A stretch of 64,000 nt of DNA from an uncultured Dokdonia sp. (GTDB lineage Bacteria; Bacteroidota; Bacteroidia; Flavobacteriales; Flavobacteriaceae), in assembly GCF_937910895.1 (NCBI RefSeq), contig NZ_CALEMI010000031.1:1-64000 (forward strand), written 5' to 3'. Shown one piece after another: positions 1 to 64,000 of this stretch. Within the stretch, counting starts at the first letter, position 1, and each line of letters starts with the position of its first letter. The position numbers were made by a program, and so were the translations under genes. The notes beneath the pieces are model-generated. The model was not told where the DNA came from, ran no database searches, and saw only the letters and a program-made list of their open reading frames with translations.

Positions 1-97
1 CAGAATTCAAATTCATTCCTAGAGCAGCTTAGAAAAACTTATATTTAGAAAAATATTGGCAGTTTTGAGACAGACTGCCGTTATAGCCAATCTAAAA

Positions 98-586
98 ATG
101 ACCTATCCATTCGTTCCAAAATCTAATAAAAAAATAAGCTCGGGAGATTATTGGGTTACGAAACTATCTAACAAATCATATGCAGTTGGGGTTGTTATTG
201 ATGTGCCTCCATCGGATTTAAAACTGACTCGGGAAATCGTTATTGGACTTTTAGACTGGAATGGAAATGAGATTCCCAAGGAGGTGGATTTGATGAACTC
301 AAAAATTCTAAAACAGGGACATGCGCATATTAAAACTATTAGTGAATACTCAAGTGGTATAATCGGAAATATTGATTTTACAAAATCCAGTATTGAACCT
401 TTAATTTTGATTGGTTCATATGGTGCAAATAATCCGGAATGGAATCTAATGAAGGGTTATAAAATTGTTGGAGATTATAAAAAATCTGATAGAGAAAAAT
501 ACGGCAAAGCTTCATACTGGGGATATGACTATCTGAACGAAATAGCAGAAAACGTGTTTGTGCTGAAAAATAAAGACTGGCTATAA
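98..586 (+). CDS. hypothetical protein (cassette-borne; possibly immunity-like)
   Basis: ORF track 56..586; the first ATG of the frame is at 98 (track start is TTG). No confident family. Confidence 0.6.
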   Translation: MTYPFVPKSNKKISSGDYWVTKLSNKSYAVGVVIDVPPSDLKLTREIVIGLLDWNGNEIPKEVDLMNSKILKQGHAHIKTISEYSSGIIGNIDFTKSSIEPLILIGSYGANNPEWNLMKGYKIVGDYKKSDREKYGKASYWGYDYLNEIAENVFVLKNKDWL

Positions 587-774
587 CAATGCCTATAATT
601 AATACGGGTTTTGGGCTTTAAGCTAAGGTCTGTGTATATTTAGAAAGTCCGCCAAATCTTTTGGATTTGGCTTTTAAATAGAAAAATAAAAACAAACAAA
701 AAGATTCGGCTAATCGCTTAAACGGAAACAAAAGTGCACTTTTATTCCCGTACTAATCATAGCCGAGACGTTAG
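581..774. repeat. attC-like long imperfect inverted repeat (site A)
   Basis: Left arm CTATAACAATGCCTATAATTAATACGGG (581-608) pairs with right arm CCCGTACTAATCATAGCCGAGACGTTAG (747-774). Internal mini-hairpin GCCAAATC-TTTTG-GATTTGGC. Lies between two same-strand genes. Confidence 0.6.
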
Positions 775-799
775 CAATAATTATGAAAACAAACCGTAG

Positions 800-2572
800 A
801 TGACACAAAATCCTAAAATATATAGGATTGATAAAACACATCGACTTTTAAAAAAGTTGCCGACTTGTGAACTAATTATTGAAAAAATAATCAATACTTC
901 ATTTTCAAAATTAGGTATCAAAGGAACTTTCAACTCTGCTACTTTAAAACAAATCACCAAAGAAGAAATTACATACTTCCTCTATCTTTACGACTCGGAC
1001 GAAACCGTTTCGGATTGGAAAGAATTTCTACCGACAGAATTGACAAAAAATGAGGGCTTTATTCAACAAAAATTATCTCTTGTTCTATTTGTAGAAACCG
1101 AATTCGACATCTTTTGCATAATAGGTGGCAACGCATTTCAAATAGTTCTTCCGTTCATAGATAAATCTTTTGGTTTAAACATTTACTCTAGAATTATGCA
1201 ACCCGAATTTGACGAGATTGCATCAATAAAATCAAGAGGAATAACTGGTTCTAGAGCTGGTTTAAGTGAACAATTTAGAGATAATTATAAAATTATCGAT
1301 TACATAAAATTTGGAAAGGTAACTCAAGAAATACACTTAAAATTAAGCCAAGAAACTACTGATTTACATTTTAGCTTTCTTAAAAATAAGGACAACGACA
1401 GAATTCAGATTTATGTTAGTAAAGCTTTCAAGATTAAAAAAAATGTAGATTTTGATGAACTACATCAAGTCATAAAGGAACTAGTTGTAATATCTGAACT
1501 TGCACCTTCAGATTATCTAGATTCGTACAAGGAAATTACAGACAGAAATTTAACTGATAATATTCTTCATCAAGAATTAATCACTCATTTATTCAATGAT
1601 ACCGAGAATCTTGGACGAAGGATATCAAACGCTCACAAATCTTTTCAACACGACTTTTGTAATCCAAATAACATTGAAAAATTCTATGAGGCTGACGAAT
1701 TTAGACTAAAAGAAAAAACTGAAAACAATGGGTATACGGTTTTTAAAATAGTTTACGATAGAAATGAAATCTATGACGCAGTTTTAACACGAGCAGTAGA
1801 ACGTTTTGGAGTTAACGACCGATTCAATTTTATGAATTTCGTTAGGAGTGTTTATGTAACTTGTTATCAAGATGGTAAACATTCAATAGGCTCAGGATTT
1901 TTATTTCATATTTCAACAGAATTTCCATACGATGGAACACCAATTTTTCTAGTAGACACAAAATGGTATAGACTTCAAGATACATTTGTAGAAGATTTAA
2001 AAACCAACACATCACACGTATTAAGAACTTACAAAGCACCAAAGAATATATTATCGGAACCTTGGGATAAGAATTTAATACGCAGAGAAGGAGATTATAA
2101 TTTATTGTATAATAGTAAGCAGAATTATATAGTAATTGACACCATAATTGCAGACGGACTGGAATTATGTGATATATTATATTACGATAACAATAACATT
2201 TATTTAATTCACGTAAAATATGGATTTCAATCTAAAATACGTGAATTGACAAATCAAATTACAATTTCAGCAAGACGTTTAAGAGAAACTTTAGGAACAA
2301 AGAAAAAGCCTCTGCTCGAAAAAATATACAATAGCTTAATTGAGAAAAAACATAATATTGACAATTTAACATTAGATGAATTCAAATCCCTTTTTGAAAA
2401 GAGAATTACATTCGTTTTGGCTTTTAGTTCACATTTGAATTCCGACCTAATTGTTGAAAATAATATAGAAAAATATTCGTCTAACATCGCAAGGTATTCA
2501 TTAATCCAGTGTTCTAGTGAAATGAGGGCATATTACTACGACTTACTGAATTATCAAATACCGAGAAAATAA
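800..2572 (+). CDS. DUF6119/TIGR04141-like sporadically distributed protein
   Basis: 590-aa ORF; the opening IYRIDKTHRLLKKL and overall layout resemble TIGR04141 proteins. Family recognised from memory. Confidence 0.55.
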   Translation: MTQNPKIYRIDKTHRLLKKLPTCELIIEKIINTSFSKLGIKGTFNSATLKQITKEEITYFLYLYDSDETVSDWKEFLPTELTKNEGFIQQKLSLVLFVETEFDIFCIIGGNAFQIVLPFIDKSFGLNIYSRIMQPEFDEIASIKSRGITGSRAGLSEQFRDNYKIIDYIKFGKVTQEIHLKLSQETTDLHFSFLKNKDNDRIQIYVSKAFKIKKNVDFDELHQVIKELVVISELAPSDYLDSYKEITDRNLTDNILHQELITHLFNDTENLGRRISNAHKSFQHDFCNPNNIEKFYEADEFRLKEKTENNGYTVFKIVYDRNEIYDAVLTRAVERFGVNDRFNFMNFVRSVYVTCYQDGKHSIGSGFLFHISTEFPYDGTPIFLVDTKWYRLQDTFVEDLKTNTSHVLRTYKAPKNILSEPWDKNLIRREGDYNLLYNSKQNYIVIDTIIADGLELCDILYYDNNNIYLIHVKYGFQSKIRELTNQITISARRLRETLGTKKKPLLEKIYNSLIEKKHNIDNLTLDEFKSLFEKRITFVLAFSSHLNSDLIVENNIEKYSSNIARYSLIQCSSEMRAYYYDLLNYQIPRK

Positions 2573-2836
2573 CTATTGCTAATAACTAAGTCTTCGGACT
2601 GTGCGTAGCACAAAGTCTGAAGATAGTGTTGACTAAACCGTATGCAGCTACTATGGGTTTTGCGTGAGATATATGGTGTGATTTTATAGGTGAGTAGACA
2701 CCTATTTTAGGAAGATATGCGATACGATGAGGTGCTTTTAGCTCCTCTGTTCTGTTTGTTAGATGGTCTTTAGAGCATTTTAATATACTTGTTTTTAGTT
2801 TGCTGAAATTTGGACATAGATTACCCTTTACGTCTT

Positions 2837-3969
2837 TTACGCTTGTTTTGTTTTTTGTACATTGTTTTGTTTGGCTAGTTGTTCTATCCATCGTTTGGGA
2901 GGGCCTCTATTATCAAAAGTACAAAGCGTAACTAGCCTTCCTTTCTTACAAGATGGGCAAACTAAATGAAGGGATTCTTTTTTCTTTTTTAGCATCACTT
3001 TACCTAGTTGATCTTTCAAGGAGCATAGATATTTTGCTTTGCCTGTACTACTCAAAAATCCATAATGTCGTATGCGTACAAATCCTTTGGGTAAGATATG
3101 CATGGCAAAACGACGAATAAACTCATTGGCCTCTAGGGTGAGTATTTCTTGCTTACCATCCTTTTTGTAATTCTTAGTCTTAAAAGACACTTGAGATTCT
3201 GCTACTCTTACAATGCGATGGTTAGAAATAGCTACTTTATGAGTATATCTACCCAAGTATTCTACCACCGAACTTGCACTACCAAAAGGTTTCTTTGCAT
3301 ACACCACCCAATCTTTAGAAAACAAAGAGTCAAAAAGAGATGTATCTTTAATATCCTGCTTTCTCAGAGTAGCCACATACCTGGCTCTAAACACCTTGCT
3401 AAGTTCTTTGACAGGAAACAAAAATTGTTCTTACCTCTAGCATTTTTCCACTTCCCTTCTGTATCTACTCCTCCACAAGCTATAATACAATGCAAATGGG
3501 GATGTAAACTTAGATTTTGACCCCAAGTATGCAGTATAGCAATCATGCCAGGAGTAGCTCCCAAAAAACTTGGGTTAGCTCCAAAACTCTTAATCACAGA
3601 CCAAGCAGTCTTAAATAAAGTAGTGTACACCAACTTGGGTTTCTTTAAAGCCAAAGGATGAAGCTCACTAGGTAAGGTAAAGACCAAATGATAATACCCC
3701 ACAGGCAATAGATCTGATTCTCTAGCTTGTATCCATTGCTCTCGTTTATGCCCCTGACATTTAGGACAATGCCTGTTACGACAAGAGTTATAACTCAAAT
3801 GTAATTTGCCACAAGTAAGGTCATTACATCGATCAATGTGTCCTCCCATCGCAGCTGTCCTGCATCTACTCAACGCAAAAAGGGTGCGAGACTGCCAAGC
3901 ATTGAATCCTTTGTTTATGTAAGGGTAATGATCTCTTAATAGCAAACCCAGATCATACCTAGCCTTCAA
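2837..3969 (-). pseudogene. IS91 family transposase, split by a frameshift near 3421
   Basis: ORFs 3364..3969 and 2837..3421 are N- and C-terminal parts of one protein (CRNRHCPKCQ; HTWGQNLSLHPHLHCI; YLGRYTHKVAISNHRI). Adding one T to the T5 run in GGTAAGAACAATTTTTGTTTCC would join them. Confidence 0.8.
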
Positions 3970-4742
3970 GAGAGTGTATCTATACCATAAATCCTATCTA
4001 ATGGAGAAAAAGCCTTCTCTTTGCCCAACTGACTCACATGAAGATAAATCATAGTCGTCTCGATAGCTGCGTGACCTAATAACTCTTTAAGGGAAACAAT
4101 ATCCAAGCCTTGTTCCAATAAATGGGTAGCATAACTATGACGAAGGCTATGGGTAGTGATTGCCTTATTGATACTACTAAGTTTTCTTGTCGTCTTTATA
4201 ACCCATTGAACGCCACTCTCTGAATAAGGAAGTAAATTTCCCTGTCCATCTTTACGATAAAAAAGCCAGCGCTTAGGTTGCTCCACTCCTAAGTATATCT
4301 TAAGCCCCTTGCATAATAATACACCTAATGGAACATACCGATCTTTACGATCTTTACCTTGACGGATGTGAAGCATCTTTCTGTACAAATCAATATCCTG
4401 AATATCAATATTCAAGAGTTCAAACCGTCGTAATCCACAACCATAGAGCAAGCCAATAATCAAACGGTGTTTGAGAAGTTTAGGGGTAGAGAGAAAACGT
4501 TTTATCGCCTCTTGAGAAAGTACAACAGGTAATTTTTTAGAACGTTCTATTTGAGGAAGACTAATATGCTTGTCTACAATACCCAAAAGCTTATAAAGCG
4601 ACCTAAGACCATAAACAGTATGTTTAAAGAAACTCTCTGATGGGGTTTTATGTTTGTTTTTAACATCGTGGGGATAGTCAAGTACTTGTTCAGTATCTAA
4701 TTCGCTAGGACAACACTTAAAGTGTAATGCCATATGAGCCAA
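3966..4742 (-). CDS. tyrosine recombinase/integrase (N-terminus probably longer or frameshifted)
   Basis: GCGLRRFELL, HSLRHSYATHLLEQGLD, LLGHAAIETTMIYLHVS match the R...HxxR...H/W...Y pattern. The open frame continues upstream as KSSTLIERACIEVSGFNSSYYKLKRHYELAGKSDSTVINYGRCLAH. Confidence 0.8.
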   Translation of the reverse strand: MAHMALHFKCCPSELDTEQVLDYPHDVKNKHKTPSESFFKHTVYGLRSLYKLLGIVDKHISLPQIERSKKLPVVLSQEAIKRFLSTPKLLKHRLIIGLLYGCGLRRFELLNIDIQDIDLYRKMLHIRQGKDRKDRYVPLGVLLCKGLKIYLGVEQPKRWLFYRKDGQGNLLPYSESGVQWVIKTTRKLSSINKAITTHSLRHSYATHLLEQGLDIVSLKELLGHAAIETTMIYLHVSQLGKEKAFSPLDRIYGIDTLS

Positions 4743-4960
4743 ACAACGACCGTAGTTTATAACTGTACTATCGCTTTTGCCTGCTAGTTCATAATGACGT
4801 TTAAGTTTGTAATAGGAGCTATTAAATCCAGATACTTCAATACAGGCACGTTCAATGAGGGTACTACTTTTTTCATAATAGTGATTTTAATAATGAATAC
4901 TTAAAGTAAGGTTTATTTGGATAACTTTGTAAAAGCTACCGACCTTGGGAGGTTTAGTTC

Positions 4961-5090
4961 AACAACGGCTATAATTCAGCGTGGCTTATGAACTATCTTG
5001 AAAAATTTATTACTTTAACAAACCTGATTTCTATGCGGACAAATCCTGCGGATTTATCCACGCCGAAATCATAGCCAAACACGTTGTACA
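4961..5090. repeat. attC-like long imperfect inverted repeat (site C)
   Basis: Left AACAACGGCTATAATTCAGCGTGG (4961-4984) pairs with right CCACGCCGAAATCATAGCCAAACACGTTGTACA (5058-5090). Internal mini-hairpin AAATCC-TGC-GGATTT. Confidence 0.6.
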
Positions 5091-5113
5091 CAAGCTGAAT
5101 CCAGCCGCACAGT

Positions 5114-5178
5114 CAAGCACATTTCATTTTTTTCGTGCCTCAAAAAATAAAAAGAGCTTGCCTTACCCCAACGCTGAT
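5114..5178. repeat. hairpin-forming direct repeat, copy 1, flanking the R-M cassette
   Basis: CAAGCACATTTCATTTTTTTCGTGCCTCAAAAAATAAAAAGAGCTT...CCAACGCTGAT; partner of 9344-9406. Confidence 0.65.
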
Positions 5179-5286
5179 AATAAGTTTTATAAAGATGATT
5201 TTTATATGTCAAAAAAATTGTTTACAGACTGAGGAATATATAACTTTGCCAAAATTGGGTAAAACAATAAAAAGTATAATAAACTA

Positions 5287-5610
5287 ATGGCAAGTTTCGG
5301 AAACTACATAAAAACTCACCGAGAAGAAAAAGGCTGGAGTCAGACTGAATTCGGAGCGAAAGTCAAAATTAATACACCTGCTGTTAGTAAAATTGAGAAT
5401 GACCATAAAAAGTTTCCAGTTGGCAAATTAAAATTACTCGCCCAATTATTTGAACTAGATTACAACCAAGTTAAAGACTTGTATTTTGCAGACAAATTTG
5501 CAAAAGAAGCTTTTGAATATAAATGTTCTGATAAAATTTTTAAAGTTGCAGAAGACCAATCAACTTATATCAAAGCAATAAACGCAAAACAAGGAAAATT
5601 AAAATTCTAA
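5287..5610 (+). CDS. XRE-family HTH regulator, probable R-M controller
   Basis: FGNYIKTHREEKGWSQTEFGAKVKINTPAVSKIENDHKKFPVGKL is an HTH_3 pattern; sits 5 bp upstream of the R-M gene. Confidence 0.85.
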   Translation: MASFGNYIKTHREEKGWSQTEFGAKVKINTPAVSKIENDHKKFPVGKLKLLAQLFELDYNQVKDLYFADKFAKEAFEYKCSDKIFKVAEDQSTYIKAINAKQGKLKF

Positions 5611-5615
5611 TCGAG

Positions 5616-8600
5616 ATGGATACAAAAAAACTCATACAAGTATTAGGATTTATACCTAAAGAAAATACTTCTGGAATTTTTCATAAAAACTATAACGGAT
5701 ATTCTATTGAAATTGATTTTGAAAAACAACAATTTGATTTCGGAAGTAAAATAATTGGAGGAAGAACAACAACTCAAAATTTTTCACAAACTGAAAATTG
5801 GGTTGTTTTAGAATGTATAGACAGATTACTAGAAAAAGGTTATAAACCAGAAAATATAATCTTAGAAAAAAAATACACAGTCGGACACGGAGCAAGCGGT
5901 GGTTGGCTAGATATTCTTGTTACTCGTAAAGATGGCTCTGCCTATTTAATGATAGAATGTAAGACTTGGGGAAAAGAATTTGAAAAAGAGTTTAAAAAAA
6001 CCGAAACAAATGGCGGTCAGTTAATGACCTATTTTCAACAAGACAAGTCTGCTGATATTTTGATGCTATATGCTTCTAAACTGGACAAAAATAAAATTCA
6101 ATTTAAAAATGAAATCATAAAAATTGAGGAACATTACAGACAAGCTGGAAATGTAGAAGATGTTTATGATAGATGGAATAAAGTAACGAATACCAACGGA
6201 ATATTTGACGATTGGGTAAAACCTTATTTGTTTGAAAGTAAGAAACTAACCAAAAAGGATTTAAAACCGTTAAACGAAGAAGATAGCAAAAAAATATTTC
6301 ACGAATTTTTATCTATTCTTAGAAAGCATTCTGTTTCAGACAAACCAAACGCATTTAATAAGATTTTTAATCTTTTTCTCGCTAAAATATTTGATGAAAA
6401 AAAGAGGGATGACAAGGAACTTGATTTTCAATGGAAAGAACATAAAGACAATGCAGTTGATTTTCAAATCAGACTTATAAACCTATACAAATCTGGGATG
6501 TATGACTTTTTGAAAAAAGAAGTTAGAGGAATTTCGGATGATATGTTTAGTTATAAAACTCAAAAAGAATTAGAAGAAAAAAAGAAACATATTTTATTAT
6601 TCAATAAGGTTTACGATATAAAAGATGTTTTTGATGAAGAAACTTTTGAGGATAATCAAAAAGTATTAAAAGAAGTAGTTCAATTACTTCAAAAGTTTCA
6701 AATTCGTTATCCTAGAAAACAACAACATTTAAGTGATTTCTTTGAACGTCTTTTAACAACTGGTTTAAAACAAGAAGCTGGTCAGTTTTTTACGCCACCA
6801 CCAATTACACGTTTCATAGTTCGCTCATTACCTATTTCTCAATACATAAAGAAACAGTTAAACCAATCAATTCCAGAACTTCCTGCTGTAATTGATTATA
6901 GTGTTGGTAGTGGTCACTTCTTAACCGAAGTAATGGAAGAATACCAACGTGTTATTGAAAATGACATTGATACCTCAAAGTTAGAAACTGATGATGCCGA
7001 AACAAACGTAAATGCTTGGAGAATTAACAAATACGACTGGGCAAGTAAATATGTGTATGGTATAGAAAAAGATTATCGTTTAGTAAAAGTTGCAAAAGTT
7101 GGTTGTTATTTTTACGGAGATGGTTTAGCACAAGTTATTCACGGAGATGGTTTGGATAGTTTTAAACATTCCAAAAGTTACAGAGGGCTTTTAAAGAAAA
7201 ATGCAGAAAAACCTCAATTTTCGTTTATTGTTTCTAATCCGCCATATTCTGTAAGTTCTTTTAAAGGTGATTTGAAAAACGCTTCTGCTAATCAAGATTT
7301 TAAATTGTTTGACAGCCTAAGCGATAGAAGTTCTGAAATAGAATGTTTGTTTATTGAACGAACTAAACAATTACTAAAAACAGACGGAATTGCAGCTATA
7401 ATATTACCAAGTTCTATTTTAAGTAATTCGGGTTTGTATTCACAAGCAAGAGAGATTATTTTAAAAGCTTTTGATATTATAGCCATTACAGAACTAGGCT
7501 CTGGTACTTTTATGGCAACTGGCACAAATACAGTTACTTTATTTTTAAAACGTAGAGAAGATACAATTGCTGAACAAGTAGAAAAATCTTTAGCTACATT
7601 CTTTACTAATCTTAAAGACATTACCATAAACGGTATTGAAAAACCAATAGATAAATATGTATCTCACGTTTGGGAAAACATTTCTTTTCAAGACTATAAA
7701 ACTTTATTGAACAAAAAACCGAATGAAGCTATAAAGCAACACGAAATATATAATGAGTACAACAAAAAGATAAAAGCCAAGAGCGAAGAAAATAGATGGA
7801 GTAAAATACTAGAAATAGAAAAAGACAAATTACTTTATTTTATTCTAACATATAATCAAAAAGTTGTTTTAGTTAAAACAGGACAAAAAGCAAAAGAAAA
7901 ACAGTTTCTAGGTTATGATTTTAGTAATCGCAGAGGAAATGAAGGTATGCACCCAATAAAGCGTAGCAAAACCATTGATGAATGCACACGGCTTTATGAT
8001 ATGAAAAGTTTCACTAACGAAAATAAAGCTAGCACCTATATTTATAGAGCATTTACAGAAAGTAAGTTCGATTTAGAAATTCCCGAAACGCTTCAAAAAA
8101 GTGTGAGCTATCAAAACTTAATTGATATGCTAACATTTGACCGAGCAGATTTTGAACAAAATATTTCGCTTACGGTAAAAAAAAAAGTAAAACTTCAGAC
8201 TAAGTGGAATGTGTTCCCACTCAAAGAATTTGTTAATCTTCAAAATGGTTTTGCTTTCAAAAGTGCTGATTATGTTGAAAGTTCAAACGTTTTGAATTTT
8301 AGACAAGCAAATATTAGACTAAAAGGAGTATTAGATTTAGATTATAAAAAAACTTTTTTACCTGATAACTTTTCAGAAAAGTACAAAGATTTCATTTTAA
8401 AAGACGGAGATATTGTTATTGCAATGACTGATATGAATAGTGATTTAAATCTACTTGCAATTCCCACTATTTTTAAAAACACAAGCAAAACTACTTTTCT
8501 TTTGAACCAAAGGGTTGGTAAGTTTATTAATTTCAAACTTGATAAAATTATCCCTAGCTATCTAAATAGTATTTTAAAATCTGAAATTAGCAGAACTCAA

Positions 8601-9329
8601 CTTAGAAACTTAGGTTTTGGAAGTGTTCAATTTAATTTATCTAAAACAGATTTACTTAATTTTAAAATACCACTTCCACCGTTAAATATTCAACAAAAAA
8701 TAGTTGATGAAATTGAGGTTTTAGAAAAGCAAGAGCAAGATTTGCAAAATAAAATACTAAGGCATAAAGAACACATTAATAATTCTTTAGAAACTTTGCT
8801 TAATAAATCGACTAAGTCTGTACGATTAAGTGACACAGATATTTTTGAAACTAAAATTGGAAAAAGAGTTTTAAAAAGTGAAATAAGTAATCAAGGTAAA
8901 TATCCCGTTTATAGTGCTAATGTTTTTCAACCTTTTGGATTTATAGATAAAGAATTTTTAACCGATTTTTCAACTTCTTCGGTAGTTTGGGGAATAGATG
9001 GTGATTGGATGGTAAATGTAATTCCTGCGAATAAACCATTTTACCCAACCGACCATTGTGGTTATTTAAGAATTAAACAACCAATTGCGAAAGCTAGATA
9101 TATTGCATATTGTTTAGACAAAGAAGGACAACAAATTGGGTTTTCAAGAACAAAAAGAGCTTCAATAGATAGAATCGAAGGAATTAAAATCCCACTTCCT
9201 ACAATGACAGAACAGGAAAAAGTGGATATTGAAATAGAAAAGTTAGAGAAAGAAATTACGGAATTTGAAAAACAAATAGCTGAAATTCCAATACAGAAAG
9301 AAACCATATTGAAAAAATATTTAGAATAA
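5616..9329 (+). CDS. single-polypeptide restriction-methylation-specificity protein (Type I-like/IIG)
   Basis: 1237 aa. N-terminal WLDILV...YLMIECKTWG (PD-(D/E)XK-like), central N6-methylase motifs (YSVGSGHFL, SNPPYSV), two C-terminal specificity-like domains (WNVFPLKEFVNLQNGFAF; IGKRVLKSEISNQGKYPVYSAN). Confidence 0.85.
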   Translation: MDTKKLIQVLGFIPKENTSGIFHKNYNGYSIEIDFEKQQFDFGSKIIGGRTTTQNFSQTENWVVLECIDRLLEKGYKPENIILEKKYTVGHGASGGWLDILVTRKDGSAYLMIECKTWGKEFEKEFKKTETNGGQLMTYFQQDKSADILMLYASKLDKNKIQFKNEIIKIEEHYRQAGNVEDVYDRWNKVTNTNGIFDDWVKPYLFESKKLTKKDLKPLNEEDSKKIFHEFLSILRKHSVSDKPNAFNKIFNLFLAKIFDEKKRDDKELDFQWKEHKDNAVDFQIRLINLYKSGMYDFLKKEVRGISDDMFSYKTQKELEEKKKHILLFNKVYDIKDVFDEETFEDNQKVLKEVVQLLQKFQIRYPRKQQHLSDFFERLLTTGLKQEAGQFFTPPPITRFIVRSLPISQYIKKQLNQSIPELPAVIDYSVGSGHFLTEVMEEYQRVIENDIDTSKLETDDAETNVNAWRINKYDWASKYVYGIEKDYRLVKVAKVGCYFYGDGLAQVIHGDGLDSFKHSKSYRGLLKKNAEKPQFSFIVSNPPYSVSSFKGDLKNASANQDFKLFDSLSDRSSEIECLFIERTKQLLKTDGIAAIILPSSILSNSGLYSQAREIILKAFDIIAITELGSGTFMATGTNTVTLFLKRREDTIAEQVEKSLATFFTNLKDITINGIEKPIDKYVSHVWENISFQDYKTLLNKKPNEAIKQHEIYNEYNKKIKAKSEENRWSKILEIEKDKLLYFILTYNQKVVLVKTGQKAKEKQFLGYDFSNRRGNEGMHPIKRSKTIDECTRLYDMKSFTNENKASTYIYRAFTESKFDLEIPETLQKSVSYQNLIDMLTFDRADFEQNISLTVKKKVKLQTKWNVFPLKEFVNLQNGFAFKSADYVESSNVLNFRQANIRLKGVLDLDYKKTFLPDNFSEKYKDFILKDGDIVIAMTDMNSDLNLLAIPTIFKNTSKTTFLLNQRVGKFINFKLDKIIPSYLNSILKSEISRTQLRNLGFGSVQFNLSKTDLLNFKIPLPPLNIQQKIVDEIEVLEKQEQDLQNKILRHKEHINNSLETLLNKSTKSVRLSDTDIFETKIGKRVLKSEISNQGKYPVYSANVFQPFGFIDKEFLTDFSTSSVVWGIDGDWMVNVIPANKPFYPTDHCGYLRIKQPIAKARYIAYCLDKEGQQIGFSRTKRASIDRIEGIKIPLPTMTEQEKVDIEIEKLEKEITEFEKQIAEIPIQKETILKKYLE

Positions 9330-9343
9330 AACCAACGCAAGTT

Positions 9344-9406
9344 CAAGCACATTTAAAGTTTGCTCGTGCCTCGCAAATTTAAAAGAGCTTTCACGCCAAC
9401 GCTGAT
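9344..9406. repeat. hairpin-forming direct repeat, copy 2, flanking the R-M cassette
   Basis: CAAGCACATTTAAAGTTTGCTCGTGCCTCGCAAATTTAAAAGAGCTTTCACGCCAACGCTGAT; partner of 5114-5178. Confidence 0.65.
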
Positions 9407-9481
9407 TGACAAACTGAATGAAAAAAAGCCAGTGTACAATCGAGTAGACGGCTCCGCCCCTAATTAGGAACGGAGTGCGCC

Positions 9482-9501
9482 CCTGCCTGCCGGCAGGCAG
9501 G
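9482..9501. repeat. 20-bp perfect palindrome CCTGCCTGCCGGCAGGCAGG
   Basis: Read directly; lies between the intron domain V and domain VI sequences. Confidence 0.9.
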
Positions 9502-9963
9502 TCTCACACCACCGTACATACGGGTCTCGTATACGGCGGTTAGCAATCCATCTTTTCAATCGCTCTTTACACCAATCGAAACTATTTCCTAATTTATCAA
9601 ATGGCTACACATTTTCTAGGGAATCGATCACCCAATAACGAAAACAAATGCTCCATTCGGCATTTCAGAAAGGATTACTTTCAGTCCTTCCTCACTTGTG
9701 AGACCTATGCAGTTTTACTGCAACTCATTTCCTGTGAGTACTATGACTTCTGCTGACTTCTCCATATAGTTACGCGTAACTTTGGAGACCTCCCCAGGTA
9801 AGAACATCTTCTTTCTCTCGATCCCTGCCAAATCTACTGTTTCGGTATTCACTTAAAAAAGTGTTTCGGACGTTGCAATGATGTGCTTACTTATCCAATC
9901 TTACAGCCTCGTATACAGTTCCTGCTTGGTTTACCCTGAGCATTCTAAGATAAAAACAAATTT

Positions 9964-10941
9964 TTAAGCAGCTAATTTCACAAAAGGTTCTTCTCTTTTT
10001 GCAACGGCAAAAATCCTTAGCACAATTTTGTTGGCAACAGCATTCTTTACATTCATGTGATGTTTTCCCTCTTCAATTTTTCTTTTGTAATAGGCCTTGA
10101 TCTGGGGGTCGTGTTGTATGGCACTGATAGCTCCTTTTGTCAGCATTGCCTTCAATGATTTATCCCTTAAATAATGAGTTTTGGTTCTTCCCTTTACACT
10201 ACTTCCCGATTGGTAAGGAAAAGGAGCAAGGCCGCAGTGACAGCTGAATTTTCTAGCGTTGCTAAACTTAATGAAGTTCTCTGTCTCAACGATGCATTTT
10301 ATAGCAATTACTGGGCCCACACCAATTACCTTTGTGATCTTCTTGTAGCTGTCCTTTAGGTTCTCGTCTTGATTGATCAATTCCTGCATCTGGGCTTCAA
10401 TGTTTTTGATACTTTTCTCAATGGATTTATATTGTTTGCTTTCTTCCCTGATCAGCATTTTTACATCAACCGACTTGTTAAGTATTTCATTAGCTTTCAA
10501 ACTGTTTTGAATTTGAACAGATATTTTCACATAACGTTCTCTAGCTGTAACGAGCGCTTTAAGCGTACTCAATTTTTTTGATGGCAACTGGTAAGGAGCC
10601 AGCTTATGCTTGTTAGTAATGCTATACTCTGCAATGCGGTAAGCATCCTTAGTGTCAGTTTTGCCACGTTGAATTCCAAGAGATTTTTTGAGTTCTAAAG
10701 GATTAATAACATAGAACTGAAAATTATTTCTACTTAGACAATCTATCAAAATTGCACCATAATGCCCTGTGTGTTCTAAGGCAAATATGGCATGTTCATC
10801 AAATTTCTTAAGCCATTGATCAATGCTTTTCTTGGTATTATCAATGATCCCTCTTGATTCTACCTGAATACTTTGACTATTCAAAATACAATAATCTAGT
10901 GTGTCTTTTGAAATGTCAATACCTAAAACTAAATTTTTCAT
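9964..10941 (-). CDS. IS110 family transposase
   Basis: 325 aa. LGIDISKDTLDYCI, ALEHTGHYGAIL, KTDTKDAYRIAEYS (DEDD-type N-terminus); ITKVIGVGPVIAIKCI, FSCHCGLAPFPYQSGSSVKGRTKTHYLRDKSLKAML (transposase_20 C-terminus). Confidence 0.95.
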   Translation of the reverse strand: MKNLVLGIDISKDTLDYCILNSQSIQVESRGIIDNTKKSIDQWLKKFDEHAIFALEHTGHYGAILIDCLSRNNFQFYVINPLELKKSLGIQRGKTDTKDAYRIAEYSITNKHKLAPYQLPSKKLSTLKALVTARERYVKISVQIQNSLKANEILNKSVDVKMLIREESKQYKSIEKSIKNIEAQMQELINQDENLKDSYKKITKVIGVGPVIAIKCIVETENFIKFSNARKFSCHCGLAPFPYQSGSSVKGRTKTHYLRDKSLKAMLTKGAISAIQHDPQIKAYYKRKIEEGKHHMNVKNAVANKIVLRIFAVAKREEPFVKLAA

Positions 10942-10965
10942 AACTTTGGATTAGCTATTAAAAAC

Positions 10966-11124
10966 CTGAATAACCAATAGGTCTGTGTACTAACGCTATT
11001 AATAAGCCTACAAGCTTAACATTCTAAATGGTACCAAAACCTAAGAAGGGAAAGGACTGATGCTCAGCATAGACCATAATGTCTAAGAGTCGAAATAGTT
11101 CACCTTTTCCTTCTGGTTATTCAG
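10966..11124 (-). ncRNA. candidate IS110 bridge RNA
   Basis: Non-coding segment upstream of the transposase, bounded by a perfect 10-bp inverted repeat CTGAATAACC/GGTTATTCAG. Inner stem GAAGGAAAAGG/CCTTTCCCTTC with one mismatch. Loop segments match the element ends. Confidence 0.65.
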
Positions 11125-11440
11125 AAATTTAATATGATTAAACTTCTTGTAAATATAGAAAGCTAAACTAATAGCGAAGTCGAAGAGTCAAGTACCGAGT
11201 TTTGTATTTGCCCTCCCGCCTGCTGGCTCATACGCTAAAAATGTCTACAAGACATTTTTTTAACGCTCTGCCCTCTTCAGTCCTATCCTCACGAATAGCA
11301 ACCTTGCAGCTTACTAATGGTTCAAAGAGCCTGTCCTGAGCGATAGCCGAAGGAGTACCCCTGCCCATAAGGGACTTGTACCCTCTAAATGAATTATTTA
11401 TCTTTCGATAAATAAAAGATGCCCATGCTGGGCACACACA

Positions 11441-11571
11441 CCGTGTATAATTAATTGCTTGGTTTTAGCCAATTTACGAAAGCCCTCGCGGACTTTCTAT
11501 CTGTGAATTATTTGCTAATTTTAGTGCATAAAACAAGCAACTAATTATACACAAACACGTTATGTGCAATA
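11441..11571. repeat. attC-like long imperfect inverted repeat (site E)
   Basis: Left CCGTGTATAATTAATTGCTTGGTTTTAGCC (11441-11470) pairs with right GCATAAAACAAGCAACTAATTATACACAAACACGTTATGTGCAATA (11526-11571). Internal GAAAGCCCTCGCGGACTTTC. Confidence 0.6.
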
Positions 11572-11644
11572 ACTAAAGAATAATGCGCAGATATGATATA
11601 GAGATTGAATCCAATTAATTCATACTATAAATTAAAAATCCATT

Positions 11645-12037
11645 ATGAAATGGAAAATAATTAAAGAACGTAAAAGGGAGTACGCTGACACATCATATTA
11701 TCTAAAAGCGGAAAGAGATATCAAAGAAGGAACCCTTACCTTAGAAATTGACTGGATTGAAAATTTCATGTATGATTTATCAGTTAATTTACATACAAAA
11801 AATACGGGTCTGAAATCCATTTTCAAAAAGGTATCGAAGCGTTATATTTATGGTCATTTAGTTTCTTATAATGACCGTATTGAAAAATATGGACATCAAA
11901 TAATGAGAATTACGGATGAATCGCCTATGAACAAATTCAAAAGGCTAGACTCACTTCAAAAAGATAGTGTCTTGAATTGGAGTTTGTTAGACAAACGTAA
12001 TATAGAAATTAAAACAAAATTACCTCAGAAAATATAA
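11645..12037 (+). CDS. hypothetical protein (cassette-borne)
   Basis: 130-aa ORF between site E and a short dyad at about 12096-12133; no recognised family. Confidence 0.55.
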   Translation: MKWKIIKERKREYADTSYYLKAERDIKEGTLTLEIDWIENFMYDLSVNLHTKNTGLKSIFKKVSKRYIYGHLVSYNDRIEKYGHQIMRITDESPMNKFKRLDSLQKDSVLNWSLLDKRNIEIKTKLPQKI

Positions 12038-12173
12038 TTAGAGAAAAGTCACAAAACAAGGTGTAAAAATGCGTTAAAACATATTTTATACAAAACGTTA
12101 TACCTTTATTAAGCTGTAGTTAAAGGTTATACAAACCGAAATAGTTCTCGACTGCGCTCTAACGGACAGTGCT

Positions 12174-12458
12174 TTATGACGCTACTACATCAACCCCTTT
12201 CCAAAAGGCAACACGATTTTTAATCCCTTTGGCGAGCTCGCTCACTTCAGGATAAAACCAAGCAGCATCTGCATTTTGCTTTCCGTTTACGTCTAATGTA
12301 TAGTAATGTGCTTTTCCTTTCCAAGGGCAAACAGAATGCGTCTCACTTGGTTTATAAAATTCTTTTTTGATGCTTTCGTGTGGGAAATAATGATTTCCTT
12401 CTATCACTACAGTGTCCGTACTTTCTGCAATTACAGTATCATTCCAAATAGCTTTCAT
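12174..12458 (-). CDS. DUF427 domain-containing protein
   Basis: MKAIWNDTVIAES...YFPHESI...TVCPWKGKAHYY-type sequence (SVCPWKGKAHYYTL...AAWFYPEV). Confidence 0.85.
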   Translation of the reverse strand: MKAIWNDTVIAESTDTVVIEGNHYFPHESIKKEFYKPSETHSVCPWKGKAHYYTLDVNGKQNADAAWFYPEVSELAKGIKNRVAFWKGVDVVAS

Positions 12459-12590
12459 AGTATTTATTTATTTCTGCGGAGGTAGGGATTTTAGCTGCCT
12501 ATCGCGATTAGTATTTTTAGATTTATTGTAAAGCGTGTACTTTTTTTCTGCTATTTCGAAAGGCTCAGAGAACCATTTCGCGAAAGCGTA

Positions 12591-13556
12591 CTATTTCTTT
12601 TTAAAAATATAGTTTTTATAATATCCTTTACTATCAGTAAATTGATTTACTATCTGTAATCCTGATTCACTTGCTAGCCAGCTCACAATGTTGTCATCGT
12701 ATTTTTGGCTAATTTCTGTATGAATAGTTTCCCATGCATTAAAAGGAACCTCTAGTTGTAATTTGTCAATCTTTACGAGTTGTTCTTTTTTGCTTACTAA
12801 ATAGCTTTTTGCAGTCCCCGTTTCTGGATCATATACTTCCCAATGTAAAAATTGATCTACATCAAAATTGGCATTCAACTCATTATTAATTCTGTGTAAT
12901 ACATTTTTGTTAAAAGCAGCGGTAATTCCTTCTTTATCGTTATAGGCGTCCAGAATAGTTTGTGGATTTTTCTTTTGATCAAATCCCATAAAAAGTAAGT
13001 CGTCCGTATTCATCCCTTCTTGAATATGTGCTAAAAAGTCAATAGCTTGAGGATGTAATAAATTCCCTATGTTGGAACCTAAAAATAGGATTACTTTTTT
13101 GCGAGCCTTGTAAGAGGCGAGATCATCTAAAACTTCAAAATAAGTACCCTGTTGAGGTTTAATATCTATGTTAGGAATCTCTTGTTGGACACTTTCTTTT
13201 AAGCCGTCTAATACATTTTGACTGATATCAATAGGGAGGTATGAATAGTCAATTCCTTTTTCAGAGAGGTATTTTAATAATACTTTGGTTTTTTTTCCGT
13301 CTCCGGCGCCTAATTCGATAAGATCAAATCCGCTTTTTGCTTGAAACGCAACGCTGATATCTTCTTTTTGAGAAGCGATAATCTCGTATTCGCTATCGGT
13401 GAGATAGTAGGTAGGCATTGCCATAATATCCTGAAAAAGCTTATCTCCTTTTTTGTCATAAAAGTATTTTGATGACAATGATTTAGGAAATGAAGAGAGT
13501 CCTTTTGTAACATCTTTTTCAAATGTAGAGATATATTGTGTTGTTTTTGTAGTCAT
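12591..13556 (-). CDS. egtD: L-histidine N-alpha-methyltransferase
   Basis: FPKSLSSKYFYDKKGDKLFQDIMAMPTYYLTDSEYEI; LIELGAGDGKKTKVLL; adjacent to egtB. Confidence 0.9.
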   Translation of the reverse strand: MTTKTTQYISTFEKDVTKGLSSFPKSLSSKYFYDKKGDKLFQDIMAMPTYYLTDSEYEIIASQKEDISVAFQAKSGFDLIELGAGDGKKTKVLLKYLSEKGIDYSYLPIDISQNVLDGLKESVQQEIPNIDIKPQQGTYFEVLDDLASYKARKKVILFLGSNIGNLLHPQAIDFLAHIQEGMNTDDLLFMGFDQKKNPQTILDAYNDKEGITAAFNKNVLHRINNELNANFDVDQFLHWEVYDPETGTAKSYLVSKKEQLVKIDKLQLEVPFNAWETIHTEISQKYDDNIVSWLASESGLQIVNQFTDSKGYYKNYIFKKK

Positions 13557-13592
13557 GTAATAGTGGTCGTAATTAGTAATTGAATCTTTCAG

Positions 13593-14753
13593 TTATTTGA
13601 CAAGACGTAGTCCTGTAAATTGCCAGCGCACTCCTGTCTGAAAGAAATTGCGATACGTAGCGCGTGTGTGATTGTTTGATGTGGTTACAGATCCTCCTCG
13701 TAGTACTTTCTGATTGACCATAAATTTGCCATTGTATTCTCCTAGTGCACCAGGCGCTTTTGTATATCCAGGATACGGGAGATAGGCACTTTCTGTCCAT
13801 TCCCAACGTTGTCCCCAATTAAAATGCGCTTGTGCTGCTTCCCATTCAAACTCCGTGGGGAGTCTCATTTCTTTCCATTGTGCAAAAGCAAAAGCTTCAT
13901 AATAGGAGATATGAGATAAAGGTGCTTTAGGGTCTATTTTTTGCAATCCTTTAAAGGTATAGTGATGCCATTCATTATTGATGCGATGCCAATATAAAGG
14001 TGCTGTAATTTTTTGTGTTTGTACCCAATCCCAACCTTCAGCATGCCACATTAAAGTTTCTTGATAGCCGCCAGCTTCTATAAAAGCAATAAACTCTTCA
14101 TTGGTGACTAATTTATTGGAGATTTGAAAATCGTGGAGATAGACTTTGTGTCTTCCTAGTTCATTATCGTAACAAAAATCAGTGCCTTGATATCCTATCT
14201 CATAAACACCTTCTGTAATCGTGATCCATTCTTGAGACTGAGATTCTATAGTGCCTTCTGAGAATGCGTTATCATACGTAGGCATTAAAGGATTATTTCC
14301 TAATATGTATTTAATATCGGTAAGTAGGAGTTCTTGATGTTGTTTTTCGTGATGGATTCCAATAGTGAGCAGTTTTGTAATTTCTTCATTGATCCCTACT
14401 TCGAGAAGTTCTACTAAGGCTTCTGTTACATAGTTACGGTAGGCATATACTTGTGCAACGGTAGGTCTTGAGAGATTTCCTCGGTCTGTGCGAACGACAC
14501 GTTTTCCGATACTTTCATAATAACTATTAAATACAAAAGCAAAGTCATCACTAAAAAGAGTGTATCCAGATTTGTGATGTTTTAGTATAAATTCTTCAAA
14601 AAACCAAGTGGTATGTCCTAAGTGCCATTTAGGAGGTGATACGTCTACAATGGGTTGTACGACATAATCTTCCGTTTGTAGTGGAGCACAAATGGTTTCT
14701 GTATGGGCTCGCGTTTCTTTAAAGAAATCGAGTAGTGTTTGAGTTGTGATCAT
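13593..14753 (-). CDS. egtB: ergothioneine biosynthesis protein EgtB (non-heme iron sulfoxide synthase)
   Basis: WHLGHTTWFFEEFIL, HHEKQHQELLLTDIKY (DinB_2-type ligands); C-terminal FGE-sulfatase-like WEWTESAYLPYPGY...VLRGGSVTT...RATYRNFFQ...FTGLRLVK. Confidence 0.92.
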   Translation of the reverse strand: MITTQTLLDFFKETRAHTETICAPLQTEDYVVQPIVDVSPPKWHLGHTTWFFEEFILKHHKSGYTLFSDDFAFVFNSYYESIGKRVVRTDRGNLSRPTVAQVYAYRNYVTEALVELLEVGINEEITKLLTIGIHHEKQHQELLLTDIKYILGNNPLMPTYDNAFSEGTIESQSQEWITITEGVYEIGYQGTDFCYDNELGRHKVYLHDFQISNKLVTNEEFIAFIEAGGYQETLMWHAEGWDWVQTQKITAPLYWHRINNEWHHYTFKGLQKIDPKAPLSHISYYEAFAFAQWKEMRLPTEFEWEAAQAHFNWGQRWEWTESAYLPYPGYTKAPGALGEYNGKFMVNQKVLRGGSVTTSNNHTRATYRNFFQTGVRWQFTGLRLVK

Positions 14754-14759
14754 AGCAAA

Positions 14760-14784
14760 AGAGTGACCGTATATGGGTCACTCT
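14760..14784. terminator. hairpin GAGTGACCGTATATGGGTCACTC
   Basis: Inverted repeat just upstream of egtB on the minus strand; near-duplicate of the hairpin at about 14888-14911. Confidence 0.4.
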
Positions 14785-15013
14785 CAAAGTTACTAATTTT
14801 ATACGCTTTCGCGAAAGCGGACACACGTTAAGACATCGTTAAAAGTCTTTTGGAGTATGAATATGATCATTTAAGTCAAAAAATAAAAGTGACCTTACTA
14901 TGGGTCACTTTTATAAGTTATACGCTTTCGCGAAAGCGAACTCATATTGACTGATATTTTTTAAAGAGGGTATTTGTTGAAAAAAAGAAAGAGGCAACAA
15001 ATACATAGTATTT

Positions 15014-15421
15014 TTAAAATGTAAACGGAAGTTTGTATTTACGTACTTCTGGCGTTCCTCCAGAGTGTCCAGGTTTTACATCGGGCATAGACATAATTTT
15101 ACGTTTGATCTCTGCTTGTAAATCTTTAGAGCCACCTTCCATACTTTTAATTTCTGGGCGTCCTTCTGTGTTTATAACCATATCTACCACTACACGAGTT
15201 CCGCTTTTATGTCCTGCTGGAAATTTAAAACCGCGTATCACGTGATTTGCTAATTTTTGTCTGAAGCAATTATTCTTTTGATTGATAGAGCCATCGCATC
15301 CTGGCCATGTAGGTGGTACTTCATTAATAGTAAGTGTGGTGGTACGTTTCATAGATACACCTTCTTGTGCAAAGGAAACAGCACTTGCTAATAGAAAAAG
15401 AATTAGGGTTACTTTCTTCAT
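15014..15421 (-). CDS. secreted TonB C-terminal-like protein
   Basis: Signal peptide; VVVDMVINTEGRPEIKSMEGGSKDLQAEIKRKIMSMPDVKPG resembles a TonB C-terminal domain. Confidence 0.6.
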   Translation of the reverse strand: MKKVTLILFLLASAVSFAQEGVSMKRTTTLTINEVPPTWPGCDGSINQKNNCFRQKLANHVIRGFKFPAGHKSGTRVVVDMVINTEGRPEIKSMEGGSKDLQAEIKRKIMSMPDVKPGHSGGTPEVRKYKLPFTF

Positions 15422-15452
15422 TTTTTGGGTTGCTTTTTAGTTTATTATTTTC

Positions 15453-16298
15453 TTATACTGCGACCGCTCCCTTAATATGTGGATGCGGATTGTAGTTTTC
15501 CAGAGTGAAGTCATCAAATTTGAAGCCAAAAATGTCTTTTACCTCAGGATTTATTTTTAAAGTGGGCAAAGTACGCAATTCTCTAGACAATTGTAGCTCC
15601 ACTTGCTCAAAGTGATTACTGTAAATATGAGCATCACCAAAGGTGTGTATAAAATCTCCTGCTTCATACCCACACACTTGTGCCATCATCATCGTAAGTA
15701 GGGCATAACTAGCGATATTAAAAGGAACGCCTAAAAAGATATCGGCAGAGCGTTGATAGAGTTGGCAACTCAGTTTTCCATCGGCTACATAAAACTGAAA
15801 AAAGGCGTGGCATGGTGGTAGTGCTGCTTTCCCATTGGCTACATTTTCAGAAAATGATTTTGAGGTATCAGGAAGTACTCCCGGATTCCAGGCACTTACA
15901 AGCATACGTCTGCTGTTTGGATTGGTTTTGAGGGTCTCAATAATCTCTGCGATTTGATCGATTTCTTCACCATTCCAACTGCGCCATTGGTGACCATATA
16001 CGGGTCCTAAATCACCATTTTCATCTGCCCAATCATTCCAGATACGTACGCCATTTTCTTGCAGGTATTTTATATTGGTATCTCCATTAAGGAACCAGAG
16101 GAGTTCGTGAATGATTGATTTTAAGTGAAGTTTTTTTGTGGTGACCATTGGGAAGCCTTCAGCGAGGTCAAAGCGCATTTGATACCCAAAAACACTCTTG
16201 GTTCCTGTGCCTGTACGGTCTCCTTTTTCATTTCCGTTTTCGAGTACGTGTTTTATAAGGTCGTGGTATTGCTTCATGATAATTTTCTGCGTATGCAA
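15453..16298 (-). CDS. thyA: thymidylate synthase
   Basis: [63 protein letters not shown]. Confidence 0.97.
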
Positions 16299-16468
16299 CT
16301 ATTTTTCATTCCCACGTTATGTGGAAATCTCAATTATAATTCTAATATAAGCTCTTTTACTTTAATGAGCTCTCTATGTTTTTGCTTTCATACTTGAGTA
16401 GTTTACTATAAATTTCACTGGCGTGAAAGCAAAAAATAACTCTTTCAAAAAGTGCTCTAAAGTAAAAA

Positions 16469-16499
16469 CACCTTCCGAGTTTTACAACGGAAGGTGTCT
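16469..16499. terminator. hairpin ACACCTTCCG...CGGAAGGTGT
   Basis: Perfect inverted repeat downstream of the 16574..16795 precursor gene. Confidence 0.6.
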
Positions 16500-16573
16500 G
16501 TAGTTATTATAGAGTTGTTAACTAGGATTTTGATATTAAATTGATATCTGCTCTTGTAGTTTAAAAAGATATA

Positions 16574-16795
16574 TTAACATCCTTCCTGATTACCAGCACT
16601 AGGGCAGTTTTTATCATGTGTAAAACAATTAGAGGATAGTCCTGGACATTGCTGTCCATCAAATGGATTTTTAGATTTAAGCGTTTCACAAGTATTGCAG
16701 CTATTATCTGTACCTCCCATGATATAGGCGGGATTTGTTACTAATTTTGAAATTACTAGCTTATTGAGTTCAAGGGCTTTTTTTGATTTTTTCAT
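16574..16795 (-). CDS. class I lanthipeptide-type precursor peptide
   Basis: Leader MKKSKKALELNKLVISKLVTNPAYIMGG, then a Cys/Ser/Thr-rich core with 6 Cys. Confidence 0.75.
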   Translation of the reverse strand: MKKSKKALELNKLVISKLVTNPAYIMGGTDNSCNTCETLKSKNPFDGQQCPGLSSNCFTHDKNCPSAGNQEGC

Positions 16796-16871
16796 AATAT
16801 CTTGTATTAAATTAATTTTGATAAATCTAAGTATTATAAGCCTTGGAATAGTAAATGTATGTTATGTAATA

Positions 16872-16894
16872 GTCGAAATTCTTAGAATTACGAC
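16872..16894. promoter_or_regulatory. operator-like palindrome, type 1
   Basis: GTCGAAATTCTTAGAATTACGAC, near-perfect dyad about 77 bp upstream of the 16574..16795 precursor start. Confidence 0.5.
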
Positions 16895-18615
16895 TTAATT
16901 TTTTCTACTTTCTCAAGACTTCTAATATAGTAAGAGGGTCTAATTCCCGTTTTATTTTTAAATGCCCTTGCAAATGATTCTGGCGTATTAAAACCTGCTT
17001 CTTCACTTATGGTTTTGATGGTGTATTTTTTTAACTGAGCATTCTCTTTTAACTCTTTCAAAATGTAATCAATTCTAAGATGATTTATATAATTTACAAA
17101 GGACTTACCTTTATAAGCACTAATAATTTTGGGAAGATATTTTGTGTTAGTAGCACACTTTTTTGCCAAAATTGTTAGTGTAATATCTTTTTGCAGAAAT
17201 CCTTTTTTTCCTTCAAATTGATTTAATTTATTTATTACTCCAGTAATAGTAGCTTCATCCACACCATCTAGTAATGTCTTTTCTTTAATTGACGAATTAG
17301 GCTTTGAAATTATTTTTGCGCTCTGGTTATCCAGTTCTAAAACAATTTTATTGAATCGATTTTTTTGTTTTTTATAGTTACTAAATTGTAGTAAGAATAA
17401 TATGATTAGGAATAATATAAAGATGATCAAATAAATAGATCTTGTAGTAAGCGTTGTTGTTTCAAGTTCCAGTTTTTTGATAATATTTTCTTTACTTTTT
17501 AGCAGTTGAGGAGTATCAAAATCAGAGTAAAGCATATCAATAGTGTTTATTTTTCGACTAGAAATGGTTGTTCTGATTTGATATAACTTATTAATAATAT
17601 CGAGTTGTTTTTTTAAATCTCCTTTTTCTTCATAATAATTAATAAGAAATTCATAGGCATCTATTGTACTAGGTATAATAGCATTTTGTTCAGATACTAA
17701 TGAATCAACCTTTATGAAGTATTTTTTTGCTGTTTCATTATTGCTGTATGCTGCTATCTGTATTTTTCCTAGATATAATTGGGCTAGGATATAATATCCT
17801 TGACTCTCAATAGTAATATCTATTTGTGAAGATCCTTTTTTTATTAGTTTTTCTGAGTCGGGATAATTGTTTTTATAGAAAAGGTTAATCCCTTCATTTA
17901 TAGTTATAATATCTCCATAAAGAGGGCGGTCTCTATTTGCTCTGTCTATAATAGTATTGTAATAATACGTTGCAGAATCGTGTTTCTTATTATAGCGCAT
18001 AGACCTTGCAAGGCTCAGTGTAGTGCTTATTTGTCCAATGGTATCATTTTTCAGGACTTCATAAGCAAAACATTTTTTGTATAAAGTTAATGCCTCTTCA
18101 TGTTTTCCTATACTCTCTTTTATTTTAGCAATATTGTTAAATAGAATATATTCCTCGTTCTTATCGTTATACTTTTCGGCTATTTTTAATGCTTTGATAT
18201 AATTTTTGAGTGCCAACTCATAATCAAAAAAGCCATCATAAACGGTACCTGCATAGGTATATGTAGAATACATTTCTTTTTCTTCTACATTTTTTTCTTC
18301 TAGGAGTGCTTTTTTAACGTGATATAGTTTCTTGTCTTTATCATCGCTTAGATATGAAAGAAAAGTATGTCCATTTATTTTTCTTAGGCTATTATTTTCA
18401 TGGATAGCTTTAGCTAAAAATGTATGTAGATAGACTCTTGCAGTGATCGTATCCTTTAGATTTTGTTGAGCTTTATCAAATAAAAATTGATAGCTTTTAT
18501 CTTTTAAAGAATCTGGAATTACAAATTTTTTTTCTTGAGCAAAGATATTTTGCGAGATAAACACTATAAAAAATATGTACAAGTAAAGTGACCTCTGCGT
18601 CAATAAATAAATCAT
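16888..18615 (-). CDS. membrane-anchored TPR-AraC regulator 1
   Basis: Signal/TM N-terminus, TPR region, TM (SIYLIIFILFLIILFLLQF), C-terminal AraC HTH (IDYILKELKEN...TIKTISEEAGFNTPESFARAFKNKTGIRPSYYI). Confidence 0.88.
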   Translation of the reverse strand: MIYLLTQRSLYLYIFFIVFISQNIFAQEKKFVIPDSLKDKSYQFLFDKAQQNLKDTITARVYLHTFLAKAIHENNSLRKINGHTFLSYLSDDKDKKLYHVKKALLEEKNVEEKEMYSTYTYAGTVYDGFFDYELALKNYIKALKIAEKYNDKNEEYILFNNIAKIKESIGKHEEALTLYKKCFAYEVLKNDTIGQISTTLSLARSMRYNKKHDSATYYYNTIIDRANRDRPLYGDIITINEGINLFYKNNYPDSEKLIKKGSSQIDITIESQGYYILAQLYLGKIQIAAYSNNETAKKYFIKVDSLVSEQNAIIPSTIDAYEFLINYYEEKGDLKKQLDIINKLYQIRTTISSRKINTIDMLYSDFDTPQLLKSKENIIKKLELETTTLTTRSIYLIIFILFLIILFLLQFSNYKKQKNRFNKIVLELDNQSAKIISKPNSSIKEKTLLDGVDEATITGVINKLNQFEGKKGFLQKDITLTILAKKCATNTKYLPKIISAYKGKSFVNYINHLRIDYILKELKENAQLKKYTIKTISEEAGFNTPESFARAFKNKTGIRPSYYIRSLEKVEKIKS

Positions 18616-18772
18616 TAATTAGTGTTTTTTGAAAAATAAGTAATTTATTTAATAGAGTCTGTTAGTGTTTTCACAATAAGTAAAGTATATATGTACACTA
18701 TTTCTAGAAGATGTTACAAAGGCGTTATAATGCACTAACAGTAAGTCAGTTATATTTTTATCTTCTTTTTTC

Positions 18773-18806
18773 AATTCTTAGAATTACGACTTTGAATTCT
18801 TAGAAT
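18773..18806. promoter_or_regulatory. tandem operator-like repeat, type 1 (AATTCTTAGAAT x2, 22-bp period)
   Basis: Two copies at 18773-18784 and 18795-18806, between divergent regulator 1 and the 19022 precursor. Confidence 0.55.
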
Positions 18807-19021
18807 CTCGAATACCTTTCCTTTTCCTTGTTGAAAAAATCTTTCATATTTGACTTGTTCAACACTTACATATTATAAGAATAAACGGTGTTTAAATCTA
18901 ACATTTAAGTTTGATGCTATCGTTTGGTGGTTAACCAGATTTATTTGATTAAATTTTTTAATGAGACATAGCTGTGAGTGTCTTAAAATGTTCACAAATA
19001 ATAATCTATAAAATTTAATTT

Positions 19022-19216
19022 ATGAAAAACAAAATGTTAAACCTTGGAAAAGCTTTAAGTAGCGCAGAGCAAAAAGAAATTAATGGAGGGTTTTCTGGAG
19101 TAAGACCTAATTCTTGTAGTTTTCATACCCAAAGGTATCAGTGTCTTGCTGACCCAAGATGTGCTTGGAATGGTACCTCTTGTTACACAGATGTACCTTA
19201 TATAGAGGATATTTAA
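19022..19216 (+). CDS. double-glycine leader peptide precursor
   Basis: MKNKMLNLGKALSSAEQKEINGG leader, then a Cys-rich C-terminus. Confidence 0.7.
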   Translation: MKNKMLNLGKALSSAEQKEINGGFSGVRPNSCSFHTQRYQCLADPRCAWNGTSCYTDVPYIEDI

Positions 19217-19276
19217 ATCCAAATAATATCTTTCTATTATAAAGCTTTAAAAAAAATTAAAGTTTTTAATTTGTTT

Positions 19277-19303
19277 GGCGGGCTAGGATTAGCCCGCCTT
19301 TTT
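19277..19303 (+). terminator. rho-independent terminator
   Basis: GGCGGGCT-AGGATT-AGCCCGCC followed by TTTTT. Confidence 0.8.
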
Positions 19304-19387
19304 AATATATGCTTGATACGCTTTCGCGAAAGCGAACTCTTTCTGCATACAAATATGTTTTTGTTATTGTAGAGTAATTAATTACTA

Positions 19388-19612
19388 TTAGCAATTATTT
19401 TCAGTGTGGAAATTGGTATCACAAGAAAGACAAGACTTACAGCTAAAGTAATAGGTTTCGCAAGTAAGTGTCCCTGTTGGGCAGTCATTACGGTCAGAAT
19501 TAGTGTTAGCTGGTATATCAATTTTATGAGCCCCTCCATTGATAAGAGTTGAGCTATTTAATTTTGATATGACAAGTTTGTTTAGACTTAGTTTTCTTTT
19601 TGATTTTTTCAT
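19388..19612 (-). CDS. class I lanthipeptide-type precursor peptide
   Basis: MKKSKRKLSLNKLVISKLNSSTLINGG leader, then a Cys/Ser/Thr-rich core. Confidence 0.75.
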   Translation of the reverse strand: MKKSKRKLSLNKLVISKLNSSTLINGGAHKIDIPANTNSDRNDCPTGTLTCETYYFSCKSCLSCDTNFHTENNC

Positions 19613-19695
19613 AATGATTTCACTTTTAGTTTATTTATGGTTAATGCGAATTATATACTACTATAGTAGTTATTTGTATCCAATTTTTTTAAATT

Positions 19696-21495
19696 TTAAG
19701 ACTGTTGATCAATAGTAGGGTCATTTTTTAGTTTCTTCAAATAAAAAGAAGGTCTTATACCTGTTTTCTTTTTAAAAGCAGTGGCGAAGGATTCGGCGGT
19801 GTTAAAACCAGCTTCTTCACTAATACTTTTTATCGTATATCGTTCTAGTTTTGGGTTTTCTTTTAATTCTTTTAAAATATAAATAATTCTAAGGTCATTT
19901 ATATAGTTAATGAATGACTTACCCTTGTGGGTGTTAATGATTTTAGAGAGGTATTTTGTGTTTGTGTTACATTTTTTTGCTAATAAATGCACGTTAATCT
20001 CTGTTTTTAAAAACTCATTCTTTGATTCAAAATTCTTTAATTTTTTTAATACATAGTCAATAACTTCCTCATCAATATTTAGTTTTTGAATAGGTGTAGA
20101 TGGAATTGTTTTTTTTGAGCGAGCTGTATCTATAGCTGCTTCATTGTTAAGGTTTTTTATGATTGAATTGTATATTTTTATTTGTTTTTTATATCTGATG
20201 TATTGAATAATAAATATGAGTATTAGCACAAAAATAAATAGACTAGCATACGCAGTGGTTAGGCTGGTTTTATTTTCTAGTTTATCTATTAACTCTTGTT
20301 TGTTTTTTAATAATTGTGGTTTATCAAAATCTGCAAATAACAAATCTGTTGTTTTTAAATTTCTTGAGGAAATGATTGTTTTTAATTTTAAATACTTATT
20401 AGTAATGTCAAGTTGGTTTTTAAAATCTTCTTTGTTTTTATAATATGTTTTAAGGAAATCGTAACCAATACTAGCTTCTGGTATGATAAGCTGTGTTTTG
20501 TCAAGGATAGAATCTACTTTTAAATAGTAGGATTTTGCTTTTTCAATATCGTCATATTGGAGCTGTTGTATCTTTCCAAGATATATTTGTGACAAGATAT
20601 AGTAGGATTGATTTTCTGGATATATTTCTAATGTAGATGACCCGTTTATTAAAAGTCTTTCAGATTCGACATATTCTTTTTTAAAGAAGGTATTAATTCC
20701 TTCGTTAATAGTTAGAATTTTACCGTAATTAGGAAATTTTTGATACGCTATTTTTATTATCGAATTGTAATAATAAGAGGCAGAATCATATTTTTTGTTA
20801 TTACGAAGTGATTCGGAAACGTTTATAATATTTATAATTTTTTTGATAGTGTCATTAGGGTGTTTTTTATTACCATAATTTAAAGATTTTTTATAAAGAG
20901 CTAATGCTTCATCGTGTTTACCTATACTCTCTTTTACTTTGGCAATATTAGTATACAAAATATATGTATACACCTCAATATCAAATTTTTCAGAAAATTG
21001 TAGTGCTTTTATATAGTAGGTTAACGCTTTTTCATACTCATAATAATTACTGTATACATATCCTATATTAAGATAAACAGGAATAAGTTCAACATCTTCA
21101 ATACCTTCTCCTTCTAAAATTGCACTCTCTATAAGTTTAAGTTTTTTCCCTTTATCTTTCTCAAAAGCAGAAAGGGTATTATATGATATTGCCTTTATTT
21201 GTTTATTATTTTCAATGGTTGCTTTTGTAAGTGCACTATTCAGGTATATGAGAGAGGAGAGGGTGTCTTTATAATTTTTACGTAAACGGCCAAATAGATA
21301 TTCATACGTTTTATCTGCTAATGAGTCTGGAATTACAAAACTATTTTTCTCTTGGGCTACAGTAATGGTCGTTAAACAAAAAAAACACAGGATAGTAAGT
21401 TGTCTTTTTATAACTTTTAAGGAGGAGTTCATTATAAATAGAATTTTACTGAAAGTAATCAATTTAAATTTAAGCAAATTCATTCCTTTTATCAA
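19696..21495 (-). CDS. membrane-anchored TPR-AraC regulator 2
   Basis: Paralog of 16888..18615; FVIPDSLADKTYEYLF, TPR region, TM, AraC HTH (TIKSISEEAGFNTAESFATAFKKKTGIRPSFYL). Confidence 0.88.
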   Translation of the reverse strand: MIKGMNLLKFKLITFSKILFIMNSSLKVIKRQLTILCFFCLTTITVAQEKNSFVIPDSLADKTYEYLFGRLRKNYKDTLSSLIYLNSALTKATIENNKQIKAISYNTLSAFEKDKGKKLKLIESAILEGEGIEDVELIPVYLNIGYVYSNYYEYEKALTYYIKALQFSEKFDIEVYTYILYTNIAKVKESIGKHDEALALYKKSLNYGNKKHPNDTIKKIINIINVSESLRNNKKYDSASYYYNSIIKIAYQKFPNYGKILTINEGINTFFKKEYVESERLLINGSSTLEIYPENQSYYILSQIYLGKIQQLQYDDIEKAKSYYLKVDSILDKTQLIIPEASIGYDFLKTYYKNKEDFKNQLDITNKYLKLKTIISSRNLKTTDLLFADFDKPQLLKNKQELIDKLENKTSLTTAYASLFIFVLILIFIIQYIRYKKQIKIYNSIIKNLNNEAAIDTARSKKTIPSTPIQKLNIDEEVIDYVLKKLKNFESKNEFLKTEINVHLLAKKCNTNTKYLSKIINTHKGKSFINYINDLRIIYILKELKENPKLERYTIKSISEEAGFNTAESFATAFKKKTGIRPSFYLKKLKNDPTIDQQS

Positions 21496-21575
21496 AGTTC
21501 GTTTTTCTTCTACATGTAAAACTCCATATTCATTAAGAGTTTAATTTTTTTAAAATGAACGGTTTATCCTTCTTC

Positions 21576-21612
21576 AAATTCACTGAATTTCGACTTCAAA
21601 TTCACTGAATTT
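21576..21612. promoter_or_regulatory. tandem operator-like repeat, type 2 (AAATTCACTGAATTT x2, 22-bp period)
   Basis: Perfect 15-bp dyads at 21576-21590 and 21598-21612, between divergent regulator 2 and the 21772 precursor. Confidence 0.6.
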
Positions 21613-21718
21613 CGATCTTATATTTTTGTGTGAGCATAAAAAAAGAATAAACTTTGGATTGATCGTCATTATCAAAACTACGGATATAATAGACGGTTCA
21701 TTCAACGAAATTTTATGC

Positions 21719-21753
21719 GGAAACCGAAAAGCATTTCATAGAGTAGGTACTAT
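21719..21753 (+). promoter_or_regulatory. conserved precursor leader element (copy 1)
   Basis: GGAAACCGAAAAGCATTTCATAGAGTAGGTACTAT, ending about 20 nt before the precursor ATG. Confidence 0.5.
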
Positions 21754-21771
21754 TTAATTAATTATTTTATT

Positions 21772-21960
21772 ATGAAAATAAGTTTTAAAAATGTTCAAAA
21801 CGAACTAAGCAGAGAAGAGTTAAAATCACTCTCTGGAGGAAGAGCTACGATGCACGGAACTGCAAGGTGTTGCTGGATTGCCCATCCTTCTAGTTGTAGT
21901 GTTTGTGTGCCAGATCATGAACATTATTGTGAGGAAGGGGCTAAATTAGAGCATTGTTAA
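21772..21960 (+). CDS. double-glycine leader precursor peptide
   Basis: MKISFKNVQNELSREELKSLSGG leader, then core with CCWIAHPSSCSVCVPDHEHYC. Confidence 0.72.
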   Translation: MKISFKNVQNELSREELKSLSGGRATMHGTARCCWIAHPSSCSVCVPDHEHYCEEGAKLEHC

Positions 21961-22045
21961 TAGGCTATTCAACTAGAGCGAGGTACATGCTTGCTCTAGT
22001 TTTGTACTATAGAATTTGGTTTTCAGCTTTTTTAAAAAGATACCT

Positions 22046-23602
22046 ATGAGCTTAGCATTAAAATATATATACGATTATCTTAAAAATGAAGATATCCACT
22101 ATGATGAAAAGGAGTTTTCATTTCAAGTCCAATCTAATCCTCATTTCCCATCGCTTTTGTCTGTTGTAGAAACACTTACTTTTTTTAAAGTTCCTAATAA
22201 AATATTCAAATTATCTTTTGAACAAATAATGTTGCTTCCAGATTGTTTTGTATCTGTTCTTAAAAAAGCTAATGGAGAAGAGCATCCCTTTTTAATTAAA
22301 AAAAAAGAAAACTCGTTTGTTATTATTGATGAAACTCAAAAGGAAACATTAACATTAAATAATTTAAAAGTTAGATGGACAGGGTTTATTCTTTTATTAG
22401 ATCAGCCTATTTTAAAAGAACGTAATTCTAATAAGGGATTTGATCTTAAAATTCCTTTATCGATACTTCTATTATGTTCATTTTACATTGTACTATCCAC
22501 TACAATTACGGACCTTAAATTTCTTCCTTTTTTTATATTACCTATTTTAGGCTTACTAGCTTCCATGCTTATTTTGAAAGACCTATTTTCAATTGATAAT
22601 CAAATATTAAATAAGTTTTGTGAAACAGGTAGTACAAGGAGTTGCCAAAAAGTTGTAAATAAGACATCTTTTAAAGGAATAAAGCTAAGTGATGTATGTT
22701 TTGTTTTTTTCTCATTTCAATTAATAAGTTCTCTATTAATAATTTTAACAGGCAATACTCAAGAGCTCTTTTCTTTCTTTTATATAATAGGGTTTTCTAC
22801 TATTCCAGTTATTTTATACTCGATTTACCATCAAAAATTTATTAGTAAAAACTGGTGTCCCTTATGTTTGACAATTAGTAGTATTTTAATAATAGAGCTG
22901 TTATATATCCATTTTTCAATATCTATTTTTCAAATTTCTCTATCACTTATTCCTTTTCTATTCATAAGTGCTTTAGTCTCTTGTATAGGATGGTATTTCT
23001 TAAAGAATTTACTAACTACTAAAAAAAAGTTAACAGAATCACAGGTGATAACTAACAGGTTGGTTCGTAATTATAAATTATTTAAAAATACATTGTTCGC
23101 AAATCCACCTATTGATGAGTATACTAGCGAAATACAGCTAGGCGACAAAAATGCACGTCTCGTTTTGACAGCAATTATAAGCCCTTATTGTGGCCCTTGT
23201 GAAACGATGTTTAAAGCAATTGAGAATATCTTAGATACGTATGATAAAGACATAAGGATAGATCTTATCATAAAAAGATCAGAAGCTTCATTGAGCAGTG
23301 AAGAAACAAATACTTTTTTTAAAAATTTATTAGCTATATATTTCAACAAAGGCGAAGCTCCTTTTTTAAACGCAATGTCTTCATGGTTTTCTGTAAAAGA
23401 TGAGACTATCTGGAATGAAAAACACACATCTCATTACGATCCAACAAGTATTGAAAGCGTGTATAAAAACCAACATGCGTATTGCCAAAAAAATAATATT
23501 AATTATACGCCAACACTATTCGTAAATGGATATGAGTATCCAAACATGTATGAGCATTCGGATATTATTTATTTTTTAGGTGCTTTACTTGATGATATGT
23601 AA
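22046..23602 (+). CDS. C39-peptidase-like / VKOR / thioredoxin-fold fusion protein
   Basis: ORF 22016..23602, second ATG at 22046. N-terminal C39-like domain, multi-TM VKOR-like region (GSTRSCQKVV...WCPLCLTIS), C-terminal SPYCGPCETMF thioredoxin motif. Confidence 0.8.
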   Translation: MSLALKYIYDYLKNEDIHYDEKEFSFQVQSNPHFPSLLSVVETLTFFKVPNKIFKLSFEQIMLLPDCFVSVLKKANGEEHPFLIKKKENSFVIIDETQKETLTLNNLKVRWTGFILLLDQPILKERNSNKGFDLKIPLSILLLCSFYIVLSTTITDLKFLPFFILPILGLLASMLILKDLFSIDNQILNKFCETGSTRSCQKVVNKTSFKGIKLSDVCFVFFSFQLISSLLIILTGNTQELFSFFYIIGFSTIPVILYSIYHQKFISKNWCPLCLTISSILIIELLYIHFSISIFQISLSLIPFLFISALVSCIGWYFLKNLLTTKKKLTESQVITNRLVRNYKLFKNTLFANPPIDEYTSEIQLGDKNARLVLTAIISPYCGPCETMFKAIENILDTYDKDIRIDLIIKRSEASLSSEETNTFFKNLLAIYFNKGEAPFLNAMSSWFSVKDETIWNEKHTSHYDPTSIESVYKNQHAYCQKNNINYTPTLFVNGYEYPNMYEHSDIIYFLGALLDDM

Positions 23603-23653
23603 TATACGCTTTCGCGAAAGCATATATTCCTCAAATAAAATTAGTTATTCCCT

Positions 23654-25441
23654 TTGTTTCAGAGGAATATCTTAAAAGGAATCCTTATTTTTAGGTCTCT
23701 CAACCGACTTAAAAGTTTTATGATCAACTTCCCCCTGATACATAAAAGCTATCTAGGTAGCTTATGTACACTTATTGTTTTAGTATTGAGCTCAGGATAT
23801 ACTGCGTTTGCACAAGGGTCAGGCATATCTAATTTAAAAAAGAAAACCAATACAGAGCTTATTCATGAAATTGTAGAGACTGCTGTCAAAGATCATAAAG
23901 TCTACGAACAAGAGTTGCTTAGAAGGTCAGGTACTGATATAGAAAAAGCAGCATTTTATATAGAACTAGGTCGTGTATTCTTAGCACAAGACAATTATGA
24001 GCTATGCACTTATTACTTAAAAAAAGGGATTGCTTATGCTGAATCAGCCAAGGATACTCAAAAGCTTATTAGAATATACACCTTATTAGGTAATTCAGAA
24101 TTGATCGCTTGGCATAACCAAGAAGCTTTGGATGCTTATTATAAAGTATTAGAGATTACTCAAAAGCAAGGAGATGTTGATCATAGAGCTGTTATTATAC
24201 ATCCAAATATTGCCATCATTAGACGTAGAATGAAGCAATTTGATCAAGCGCTAGAAGCGTGTAATAAGGCACTTGCTATTATACCTTACACAGAATATAA
24301 TAATCAACGTGATCATGTTAATTTGTTGACGATAGTCTCAGAAGTGCATTTAGATTTACAACACTATGATACTGTTTTAAAATACGTAGATCAAGGACTT
24401 TCTATAAGTAATACGTTAGGATATAAGGATGGGCTGATAGATTTGTATACAAAAAAAGGCGCTGTTTATTTTTATAAACAAGATTATGAGCAGTCAATAC
24501 AATATTTAAAAACCGCAGATCGAATTTTTAAAGAGAGTACTATAAAAAGTAAAACTTTTAGTATTAATATCAATTATTATCTAGCAAGTTGTTATGCTGC
24601 TCAAAAAGAATATGAAAAGGCAATCAATCAATTACAACAAATCACAGATATTACGGATACTGATGAACGTAAAAATTATACACGTTTGGTAGATGCTTAT
24701 GAGTTAATGGCTTTTTCGTATGGAGAGTTGGGTGATGATAAGAACTCTTCAGACTGGTATCGTAAATACGGAGAGTTGTATAAGAAATACCAAGAACGCA
24801 AAGATGAAGTTGTCAATACTATTTATGAAAAAGATACCAGTATTTTAGGGAAACAAATAGAAACGCTTGAAGACCAAAAAGCAAAGGAAAAGAGAACTGC
24901 TATTTACTTTTTTATCCTTTTTGTAGCAGTCTCAGGAGTTTGTGTTTTTATATTATATAGATATAAAAAAAAGCAGCAAAGCAATAAGGAATCCTTTGAC
25001 AAACTTCTAAAAAAAATAAACCAACTTGAAAAATCTTCAGAAGAACAATCAAAACATAAAGAACCAACTCGTGAAGTTATTATTGATGATCAAAAAGTAA
25101 CAGAGATTCTTAAAGGTCTTAAACGCCTGGAACGGCAAGAGTTCTTTTTAAATACAGATTGTAGCTTGCGATCTATGGCAAAAAAAGTAAAAACAAATGC
25201 GACTTATTTATCTAAAATCATAAACACACACAAAGGAGTTACCTATAACGATTATATTAATAACCTCCGTATAGATTATGCGGTCAACCGTATCAAAAGT
25301 GATAAGAAGTTCCGATCTTTTTCTATAAAGTCTATTGCTACAGAGCTAGGTTATAAAAGTGATTACTCGTTTGCAAAGCACTTTAAGTCCAAAACAGGGA
25401 TTAATCCATCGTATTATATAAAGCGTATAGAAGAAATTTAA
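23654..25441 (+). CDS. membrane-anchored TPR-AraC regulator 3
   Basis: TPR region, TM (AIYFFILFVAVSGVCVFILY), AraC HTH (SFSIKSIATELGYKSDYSFAKHFKSKTGINPSYYI). Confidence 0.88.
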   Translation: MFQRNILKGILIFRSLNRLKSFMINFPLIHKSYLGSLCTLIVLVLSSGYTAFAQGSGISNLKKKTNTELIHEIVETAVKDHKVYEQELLRRSGTDIEKAAFYIELGRVFLAQDNYELCTYYLKKGIAYAESAKDTQKLIRIYTLLGNSELIAWHNQEALDAYYKVLEITQKQGDVDHRAVIIHPNIAIIRRRMKQFDQALEACNKALAIIPYTEYNNQRDHVNLLTIVSEVHLDLQHYDTVLKYVDQGLSISNTLGYKDGLIDLYTKKGAVYFYKQDYEQSIQYLKTADRIFKESTIKSKTFSININYYLASCYAAQKEYEKAINQLQQITDITDTDERKNYTRLVDAYELMAFSYGELGDDKNSSDWYRKYGELYKKYQERKDEVVNTIYEKDTSILGKQIETLEDQKAKEKRTAIYFFILFVAVSGVCVFILYRYKKKQQSNKESFDKLLKKINQLEKSSEEQSKHKEPTREVIIDDQKVTEILKGLKRLERQEFFLNTDCSLRSMAKKVKTNATYLSKIINTHKGVTYNDYINNLRIDYAVNRIKSDKKFRSFSIKSIATELGYKSDYSFAKHFKSKTGINPSYYIKRIEEI

Positions 25442-25478
25442 GTGTGTAGATTATCAGTTATTTATCTAAAATTATAGA

Positions 25479-25502
25479 ACCCTATTTTAAACAATTTAGG
25501 GG
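25479..25502. promoter_or_regulatory. operator-like dyad, type 3 (copy 1)
   Basis: ACCCTATTTTAAACAATTTAGGGG(T). Confidence 0.5.
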
Positions 25503-25615
25503 TTGTGTATTATGTTTCTACAAGGAATGCAATTACATTTAGGGATTGCCAAAAATCAATATTTATATAGTTTTTGGCCTATAAATAGTATTAATTTTTT
25601 TTAAAAAGTGTTTAC

Positions 25616-25789
25616 ATGAAAAAACAACTGAAGAAAGCAATAAGCCTTAATAAACTTACGATTGCTAGAATACAAGTAAACAAGATGAACCATATTCATG
25701 GAGGAGATTGTATTCCTACGAGTCATTGTCACGGAGGTGAAGATGGATTTTCAGATATGTCTTGTGGTCCTACAATGGATATTCCATAG
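25616..25789 (+). CDS. precursor peptide, 57 aa (not in ORF track)
   Basis: Manual translation MKKQLKKAISLNKLTIARIQVNKMNHIHGGDCIPTSHCHGGEDGFSDMSCGPTMDIP*. LNKLTIARI leader and GG site. Confidence 0.75.
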   Translation: MKKQLKKAISLNKLTIARIQVNKMNHIHGGDCIPTSHCHGGEDGFSDMSCGPTMDIP

Positions 25790-25812
25790 AATGTAGTGCG
25801 CTAAATACCTAA

Positions 25813-25840
25813 CGTTATCAATTTTTGATAGCGTTTTTTT
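25813..25840 (+). terminator. terminator after precursor 25616..25789
   Basis: CGTTATCAATTTTTGATAGCGTTTTTTT. Confidence 0.7.
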
Positions 25841-25842
25841 AT

Positions 25843-25866
25843 ACCCTATTTTAAAGAATATAGGGT
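25843..25866. promoter_or_regulatory. operator-like dyad, type 3 (copy 2)
   Basis: ACCCTATTTTAAAGAATATAGGGT. Confidence 0.6.
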
Positions 25867-25945
25867 AATACTATTTTGTAAATAACTGTTAGTTAGGTAT
25901 TTTCAAGTTAGAATTAAAATAATAATGTGTTTAATTCTAATATAA

Positions 25946-25980
25946 GGGAAAACCGAAAACCTTTAAATAGAGTAGGTCTT
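25946..25980 (+). promoter_or_regulatory. conserved precursor leader element (copy 2)
   Basis: GGGAAAACCGAAAACCTTTAAATAGAGTAGGTCTT. Confidence 0.55.
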
Positions 25981-25999
25981 TATTAAACCAAATACGATT

Positions 26000-26146
26000 A
26001 TGAAAAAGTCATTGAAAGAATTAACGTTAAAGAAAGAAGTAATTAGTAACCTAGAATTAAGCAAAATTGAAGGGGGACACTCAGTTTGTTGCCCAACAGA
26101 TGGAGCTTTAAATAGCTGTCCTCCTCCAGGAGTTTATTGCTACTAA
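26000..26146 (+). CDS. lanthipeptide precursor, 48 aa (not in ORF track)
   Basis: MKKSLKELTLKKEVISNLELSKIEGGHSVCCPTDGALNSCPPPGVYCY*. Confidence 0.8.
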   Translation: MKKSLKELTLKKEVISNLELSKIEGGHSVCCPTDGALNSCPPPGVYCY

Positions 26147-26191
26147 AATATACATATACCCTTTAACAAGGTATACTGTACTTATAGAAAA

Positions 26192-26221
26192 CCGTCTACT
26201 GTTAATTAGACGGTTTTTTTA
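26192..26221 (+). terminator. terminator after precursor 26000..26146
   Basis: AACCGTCTA-CTGTTAAT-TAGACGGTTTTTTT. Confidence 0.75.
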
Positions 26222-26222
26222 T

Positions 26223-26246
26223 GCCCTATTTTAAAGAAAATAGGGT
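26223..26246. promoter_or_regulatory. operator-like dyad, type 3 (copy 3)
   Basis: GCCCTATTTTAAAGAAAATAGGGT. Confidence 0.6.
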
Positions 26247-26326
26247 AGTACTATTTTTTAAATGGTTGTTAGTTAAGTATTTTCAATCCAGAATTAAAAC
26301 AATAATGTGTTTAATTCTAAACATAA

Positions 26327-26361
26327 GGGAAAACCGAAAACCTTTAAATAGAGTAGGTCTT
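26327..26361 (+). promoter_or_regulatory. conserved precursor leader element (copy 3)
   Basis: GGGAAAACCGAAAACCTTTAAATAGAGTAGGTCTT. Confidence 0.55.
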
Positions 26362-26380
26362 TATTAAACCAAATACGATC

Positions 26381-26527
26381 ATGAAAAAGTCATTGAAAGA
26401 ATTAACGTTAAACAAAGAAGTAATTAGTAATCTAGATTTAAGTAAAGTTGAAGGAGCTGGGACACATTGTTGTCCAACAGTAGGAGCTTTAAATAGCTGT
26501 CCTCCTCCAGGAGTTCAATGCTATTAA
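26381..26527 (+). CDS. lanthipeptide precursor, 48 aa (not in ORF track)
   Basis: MKKSLKELTLNKEVISNLDLSKVEGAGTHCCPTVGALNSCPPPGVQCY*. Confidence 0.8.
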   Translation: MKKSLKELTLNKEVISNLDLSKVEGAGTHCCPTVGALNSCPPPGVQCY

Positions 26528-26567
26528 TACTATAAAATTGTATTTAAAGATATAATTTGTAATGATG

Positions 26568-26597
26568 AAGGTCATCTATTTATGTAGATGACCTTTT
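26568..26597 (+). terminator. terminator after precursor 26381..26527
   Basis: AAGGTCATCTA-TTTA-TGTAGATGACCTTTTT. Confidence 0.75.
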
Positions 26598-26656
26598 TCA
26601 TTATATATCTATTATCTATATAGAACTAAAGCGTCACTATTAATGAATGTTTTTAG

Positions 26657-26682
26657 CACCTTATTTTATCTGATATGAGGTG
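26657..26682. promoter_or_regulatory. operator-like dyad, type 3 (copy 4, diverged)
   Basis: CACCTTATTTTATCTGATATGAGGTG. Confidence 0.5.
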
Positions 26683-26755
26683 CTTTATATTGTAATTATC
26701 TGATTTATAGGTTACTTTTAGTTAAAATCAAAATAACGTAACTAAATAAATTGAA

Positions 26756-26790
26756 GGGAAAACCGAAAACCTTAAATAGAGTAGGTCTAT
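26756..26790 (+). promoter_or_regulatory. conserved precursor leader element (copy 4)
   Basis: GGGAAAACCGAAAACCTTAAATAGAGTAGGTCTAT. Confidence 0.55.
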
Positions 26791-26810
26791 ATTAACTAAT
26801 ACAAATTATC

Positions 26811-26978
26811 ATGAAAAAAGTATTGAAAGAATTAACATTAGACAAAGAAGTAATTAGCAATTTTGACTTAAACAAAGTTGAAGGTGGAGGTAGCTGTTTC
26901 TGTGGTGGAGGCGGAGGCGGTGGAATTACTGATGGTGCCCTAGGGACATGCCCACCTCCAGGAATGCAGTGCTTCTAG
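26811..26978 (+). CDS. lanthipeptide precursor, 55 aa with Gly7 tract (not in ORF track)
   Basis: MKKVLKELTLDKEVISNFDLNKVEGGGSCFCGGGGGGGITDGALGTCPPPGMQCF*. Confidence 0.8.
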   Translation: MKKVLKELTLDKEVISNFDLNKVEGGGSCFCGGGGGGGITDGALGTCPPPGMQCF

Positions 26979-27069
26979 TAAACACTTCTGTTTAATATAT
27001 TTAAAGCTATCTTGTACTATCAGATAGCTTTTTTATATGTATATTTCCTTTTAAAAATTTGTAGATCCT

Positions 27070-28284
27070 ATGCGTGAGCAAAAATTAAAAAATAAGCTAG
27101 AAGAAATTAATCAAGAACTCATAAATAACGGAGATTTGGATAGTACAGATATAGGAGTGCTCTCTGGAAGTGCTGGTCTTGCTCTTTATCACTTTTATTA
27201 CAATGCGTATAATCCTAATGAAACAAGTGAAGATGTTGGAAGCGAAATCATAGCATCTATTGTTGGTAGTATTAATGAAGGATACAATTTTCACACGTTT
27301 TGTGGTGGGATTGCTGGAGCCGCATGGACTATAGAACTTCTTAATGAATTAGAATTTATAGAGGTAGATACCGATGCCCTTTTGGGAATACTAGACGAGT
27401 ATTTACGCCATGTTACAACACTCAATCAAAATGAAAATTTTTATGACTTTTTACACGGTGTCATTGGAATAGGCTATTATTTCTTAAAAAGATATGAAAA
27501 CACAAACTCACCAGAACTCAAGAGTAAGTACGATAGTATCCTTGTAGAAATAGTTTCACTTTTGAAAAAAACATCAAAAAAGAGTGACCATGGAGTCTAT
27601 TGGGAATCTAACCTTATAAGAGAAGAAGGACTCAAAGGATGTAACTTAAGTCTTTCTCATGGGTTGTCAAGCATCATCAACTTTCTATCTAGACTGTCAG
27701 CTCACGCTGCTTTTTCTGAAAAGACATTACCTCTCTTAAACCAATCTATAAATCATTTGCTTAGTCATAAAAAAGAACAAGCAGATGCTTCTTTTTTTCC
27801 AGACTGGATTACCAAAGACAATCAAGAAAGCCAGAGCAATAGGCTTGCTTGGTGTTATGGAGATTTGGGTGTTGCAGTATCCTTATGGCATGCAAGTAAA
27901 GTGGTGCAAAACGAAGAGGTAAAAAAAACGGCAATACAACTTCTAGAATATGCGGCAACTCGTAGAGACATAGAAGAAACTCGAATTGTAGATGCAGGGT
28001 TATGCCATGGCGCTTTTGGAGTCATGCATATCTTTGATTATATGTATAAAGAGACTTCTAAAACAATATTTAAAGAAGCGGCAGATTATTGGATAGATTA
28101 CGGGCTGACCATAGATCATCATAAGGATGGACCTGCGGGATATAAGAAGTGGAGGGGTGGAGACACGCCTACGTACGAGAAAGAAAACAGCCTTCTGGAA
28201 GGAGTTGCTGGTATAGGACTCGCTATTTTATCGTACCTCCATCCAGAACAAACAAAATGGAATCAATGTTTAATGATTGGGTAA
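27070..28284 (+). CDS. lanthionine synthetase C-like cyclase (LanC)
   Basis: LSHGLSSIINFL, LAWCYGDLGVAVSLW, DAGLCHGAFGVMHIF: Zn-ligand layout of LanC. Confidence 0.9.
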   Translation: MREQKLKNKLEEINQELINNGDLDSTDIGVLSGSAGLALYHFYYNAYNPNETSEDVGSEIIASIVGSINEGYNFHTFCGGIAGAAWTIELLNELEFIEVDTDALLGILDEYLRHVTTLNQNENFYDFLHGVIGIGYYFLKRYENTNSPELKSKYDSILVEIVSLLKKTSKKSDHGVYWESNLIREEGLKGCNLSLSHGLSSIINFLSRLSAHAAFSEKTLPLLNQSINHLLSHKKEQADASFFPDWITKDNQESQSNRLAWCYGDLGVAVSLWHASKVVQNEEVKKTAIQLLEYAATRRDIEETRIVDAGLCHGAFGVMHIFDYMYKETSKTIFKEAADYWIDYGLTIDHHKDGPAGYKKWRGGDTPTYEKENSLLEGVAGIGLAILSYLHPEQTKWNQCLMIG

Positions 28285-28464
28285 TTTGTTTTTTTGCTTT
28301 CGCGAAAGCAAAACACACACATACAAAAATGAAATAGATGATGTCAAATTGTAAATTATGAACGTTTAATTAGAAAAACAATTAGAATAGATCGATATAT
28401 TCTAGTATATTGGTTGTTAACTTTTTGAAAAACGAAATTAACATAAATAATAGCGCATTACAGA

Positions 28465-30696
28465 ATGCAATACACCCATTTCCCCAAATACGTTTTAAGA
28501 ACACCTTTACTTCCTCTTACTTTTTTTTTGGAGCTTACTCAAGATTCTGTTTTGACGCAGGAAACACTTAAAAGAGCGTGTGAAGAACCGCATATTAAAG
28601 AAGCACTTTTTCTGGCATCACCATCCCTATATACTGCTTTTGAAAAGTGGTTAGAAGGCAATACAACTCCTGACGATAGTGAGCGTATGACCTATTCTAT
28701 ACTTAAATACTTGAGTAGAATGTCATCTCGGTGTACCCCTTTTGGTTTATTTGCAGGAACAGATGTAGGTACTTTTGAAGATCATACAGCTATTGTTCTT
28801 AAAGAAACTACAAAAAACAAAAGGCATACCCGATTGGATATGAATTATCTTGTAGCATTATCTCAAGATATTGTAAAGGATGAAAAAATTAGAGAACAGC
28901 TTCGTTTTTATCCAAACACCAGTATTTATAAAGCGGGTGAGCAATTACGATATGTAGAGTATCACTATGAGAATAGTAGAAGGATGCATCATATTGTAGG
29001 CGTACAGCATTCTGATTATCTACAAAAAGTTTTAGACACCGCAGCTACAGGAGCTACACTAGCTACCTTATCAGCATGTTTAGTAGATGATGAGATTACC
29101 TTAGAAGTAGCTTCAGGTTTTATTGAAGAGTTAGTTGGCAGTCAGTTGTTAGTGAGTGAATTAGAGCCTTCTGTGTCTGGTCCTGAGTTTACTGATCAGA
29201 TTATTCCTGTATTAAAAAAATTAAAAGGAACAGGTGAGCTCGTAGAAATATTAGAAGAAGCTCAAGAAAAAATAAAAAAGCTAGATACAAAAATTGGTAA
29301 TCCCTCTACAGATTACATTGCTATAAGTACCTTATTAGAAACACTGGATACAGGTTTTGAATTGAAGTATTTATTTCAAACAGATATGTCGTTGCATCCT
29401 CAAAAAAATGTATTAGATAAACAATTAATATATAAAGTACGTCGTGCTATGCGACTACTCAATAAGATTTCACAAGCTCCTAGTGAAACTTTATTGTCTC
29501 AATTTAAAAGTGCACTTCAAGAACGATATGAAGACAGAGAAGTGCCTTTGTCACAAGCGCTAGATGTAGAACTTGGCGTTGGGTTTCTTCAAAATAAAGA
29601 CTCAGGAGATGTAAGCGAGTTGGTAGATGATATTATGCTGCCTGGGAGATCTTCAAAAATCACGACCAGAGATTTAAAAATGAATAGCATACATGCTATT
29701 TTACATAAAAAGCTGTTGCATTGTATACGTGAAAATGAGCAAATAATGACGCTTGAGGATGAAGATTTTGAAAAATTTGAAGAAAATTGGAACGATCTTC
29801 CAGATACCCTATCAACCATGGTTGAAGTCATCACTATTGATAGGGAAGAGCAGATTATCATGTCTAATGCAGGAGGATCAAGTGCGGCAAATTTATTAGG
29901 AAGATTTTGTCATAGTGACCCAGAAATTCATACCTATGTAAAAGAAATCGTTGCAATAGAAGAACGTTGCAATCCAAATAAAATACTAGCAGAAATTGTC
30001 CACCTTCCTGAGTCAAGAGTAGGGAATATCTTAATGAGACCCGCTTTAAGAGGGTATGAGATTCCATATTTAGCTAAGTCAGTTTTAAGCACAGAAGCAC
30101 AGCTGCCTATAGATGATTTAATGGTTTCTGCAAAAAGAGATAGGGTCATTTTACGCTCAAAAAAACACAATAAAGAAGTAATCCCTCACTTGAGTAATGC
30201 TCATAATTATTCTAGTGGAGCATTGCCTATTTATCAGTTCTTAGCAAATATGCAAAGCCAAAATAAACGAGGTGGTATTGGTTTTAATTGGGGTCCTTAT
30301 GAAGAAGACTTCCCGTTCCTCCCTAGAGTCGTGTACAAAGGTGTTATTTTGGCATCCAAAACTTGGAATATTTTAAAGGCTGATATAGAGGCACTTCAAA
30401 ATTCCCAGAAAAATATGGGTAATTTTCAGAAGAATTTGGAACTATTCATAAAAGAAAAGCAGTTACCTCCGTTGGTACTTCTGAAAGACAGTGATAATGA
30501 GTTGTTAATCAACTTAAAGAATATGACAAGTGTGCAAATGTTGCTCTCAACAGTAAAAAAACGAACACGATTTATACTTAAAGAGTTTTTACATGGGGAT
30601 CAATCTGTTGTTTCTGATGGAAATGCTACGTACACAAACCAAGTAATTCTATCTTTTTATAATGAAAATCTTTTAAAAGAACAATCAGATGTCTAA
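28465..30696 (+). CDS. lantibiotic dehydratase, N-terminal (glutamylation) half of LanB
   Basis: MSSRCTPFGLFAG, RTRLDMNYL-type (RHTRLDMNYLVAL), LPRVVYKGVILASKTWNI. Confidence 0.9.
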   Translation: MQYTHFPKYVLRTPLLPLTFFLELTQDSVLTQETLKRACEEPHIKEALFLASPSLYTAFEKWLEGNTTPDDSERMTYSILKYLSRMSSRCTPFGLFAGTDVGTFEDHTAIVLKETTKNKRHTRLDMNYLVALSQDIVKDEKIREQLRFYPNTSIYKAGEQLRYVEYHYENSRRMHHIVGVQHSDYLQKVLDTAATGATLATLSACLVDDEITLEVASGFIEELVGSQLLVSELEPSVSGPEFTDQIIPVLKKLKGTGELVEILEEAQEKIKKLDTKIGNPSTDYIAISTLLETLDTGFELKYLFQTDMSLHPQKNVLDKQLIYKVRRAMRLLNKISQAPSETLLSQFKSALQERYEDREVPLSQALDVELGVGFLQNKDSGDVSELVDDIMLPGRSSKITTRDLKMNSIHAILHKKLLHCIRENEQIMTLEDEDFEKFEENWNDLPDTLSTMVEVITIDREEQIIMSNAGGSSAANLLGRFCHSDPEIHTYVKEIVAIEERCNPNKILAEIVHLPESRVGNILMRPALRGYEIPYLAKSVLSTEAQLPIDDLMVSAKRDRVILRSKKHNKEVIPHLSNAHNYSSGALPIYQFLANMQSQNKRGGIGFNWGPYEEDFPFLPRVVYKGVILASKTWNILKADIEALQNSQKNMGNFQKNLELFIKEKQLPPLVLLKDSDNELLINLKNMTSVQMLLSTVKKRTRFILKEFLHGDQSVVSDGNATYTNQVILSFYNENLLKEQSDV

Positions 30697-31576
30697 TACA
30701 CAACGCACATTTATACCAGGAGATTCGTGGGTGTATTATAAGATATACACGGGAACAAAAACATCTGATATTGTTCTTGCAGAAGCCATCAAGCCTATCG
30801 CAGAAGAGCTTTCTGGAAACGGAAGTATAGATCAGTGGTTTTTTATACGATATGCAGACCCTAAGCATCATATTAGAGTGCGTTTTCATTACAAAGAGCC
30901 AGATGCTATTGGAACGATTATGAAAACGGTGTATGCGAGATTACATGCTTTCGCGAAAGCGGACTTAATATGGAAAATACAGATTGACACCTATAATCGA
31001 GAGATCGAACGATATGGGGAAGAGCATATAGAAATTGCAGAACAGTTATTTTATCATGAGAGTGATATGATTGTGAACTTTTTAGATATGGTAGATGGAG
31101 AAGAAGGAGAAGAACTGAGATGGCTCTTTGCAATAAGAGCATTGGATGCCTTGTTAGCAGATTTTGGGTACTCCGAAGATGAGAAATTGGCCTTTATGGA
31201 ACGCTTAAAAACGGGTTTTGGACTTGAATTTGGCATGAACAAGTTTTTAAAGAAACAATTAGATGAAAAATTTCGTGCAAAACGAGAAAAAATAACTTTC
31301 TTTATAGACTTTAAAGTAGAGGATAAACCAGAGTATCAACCTCTTTTGGAATTGTTGGCGTATAAAAGTGAGCAATGTAAACCTACGATTGATTTAATTA
31401 AGAAATCAGCTAGTAGTGAACAGATAGACAATTATTTAGGAAGTTATGCTCACATGCTTATGAATAGAATGTTTAGATCAAAAAATAGGCTTCATGAAAT
31501 GGTGGTCTATGATCTTTTGTATAGACATTATAAAGTAGCTTGGGGAATCAGAACATTTAAGAATAAAAAGAAGTAA
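30689..31576 (+). CDS. thiopeptide-type bacteriocin biosynthesis protein, C-terminal (elimination) half of LanB
   Basis: SWVYYKIYTG, WFFIRYADPKHHIRVRFH, IDTYNREIERYGEEHIEIAEQLFYHESD; 8-bp overlap with the preceding gene. Confidence 0.92.
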   Translation: MSNTQRTFIPGDSWVYYKIYTGTKTSDIVLAEAIKPIAEELSGNGSIDQWFFIRYADPKHHIRVRFHYKEPDAIGTIMKTVYARLHAFAKADLIWKIQIDTYNREIERYGEEHIEIAEQLFYHESDMIVNFLDMVDGEEGEELRWLFAIRALDALLADFGYSEDEKLAFMERLKTGFGLEFGMNKFLKKQLDEKFRAKREKITFFIDFKVEDKPEYQPLLELLAYKSEQCKPTIDLIKKSASSEQIDNYLGSYAHMLMNRMFRSKNRLHEMVVYDLLYRHYKVAWGIRTFKNKKK

Positions 31577-31603
31577 TAGTAGTTAAAAATAGCCATATAT
31601 ATT

Positions 31604-33796
31604 TTGAAGAAGTTTCCTTTTTATAAACAAGCAGATAGTAAAGATTGCGGACCTACGTGTCTCAAAATAATTGCTAAACATTATAAGAAGCCTATCCCTA
31701 TTCAGCTATTAAGAAGTCTCAGTGAAACCACAAGGTCTGGTAGTAGTCTACTAGGAATTAGTAACGCTGCCGAAAAGCTAGGTTTTAGAAGCTTAGGTGT
31801 AAAGATCACGTTAGATCAGCTACAAGAGGAAGTACCCTTACCTTGTATACTTCATTGGAATAAAAATCATTATGTAGTACTTTATAAAATCTCAAGAGGT
31901 GTTTTTTATATTTCAGATCCTGCGCACGGGATTTTAAAATACTCAAAAGAAGAACTTCTTAAATTTTGGATTGGTAATAACGCCACCGAAACCACCGAAG
32001 AAGGAATTGCACTTTTACTAGAAACAACGCCTAAGTTTTATGAGGAGAATTTTGATGATGAGAAAAAGAATTTTGGTTTTGCCTTCATCTTCAAATATGT
32101 ATATAGATATAAGAAATTTATTGTCCAATTAATTATTGGGTTACTGGCGGGTAGTTTACTACAAGTCGTTTTTCCATTCTTAACACAAAGTGTTGTTGAT
32201 GTAGGGATTAAGACAGGTGATATCAATTTTATCTACCTGATATTAATTGCGCAAATCGCTTTGTTTATGGGAAGAACAGGTGTAGAAGTCATTAGAAGTT
32301 GGATTTTACTACACTTGAGTACCCGTATTAATATCTCTTTGATTTCAGATTTCTTTATCAAACTGATGAATCTTCCTATATCATTTTTTGATGTACGTAT
32401 GACGGGAGATATTTTGCAACGTATCAATGATCACAGACGTATAGAGCGTATTTTGACAACATCATCACTTAATGTGTTGTTCTCGATGGTAAATCTTGTT
32501 GTTTTTGGTTTTGTACTGGCATATTATAGTTTTCAGATTTTCGGAATATTTTTATTAGGAAGTGTCCTCTATTTCTTCTGGATTGTGATCTTCCTTAAAA
32601 AGAGAGCAGATCTTGATTATAAGCGTTTTTCTCAAGTAAGTCAGGAACAAAGTAAGGTGATTGAACTTATTAACGGAATGCAGGAAATCAAGCTTCACAA
32701 TGCTGAAAAACAAAAAAGATGGTCTTGGGAGTTTATGCAAGCACGTCTTTTTAAAATCTCTATCGAAAGTCTAGCGTTAGAGCAATACCAAAGTGTAGGA
32801 TCTGGCTTTATCAATGAACTAAAAAACATTTTAATTACCATCTTATCCGCTACGCTGGTCATTAATGGAGACCTTCTGCTTGGAGAAATGTTTGCGGTAA
32901 CGTATATCGTAGGACAGCTTAACTCTCCTATCTCACAATTAATAAGTTTTATAAGAGAATTACAAGATGCTCGTATTTCCTTAGATCGTCTTGGAGAGAT
33001 TCATAATAAAGAAGATGAAGAAGGAGGCGATGATACAAAAATAACTGACATTCCAAAAGACTCAGATTTTGATATTAAGGATATCTCATTTAGATACATT
33101 GGTTCTGATGTGAAGGTACTTCACGACCTAAGTTTACACATACCTGCAAATAAGGTGACTGCCATTGTAGGGGTGAGTGGTAGTGGTAAAACGACCTTGA
33201 TGAAAATTCTTCTCAAGTTTTATGAACCTAATGAAGGAATCATAAAAATTGGAAGTGCCGATTTGAAGAATATCTCACAATACTCTTGGAGAGCGTCTTG
33301 CGGGGTAGTGATGCAGGAAGGATATGTTTTTAATGATACCATTGCAAATAATATTGCTGTAGGCGATGATTATGTAGATAAGAAAAAGCTAGCACATGCA
33401 GTAGAAGTCGCAAATATTAAAGAATATATTGAATCCTTACCTTTATCTTATAATACCAAAATAGGAATGGAGGGTGTAGGATTGAGTACAGGACAAAAAC
33501 AACGATTATTTATAGCCAGAGCGGTATATAAAGATCCACATTTTTTATTCTTTGATGAAGCAACGAGTGCCTTAGATGCCAATAATGAAAAAGTAATTAT
33601 GGAAAAACTCGATGAGTTTTTCAAAAATAGAACAGCCGTTGTGATTGCGCATAGATTAAGTACGGTTAAAAATGCAGATCAAATTGTTGTACTAGATCAA
33701 GGAAAGATTGTAGAGGTAGGGACTCATCAAACTTTAACCCGTAAAAAAGGGTTCTATTATAATTTAGTAAAAAATCAATTAGAATTAGGATCATAA
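31604..33796 (+). CDS. peptidase domain-containing (C39) ABC transporter
   Basis: QADSKDCGPTCLKIIAKHY, HWNKNHYVVLY, GVSGSGKTTLMKIL, LSTGQKQRLFIARAV. Confidence 0.95.
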   Translation: MKKFPFYKQADSKDCGPTCLKIIAKHYKKPIPIQLLRSLSETTRSGSSLLGISNAAEKLGFRSLGVKITLDQLQEEVPLPCILHWNKNHYVVLYKISRGVFYISDPAHGILKYSKEELLKFWIGNNATETTEEGIALLLETTPKFYEENFDDEKKNFGFAFIFKYVYRYKKFIVQLIIGLLAGSLLQVVFPFLTQSVVDVGIKTGDINFIYLILIAQIALFMGRTGVEVIRSWILLHLSTRINISLISDFFIKLMNLPISFFDVRMTGDILQRINDHRRIERILTTSSLNVLFSMVNLVVFGFVLAYYSFQIFGIFLLGSVLYFFWIVIFLKKRADLDYKRFSQVSQEQSKVIELINGMQEIKLHNAEKQKRWSWEFMQARLFKISIESLALEQYQSVGSGFINELKNILITILSATLVINGDLLLGEMFAVTYIVGQLNSPISQLISFIRELQDARISLDRLGEIHNKEDEEGGDDTKITDIPKDSDFDIKDISFRYIGSDVKVLHDLSLHIPANKVTAIVGVSGSGKTTLMKILLKFYEPNEGIIKIGSADLKNISQYSWRASCGVVMQEGYVFNDTIANNIAVGDDYVDKKKLAHAVEVANIKEYIESLPLSYNTKIGMEGVGLSTGQKQRLFIARAVYKDPHFLFFDEATSALDANNEKVIMEKLDEFFKNRTAVVIAHRLSTVKNADQIVVLDQGKIVEVGTHQTLTRKKGFYYNLVKNQLELGS

Positions 33797-33811
33797 AAAA
33801 GAAGAGGGGAT

Positions 33812-35104
33812 ATGCCAGATCAGATAGATGACATAGAATTACGTAGTGAAGAGGTTCAAGAAATCTTAACAGAAGCTCCCAATTGGATGATACGATGGGG
33901 AAGCGCACTTTTTTTAGCGTTAATAGTGATGTTACTTGCCATCTCTTGGTTTTTAAAGTACCCAGATGTGATAGCTTCTGAAGCCATTGTGACAACAGAA
34001 ATACCACCTCAAAAGGAAAGAGCCAGAAGCACAGGTCGGTTTTCTGCTATACTAGTAGACGATAATCAAAAGGTAACCAAAGACCAAACACTCGCGGTTA
34101 TAGAAAATACAGCAAACTACGAACACATTTATCAACTTAAAGCTACACTAGATACACTGTCGTTGCAAGATGATACCTTTTACTTTCCTTATGAAAAGAT
34201 GCCCTTGATGTCTTTAGGGAATATAGAATCTGATTATGCACTTTTTGTAAATAACTATATACTATATCAACTCAATAAAGAATATCAACCATTCTCCAAT
34301 CAAGCGGTTGCAGATCGTATTTCTATTTCAGAACAAAACAGACGATTAAAATTTACAGAATCACAACGTAAGCTCAACGAAGCCGAACTAGAGCTAGCTA
34401 AGAAAGAAAAACAACGTTATGAAGAACTGTATGCTAATGGCGTAATTTCTACTTCAGAAATAGAAAGAAGACGAATAGAATTTTCTCAAATAGAACGTAA
34501 TTTCAAAAACATAGATGCTACTATATCTCAATTAAGAGAAGGGATAAGTGGCGCACAGAGTACTTCTAGAGGCACAGAAATAAGTGGTATAAGAGAAGAG
34601 AAAACTTTACTTATAGGAGTCATACAATCCCTGAATCAGCTTAAAAAAAGTATTAAAGATTGGGAGCTAACCTACGCATTAACATCAACGCTAGATGGAA
34701 AAGTTTCTTTTTTAAATTTCTGGAGCGAAAATCAAACCGTTACTGCTGGAGATATTGTTTTTACTGTAATTCCCGAAAATGGATCAAACTATATTGCAAA
34801 ACTGAAAACACCTGCTCAAAACTCAGGAAAAATAAAAGTAGGACAATCAGTAATTATCCGCTTAGAGAATTATCCAGATACTGAGTTTGGAACTCTTGAA
34901 GGTAAAATCACCAAAATGTCTGTCATTACTGACGAAGATGGAATGTATTCTATAGACGTATCGTTGCCTGACACCTTAGTCACCACCTTTGATAAGGAAA
35001 TCGAATTCCAGCAAGAAATGAGAGGTGTCGCAGAAATTATAACCGAAGATTTACGCTTGATAGAACGTTTCTTCTATCAACTACGTAATATATTTAAGAG
35101 GTAG
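33812..35104 (+). CDS. HlyD-family secretion/adaptor protein
   Basis: One N-terminal TM, long coiled coil, C-terminal LDGKVSFL...TAGDIVFTVIPENG. Confidence 0.88.
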   Translation: MPDQIDDIELRSEEVQEILTEAPNWMIRWGSALFLALIVMLLAISWFLKYPDVIASEAIVTTEIPPQKERARSTGRFSAILVDDNQKVTKDQTLAVIENTANYEHIYQLKATLDTLSLQDDTFYFPYEKMPLMSLGNIESDYALFVNNYILYQLNKEYQPFSNQAVADRISISEQNRRLKFTESQRKLNEAELELAKKEKQRYEELYANGVISTSEIERRRIEFSQIERNFKNIDATISQLREGISGAQSTSRGTEISGIREEKTLLIGVIQSLNQLKKSIKDWELTYALTSTLDGKVSFLNFWSENQTVTAGDIVFTVIPENGSNYIAKLKTPAQNSGKIKVGQSVIIRLENYPDTEFGTLEGKITKMSVITDEDGMYSIDVSLPDTLVTTFDKEIEFQQEMRGVAEIITEDLRLIERFFYQLRNIFKR

Positions 35105-35338
35105 TCTGCTTTTTACGCTTTCGCGAAAGCTTAAGTTCTGCATAAATTTCACTTTCGTGAAAGTGTATAGTTCTCAAAATAAAAGTTTCTGAAGATTGCT
35201 AACGAATAGTATTAGTATGAAAAGTCCTATACCTAATGAAAAAAAAACAAAGTAGAACAGTTTCTGAAAATTTTAAAAATAGCAAATTACACGGAATCAA
35301 GTAACAGAGAACCCAATAACAAATTACATACGACTTTT

Positions 35339-37084
35339 TTATCCAATAATCATCCCAGCAATCGTAGCCGAAATTAGAGAGGCTATAGATCCTCCAATCA
35401 AAGCTTTGATTCCAAATTTAGAAAGATTTTTACGTTGTCCAGGTGCCAGAGAACCGATACCTCCAATTTGAATCCCTATAGAGGCAAAATTTGCAAATCC
35501 ACATAACATATAGGTTGCCATGATAATTGACTTCTCATAATTTAAATGAACAGCGTTTGATGTATTTTTTAAATCGGCTAATTGGATGTATCCTACAAAC
35601 TCACTCGCGGCAAGTTTAATACCTAACAATTGCCCCATCATCATAACGTCTTCTTCGGCAACCCCAATAAGCCACATAAGAGGTGCAAAAAGATATCCAA
35701 GTAAGAATTCTAATGATAATCCATCGTAAGAAGTGCTGTTTGCTATTATCTCGTTAAGAGATGTGAAATGCCAATTCAGGTTAATAGAATCTATCCTTAT
35801 TCCATCAAAACTTGCGACTAGCCCTAATCCTCCATTCAACATAGCAATAAATGCCACAAAAACGAGGAGCATGGCACCTACGTTTACAGCTAGTTTTAGA
35901 CCCTCTGTTGTTCCGTTTGCAATCGCATCTAAAATATTAGATCCTATTTTGTCTGAAGAGACTTTTACGTCAGTATTAATGGGTTCTGTTTGTGGGTATA
36001 AGATTTTTGAAATTACAATCGCACCAGGAGCAGCCATGACAGAAGCTGCTAGTAGATGCTTTGCAAATATTAATCGTAATAAGGGGTCATCTCCGCCTAG
36101 AAAGCCTATATAAGCAGCCAGAACGGCACCAGCGACCGTTGCCATCCCTCCAATCATAACGAGAAGAATTTCAGACTTATTCATTTTTTCTAAATACGCC
36201 TTTATCAAAAGAGGAGCTTCCGTTTGTCCTAAAAATATATTTCCAGCAACGCTTAAACTCTCAGCACCTGAAATTCCTAGAGCTTTTGAAAGTAACCACC
36301 CGAACGCTTTTACTACTTTCTGGATAATCCCAAAATAATATAACACAGAGGTAAGTGCCGAGAAAAAGATAATGGTAGGGAGCACTTGAAAAGCAAAAAT
36401 ATACCCAAAGGTATTCATATCACTTACAAGTCCTTTAAATAAAAAATCGCTCCCAGCGAGGGTAAACTCTAAAATGCTCACAAATATGCTAGCTATAAAA
36501 TCAAAGATTTTTTCAATAAACGGAACTTTAAGAACACCTATGGCTATAATAAGTTGAATAGCAAGTCCTATTCCTACGGTTTTCCATTTAATAGCTTTTC
36601 TGTTATTACTAAAAAGAAATGCAATGAGTAATAATGAGAACATTCCTAAAATTCCTCTAAGTAAACTATTTACTGAGAATCCTTGAGAAGGAATCACTCC
36701 GGTAGTTGCTGCGGCTAAAACTTGAGGTGCTGTTTTACGGTTAAAACGATAGGTAATTCCTTGTTCAGAAAAGGCAAGAGTCGAGTCGGTAAGGGTTTCT
36801 ATTCTATAACGTCTTATGGTGTCTTTGGGCGTATTATAAAAAAAGACAAGAAGGTCGTTTTGTTTTATGTAATCTCCAGAAGCATATACGTTATCTTTCG
36901 CCGAAAGGCTATATGAAAATCTTCCTGCATTAAGAGATAGCGAATCTTTGGTAGTATCAATTGTAAAAAGATCTATACCTGTAGCATCTGTGATTTGTTG
37001 AAAAGACCATGTTTTTTCTTCAGTTTGACTCCAAAGGGAACATGTAGAAAACACAAAAGCTACTGCTAGAATAAAAGTACGCAT
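35339..37084 (-). CDS. concentrative nucleoside transporter with secreted N-terminal extension
   Basis: GQTEAPLLIKAYLEKMNKSEI, AAYIGFLGGDD, LGYLFAPLMWLIGV, CGFANFASIGIQIGGIGSLAPGQR; about 140-aa N-terminal extension. Confidence 0.92.
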   Translation of the reverse strand: MRTFILAVAFVFSTCSLWSQTEEKTWSFQQITDATGIDLFTIDTTKDSLSLNAGRFSYSLSAKDNVYASGDYIKQNDLLVFFYNTPKDTIRRYRIETLTDSTLAFSEQGITYRFNRKTAPQVLAAATTGVIPSQGFSVNSLLRGILGMFSLLLIAFLFSNNRKAIKWKTVGIGLAIQLIIAIGVLKVPFIEKIFDFIASIFVSILEFTLAGSDFLFKGLVSDMNTFGYIFAFQVLPTIIFFSALTSVLYYFGIIQKVVKAFGWLLSKALGISGAESLSVAGNIFLGQTEAPLLIKAYLEKMNKSEILLVMIGGMATVAGAVLAAYIGFLGGDDPLLRLIFAKHLLAASVMAAPGAIVISKILYPQTEPINTDVKVSSDKIGSNILDAIANGTTEGLKLAVNVGAMLLVFVAFIAMLNGGLGLVASFDGIRIDSINLNWHFTSLNEIIANSTSYDGLSLEFLLGYLFAPLMWLIGVAEEDVMMMGQLLGIKLAASEFVGYIQLADLKNTSNAVHLNYEKSIIMATYMLCGFANFASIGIQIGGIGSLAPGQRKNLSKFGIKALIGGSIASLISATIAGMIIG

Positions 37085-37093
37085 AGGTAAATT

Positions 37094-37711
37094 TTAATTA
37101 CGTTTGGAAATTTCGTCTCTTATTTTTGCAGCAAGCTCATAGTCCTCATTGTTTACGGCTTGTTCAAGTTGAGTGTTTAATTCCTTTAAAGACATTCTTT
37201 GATAATCGTTTTCACTAGAAAGTAACTCTTCTTCTTCAACAACAATTTCATCCATCAAGATCTCATCTTCATCGGTAAACTCTTCTGGATCTGTATTTCC
37301 TTTCAAATAAATACCCGCTTTATCTAAGATGTTTTTATACGTAAATATAGGCGCTTGAAAGCGTAATGCTAAGGAAATAGCATCACTAGTGCGAGCATCA
37401 ATAATCTCTTCTATTTTATCACGCTCACATATAATACTAGAATAAAAAACACCATCAACAAGCTTATGAATAATAACTTGCTTTATAACGATATCAAAAC
37501 GGTCTGCAAAATTCTTAAAAAGATCATGGGTAAGTGGACGCGGTGGTCGGATCTCTTTTTCTAAAGCAATGGCAATAGATTGTGCTTCAAAAGCACCTAT
37601 GACAATAGGTAATTTGCGATCTCCATCTACTTCGCTCAAGATAAGGGCATAGGCTCCATTTTGCGTTTGGCTATAGGAAATCCCTTTTATGTTTAAACGT
37701 ACTAAACTCAT
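37094..37711 (-). CDS. bifunctional nuclease family protein (DUF151) with UvrB/UvrC motif
   Basis: LPIVIGAFEAQSIAIALE, IDARTSDAISLALRF; C-terminal ELNTQLEQAVNNEDYELAAKIRDEISKR. Confidence 0.92.
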   Translation of the reverse strand: MSLVRLNIKGISYSQTQNGAYALILSEVDGDRKLPIVIGAFEAQSIAIALEKEIRPPRPLTHDLFKNFADRFDIVIKQVIIHKLVDGVFYSSIICERDKIEEIIDARTSDAISLALRFQAPIFTYKNILDKAGIYLKGNTDPEEFTDEDEILMDEIVVEEEELLSSENDYQRMSLKELNTQLEQAVNNEDYELAAKIRDEISKRN

Positions 37712-37893
37712 AGTTGGTAAAAGTAATAAAAGTAAATCGAGTTTTGAAGTTTATATAGGAGTGAGTTTGTGTTTTTTACCATAGATACATTAATTTCTAT
37801 ATAATGGACATATACACCCATACATATTTAAAAAAAAAATAGGTGAGAATTGTACGATTCTCACCTATTTTATATGTTTATTATTAAAATTAA

Positions 37894-38862
37894 TTAACTA
37901 TTAGCTGCTTTAAACGCTCTTAATTTTTCATTAAGCTCTGGTACGATATCAAAAGCATCACCTACAATCCCATAATCGGCTGCTTTAAAGAACGGTGCTT
38001 CAGGATCATTGTTGATTACTACTTTTATTTTTGAAGAGTTAATCCCTGCAAGATGCTGTATCGCTCCAGAGATTCCGATAGCGATGTAGAGATTGGATGC
38101 TACAGGTTTTCCTGTTTGTCCTACGTGTTCTCCGTGGGGTCTCCATCCTAAGTCAGATACTGGTTTAGAACAAGCTGTAGCCGCCCCAAGAATTTCTGCC
38201 ATTTCTTCTATCATTCCCCAGTTTTCTGGTCCTTTCATACCACGACCCGCTGAAACAACAATTTCTGCATCGGCAATAGAAACTTTGTCTGTAGCTTTAT
38301 CGACAGACTGTACTTTTACACCAAAATCGGCATCATCAAAGGTGGGAGCAAAATCTTCTGCAACTGCAGCGCCATTGGCTTCTTTAAGACCATACGCGTT
38401 TTTTCCAAGTCCTACGATTTTCACCTCAGTAGCGATTTCTGAAAAATTAAATGCTTTGTTTGTAAATGCGGTACGCTTTACTTTAAAAGGAGCTGTACTT
38501 TCTGGAAGTGCCACTACATTTGACGCATATCCAGCTTCCAGTTGTGTGGCAAGAAGTGGTGCAATATATTTTGCATCTGCTGATTGACTTACCACGATTA
38601 CTTGTGAAGACTCTGCTTTAGCAGCTTGTACAATGGCTTTTGCATAGGCCGCAGCATTAAAAGCTTCAAGTTGCGTGTCACTTACGTTTAATACTTTGTC
38701 TACTCCGTAAGCTCCTAAAGTAACTGCATCACCTCCATGTATGGCAATAGCAGTCACGGTAGTACCCATCATATCTGCAATTCCTTTTGCATAACTGGCA
38801 ACCTCAAAAGCCGTTTTTTTAAACGTTCCGTTTTCTGATTCTGTATATACTAAAACTGACAT
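37894..38862 (-). CDS. etfA: electron transfer flavoprotein subunit alpha
   Basis: IVVSAGRGMKGPENW, VGQTGKPVASNLYIAIGISGAIQHLAG, INNDPEAPFFKAADYGIVGD. Confidence 0.95.
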   Translation of the reverse strand: MSVLVYTESENGTFKKTAFEVASYAKGIADMMGTTVTAIAIHGGDAVTLGAYGVDKVLNVSDTQLEAFNAAAYAKAIVQAAKAESSQVIVVSQSADAKYIAPLLATQLEAGYASNVVALPESTAPFKVKRTAFTNKAFNFSEIATEVKIVGLGKNAYGLKEANGAAVAEDFAPTFDDADFGVKVQSVDKATDKVSIADAEIVVSAGRGMKGPENWGMIEEMAEILGAATACSKPVSDLGWRPHGEHVGQTGKPVASNLYIAIGISGAIQHLAGINSSKIKVVINNDPEAPFFKAADYGIVGDAFDIVPELNEKLRAFKAANS

Positions 38863-38980
38863 ATTTTGTAAGATTTAAGTAGATTGCTCTTTATGATAAG
38901 CTCGGACTTTCAATAGCAATCTTAGATTTTATTAATATTGAGTACGCTTTCGCGAAAGCGTATATCTCCTGAAAAATTAG

Positions 38981-39721
38981 TTATATTGCTTTTGCTTCGT
39001 TGTGAAGTAAATCAATTAATTCGTCTACAGTATCGACAAGCTTTACTGCACCTTTAGGAGCTGGTTTTTCAAAAGACACTGTAGTCGTATCTGCTGAAAC
39101 TCCAATAGGTTCCACCACCGTAAGTGGTTTTTTACGAGCCATCATAATTCCTCTCATATTAGGAATACGAAGATCACTCTCTTCTACAAGACCTTTCTGA
39201 CCTCCAATAATAAGAGGAAGACTAGTAGCCACCGTTTCTTTACCACCATCAATCTCCCGTATTGCCGTTGCATTTGTACCATCTACTTCTAGACTAATAC
39301 AGGTATTTACAAAATTTGCTCCTGTAAGACCCGCTAGCATTCCTGGTACCATCCCTCCATTGTAATCTATAGACTCACGTCCCGCAATAACGAGATCATA
39401 TCCTCCATTTTCAACAACGGCAGCAAGTTCTTTAGCGACTTGTAGACCATCTTTTGCCTGCGTATTCACACGAATGGCGGTGTCTGCACCTATTGCAAGT
39501 GCTTTACGTAAGGTAGGCTCTGTTTCAGGACCTCCTACATTTACTACATCTACCGTAGCTCCTTGTTTTTCTTTAAACCACATCGCACGCGTAAGCCCAA
39601 ACTCATCATTTGGGTTAATGACAAATTGAACACCATTGGTGTCAAACTGCGTATCGTTGTCGGTAAAATTAATTTTAGAAGTAGTATCAGGTACGTGACT
39701 TATACACACTAATATTTTCAT
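38981..39721 (-). CDS. etfB: electron transfer flavoprotein subunit beta
   Basis: INPNDEFGLTRAMWFKE, LVIAGRESIDYNGGMVPGMLAG, PNMRGIMMARKKPL. Confidence 0.95.
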   Translation of the reverse strand: MKILVCISHVPDTTSKINFTDNDTQFDTNGVQFVINPNDEFGLTRAMWFKEKQGATVDVVNVGGPETEPTLRKALAIGADTAIRVNTQAKDGLQVAKELAAVVENGGYDLVIAGRESIDYNGGMVPGMLAGLTGANFVNTCISLEVDGTNATAIREIDGGKETVATSLPLIIGGQKGLVEESDLRIPNMRGIMMARKKPLTVVEPIGVSADTTTVSFEKPAPKGAVKLVDTVDELIDLLHNEAKAI

Positions 39722-39969
39722 AACAATTTAGTATTTATTATTTAGGTATTTTTGCGTTTTATAATAGCTGTTAAAGGAAATAAAAGAGTATCACATTGTT
39801 TTTGAAAATAGTTTTAGTGTGATAGGACTACTATTTCGTTTTCGTAACAAAAGTACGTTAAAAAACTTAATTTTACTATGCGCGCATAGTAAAATTTTAT
39901 AAAAAAGCAATTTAAAGAGCAATCATAAATGCTTACTTTTGTTACCCTAAAAATAAAGGTGATTATTTC

Positions 39970-40947
39970 ATGAGAACAATCCAATTTAGAGAAGCGATAT
40001 GCGAGGCGATGAGCGAGGAGATGCGTCGGGATGAGGCTGTATATTTAATGGGCGAAGAAGTCGCCGAATATAACGGAGCTTATAAAGCATCAAAAGGAAT
40101 GCTGGACGAGTTTGGTCCTGACCGTGTTATAGATACTCCTATTGCAGAGCTTGGCTTTGGAGGTATAGGTGTAGGAAGCACGATGACGGGATGCCGACCT
40201 ATTATAGAGTATATGACATTTAACTTCTCTTTGGTGGGTATTGATCAGATTATTAATAATGCGGCAAAGATCAGACAGATGTCTGGAGGGCAATTTCCTT
40301 GTCCTATTGTTTTTAGAGGTCCGACAGCTTCTGCAGGACAGTTAGGAGCAACGCACTCACAAGCTTTTGAAAACTGGTTTGCAAACACGCCTGGACTTAA
40401 AGTCATTGTGCCTTCTAATCCGTATGATGCAAAAGGACTTTTAAAAGCAGCGATTAGAGATAATGATCCTGTGATCTTTATGGAGTCAGAGCAAATGTAT
40501 GGCGATAAGGGAGAAGTGCCAGATGGAGAATATATATTGCCTATTGGTGTTGCAGAGATTAAAAGAGAAGGTACAGATGTAACCATCGTTTCTTTTGGAA
40601 AAATTATAAAAGAAGCTTATAAAGCAGCAGACGAGCTTGCAAAAGATGGAATTTCTTGTGAGATTATAGATTTACGCACAGTACGCCCTATGGATCATAA
40701 AGCGATTATGGATTCTGTAAAGAAAACAAATCGTCTGGTAATTCTTGAAGAAGCATGGCCTTTTGGAAATGTATCAACAGAAATTACGTACCAAGTACAA
40801 TCACAAATTTTTGATTATTTAGATGCGCCCATCATAAAAATAAATACAGCAGATACACCAGCACCGTATTCGCCCGTTTTATTTGCAGAATGGTTGCCTA
40901 ATAGCGAAGATGTCATAAAAGCTGTTAAAAAAGTACTATACAGATAA
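39970..40947 (+). CDS. pdhB: pyruvate dehydrogenase E1 component subunit beta
   Basis: MGEEVAEYNGAYKASKGMLDEFGPDRVIDTPIAELGFGGIGVGS, TADTPAPYSPVLFAEWLP. Confidence 0.95.
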   Translation: MRTIQFREAICEAMSEEMRRDEAVYLMGEEVAEYNGAYKASKGMLDEFGPDRVIDTPIAELGFGGIGVGSTMTGCRPIIEYMTFNFSLVGIDQIINNAAKIRQMSGGQFPCPIVFRGPTASAGQLGATHSQAFENWFANTPGLKVIVPSNPYDAKGLLKAAIRDNDPVIFMESEQMYGDKGEVPDGEYILPIGVAEIKREGTDVTIVSFGKIIKEAYKAADELAKDGISCEIIDLRTVRPMDHKAIMDSVKKTNRLVILEEAWPFGNVSTEITYQVQSQIFDYLDAPIIKINTADTPAPYSPVLFAEWLPNSEDVIKAVKKVLYR

Positions 40948-41015
40948 AACGTACGTTAACGTAACCATAATAGAGCTTCATTAGTAATGATTAATGAAGC
41001 TCTTTCATTTTATAT

Positions 41016-43559
41016 ATGAATATTTATAGAATACTAATACTCGTATTATTTTTTCCATTTGTTATGGTCTCTCAGACCAAAGTAAGTGGTGTTGTATTTG
41101 ATGAACAAGATAATCCTGTTCCGTTTGCAAATGTTGTCTATGTAGGATCTAATGAAGGTACTATTACCAATGAAAATGGACGTTTTTATTTAGAATCAAA
41201 AGAAACCTGGGAGAAGATTCGTATTTCTTTTCTAGGTTTTGCAGAAAAAGAAATCACACTTACGTCTCGTGTCAACTATGATATGAAAATAGTACTTGCA
41301 GAAGAAGCAGCTACTATGGACGAAGTATTTATTTACTCTGGAAAAACGTCTAAGAAGAATAATCCAGCCATTGATATCCTACGTAAAATATGGGCTCGTA
41401 AAAAACAAAATGGACTTAGTCAATTTAGGCAATATGAGTATGACAAGTACGAGAAAATTGAATTTGATCTCAATACGATAGATAGTGCTTTAATCAATAG
41501 TAAACTCTTCAAAGGCATGGAGTTTATTTTTGAACAGACAGATACTTCTAGAGTAACAGGAAAAACGTATCTGCCTATTTTTGTGAATGAAGCTGTCTCT
41601 AAAGTCTATGGGAATAATGAAACCAATAAAGAAAAAGAAGATTTACTAGGGAATAAGAATAGTGGTTTTAATGAAAATCAAACCATCATCGGTTTTGTAA
41701 AAGACTTATACAACGATTATGATGTATATCAAAATTACCTAAAGTTTTTTGACAAAACATTTACAAGTCCTATAAGCCGTACTGGAATTCAAACCTACAA
41801 CTATGTACTTGCAGACAGTACGTACATAGATAATAAATGGTGTTATAATATTATTTACTACCCTCGCCGTACAAATGAACTTACCTTTAAAGGAGATTTT
41901 TGGGTAAACGATTCTACTTGGGCGATTAAAGAAATTAATATGCAACTCTCTAAGAGTGCAAACATTAATTGGGTAAAGGAAATTTATCTAGAGCAAGAAT
42001 TTGATATTGTAAACGACACCACCTTCTTGCTAAAAAGAGATTACTTCTTATCAGATTTTGCTTTTAGAAAAAAAGAAGAATCTAGAGGACTTTACGGGAA
42101 GCGAACCACCCTGTATGATAACTATGTCTTTAATCAGGAAAAAGACAAAGAGTTTTATGAAAAAGAAGTGTACTATTATGACAAAGACGTCTACAATAGA
42201 GATGATGACTTCTGGAAAGAAAACAGGAAAGAAGAATTAAGTGCTGATGAAAAGGGAGTGTATAAAATGCTAGATACGCTTAAGACCGTAAAAAAGTTTA
42301 GAAATCTTTATAACTTAGGTTCTGTGCTAGCTTCAGGATATTGGGAGTTCCCGAGTCTTAATCTTGACTATGGTCCTATCTTCTCTACATTTGGATTTAA
42401 TGAAGTAGAAGGATTACGTGTCCGTACAGGAGCAAGAACCTATTTTGGACAAAATGATTTATGGAGAGCAGAAGGATTTTTAGCTTACGGGTTTAAAGAT
42501 CAGAAATTCAAATTTGGCGCCTCAGCAAAATGGCTGATCGATAAGAAAAGTAGGTTGATTTTTTCTGGAGGATATCGGCAGGATGTGGAGCAAATAGGAG
42601 CGAGTCTTACCACATCTAGAGATGTGCTGGGAAGGAATTTAGCTTCCTCTTCGCTAGTGAATACTGCAGCCAACGATAAGTTAACATCCATCCAATTGGT
42701 GAATTTTGCGGTAGAGATAGAACCGATTCGAAATCTACAATTCCGTACAGATTTTTCTTTGCGAAGTCTTGAATCGGCATCAGATACATTTAATCTTGAA
42801 TATTTTACAGACGATTCAGAAACAACAACCAAAGGAGATCTTACGCAAACAGAAGTTGTCTTTACAACCATTTGGGAACCAGGTAAAAAAACCTCTGGTT
42901 TTGGTGTAGAACGACGCGTGGTTAATGAATGGTTTCCAAGTTTCTTTTTAAGTTATACAAGAGGTCTTGAAGGCACATTAAATAGTGATTTTGAGTATGA
43001 TAGGTTACAATTTTCTTTTAGAAAAGCGATACGTGTAGGAGGCTTTGGGCAGCTTAGCGTTTCTACAGAAGTAGGGAAAACCTTTGGCGAAGTTCCATTA
43101 GCATTATTAAGTCCTGTACCTGGAAATCAATCGCTATTTTCTATCTTTAATACCTATAGTCAGCTTAATTTCTACGAATTTGTGACAGATGAGTATGCTT
43201 CTGTGCAATTAGAACATAATTTTGGAGGTCGTTTATTCTCTCGTATTCCGTTTTTAAAGAAATTAAATCTTAGAGAAATTGTTGGTATTCGAGGCATTGT
43301 TGGTAATATTTCTCAAGAAAATATTGATCTGAACAGACCAGCCTTTGAGAATCTTAAATTTATTCAAAACGATGTGCCTATTTCAACATTAACCCCTGCC
43401 GATATTGCACCAACATTAGAGCCTTACTTTGAGTATAGCTTTGGAGTGGGTAATATATTTAAGGTATTTCGTATTGATGTTAACTTTAGGGGTAATTATA
43501 ACGATCTTCCTGATGCGCGTACTTTTGGAGTTACAGGATCATTTGGGTTCTATTTCTAA
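41016..43559 (+). CDS. DUF5686 / carboxypeptidase-like regulatory domain outer-membrane protein
   Basis: Signal peptide, CarboxypepD_reg-like SGVVFDEQDNPVPFANVV, large beta-rich C-terminus. Confidence 0.85.
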   Translation: MNIYRILILVLFFPFVMVSQTKVSGVVFDEQDNPVPFANVVYVGSNEGTITNENGRFYLESKETWEKIRISFLGFAEKEITLTSRVNYDMKIVLAEEAATMDEVFIYSGKTSKKNNPAIDILRKIWARKKQNGLSQFRQYEYDKYEKIEFDLNTIDSALINSKLFKGMEFIFEQTDTSRVTGKTYLPIFVNEAVSKVYGNNETNKEKEDLLGNKNSGFNENQTIIGFVKDLYNDYDVYQNYLKFFDKTFTSPISRTGIQTYNYVLADSTYIDNKWCYNIIYYPRRTNELTFKGDFWVNDSTWAIKEINMQLSKSANINWVKEIYLEQEFDIVNDTTFLLKRDYFLSDFAFRKKEESRGLYGKRTTLYDNYVFNQEKDKEFYEKEVYYYDKDVYNRDDDFWKENRKEELSADEKGVYKMLDTLKTVKKFRNLYNLGSVLASGYWEFPSLNLDYGPIFSTFGFNEVEGLRVRTGARTYFGQNDLWRAEGFLAYGFKDQKFKFGASAKWLIDKKSRLIFSGGYRQDVEQIGASLTTSRDVLGRNLASSSLVNTAANDKLTSIQLVNFAVEIEPIRNLQFRTDFSLRSLESASDTFNLEYFTDDSETTTKGDLTQTEVVFTTIWEPGKKTSGFGVERRVVNEWFPSFFLSYTRGLEGTLNSDFEYDRLQFSFRKAIRVGGFGQLSVSTEVGKTFGEVPLALLSPVPGNQSLFSIFNTYSQLNFYEFVTDEYASVQLEHNFGGRLFSRIPFLKKLNLREIVGIRGIVGNISQENIDLNRPAFENLKFIQNDVPISTLTPADIAPTLEPYFEYSFGVGNIFKVFRIDVNFRGNYNDLPDARTFGVTGSFGFYF

Positions 43560-43635
43560 TGAAATCTAATACGTAGTAACCTTATAAATGTTAATTGGAG
43601 GAATCCCATATTTTTTATTAATTTGTACTAGATAG

Positions 43636-44031
43636 ATGTTTACGATGAGTACTTTGGTTCAACAGATTAAACTTGATTTTGCTACGATAGATTTGTATGA
43701 TACCTATGTGGTATGTAGTGTCCACCAAGGAGAATCTTTGGATATTGATCGAGTGGTGCTGTTACATAAGACCTATCGGAAGCATTATGGGGATAAGCAA
43801 TACGGGTATATCTTTGACCGCACGTCAAGCTTTACCATAAATCCTATCTCCTACATGCAATGTCCTTACTATCCAGATGTGACTGCATTTGCAATTGTAG
43901 CGCCCAATCCTGATGTAAAGAAAACCGTTCTTTTTGAAGAGAAGTTTTCAAAGATGCCGTTGCTCATTTTTGACACCTTAGAAGAGGCGCAAGTGTGGAT
44001 GGAAGCACATCATCGTAAACTTGGGATTTAA
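43636..44031 (+). CDS. hypothetical protein
   Basis: 131-aa ORF; no confident family. Confidence 0.65.
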   Translation: MFTMSTLVQQIKLDFATIDLYDTYVVCSVHQGESLDIDRVVLLHKTYRKHYGDKQYGYIFDRTSSFTINPISYMQCPYYPDVTAFAIVAPNPDVKKTVLFEEKFSKMPLLIFDTLEEAQVWMEAHHRKLGI

Positions 44032-44422
44032 TTAGATTTATAGCTAATTAAGCTTCTTAAAAAATCGAGCTTTTCCAATACTTATAGCGCGCGAAATTTA
44101 TGTGCTTTTAAAATATTTGATCTCACATTCATTCCTAACTCAAACTTAACATAGGATTCTTTGTCTAAACCGCTATTTCAGCGTACTTTTGCACCCCGAA
44201 AACGAATAATTTATAGTTAAAGGATATTTATCTAATTGGTTTTCAATAATTTAGATACTTTTTTTAAATTTCTGGGTACGCTTTCGCGAAAGCGAAGTTT
44301 AGATTGAACTCGTTGAAGTACGAAAGTGTAGAATTAATTAGGCAAATCTGGTTTTAGATCTCTAGGATCACTAAAAAATAAGACAAGAATAGTGCCTTTT
44401 AAAATACCCGCTTTTGCGGTAA

Positions 44423-44956
44423 ATGAATATGACAACAGATAAAATAAAGACGTTTGATGTACTTATCGAAATCCCAAAAGGAAGTCGTAACAAGTACGAG
44501 TATGATTTTGAATTGAAGAAGATACGTTATGATCGTATGATTTTTTCATCGATGATGTATCCTGCAGATTATGGTTTTATACCAGAAACATTAGCACTAG
44601 ATGGAGATCCTCTAGATGTACTGGTGTTGGTGACAGAGCCTACGTTTCCAGGATGTGTTATTGAAGTAAAGCCAATAGGCGTTTTTCACATGGCAGATGA
44701 GAAAGGTCCAGATGAGAAAGTGATATGTGTTCCAATTAGCGATCCTATAGCAAATAACGTAAATGATCTTTCTGAGTTAAATCCGCATTTAATAAAAGAA
44801 ATAGAACATTTCTTCCAAGTATATAAAGATCTTGAAGAGAAAAAAGTTGATGTAGGTGGATGGGGAGATGTACAGGAAGCAAAAGAAATTGTTGTAAAAT
44901 GTATAGAACGTTACCAAGATAGTGACGTGCCACGCAGCGAAGTAAGTATCTACTAA
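44423..44956 (+). CDS. ppa: inorganic pyrophosphatase
   Basis: EIPKGSRNKYEYDFE, YPADYGFIPETLALDGDPLDVLVL, DEKVICVPISDP. Confidence 0.96.
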   Translation: MNMTTDKIKTFDVLIEIPKGSRNKYEYDFELKKIRYDRMIFSSMMYPADYGFIPETLALDGDPLDVLVLVTEPTFPGCVIEVKPIGVFHMADEKGPDEKVICVPISDPIANNVNDLSELNPHLIKEIEHFFQVYKDLEEKKVDVGGWGDVQEAKEIVVKCIERYQDSDVPRSEVSIY

Positions 44957-45077
44957 ACGACACTTTTTAAAAGAATTAGCCATAAGCCACAATCCTTTGG
45001 ATTGAGGCTTTTTTTGTTCGCTCTGATTTCCTACATTAGCCACGCTTAAAAAATAATTAAACCAAAAAGAATATTAT

Positions 45078-47504
45078 ATGGAATCAATGATGATTTATAT
45101 GCCTATTGCAATGGCGATATTAGGGCTAATTTATATGGGAGTAAAGCGCTCTTGGGTACTAAAACAAGATGCGGGAGATGGTAAGATGAAAGAAATTTCA
45201 GATCACATTTACGAAGGGGCTTTAGCTTTCTTAAGTGCAGAATATAAGTTGCTTACGATATTTGTGGTAATTGTTAGTGTTTTATTGGCGATTGTTTCGT
45301 TTGTAGTACCTACTACACATTGGCTTATCGTAATTGCATTTATTTTTGGAGCTATATTTTCTGCTTTTGCTGGAAATGTAGGAATGAAAATAGCCACAAA
45401 AACCAATGTAAGAACCACACAAGCAGCTCGTACAAGTTTACCAAACGCACTTAAAATCTCCTTTGGTGGAGGTACTGTAATGGGACTTGGTGTTGCAGGT
45501 CTTGCTGTTTTAGGACTTACATTGTTCTTTATCTTTTTCTTTCACTTCTTTATGGGTGGAGTATGGACTAATACGATGGATATGACGATCGTTCTTGAGA
45601 CCCTTGCAGGTTTCTCTTTGGGAGCGGAATCTATTGCACTTTTTGCACGTGTAGGAGGTGGTATTTATACAAAAGCCGCCGATGTAGGAGCAGATCTTGT
45701 AGGGAAAGTAGAAGCAGGGATTCCAGAGGATGATCCTCGTAATCCAGCAACGATTGCAGATAACGTAGGAGATAACGTAGGAGATGTAGCAGGAATGGGA
45801 GCCGATTTATTTGGATCGTATGTAGCTACCGTACTTGCGGCGATGGTACTCGGTAATTATGTGATTAAAGATATGGGTGGAGATGTTGCAGATGCCTTTG
45901 GAGGTATCGGACCGATCTTATTACCTATGGCAATTGCAGGTGTAGGAATTATTATTTCTATTATAGGAACTATGCTTGTAAAAATAAGCAGTAATGATGC
46001 AAAAGAGTCTCAAGTCATGGGGGCTCTTAATAAAGGAAACTGGACGTCTATTATCTTAGTCGCTGTGGCTTGTTTTGGATTGTGTACTTGGATGCTTCCA
46101 GAAACGATGCAAATGGAATTCTTCGGAGAAGGATTACAAGAGATTTCTTCTATGCGTGTGTTTTATGCAACACTAGTAGGATTGGTGGTAGGAGCGGTGA
46201 TTTCTTCGGTGACAGAATATTATACAGGGTTAGGTAAAAAACCAATTTTGAAAATTGTACAACAATCAAGTACAGGAGCAGGAACCAATATTATTGCAGG
46301 TCTTGCCACAGGGATGATCTCTACATTCCCTTCTGTATTGTTATTTGCAGGTGCTATTTGGGCATCGTATGCATTTGCAGGTTTTTATGGAGTAGCACTG
46401 GCTGCTTCTGCAATGATGGCAACAACTGCTATGCAGTTAGCTATTGATGCTTTTGGACCTATATCTGATAATGCGGGTGGAATTGCTGAAATGAGTGAGC
46501 AAGAGCCTATCGTACGTGAGCGTACAGACATCTTAGATTCTGTAGGAAATACAACAGCAGCAACAGGAAAAGGATTTGCGATTGCTTCGGCAGCATTAAC
46601 GTCTTTAGCCTTATTTGCCGCGTATGTCACCTTTACAGGAATAGACGGAATTAATATATTTAAAGCGCCAGTTCTTGCAATGCTTTTTGTAGGAGGAATG
46701 GTACCTGTCGTGTTTTCTGCATTAGCGATGAATGCTGTTGGAAAAGCAGCCATGGAAATGGTACAAGAAGTGCGTCGCCAGTTCAGAGATATTCCTGGCA
46801 TCATGGAAGGTACTGGAAAGCCAGAATATGATAAATGTGTGGCGATTTCAACAGAAGCTTCTTTAAAAGAAATGGTATTACCTGGATTATTAACTATTGG
46901 TTTCCCATTAATTATTGCTTTTGTACCATTACTTTTTGGTATGGATAGTTTAGCCATTGCTGAAATGTTAGGAGGTTATATGGCTGGAGTTACTGTAAGT
47001 GGTGTGCTTTGGGCCATCTTCCAGAATAATGCTGGAGGTGCTTGGGATAATGCAAAAAAATCTTTTGAAGCAGGTGTAGAGATTAATGGTGAGATGACGT
47101 ATAAGGGTTCTGATGCACATAAAGCAGCAGTAACTGGAGATACGGTAGGAGATCCATTTAAAGATACATCAGGGCCATCTATGAACATTCTTATTAAGCT
47201 TACGTGTTTAATTGGTCTTGTCATCGCTCCAATCCTTGGAGGTCATACAGAAGAAGGTCTTGCTATTACTACAGAGGATGGTACAACCGTAGCTATTATG
47301 CAAGATGGGAAAATCAAGGAAACTCGTGAAGTGCAAAAAGAAGTACGTGTTGAAATACGTGAAGAGAATGGTCAGTTTGTAGGTGAAGTTATTACTACTG
47401 TAGATGATAATGGAGAACGTACAGAAGAAGTTAAAACATTTAAAGGAACCGAAGCTGAGGTAAGAGCACAAGTAGAGGCTTATAAAAACACCATGAAAAA
47501 TTAA
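45078..47504 (+). CDS. hppA: membrane-bound ion-translocating pyrophosphatase with C-terminal extension
   Basis: [73 protein letters not shown]. Confidence 0.97.
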
Positions 47505-47667
47505 AGATTCAATTAATTAATTGTATTATAATTATAAAAGAGCTCGCTATATGCGAGCTCTTTCAGTTTAAATATGATCGTTTTTACATTTTTTAACAAA
47601 GCTTATAAATCTTTTGACACAATAAGTGGAGGATAGGTAGTAGTTTTAAGAAAACAAAAATAAAACT

Positions 47668-48201
47668 ATGATTTTACCAAAAACAAAAGTACCATCGTTA
47701 GAAATTCCATTGATTAATGGCGCTAATTGGGTATTAAGCGAACAAACACCAGAAAACTTTGTACTTGTTGTTTTCTACAGAGGTTTACACTGTCCTGTGT
47801 GTAAACAACAATTAGAAGAACTAACAAATAATTTAGATAAGTTTATAGACCGCGGTATCCATGTAATCGCAGTTAGTACAGACAGTAAAGAGCGAGCTAT
47901 AAAAACGGGAGAAAAATGGGATATTACATCACTACCGTTAGGATATAACCTTTCATTAAAGAAAGCTCAACAATATGGTTTATTTATATCAGAAGGGATT
48001 TCTGATAAAGAACCTAATTACTTTACAGAACCAGGACTTTTCCTTATAAAACCAGATGGAACACTCTTCTTCTCTTCCATACAATCTATGCCTTTCGCTA
48101 GACCTCAATGTAGTGACCTGTTAGATGGGATAGACTATATTATGAAAAATGACTATCCATCAAGAGGAGAAGTCAAAGAAATTAAAGATATAGAAGCATA
48201 A
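47668..48201 (+). CDS. peroxiredoxin-like (AhpC/TSA) protein
   Basis: VVFYRGLHCPVCKQQLEEL thioredoxin-fold motif. Confidence 0.85.
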   Translation: MILPKTKVPSLEIPLINGANWVLSEQTPENFVLVVFYRGLHCPVCKQQLEELTNNLDKFIDRGIHVIAVSTDSKERAIKTGEKWDITSLPLGYNLSLKKAQQYGLFISEGISDKEPNYFTEPGLFLIKPDGTLFFSSIQSMPFARPQCSDLLDGIDYIMKNDYPSRGEVKEIKDIEA

Positions 48202-48429
48202 ATTGAATTTTGCTTTTAGATAGCATGTATTTCATATATCCAAATAACGCCTGATTATTAATAGTCAGGCGTTATTTGTTGGTATAGAAAGCAATTACCA
48301 CAAAACTAGCATTCTTTATATCGATTAAAAATGTAAAAGAGACGTATGCGCTTTCGCGAAAGCGTATATTTAAAACATGAAAAATGGTCGAAATTTCTTC
48401 CGACCATGACCAACAGTTAGCTTTATTTT

Positions 48430-48575
48430 ATTAATGAAACGCTGTTTTGTAAAGTCTGAAAGACGCATACAAAATAGCTAGTTAAACTAATCCCGCTGAA
48501 AATCGGGATCCATGGTTTAATACCTCAACCCTTATATCGATTTTTAGTGTCCAGAGTTCGCGCTCTAGGGTTTAC
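48430..48575 (+). repeat. structured interspersed repeat, copy 1
   Basis: TTAATGAAACGCTGTTTTGTAAAGTCTGAAAGACGCATACAAAATAGCTAGTTAAACTAATCCCGCTGAAAATCGGGATC...; related to 52113-52203 and 52290-52432. Confidence 0.7.
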
Positions 48576-48589
48576 TCTTTTATTATTTT

Positions 48590-49147
48590 TTATCTAACAA
48601 AAGTAAACGTTGAGTTCTTAAGTAATGTCTCAGATACTCCATTAATTGTCGTACTCGTACTTTCATCAATGCTAAGGACAAGACTAGTGCTTGTAAGTTC
48701 TACAATGGTAGCAGTCTTTATTTTACCACCTGAATCCATTGTTAATTCATCCTCTACAAGGTTCCAATTTGTTAAAGAGTTTATTAAATTTAAATTATCA
48801 ATAATAGATGTAGAAACGACGTCTCCGTTGGATTCAGTTATTTCTTCATTTATTGAATATAAACCTTCTCTGGTAATTACATTTGGATTTGCTTCAAAAG
48901 TAATTGTATACTCTCCATCAAAATTAGCTCCTTCAATATTTTGAACGGTAGCGATTCCATTGGTAATACTAGTCATAGATCCAGAATAAGATACATCAAT
49001 TCCAGTCCAAGTACCTAGGAGATCAGCATCTTCCGTATCGACAGTAGCTACTATAGGATCTTCTTCGTTTGTGACAATTGCATCTGTAGAACAAGAAAGA
49101 ATTGTGCATAACAGATAAATAAATAGGGATAACTTAAAAAATTTCAT
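48590..49147 (-). CDS. lipocalin-like secreted lipoprotein
   Basis: Lipobox-type LCTILSCSTD; DLLGTWTGIDVSY lipocalin-like opening. Confidence 0.65.
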   Translation of the reverse strand: MKFFKLSLFIYLLCTILSCSTDAIVTNEEDPIVATVDTEDADLLGTWTGIDVSYSGSMTSITNGIATVQNIEGANFDGEYTITFEANPNVITREGLYSINEEITESNGDVVSTSIIDNLNLINSLTNWNLVEDELTMDSGGKIKTATIVELTSTSLVLSIDESTSTTINGVSETLLKNSTFTFVR

Positions 49148-49453
49148 AATAATTTGGGGTTTTTATGAGCCTGCAAAACTACTTAATTCTTAGAAATCAA
49201 CCTACATTATATTAACATTTCTTTTAAAAACATCGACAAAGAGTTATTTTGTATCGTCAAAAAACACAAGCAAAGCAGAGTGTATCGCTAATAAATTAAT
49301 TTTTAGTGTTTTTAAATTAATCAGTTTCAGCTTCCCTTTTTTCTGATGTACATGAATAAATTCATAAGATTGGAACCCTTTAGGTTACTTAAAAATGTAA
49401 AAAGAGAAGTATACGCTTTCGCGAAAGCGTATATTTAAAAAAATAAAGAAGGT

Positions 49454-50461
49454 ATGTTTTTTTCAAAATCAATAGATCCTATACAAATAGATGGCTATCA
49501 ATCTTACGGAACAGCGACACATTTATATGTCATAGGTCGAGCAATAGAGGATGAAGGTGTAAACTTGGAAAAGACAGGATTTTTAGCTGCTTTTAAAAAT
49601 GCATATAAACAATTTAAAAGTGATGAGTTAAGGCATACAAAACTTCGTGTGACACTTCCCAATAATCAAGTTTTTTATACAACCACAGATGCCGAAGGGT
49701 ATTTTATAGTAGACCAAGAAGTCTCAGGTCTAGATCAGCATATTAATGAAGAAGGTTGGTTACAAATTACCATTAGTTTTGATGATGTTCAAAAAGACGT
49801 TGAAGTTGTTGGGAGTAATGTTTTTTATTGTCAAATGCTTATTCCGTCTAATACTGCGGAATACGGTGTGATCAGTGATATTGACGATACCATATTGCAT
49901 ACTGGAGTCGCTTCTCTATTAAAGTGGCGCCTTATCATCAATACAATTTTCAAGAATGTAAGTAGTAGAGTTCCCCTTAAAGGAGCGCCAGAATTATACC
50001 AAAAATTACATCTTGGTGCCTCTGGAAAAGCAGCAAATCCTATATTTTATGTGAGTAATAGTCCGTGGAATTTGTATCGATATTTGAAATTTTTTATTCA
50101 AGATCAAAACTTTCCTAAAGGACCTATTTTATTACGTGATTTTAGAACGCCTTTTGAAAAAACACCCGTACCTGAAAAACCACACAAACAGAAAGAAGTT
50201 CGCGCTATTTTGAATGCATATCCTGATCTCAAATTCATTCTTATTGGAGACAGTGGAGAGCATGATGTTGATATTTACTTGGAGGTAGCAAAAGAATATC
50301 CAGATCAAATACTTGCGGTGTATCTCCGAAGTGTAAAATATGAAAAGAAGGTGCTTAGGGTTAAAGCGGTTTTACAGAAGTATGAAACAACACCCGCTGT
50401 ACTAGTCGAAAAAAGTGTATTTGCAGAAGATCATGCTAGAAAACTAGGACTTATTAAATAG
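49454..50461 (+). CDS. App1/DUF2183-family phosphatase
   Basis: YGVISDIDDTILHTGV, YVSNSPWNLYRYLKFFI, FILIGDSGEHDVDIY. Confidence 0.9.
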   Translation: MFFSKSIDPIQIDGYQSYGTATHLYVIGRAIEDEGVNLEKTGFLAAFKNAYKQFKSDELRHTKLRVTLPNNQVFYTTTDAEGYFIVDQEVSGLDQHINEEGWLQITISFDDVQKDVEVVGSNVFYCQMLIPSNTAEYGVISDIDDTILHTGVASLLKWRLIINTIFKNVSSRVPLKGAPELYQKLHLGASGKAANPIFYVSNSPWNLYRYLKFFIQDQNFPKGPILLRDFRTPFEKTPVPEKPHKQKEVRAILNAYPDLKFILIGDSGEHDVDIYLEVAKEYPDQILAVYLRSVKYEKKVLRVKAVLQKYETTPAVLVEKSVFAEDHARKLGLIK

Positions 50462-50513
50462 TAGATACGTTTAAGTTACAGTAAGAAACGCACACCTAAA
50501 TAGAAATTATATC

Positions 50514-51128
50514 CTAAAACAATCCGTGTAGTTGGGCATCAATCTTATTGATAATTTCTCCTAAGTCTTCTGGATTATCTACAAAATTAATATTGTCTAC
50601 ATCTATAATAAGGAGATTTCCTTTGTTGTAATCGTGAATCCAAGCTTCATAACGCTCGTTAAGTCTACTTAAGTAATCTATACTTATAGAGTTTTCATAA
50701 TCACGTCCTCGCTTATGGATTTGTGATACAAGATTAGGAATAGAACTACGTAAATAGATCATTAAATCTGGCGCATCTACCACACTTTCCATAAGATCAA
50801 AAAGTGAACGATAGTTATGGTAATCACGATTTGTCAAAAGACCCATCGCATGTAAGTTAGGAGCAAAAATAAAAGCATCTTCGTAAATCGTGCGATCTTG
50901 TATAATACTCTTCTTGCTATTGCGAATTTCTAATAGCTGACGGAACCGACTATTCAAAAAATACACCTGTAAATTAAACGACCAACGTTCCATCTCATTG
51001 TAAAAATCATCCAGATATGGATTGTCTACAACATCCTCAAATTGCGGAGTCCATTTATAATGTTTGGCAAGAAGTCTTGTAAGCGTTGTTTTTCCTGCTC
51101 CTATATTACCGGCGATTGCGATGTGCAT
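50514..51128 (-). CDS. deoxynucleoside kinase
   Basis: MHIAIAGNIGAGKTTLTRLLAKHY, DRTIYEDAFIFA, LMIYLRSSIPNLVSQIHKRGRDYE. Confidence 0.93.
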   Translation of the reverse strand: MHIAIAGNIGAGKTTLTRLLAKHYKWTPQFEDVVDNPYLDDFYNEMERWSFNLQVYFLNSRFRQLLEIRNSKKSIIQDRTIYEDAFIFAPNLHAMGLLTNRDYHNYRSLFDLMESVVDAPDLMIYLRSSIPNLVSQIHKRGRDYENSISIDYLSRLNERYEAWIHDYNKGNLLIIDVDNINFVDNPEDLGEIINKIDAQLHGLF

Positions 51129-51132
51129 TAGA

Positions 51133-51987
51133 TTATTCTTTTGATAGATTGAGTCTGTATGAGGTCAAAAATTGACTGTCGTAAATATAAAGGATTTCAG
51201 CCTTGATCGAAAACTGTTTTACCTTAATTTCTGGAATTTCAATAGGTGTAAATTCTTTTGTGTTCTTTTCTTTATAATGTAGTTTTTCATCTGAGATGAC
51301 AAAGATGTGATCTTTGTATTCTGTAATATTATGTATTTGTTCTTCAGTAGGATACGAATTTATTAAACTTCCATATACCGTGTAAGAATCTATAGTATTT
51401 TTTGTTTTTACCCAAGACACATTAAAATTACTGGTGAGTTCTAGCGCAGGCAATAATGTAGGCGGAAACTCAGTAATTACCTTATTTTGATTATAATCAA
51501 ACAATTCTAGCCGTTGTATATCTGTATTAAAAATCCATAAACGTCTATCACCCGCATTAGTTGCTTGACTCACATTTCTAAAATTTTCTATAGTACTAAA
51601 ATTAATGCGTCTAATCTCCGCTAAGGTATTGTCAAGAACAACAACAGTATTTGATTCTCGATAAAAAACAATGAGTTTGAGAGGGTTAATGAGATCAACA
51701 CTTGTGATTTCTCCAAGGTTAAGTGCCGCAAATTCAATAACTTCTTTGCTACCTTTTTTATAAAGGGTATTTCTAGACGTATAATAGAGATTCTGAAAAT
51801 TATCAGCCCCTATAAAAGTGTCTGCTTTTAAGGGACTCTCTTTTAGTTTTGTAACACTATACGATTGTGCCAGTGTTGTACTCTGATAACATACAAAAAG
51901 GAAAAAGATTAAAACTTTCATAGGAAAGGCAAAGTACAAAAATCTAGCCGTTTTAAAGTACGGGTGTCCATACTTCGAAAAAATCAA
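51133..51987 (-). CDS. hypothetical secreted beta-propeller-like protein
   Basis: Signal peptide; repeated beta-strand-like segments; conserved gene layout next to the kinase. Confidence 0.6.
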   Translation of the reverse strand: MIFSKYGHPYFKTARFLYFAFPMKVLIFFLFVCYQSTTLAQSYSVTKLKESPLKADTFIGADNFQNLYYTSRNTLYKKGSKEVIEFAALNLGEITSVDLINPLKLIVFYRESNTVVVLDNTLAEIRRINFSTIENFRNVSQATNAGDRRLWIFNTDIQRLELFDYNQNKVITEFPPTLLPALELTSNFNVSWVKTKNTIDSYTVYGSLINSYPTEEQIHNITEYKDHIFVISDEKLHYKEKNTKEFTPIEIPEIKVKQFSIKAEILYIYDSQFLTSYRLNLSKE

Positions 51988-52031
51988 TAATATATCACTT
52001 TCGTGAAAGCGTATAACGGGTATTATCCTTC

Positions 52032-52250
52032 GTATTAGCGGATCAATTTATATCCATATCCTCTTACATTAACGATAGAGATAGTAGGATCTTCTTTTAG
52101 TTTTTTTAATGAAACGCCGTTTTAAAAGTTGCGAAGTAACGCGTTCAAAACGGCTAGTTGAACTAATCCCGCTTTTTTCAGCGGGATCTTAGGATTCATA
52201 TTTCTAAGCCAGATTTCGTAATAAAAACATCCATGGATCTTCTGTTAAAG
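52032..52250 (-). pseudogene. fragment of a response-regulator paralog interrupted by a structured repeat
   Basis: GGATCAATTTATATCCATATCCTCTTACATTAACGATAGAGATAGTAGGATCTTCTTTTAG closely matches the 3' end of 52484..53161. Similarity resumes at TTTCGTAATAAAAACATCCATGGA after about 90 bp of inserted repeat. Confidence 0.75.
52113..52203 (+). repeat. structured interspersed repeat, copy 2 (inside the pseudogene)
   Basis: AATGAAACGCCGTTTTAAAAG...TTCAAAACGGCTAGTTGAACTAATCCCGCTTTTTTCAGCGGGATC. Confidence 0.7.
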
Positions 52251-52289
52251 AAAGGTTGATAAACGGAAAGTTCTAAAAAAAATAAAAGG

Positions 52290-52432
52290 TATTAAGCCCA
52301 GAGCAAGCTCTGGATACTAAAAATTGACCCAAGGGTTGAAGTATTGAACCATAGATCCCGCTTTCAGCGGGATTAGTTCAACCACCTATTTTGTATGTGT
52401 CTTTCAGACTTTACAAAACAGCATTTCACTAA
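52290..52432 (-). repeat. structured interspersed repeat, copy 3 (inverted)
   Basis: Reverse complement reads ATTAGTGAAATGCTGTTTTGTAAAGTCTGAAAGACACATACAAAATAGGTGGTTGAACTAATCCCGCTGAAAGCGGGATC. Confidence 0.75.
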
Positions 52433-52483
52433 TAAACAGAAAAAGTTTTATTTTTTGTGAGAACAACCACCTCTTTTATGGGA

Positions 52484-53161
52484 TTAGCAGATCAGTTTGT
52501 ATCCATATCCTCTTACATTAACGATAGAGATTGCGGGATCTTCTTTGAGTTTTTTACGTAGTTTCGTGATAAAGACATCCATAGAACGACCATTAAAAAA
52601 ATCATCATCACCCCATAATTTTTTGAGGATGAGGGAGCGGTCGAGGACTTGGTTTTTGTTTTTATACAGATGGAACAACAGATGTGCTTCACGATGCGTA
52701 AGGTTTTGTTCGCTTTCGCGAAAGCGTAATACCTGTTTTGGAAATTCAAAAATATATTCTCCTATTTTTAAAGTGTCTGCATTTTTCTGTTCCAGACTTC
52801 TATTGAGTAAATTATTGATACGAACAATTAATTCTTCAATGCTAAATGGTTTCTTTAAATAATCATTCCCACCAATACTAAATCCTTCGACTACATCTGC
52901 CGTTTGAGATTTTGCAGTGAGAAATATAATAGGAACTGTATCATCCAATTTGCGTATTTCTTTGGCAACTGTAAAGCCGTCCATTTTGGGCATCATCACA
53001 TCTAGCACGATAATGGCTGGCTGATCATCTATATACGTTTGAAGTGCTTGTTGCCCATCAATACATAAAGTAACATCAAAATCACGCGTTTCTAGACTTT
53101 CTTTTACGATTTGACCTAACGCAGGTTCATCTTCGGCAAGCACTAATTTTATTTTAGACAT
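52484..53161 (-). CDS. OmpR-type response regulator
   Basis: KIKLVLAEDEPALGQIVKESLE, IIVLDVMMPKMDGFTVAKEIR, C-terminal winged helix ending VNVRGYGYKLIC. Confidence 0.95.
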   Translation of the reverse strand: MSKIKLVLAEDEPALGQIVKESLETRDFDVTLCIDGQQALQTYIDDQPAIIVLDVMMPKMDGFTVAKEIRKLDDTVPIIFLTAKSQTADVVEGFSIGGNDYLKKPFSIEELIVRINNLLNRSLEQKNADTLKIGEYIFEFPKQVLRFRESEQNLTHREAHLLFHLYKNKNQVLDRSLILKKLWGDDDFFNGRSMDVFITKLRKKLKEDPAISIVNVRGYGYKLIC

Positions 53162-54761
53162 AAGGCAAAAGAATTTTAAATTGGGTTGGATTCGTCTCTA
53201 CAACAATACTACCTTCATGTTTTTCTATAATGACTTTGGTATAATAAAGTCCTATGCCAAAACCTTTTACATCATGCGTATTTCCTTTGGGAACACGATA
53301 AAATTTCTCAAAAATCTGAGCTACTTGCATTTTTGTAAGGGTATTTCCTGAATCTGAAATCATAATTTCCACGCCAGATTTTAACTTCTGGATAGCTATT
53401 TTTATAGTATCTCCACCATATTTTATAGCATTATCTACTACATTATCCAATGCGTTTTCTATATGAAACGCATCTATAGAAATCCAAATATTTTCTTCTT
53501 TTGGTTTAAAAAGAAGGTTCTTTTCTGTATGTGTAGCTACATATTTTTGATGGATGGTTTCCAGAAGTGCAACCATGTTTGTTTCTTGTTTGTTGAGTGC
53601 TAATGCTTCACTATTTATAGTGGCCGTTTCTAGAAGTTTCTCTACCATCTCGTTGAGCTTAGTCACTTGTTGCGATGACATTTCTACATATTTTTTTGTT
53701 TTCTCCATATCATTTGTATCATTAAAATGTTGGATGCTTTCCATGGCAACACCTATAGTGGCAATAGGCGTTTTAAACTCATGTGTCATATTACTGATAA
53801 AATCATTCTTAATTTCGGCAAGCTGTTTTTGTTGTTGTATGATGTGGAGTAAGTAGAGCAAACTACCAATCACCGCACCTAGTAAAAAAATGGAGAGGAT
53901 GATGCCTAGAAGATTTCGTTTTAAAACAACACCTGCAATATTTTGAACACCCGCTTTTAAAATACTTTCTTTAGGGAGCAAGAGAGAACTAGAGGTTACA
54001 ACAACCTCATTTGTCAACAACTCAACTTTATTGTTATGTATAGTGTCTTGATAAGAGATATTATACTCGCTACGGATATTTTTTCTAGAGAGTTCATTAG
54101 AAAATAAAGAATCTATAGCGGGAATATCTACAGTGTCATCACTAAAAGAGAGTACAATTCTAGTGGTTAAATCCTGAAGTGCATTTGTGCGTAAAGAATC
54201 TCCTACAATAGGAATTCCAAATCTATATACAGTATCATTTTGTTGTTTATTATGTAGTCTTTTTATGAGGGTGTCAATATTTTTTCCATTGGTATTTTTT
54301 ATGGTAAGTGAACTCTCAGGTTGAAGAGAATCTTTTCTGTACCGCTCTCTTTGGTATGAAGTTAAAGACTTCGAAGAATGTTGTATGATAGAATCTATTT
54401 CTTGAGAAGTAGCGCCTTCTATGGTGAGATAATCTCCAGATACTATAGAGTCTGTAATAATGATAGATGCTAGATTCCCTTGAGTACCTTTTGAAGTACG
54501 TTCTGTGAAACTTTTAAAGCGATTAGATTTAAAAAAGTCTTCAGGATCTGTCCCATTACCAAAAAAACCTAATGTATTTTGAGCTGCTTTATTTTCATAA
54601 TAAATACTTACTGCATTGTCCAAACTAGTTTGTACATCGTTCACAAGCTGTTGTTTGCCAACTTGATAGTTTTTGTAATTCCAATATACTTGTATGGCAA
54701 GCGTAATGAGTATCACAGCGCTTATAAAGTATAGGATGGTTTTGTAATTTCTTTCTTGCAT
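53154..54761 (-). CDS. sensor histidine kinase
   Basis: FISNMTHEFKTPIATIGVAMESI, NVVDNAIKYGGD, KGFGIGLYYTKVIIEKHEG; 8-bp overlap with the response regulator. Confidence 0.95.
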   Translation of the reverse strand: MQERNYKTILYFISAVILITLAIQVYWNYKNYQVGKQQLVNDVQTSLDNAVSIYYENKAAQNTLGFFGNGTDPEDFFKSNRFKSFTERTSKGTQGNLASIIITDSIVSGDYLTIEGATSQEIDSIIQHSSKSLTSYQRERYRKDSLQPESSLTIKNTNGKNIDTLIKRLHNKQQNDTVYRFGIPIVGDSLRTNALQDLTTRIVLSFSDDTVDIPAIDSLFSNELSRKNIRSEYNISYQDTIHNNKVELLTNEVVVTSSSLLLPKESILKAGVQNIAGVVLKRNLLGIILSIFLLGAVIGSLLYLLHIIQQQKQLAEIKNDFISNMTHEFKTPIATIGVAMESIQHFNDTNDMEKTKKYVEMSSQQVTKLNEMVEKLLETATINSEALALNKQETNMVALLETIHQKYVATHTEKNLLFKPKEENIWISIDAFHIENALDNVVDNAIKYGGDTIKIAIQKLKSGVEIMISDSGNTLTKMQVAQIFEKFYRVPKGNTHDVKGFGIGLYYTKVIIEKHEGSIVVETNPTQFKILLPYV

Positions 54762-54889
54762 ACTTCAAAAGTAGGTGGTTCAACCCTTGTAAAAAAATCG
54801 GTTAACACACGTTAACGTTGGTTAACGTAAATACAGATTCAAGATATGCAAATTTGTAGTGTTGAAAATGTATAACCACAAAACAAACC

Positions 54890-56077
54890 ATGAGAAGGTT
54901 AATTATTCAAAAAGCCTTTCTACAGCACAAACATACTCTTATGAAATCCATGTATTCCATCCTATTCCTTTTTAGTCTACTCTTATTAAATGTTTCTTGT
55001 GAAGAAGAAAAGCAGGTGTTTGAGATTACAGCACAATTAGATGGATTCACAGAAAACGCAGTTGTAACCTTAATAGACGGTGTAAGCTCAAAAGAAATTG
55101 CAACCACACAAATTAAAAATAGAGCATTTGTGTTTTCTGGATACCTATCTAATACACCTACTTCCTTAAACATCTTAATTAAAGAAGACGACCATAATAC
55201 GAGTATCACCTCTTTATTTATCGCTAATGAAAAGATAAACATACAGGGCGATAAAAAAGATTTTCCAGACAACTTACAAATTTTAGGATCACCACATCAA
55301 GCGCTTAAAACGGAATTAGCACAAAAAACAACGGCTTTAAATGACAGCTATGATGAGGAGATTCAGAAGATGATAGCAAAGCGTCAAGCAAATATGTGGA
55401 ATGATAGTTTGCAAACCGTGTATTGGGGGAAGAATGGTGTTTTTGAAACTATTGACAATGAGATTCTAGCAATTAAAAAAGAATTCATAGAAGAAAACAT
55501 CAACACCTATTATGGACTAAAAGTGCTTGCCAGCACTAAGAATAATCTATCAAAAGCATTTATCACTTCTCAGTTACAACAATTACAACCAACATATAAA
55601 GAGACAGAATATGTACACGTCATTGAAACTTTTCTAAATAATGAACCGCTCGCAAAAAATGATTTCTTATATGATTTTGAAGCTGAAAATCAAGAAGGAC
55701 AGATAGTTCAATTTTCAGATCATTTTGACAGTAAAAAATACGTGCTGTTAGAATTTTCATCACCACATTGTGGGTGGTGTAAAAAAGCATTGCCAGAAAT
55801 AAAAAAGCTTGCTAACCAGAAGTCAACAACATTAACGATTGTAACTCTTAATGTAGAAAATGATAAAGACGATTGGATCAAAACCAGCAAAGAAAACAAG
55901 GTGAACTGGACAAGCCTTTGGAATGAAAAAGGAAGAAATAGTGATGCATTTACAAAATATAGAGTGGCTGGGACACCCACCTATGTGCTCTTTAATCAAG
56001 AAGGCAAAATGATAAAAAAATGGACAGGATATGATGAAAACCTTATTCAGGATATAGAAGCACATTTTACATTATAG
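54890..56077 (+). CDS. TlpA-like thioredoxin lipoprotein (DUF4369-type N-terminus)
   Basis: LLLNVSCEEEKQ lipobox; SSPHCGWCKKALPEIKKLAN; VAGTPTYVLFNQEGKMIKKWTGY. Confidence 0.88.
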   Translation: MRRLIIQKAFLQHKHTLMKSMYSILFLFSLLLLNVSCEEEKQVFEITAQLDGFTENAVVTLIDGVSSKEIATTQIKNRAFVFSGYLSNTPTSLNILIKEDDHNTSITSLFIANEKINIQGDKKDFPDNLQILGSPHQALKTELAQKTTALNDSYDEEIQKMIAKRQANMWNDSLQTVYWGKNGVFETIDNEILAIKKEFIEENINTYYGLKVLASTKNNLSKAFITSQLQQLQPTYKETEYVHVIETFLNNEPLAKNDFLYDFEAENQEGQIVQFSDHFDSKKYVLLEFSSPHCGWCKKALPEIKKLANQKSTTLTIVTLNVENDKDDWIKTSKENKVNWTSLWNEKGRNSDAFTKYRVAGTPTYVLFNQEGKMIKKWTGYDENLIQDIEAHFTL

Positions 56078-56120
56078 AACAAAAATCACATTTAATAATA
56101 AAACCTAAAAACAAAACAGT

Positions 56121-56645
56121 ATGAAAACTCTAATAACCATGATCGTAACTTTATGTATTACTGCAACAACCTTTGCACAAACCGTTACAGAAAAAGAAAC
56201 CATTATTAACATAAGCCCTAAAGAGCGCAAACAAATTCAAGAAGTAAAAGAATTGATTTTGGACCTTTCTGAGAATTTGAGTACATCATTACAAGAAAAA
56301 GAAGCACTAAGTAAAAATGATATTGATACCTTAAAGAAATTACTCGAGGCTATAGATGAGAAGTATGAAGGTCAAAAATTACACAAAGAAATCGTGATAA
56401 AAACCGATGATCCTTCAAAAAATATGTCTATCTCGTATGCGTTTTCTATAGATAGCGATGACGAAAAAGAAACAATTGAAGGAATAAAAGATCTTGATTT
56501 GAGTGAATTAAAAGAAAAACTGAACAAACTCTCTATTTCTATAAGTGAGAGTGACGCCATACAATTGCTTGTCAAAAAACTCAAGGAAAAAGAAATGATT
56601 ATGGTGAAGGAGACAGAAGAAAAAGAAGAAAAAACAAAGCATTAA
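56121..56645 (+). CDS. hypothetical secreted protein
   Basis: Signal peptide (CITATTFAQ); helical charged body. Confidence 0.6.
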   Translation: MKTLITMIVTLCITATTFAQTVTEKETIINISPKERKQIQEVKELILDLSENLSTSLQEKEALSKNDIDTLKKLLEAIDEKYEGQKLHKEIVIKTDDPSKNMSISYAFSIDSDDEKETIEGIKDLDLSELKEKLNKLSISISESDAIQLLVKKLKEKEMIMVKETEEKEEKTKH

Positions 56646-56669
56646 AAAATTATATAACTTTACCAGATT

Positions 56670-57500
56670 ATGAAAAATATCATTTTATTTATTTTAGTAT
56701 TCGCTTTCGCGAAAGCGAACTCACAAAGCATCCAAGGGGTAGCTACATACCAAACTCAACGTCATGTAGACATAAAAATGGATAGCACCTCTGGTATGAA
56801 CGACGAAATGCAAAAAAGCATTCAAGAGCAATTACGAAAGCAATTCCAAAAAGAATATACGTTGTCTTTTAATGAAGCCGAAGCTATTTGGAAAGAAGAA
56901 GCATCACTCGATAAGCCACAAGCACCATCAAGCAGTGGGATTAGCATTATTGTGAGTGGTAGCAGCGATGTTTTATATCAAAACATCAAAAAACAGTCAT
57001 ATACACAACAAAGTGACCTCATGGGTAAACAGTTTCTTGTAGAAGATACGCTTAAAAAACCCGAATGGAAGTTAGAGAAGGAAACTAAAAATATAGGGCA
57101 ATATACCTGCTTTAAAGCGACACTTACAGAAGAGACAGAAGAACGATCTTTTCAAAGCGTAAATGGAGAAGAAGGAGAAGAGGTAGAAAAAATAACAAAA
57201 GTGACAACAGCTTGGTATACGCTAGATATTCCTATACAACACGGTCCAGATGAATTTTGGGGATTACCAGGACTTATATTAGAAGTGAATGATGGAAAGG
57301 TGTCTATGATGTGTACCCAAGTTGTGATCAACCCTAAGGATGGAGTTTCTTTAGAGATTCCGACAAAAGGGAAGAAGGTCAATCAGGAAGAATATGATAA
57401 AATCTCTGAAGAGAAAGCAAAAGAAATGATGGAGCGTTATAATGGCGGAGGAAGAAAAAAAGGAGATGGAAGTACGTTCTCCATTAAAATAGGAGGATAA
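56670..57500 (+). CDS. GLPGLI family protein
   Basis: Contains HGPDEFWGLPGLILEVNDGK. Confidence 0.93.
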   Translation: MKNIILFILVFAFAKANSQSIQGVATYQTQRHVDIKMDSTSGMNDEMQKSIQEQLRKQFQKEYTLSFNEAEAIWKEEASLDKPQAPSSSGISIIVSGSSDVLYQNIKKQSYTQQSDLMGKQFLVEDTLKKPEWKLEKETKNIGQYTCFKATLTEETEERSFQSVNGEEGEEVEKITKVTTAWYTLDIPIQHGPDEFWGLPGLILEVNDGKVSMMCTQVVINPKDGVSLEIPTKGKKVNQEEYDKISEEKAKEMMERYNGGGRKKGDGSTFSIKIGG

Positions 57501-57595
57501 ACGAAATTGCTTCAAATCATAAAGTATTCTTAAAAAAAATAAGTCGCCTGAACTTTGATTTAAATTTATAGTCTAAGGTTTAAATTCATAAAATT

Positions 57596-58504
57596 ATGAT
57601 TCTTAAAAATATGCGATGTGCAGTAATACTCGTGATAAGCTTGTTTGCACTCACTACTTCGGCACAAGAAGTAAAAGGGGTTGCCACATACCAAACAAAA
57701 ACAACAATGGATATGTCTCGTTTCTCAAGAGATGGACAACAAATGACAGAGCAGCGTAAAAAGCAGATTATGGAACGTATGAAAAACTTCTTAGAAAAAG
57801 AGTTTACACTTACGTTTACAAAAAACGAATCTTTTTATAAAGAAGAAGAGAAGTTAGCAACACCAGGACAAGGCGGAGGTGGTCGCTGGGGTGGAGGTTT
57901 TACACAAGGCGGTATTTATAAAAATACAGATCAAAATGCCTATGCTCAAGAGAATAATATGTTTGGCAAGGTCTTTTTGATTAAGGATACGATTAATAAC
58001 CTAGAATGGGAACTTGTAAAAGAGAGTAAAATGATAGGGCAGTATCCAGTTTTTAAAGCCGTTGCTACAAGAGATATTGAGCAAAACATTTGGAGCAGAA
58101 TGGGGCGTCGTGCTAGAGATGCGCAAAAAGCTAGAGAAAAAGAAGATGATACGCTTAAAACTGCAAGTACAGAAGATAAGGTAGCAGAAAAGCCTGAACC
58201 TAAAACAGAAACCATTATTGCATGGTACACTCCTATGATTCCTGCAAGTCATGGTCCAGATGAGTTTGGAGGTCTTCCAGGATTGATACTAGAGCTCAAT
58301 ACTAACAATACAACTATGCTTTGTACAAAAGTAGTATTGAACCCAAAAGAAGAAATTGTTATTGAAGTTCCTGAAAAAGGAAAAAAAGTAACAAGAGAAG
58401 AATACCAAAAAATTGTAGATGAAAAGGCAAAAGAAATGTCTGAGCGTTACGGAGGAGGGAATCGTCGTGGAGATGGTGGTGGTAGAGGGAGATTTGGTGG
58501 ATAG
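57596..58504 (+). CDS. GLPGLI family protein
   Basis: Contains SHGPDEFGGLPGLILELNTNN. Confidence 0.93.
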   Translation: MILKNMRCAVILVISLFALTTSAQEVKGVATYQTKTTMDMSRFSRDGQQMTEQRKKQIMERMKNFLEKEFTLTFTKNESFYKEEEKLATPGQGGGGRWGGGFTQGGIYKNTDQNAYAQENNMFGKVFLIKDTINNLEWELVKESKMIGQYPVFKAVATRDIEQNIWSRMGRRARDAQKAREKEDDTLKTASTEDKVAEKPEPKTETIIAWYTPMIPASHGPDEFGGLPGLILELNTNNTTMLCTKVVLNPKEEIVIEVPEKGKKVTREEYQKIVDEKAKEMSERYGGGNRRGDGGGRGRFGG

Positions 58505-58584
58505 CCAATCGTTTACAACATATAATTAACAAAGTAAAAACACCAAGATAATACCATCTTGGGTAACCAACCAACAGATTCAAA

Positions 58585-61353
58585 ATGCATTCAAAAACTA
58601 TAATTTTGGTGTTGCTTCTTGCAATGCCCTTGAGTCTCTTTGCTCAAAGTATAGAACTCAGAGGTACTGTAAAAGACAGTATAGGAAACCCATTAGAACT
58701 CGCAAATATCATTGCTACAAATAAGGCAGAAGGTACCCTAGAGTCCTATGGGATTACAGATGCACAAGGGAGGTATAAATTAGAATTAGGAGTCAATACT
58801 ACGTACGAACTCAAGGTAAGTTTCCTTGGCTTAAAATCAGAAGTTCTTGAATACATAGTATCTGAAAACGCAACAGATGACACCAAAGATTTTGTTCTGA
58901 TGTCTGATCCTAATCAATTGGATAATGTAGAGTTGGTCTATGAAATGCCTGTCACTGTAAGAGGAGATACTATTGTCTATAACACAGATAGTTTTACCAA
59001 CGGCAATGAAAAGAAACTAGGAGATGTTCTAAAAAAACTACCTGGGGTTGAGGTAACAGATGATGGAGAAATTGAAGTCGATGGACAACGTGTATCTAAA
59101 GTGATGATAGAAGGGAAAGACTTTTTTGATGGAGATAGTAAACTTGCCACACAAAACATTCCTGCAGATGCACTTAAGAAAGTGGAAGTTTTAAAAAACT
59201 ACAATGAAGTCTCTCAAATGCGAGGTCTTGGCAACGATCAAGATAATATTGCTATTAACCTGAGACTTAAAGAAGGAAAGAAAAACTTTTGGTTTGGAGA
59301 TATTACAACAGGTGCTGGAGAAGGTGGAGATGCGTTTCGATACACTGTAAAACCTAAGCTGTTTTATTATAGCCCTAAAGGGAGTATCAATATTATTGGA
59401 AACTTTAATAATACTGGAGAAGTACCTTTTACATTTAGAGACTATTTTAATTTCACAGGAGGGTTCAGAGGTTTTAATCAACGAGGCGGTACCTCCTTTA
59501 CGATTTCCGACGGAGGTTTAGGATTTTTAACCACCCAGAATAACCGTGCAAACGAAATAGAATCTGATTTTGTTGGCGCCAATTTTACCTATAGTCCTTC
59601 CAAAACATGGGACCTAAGCGGATTCACTATTCTTAATGATGGACGTACAAATTTTATCAATAACTCTTTAAATACGTTTATAAATGGTGGAGTTTCTCAG
59701 GAGTTTAATGAAGTGAGTGATCAGCGCAATCAGTTAGGAATGGTAAAGTTTAGTGCAGTTCACAAACCGAGTACAAGCCTTCAAGTAGATTATGATGTAT
59801 TAGCAAAACTCTCTAAACAAACAGAATTCTCTGACGGTATTTCTATAGAACGTTTTACAGATTCAGAAGGAAACTTTATAGAAGAAACTGACAACGTAGA
59901 TCAAAGTAAAGAAAACAGTCCATTTTCTGTAAATCAGAATTTAAATGTGTACTATACACTAGATGAGAATAATATTTTTGCTGCTACCGTACAACATCTG
60001 TTTCAAGAAGAAGATCCTTTCTATAATGCCTTAGTGAGTCAGCAACCTTTTCAATCTGTGTTGCCACTCACCACAGAAGGTCAATCGCTTTTTGATGTAA
60101 ATCAAGATAAAACCATACGCTCTAATAAGCTAGATGCTAAAGTAGATTACTACTACGTTATCAATAATAAGAGTAATATCAATTTGACATTGGGAAGTAC
60201 ATTAAGCAGGCAAGATTTTAATTCTAATATTTTTCAGATTTTAGAAGGGAATGGACGTGAAGATTTTGAGAATTCACAACCAGATCCAGAAACCGGAGAA
60301 GTAGCATCTTTGGTAAATGATGTACAGTTTAATTTTAGTGATTGGTTTTTAGGAGCACACTATAAATTTAAAACGGGAATTTACACCTTTACGCCAGGAC
60401 TTACCTTACACAGATACGGTATCAAAAGCGATCAGGTAGGTATTGTTACAGAAGACAATCAATGGTTAGTATTACCAGACTTTTTTGCCATCGCTCAGTT
60501 TGCACAGAGTAAAAGACTACAGTTAAATTATCAGGTAACAGCACAATATACAGATGTGAGTAACTATGCAGAAGGATTGGTGTTTAATAACTTCAACCGT
60601 TTATTTAGAGGAAATCGTAATCTAGAGAATGCACTTTTTCATAACGTGAACTTAAACTACTTCAGTTTTAGTATGTTTAACTTTACAAGTATTTTTGGAG
60701 GCGTAAATTACAGCAGGCGTATCGATCCAGTAAAGACAGCAGGAGAATTTCAAGGAATTGACCAAATATCATCTCCTATTAACAATACTAATTTTGTTGA
60801 TGAAACCTATGGAGGGAATGCACGTTTTTCTAAAACATTTAAGAAGTTTAAATGGAATGTAAGTGGAAATGTATCTTGGAGTGATCTTAATAACGTAATT
60901 AATAATGAAGATCGTAATACCAAGAATTTCACTCAAAATTATCAGACAAGCTTTGAAACCAACTTTAAAGAGGCGCCTAATTTTGAGGTAGGCTATAACT
61001 ATACAAGCACACGTTCTGATAACGGATCTACCGATCGTACTTTTATTACAAATAGACCCTTTGCAAACATGGAAGTCAACTTTCTAAAAGGATTTACATT
61101 TGGTGCCGATTGGAGTTATTTTGATTATGATGATAATGATGATAGTACAGACCTAAGTAATACCTATCAGTTTCTAGAAGCAAATCTATACTATCAAAAA
61201 CCAGAAAGTAAATGGGAGTTTAGAGTGCAGGCGACTAACTTATTGGATGTAGATGTAATTAGTAATAACAGTGTTAATGATATTCTAATTTCCAATACAG
61301 AATATTTTGTACAGCCTCGTTATGTTATCTTTACGGTAAAGTATAATTTATAA
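58585..61353 (+). CDS. TonB-dependent-receptor-like outer membrane beta-barrel protein
   Basis: CarboxypepD_reg-like N-terminus (LRGTVKDSIGNPLELANI), plug-like region (LGDVLKKLPGVEVTDDGEIEVDGQRVSKVMIEGKDFFDGDSKLATQNIPADALKKVEVLKNY), barrel. Confidence 0.93.
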   Translation: MHSKTIILVLLLAMPLSLFAQSIELRGTVKDSIGNPLELANIIATNKAEGTLESYGITDAQGRYKLELGVNTTYELKVSFLGLKSEVLEYIVSENATDDTKDFVLMSDPNQLDNVELVYEMPVTVRGDTIVYNTDSFTNGNEKKLGDVLKKLPGVEVTDDGEIEVDGQRVSKVMIEGKDFFDGDSKLATQNIPADALKKVEVLKNYNEVSQMRGLGNDQDNIAINLRLKEGKKNFWFGDITTGAGEGGDAFRYTVKPKLFYYSPKGSINIIGNFNNTGEVPFTFRDYFNFTGGFRGFNQRGGTSFTISDGGLGFLTTQNNRANEIESDFVGANFTYSPSKTWDLSGFTILNDGRTNFINNSLNTFINGGVSQEFNEVSDQRNQLGMVKFSAVHKPSTSLQVDYDVLAKLSKQTEFSDGISIERFTDSEGNFIEETDNVDQSKENSPFSVNQNLNVYYTLDENNIFAATVQHLFQEEDPFYNALVSQQPFQSVLPLTTEGQSLFDVNQDKTIRSNKLDAKVDYYYVINNKSNINLTLGSTLSRQDFNSNIFQILEGNGREDFENSQPDPETGEVASLVNDVQFNFSDWFLGAHYKFKTGIYTFTPGLTLHRYGIKSDQVGIVTEDNQWLVLPDFFAIAQFAQSKRLQLNYQVTAQYTDVSNYAEGLVFNNFNRLFRGNRNLENALFHNVNLNYFSFSMFNFTSIFGGVNYSRRIDPVKTAGEFQGIDQISSPINNTNFVDETYGGNARFSKTFKKFKWNVSGNVSWSDLNNVINNEDRNTKNFTQNYQTSFETNFKEAPNFEVGYNYTSTRSDNGSTDRTFITNRPFANMEVNFLKGFTFGADWSYFDYDDNDDSTDLSNTYQFLEANLYYQKPESKWEFRVQATNLLDVDVISNNSVNDILISNTEYFVQPRYVIFTVKYNL

Positions 61354-61390
61354 CTATACGCTTTCGCGAAAGCGTACTCAAAATGGCTAC

Positions 61391-62170
61391 ATGATCTTTA
61401 AAATAACCCTACAAACAATATGCGTGTGCTTTTTACTAACGATGGCATCATGCAAAAATAAAACAACAGAAACTGAAAACTCTTTTATAGATGGACTCAC
61501 AGAAGTACCAGAATCAGAATGGGGCACTTTTGGATCTGAATTGGATACCGTAAAATTCTTTGATAGAGACGGCACAGAACTTTCGGAAGAACAAACAGAA
61601 ATCTACTTTTCTGGTGGCGCAAAACCAAAGTTATATACAGATGAAAAAGGTATATTAAAATTAGGTTTTCTTGCCGCACCTACAGAAGAAGAGAAAAAGT
61701 TAATGGAAGAAATGAGAGCACAATTCCGAGCGCAAGAAGCAAAGTTGCAAGATGCCGTCGGAAAACCTGCTATAGCTTTTGATCTTTTAGATTATGATGG
61801 TAACCGCATCACATCCGAATCATTAAAAGGAAAAGTAACCGTGGTGAATTTTTGGTTTAAAGAATGCAAACCTTGTATTCAAGAAATGCCAGAATTAAAC
61901 GAATTGGTTTCAACCCTTAAAACGAATCAAAATGTACAATTTTTAGCATTCTCATTAACAGAAAAGGACCAATTACCTTCTTTCTTTAAGAAGCATACTT
62001 TTGACTATCGCATTATTCCAAATAGTCAATCCTATGCTGCAGAAAACGGAATTACAGGATATCCTACCAACATGATTATTGATCAACAAGGAAATATTGC
62101 CTTCCTGAAAACTGGATTTATTCCTGGAATCGCTGACCAAATAAAAGAAGAAATAGAGGCATTATTATAA
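61391..62170 (+). CDS. TlpA-like thioredoxin lipoprotein
   Basis: LTMASCKNK lipobox; VVNFWFKECKPCIQEMPELNELV. Confidence 0.92.
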   Translation: MIFKITLQTICVCFLLTMASCKNKTTETENSFIDGLTEVPESEWGTFGSELDTVKFFDRDGTELSEEQTEIYFSGGAKPKLYTDEKGILKLGFLAAPTEEEKKLMEEMRAQFRAQEAKLQDAVGKPAIAFDLLDYDGNRITSESLKGKVTVVNFWFKECKPCIQEMPELNELVSTLKTNQNVQFLAFSLTEKDQLPSFFKKHTFDYRIIPNSQSYAAENGITGYPTNMIIDQQGNIAFLKTGFIPGIADQIKEEIEALL

Positions 62171-62202
62171 TCTCGCAGCAGCTATCTAAATAAGTATCAT
62201 CA

Positions 62203-62742
62203 ATGAAAGCAGGTATCACGCTACTACTATTATTATTTATGAGTACAACTCCATATAATATAGATTTTGGCATCGCCTGTGCAGATTGTGATTGGTTTGT
62301 AGTACTAGATGGTGTGATGGGCGGACTTTCTGAAGGAACTGTCTCAGAAACTCCAGAGAGTATTGTTTTTGAAGGAAAAATATCTCTCGAAAATAATGGT
62401 GGTTTTGCATCTTATAGAAGTCCTTACGGAGCCTACGATCTGTCTTCTTATAAAGAAGTACACATTAGATATAAATCTACAGGACAAAACTTCGCCTTTA
62501 CATTAAATAACTATCGTAGATTTTACAAACCTAACTTTAAAACAGAATTGCCTATTACAAATGGTGAGTGGAAAGAAGTCATATTTCCCTTCTCAAGTTT
62601 TAAAAAATATAGACTCGGTAATTTGCTTTCTGGTAAACTATCACAGGATGAATTGGAAGATGTGATACGATTAGGATTCATTTCCAATGATAAAAAAGCG
62701 AGTGCGTTTAGGATCGAGATTGATTATATTCGTTTCAAATAA
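62203..62742 (+). CDS. CIA30 family protein
   Basis: WFVVLDGVMGGLSEGTVSETPESIVFEGKISLENNGGFASYRS. Confidence 0.9.
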   Translation: MKAGITLLLLLFMSTTPYNIDFGIACADCDWFVVLDGVMGGLSEGTVSETPESIVFEGKISLENNGGFASYRSPYGAYDLSSYKEVHIRYKSTGQNFAFTLNNYRRFYKPNFKTELPITNGEWKEVIFPFSSFKKYRLGNLLSGKLSQDELEDVIRLGFISNDKKASAFRIEIDYIRFK

Positions 62743-62750
62743 AGAAAGTC

Positions 62751-63197
62751 ATGGTCATAGATACACTTCAGCAACTATATAAAAGAGATCTCACACGACT
62801 TAAAAAAGAAATCACGTCGTACACTAAAGAAGAAAATCTTTGGATAGTAGATGGTGCTATTGCAAACTCTGGAGGGAATCTCTGCTTGCATTTGTTAGGA
62901 AATCTTAACGCCTTTATCGGCGCACAAATAGGGAAGACTGGATATATACGTGATCGCGAGTTTGAATTTGCAGGAAAAAATGTGTCTATAGCATTACTAG
63001 CACGTCAGATAGATGACACGATCGTTACCGTAGAAAATGCATTAGCACTTTTAGATAACAGGCAACTCGCATCTGAGTATCCCATCAAGGTTTTTAAAGA
63101 AGCCATGACCTACGAGTTCTTTCTAATACACCTGTCGTCCCATCTAACCTATCATTTGGGACAGATCAATTATCACAGGCGTTTGTTAGACAAGTAA
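62751..63197 (+). CDS. DinB-like/DUF1572 family protein
   Basis: GNLCLHLLGNLNAFIGAQIG; FLIHLSSHLTYHLGQINYHRRLL. Confidence 0.85.
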   Translation: MVIDTLQQLYKRDLTRLKKEITSYTKEENLWIVDGAIANSGGNLCLHLLGNLNAFIGAQIGKTGYIRDREFEFAGKNVSIALLARQIDDTIVTVENALALLDNRQLASEYPIKVFKEAMTYEFFLIHLSSHLTYHLGQINYHRRLLDK

Positions 63198-63224
63198 TAC
63201 CAATCGGTAAATAGTATAAATAAT

Positions 63225-63584
63225 CTACTGTTTTATTTTTACAGGAACAGGACCTCCATTAGTAATCCATCCGCCACCTATTTCATCTAGGTTGACATCA
63301 AGTTCGTCACTGGTACTTATCCCGTATAAATTGACTCTAAGTTCATCATAGGTATCAATGTTTTTGATGTTCACATCCAATTGTTCTGTGGTAGAAAGGC
63401 GCACCGTAATAGATCCATCCTCATTTACAGGAACAAGTCCATAGTTACTATTAGTATTAGGTGTTTTAACACGATTTGAAGAGGCGTGAGCTTCAGGAAA
63501 TATAGCTACATCTTTTAGAGCAATGACAGAAAGTGCGATGGCAATTACAGTAAGAACAGATTTTGTATAACGATCAGTTTTCAT
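63225..63584 (-). CDS. hypothetical protein
   Basis: 119-aa ORF with N-terminal hydrophobic segment. Confidence 0.6.
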   Translation of the reverse strand: MKTDRYTKSVLTVIAIALSVIALKDVAIFPEAHASSNRVKTPNTNSNYGLVPVNEDGSITVRLSTTEQLDVNIKNIDTYDELRVNLYGISTSDELDVNLDEIGGGWITNGGPVPVKIKQ

Positions 63585-63793
63585 AATGTCTTGTTTTTAA
63601 TTAGTAGATCAATATAATCAAAAATAACGCCATGTCTTTTTGCTATAACCAACCTTGAATAGTGTTCTATTATATACACTTTCGTCCTTTAGCGGGATCA
63701 GTATAAATTTCGCTTTCGCGAAAGCGAAAAAAGACACAAAAAAAACAGGTAGTTTGCAAAAACTACCTGTTTTTTAGGTTATAAGAGAGATGA

Positions 63794-64000
63794 TTAATTA
63801 ATTTTTTTACCTTTCATTTCCTGTCCTCCTTGATATAAAGTAACGTGAGTAACCTTATTTGTGGTGTCTCGTGTAAAGAACAATTTTGCAGGTACTATTT
63901 TTAAGAAAAAGGCATCGGTGTCTTCTCCAAAAATTTCAATTTTGGGTTGCCCAGTCGCCTGTGCAAAAATTTGACTTCCTTCTATGGTAATCACAATGCT
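63794..64000 (-). CDS. C-terminal part of a protein truncated by the window end
   Basis: Open frame to the window edge; FFLKIVPAKLFFTRDTTNKVTHVTLYQGGQEMKGKKIN resembles the DUF3471-like tail of serine hydrolases. Confidence 0.5.
   Translation of the reverse strand, partial: SIVITIEGSQIFAQATGQPKIEIFGEDTDAFFLKIVPAKLFFTRDTTNKVTHVTLYQGGQEMKGKKIN

Follow-up and report, generated by a model that had tools for sequence, protein, structure and literature searches.

A decayed, integron-like gene-cassette array in a Dokdonia genome and its apparently overlooked relatives across Flavobacteriaceae

Layout of the locus

The left end of the window, by which we mean the whole 64,000-nucleotide stretch analysed, holds plus-strand genes, long imperfect dyads and several insertions (Table 1), and looks like the worn-down distal part of an integron-like gene-cassette array. 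The two boxes that bound cassette 1 are exact reverse complements over 10 nt, and the box pair of cassette 2 has an intact copy in an array of another genome (G040). Cassettes 2 and 3 have lost their sites, the former to the IS91-like element, whose other edge adjoins GTTC of site C, and the latter to a group II intron plus an IS110-family element; the left boxes of both lost sites are still present. The intron remnant matched Rfam families RF01998 and RF02001 above threshold and RF00029 under its gathering score. Its position, precisely at a cassette site's left box, is reminiscent of group IIC-attC introns (PMC7923331). Cassette 4, whose gene had no family match and for which we searched for an end box and found none, is likely the array end; past 12037 there are ordinary genes on the opposite strand.

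Table 1. Coordinates of the features in the window and of related features in other loci
Feature	Position	Strand	Details
Insertion-element end AGTTTTGAGACAGACTG (IS/MITE copy)	61–77		adjoins core CCGTT of the site preceding cassette 1
Cassette 1	80–769	+	box GTTATAGCCA 80–89; end box TGGCTATAAC 578–587; site A to 769
Cassette 1 gene	98–586	+	162 aa; weak Imm26-like match (Pfam)
attC-like site A	578–779	+	AAC 585–587, GTT 770–772; long-loop variant; R1 62.5 bits, E 2.6e-8; fold
Cassette 2	770–2582	+	box GTTAGCAATA; surviving end box TATTGCTAA 2574–2582; remaining site gone; boxes complementary
Cassette 2 gene	800–2572	+	590 aa; DUF6119/TIGR04141 (family matches)
IS91-like element	2583–4953	−	IS91 transposase 240 bits, Phage_integrase 128 bits; boundaries approximate
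XerA-like tyrosine recombinase, IS91 companion	3966–4742	−	ORF inside the IS91-like element
attC-like site C	4957–5092	+	AAC 4961–4963, GTT 5083–5085; left box truncated to GTTCAAC; R1 116.5 bits, E 8.5e-19
Cassette 3	5083–9439	+	box GTTGTACACA; end-box remnant CAGTGTACAA 9430–9439; boxes complementary
HTH gene, cassette 3	5287–5610	+	
Type IIG restriction-methylase gene, cassette 3	5616–9329	+	PADLOC REase_MTase_IIG 831 bits
Group II intron remnant	9439–9924	−	no ORF; at left box of cassette 3's lost site
IS110-family transposase gene	9964–10941	−	NF033542 197.8 bits
attC-like site E	11443–11568	+	GTGTATAATTA stem type; GTT 11559–11561; left box lost; R1 50 bits, E 7.2e-6
Cassette 4	11559–12037	+	box GTTATGTGCA; gene 11645–12037, 130 aa
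IS/MITE copy, L147	near 212–236		abuts site core
IS/MITE copy, L283 (own contig C47)	about 7727–7826		abuts site core
Flank junctions, L118, L148, L147, L090; likewise L100, L155	just left of GGCTATAATT		
Zinc-ribbon-like gene, L196	1614–1973	+	
Zinc-ribbon-like gene, L195	4941–5303	−	
Zinc-ribbon-like gene, L266, L267, L270, L271, L273, L276, L278–L280, L295, L320	upstream of integrases		

The sequence-only reading had described three long imperfect dyads and a short one at 12096–12133, separating same-strand genes from 581 onwards. The long dyads A, C and E are real and belong to one attC-like family, as judged from folding and from their recovery by the covariance model described below. Site E, described there with long arms of different sequence, is no separate kind; its stem, GTGTATAATTA/TAATTATACAC, proved to be a covarying version of the common stem (GC to TA, CG to GC). 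The short dyad fell away as a site, being a weak hairpin (−3 to −4 kcal/mol) with no model match and no matching box. The genes do lie on the plus strand, but a simple alternation of sites with whole cassettes does not hold, two sites having been replaced, and the array begins further left than 581, at box GTTATAGCCA.

A family of folded attC-like sites

Folding and reading of the window gave the outer pattern shared by the sites, YAAC-N3-GGCTATAATT ... AATCATAGCC-N5-6-GTTR. A pattern of two 10-base arms recurred in at least 116 stretches of public genomes, almost all from Flavobacteriaceae, several of which carry two or three sites in a span of 8 kb. We built a covariance model, R1, from 50 of these sites, all in other genomes. 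Run against the window's own genome, R1 recovered C, A and E; beyond these it matched a single site on contig C47 and hardly anything more. Simple right-arm patterns found only background there, window sites aside. A covariance-model scan had been proposed from the sequence alone, and it recovered the site family across Flavobacteriaceae, in 106 of the 121 sampled genomes (genera); over the phylum the count was 51 of 198 genomes. An Rfam search returned no family for the sites.

Array-site coordinates are model-based, since refinement by regular expression lost most non-consensus stems. Nearly all of the 355 sites carry YAAC (348) and GTTR (346), and only 31 fit RYYYAAC and 24 GTTRRRY, the R boxes of the IntI type. 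Among 282 folded sites a single bulge lay on the R′ side in 73 and on the R″ side in 3, with none in 206; the paired extrahelical bases on the ″ side that characterize IntI integrons were absent.

The fold itself is conserved. In an alignment of 134 distinct sites (A4), 97.3% of pair cells held standard pairs and there were 431 double changes; the covariation score was reached by none of 500 shuffles, and it fell from 0.67 to about 0.1 once the partner was slid by one to three bases. When cells that are not Watson–Crick were read on the strand opposite the genes, there were 457 G.T against 13 A.C. Seeding R1 by sequence partly favoured the most frequent G.T pair; leaving out this wobble, there were still 237 G.T against 13 A.C. 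The excess of G.T over A.C opposite the genes indicates that the bottom-strand fold is the one kept, as it is for attC. Compensatory changes and G.T bias together show, on comparative grounds, that the bottom strand folds, and the sites match attC as R″-spacer-stem-spacer-R′ dyads with a bottom-strand fold.

Neighbouring sites and cassettes across genomes

Each cassette of an integron array begins, at its 5′ end, with the R′ half that pairs with the R″ of its own site in the free circle, and therefore the box to the right of site n−1 should be complementary to the box to the left of site n. At least six of seven variable positions matched in 292 of 332 adjacent pairs (88%), against 2.9% for random pairs and about 3% for the two boxes of one site. 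The uninterrupted match was 9–10 nt long, AAC included, in 277 of 337 neighbours, and stopped at 10. A 10-nt right box (GTTRN6) that reverse-complements the next left box reads as the mark of cassettes that can be excised, with the cut at GTT.

In G040 a single strand carries 80 sites in 68 kb, and one-strand arrays are also present in G069 (85 sites) and G102 (82 sites). Median site spacing is 581 bp. Of 190 intervals between sites, 173 have their longest ORF on the expected strand and 17 on the opposite one. Cassette products include immunity proteins (Imm7, WapI-like), a ParE toxin and defence proteins (PD-T4-1, PifA, QatA-like), and most product families were met once. Where loci share cassettes, 10.9% of alignment ends fall within 6 nt of GTT, compared with 0.5% of random points. 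Cassettes are also common to different genera: Winogradskyella haliclonae (L081) and Flaviramulus basaltis (L126) share one at 88% identity over 775 bp, with the alignment stopping 1 nt from GTT in both. Cassettes thus lie in tandem and in one orientation, and the shared ones suggest that they move as units.

The crossover core of the sites is also the insertion point of an IS or MITE whose ends read CAGACTGTCT(C/A)AAAAC, and its copy on contig C47 is a full inverted-repeat insert with CCGT on both sides; it may target the attC-like sites. The flanking sequences GTTGTGCAACAGGCACA and CAAACTTAAG abut an identical left-arm position in different genera, and their junctions suggest insertion elements targeting the sites.

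A tyrosine recombinase beside the arrays

In the genomes inspected, a tyrosine recombinase lies directly upstream of the arrays and parallel to the cassettes. Its open frames span about 376–450 codons, for proteins of 376 aa or about 390–400 aa, and in the long forms about 100 N-terminal aa precede SAM-like and catalytic domains. This N-terminal stretch had no Pfam match and was not identified by structure comparison, in which the best fold matches, XerA and IntI, covered the core (model pTM only 0.50). Against the IntI model TIGR02249 the array integrases scored 188–213 bits, under the cut-off of 265, and the match fell into two pieces around a missing insertion; residues 179–247 of PDB 2A3V stood opposite merely about 25 residues of the array integrase. 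They score near the NF040815 cut-off. In an alignment, the IntI-specific insertion (about 31+12 aa in IntI1) was absent from 17 of 17 array integrases, which lack the additional IntI domain near patch III. A tree of 86 sequences recovered IntI as monophyletic (94.6/91) and separated the array integrases from both IntI and Xer; support was weak (87.4/26) for a group uniting all new integrases, the IS91 companion among them.

An integrase of this kind (A5-type) was found in 86 of 121 Flavobacteriaceae genomes, a count that includes short forms and some partial matches. The short forms are about 280 aa long, and in another class of the phylum they lie upstream of, and divergent from, R1 arrays (for example on contig C44 of G244). 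Some arrays are orphaned, given that strong R1 matches are absent from 15 of the 121 genomes and the integrase from more. Across the phylum, 107 of 393 genomes had a classical IntI above cut-off, with none from the window's own family among the matches listed. Four genomes of family f24 (G236, G251, G225 and G262) have classical IntI, a short-type integrase and R1 sites together.

In the window's own genome a long form is encoded on contig C53 and a short form on C71, the IS91 companion is also present, and no IntI scored above cut-off. That no integrase could be recognised was a correct reading of the window only, because the host genome carries one of the array type on C53. We considered the IS91 companion as the array integrase and rejected it: it is part of the IS, the recombinase is seemingly present in many copies elsewhere, and it is distantly related to the array integrases. 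One genome (G101) gave many near-identical Phage_integrase matches, from IS91-like elements with an XerA-like tyrosine recombinase.

The long-A integrases and some others are preceded, at a distance of 50–110 bp, by a divergent gene of about 120–135 aa with a zinc-ribbon-like motif (C..C...GR.DKKFC...CKS.Y), possibly a regulator or accessory factor. The L267 copy is visible only within a longer open frame. L295, on a Persicobacter plasmid (CP012862), encodes a full-length integrase relative with 43% identity next to this gene, and no R1 site was found in the 25 kb examined.

Past the integrase stop, a box complementary to the left box of the first cassette follows within 26–111 nt in 12 of 16 loci. 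It comes only after 900–1400 nt in G101a and G101b, matches partially in G088, and was sought after the integrase of G102 and not found. In the long-A loci, G026 and the window's own genome, a palindrome with 10–14-bp arms, rarely or never reached in shuffles, ends 3–6 nt before GTT; the long-A locus G057a is without it, and the long-B loci have CATATAACCA|GTTG or close variants in its place. An attI-like site beside the integrase, where the first cassette would join, is what this arrangement points to. On C53 the order is integrase, TATAATAGCAATTGCTATTATA, ACATT, GTTGGGCATAAT and an ORF start, and then the contig ends. The window lacks an integrase. It opens with the first base of contig C31, which falls within an IS end, so C31 may be the continuation of C53.

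Interpretation

The site family, its bottom-strand conservation, the box rule, the arrays, the linked integrase, the attI-like position and the presence of cassettes in different contexts are read directly from the compared genomes. We are highly confident that the best explanation is an integron-like platform of Flavobacteriaceae, with the array here decayed and its integrase on C53. We infer that the C53 tyrosine recombinase would join attC-like sites, acting through their folded bottom strand, to a double-stranded attI-like site that lies shortly after the recombinase gene. A cassette would consist of one gene, sometimes two, and one site; since its first 10 nt (GTTRN6) and its 3′ 10 nt ending in YAAC are reverse complements, these ends would pair as R arms in the excised circle. 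Crossover would take place at GTT, and new cassettes would join next to the integrase and be read in the integrase direction, with catalysis by the array enzyme, a single-strand pathway and this insertion order as the predicted steps. The core of the sequence-only reading, that cassettes are moved at folded single-stranded attC-like sites, draws strong support from the comparative data: neighbouring boxes are complementary, the stems covary with a bias for the bottom strand, cassettes common to different loci end at GTT, and the integrase has an attI-like site beside it; as a whole that reading was borne out in part.

The array might instead be a classical IntI integron that has lost intI (a CALIN) and retains ordinary attC sites. 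Its general architecture agrees with attC arrays, and IntI above cut-off does occur in other classes of the phylum (among the 107 of 393 genomes given above), sometimes together with R1 sites. We regard this as improbable: arrays are frequent in the window's own family, yet no IntI scored above cut-off in the host genome, and the listed IntI matches included none of the family's genomes; a different recombinase consistently stands beside the arrays; and the R boxes are 10 nt long, rarely fit GTTRRRY, and accompany bulges that are on the R′ side or absent.

That the sites are mobile repeats, MITE-like or IS-derived, scattered between genes rather than serving in recombination would fit dispersed dyads and IS ends at site cores, but it leaves the neighbour box rule and the integrase–attI arrangement unexplained, and strict one-strand orientation with one gene per interval (173 same, 17 opposite) speaks against it; we hold it very unlikely. 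No target-site duplications flanking whole sites were noticed, an incidental observation. We give hardly any credence to bidirectional terminators or conserved RNA structures at gene 3′ ends: the sites do come after genes and form strong hairpins, but the conserved fold is on the strand opposite the genes, the sites have no Rfam family, and boxes link neighbouring sites.

With the integron-like platform as the preferred reading, these arrays probably represent a second integron-type gene-capture lineage in Bacteroidota, with recombinases that lack the IntI domain and a differently built folded site, widespread in Flavobacteriaceae and missed by software based on IntI and attC. Common ancestry with the IntI single-strand-site systems and a parallel origin are both compatible with such a lineage.

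Relation to known systems

Published surveys describe integrons as rare in Bacteroidetes, where integrases without cassettes were reported earlier and then one complete integron in Salinibacter (PMC9024848). Our literature search found no description of the present arrays, which is weak evidence as most subscription papers and preprints lay outside it. Arrays of this kind occur in most of the marine Flavobacteriaceae that were sampled, beside a recombinase that does not belong to the known integron-integrase family, so that a widespread means of gene capture appears to have gone unnoticed. The R1 search model now allows such arrays to be annotated. If the arrays function as proposed, large cassette reservoirs exist, or once existed, in most of the genera sampled from a major marine family, with toxin–immunity and anti-phage genes among the cassettes. 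The IntI-specific domain and the paired extrahelical bases are held to be central to attC recognition; they would then not be its sole solution, and the question of recognition would become testable by swapping enzymes and sites.

The system resembles integrons (IntI1, VchIntIA/2A3V) and CALINs in its tandem same-strand single-gene cassettes, in its imperfect AAC...GTT dyads with an asymmetric unpaired spacer and a conserved bottom-strand fold, in the complementarity between R′ of one site and R″ of the site that follows, in an integrase gene with an adjacent attI-like site, and in cassette genes that are mostly of unknown function or encode toxin/immunity and defence proteins. It differs in that the array integrase is without the IntI-specific insertion, falls outside the IntI clade and has in its long forms the N-terminal domain of about 100 aa; the long-type integrase runs parallel to the array, and stem sequence is conserved across genera. 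The boxes here are GTTRN6 (10 nt), whereas IntI boxes are GTTRRRY, and the site has one bulged T, on the R′ side, or no bulge at all, whereas attC has two extrahelical bases on the ″ side (PMC3053210). We have not classed the system as an IntI integron because three defining features are absent, namely the IntI domain, GTTRRRY/RYYYAAC boxes and paired extrahelical bases. Group II introns are known from attC sites and integrons, as group IIC-attC introns and as IIB introns in integrons (PMC7923331), and as with attC-targeting introns and IS, the window has a group II intron at a left box and site cores adjoin IS of several types. XerA and archaeal Xer (NF040815; PDB 5HXY, 4A8E) are the nearest enzymes to the array integrase, both in NCBIfam score and in structure, and share a common core with it; Xer acts on one chromosomal dif site, whereas the array system has cassette arrays and an N-terminal domain.
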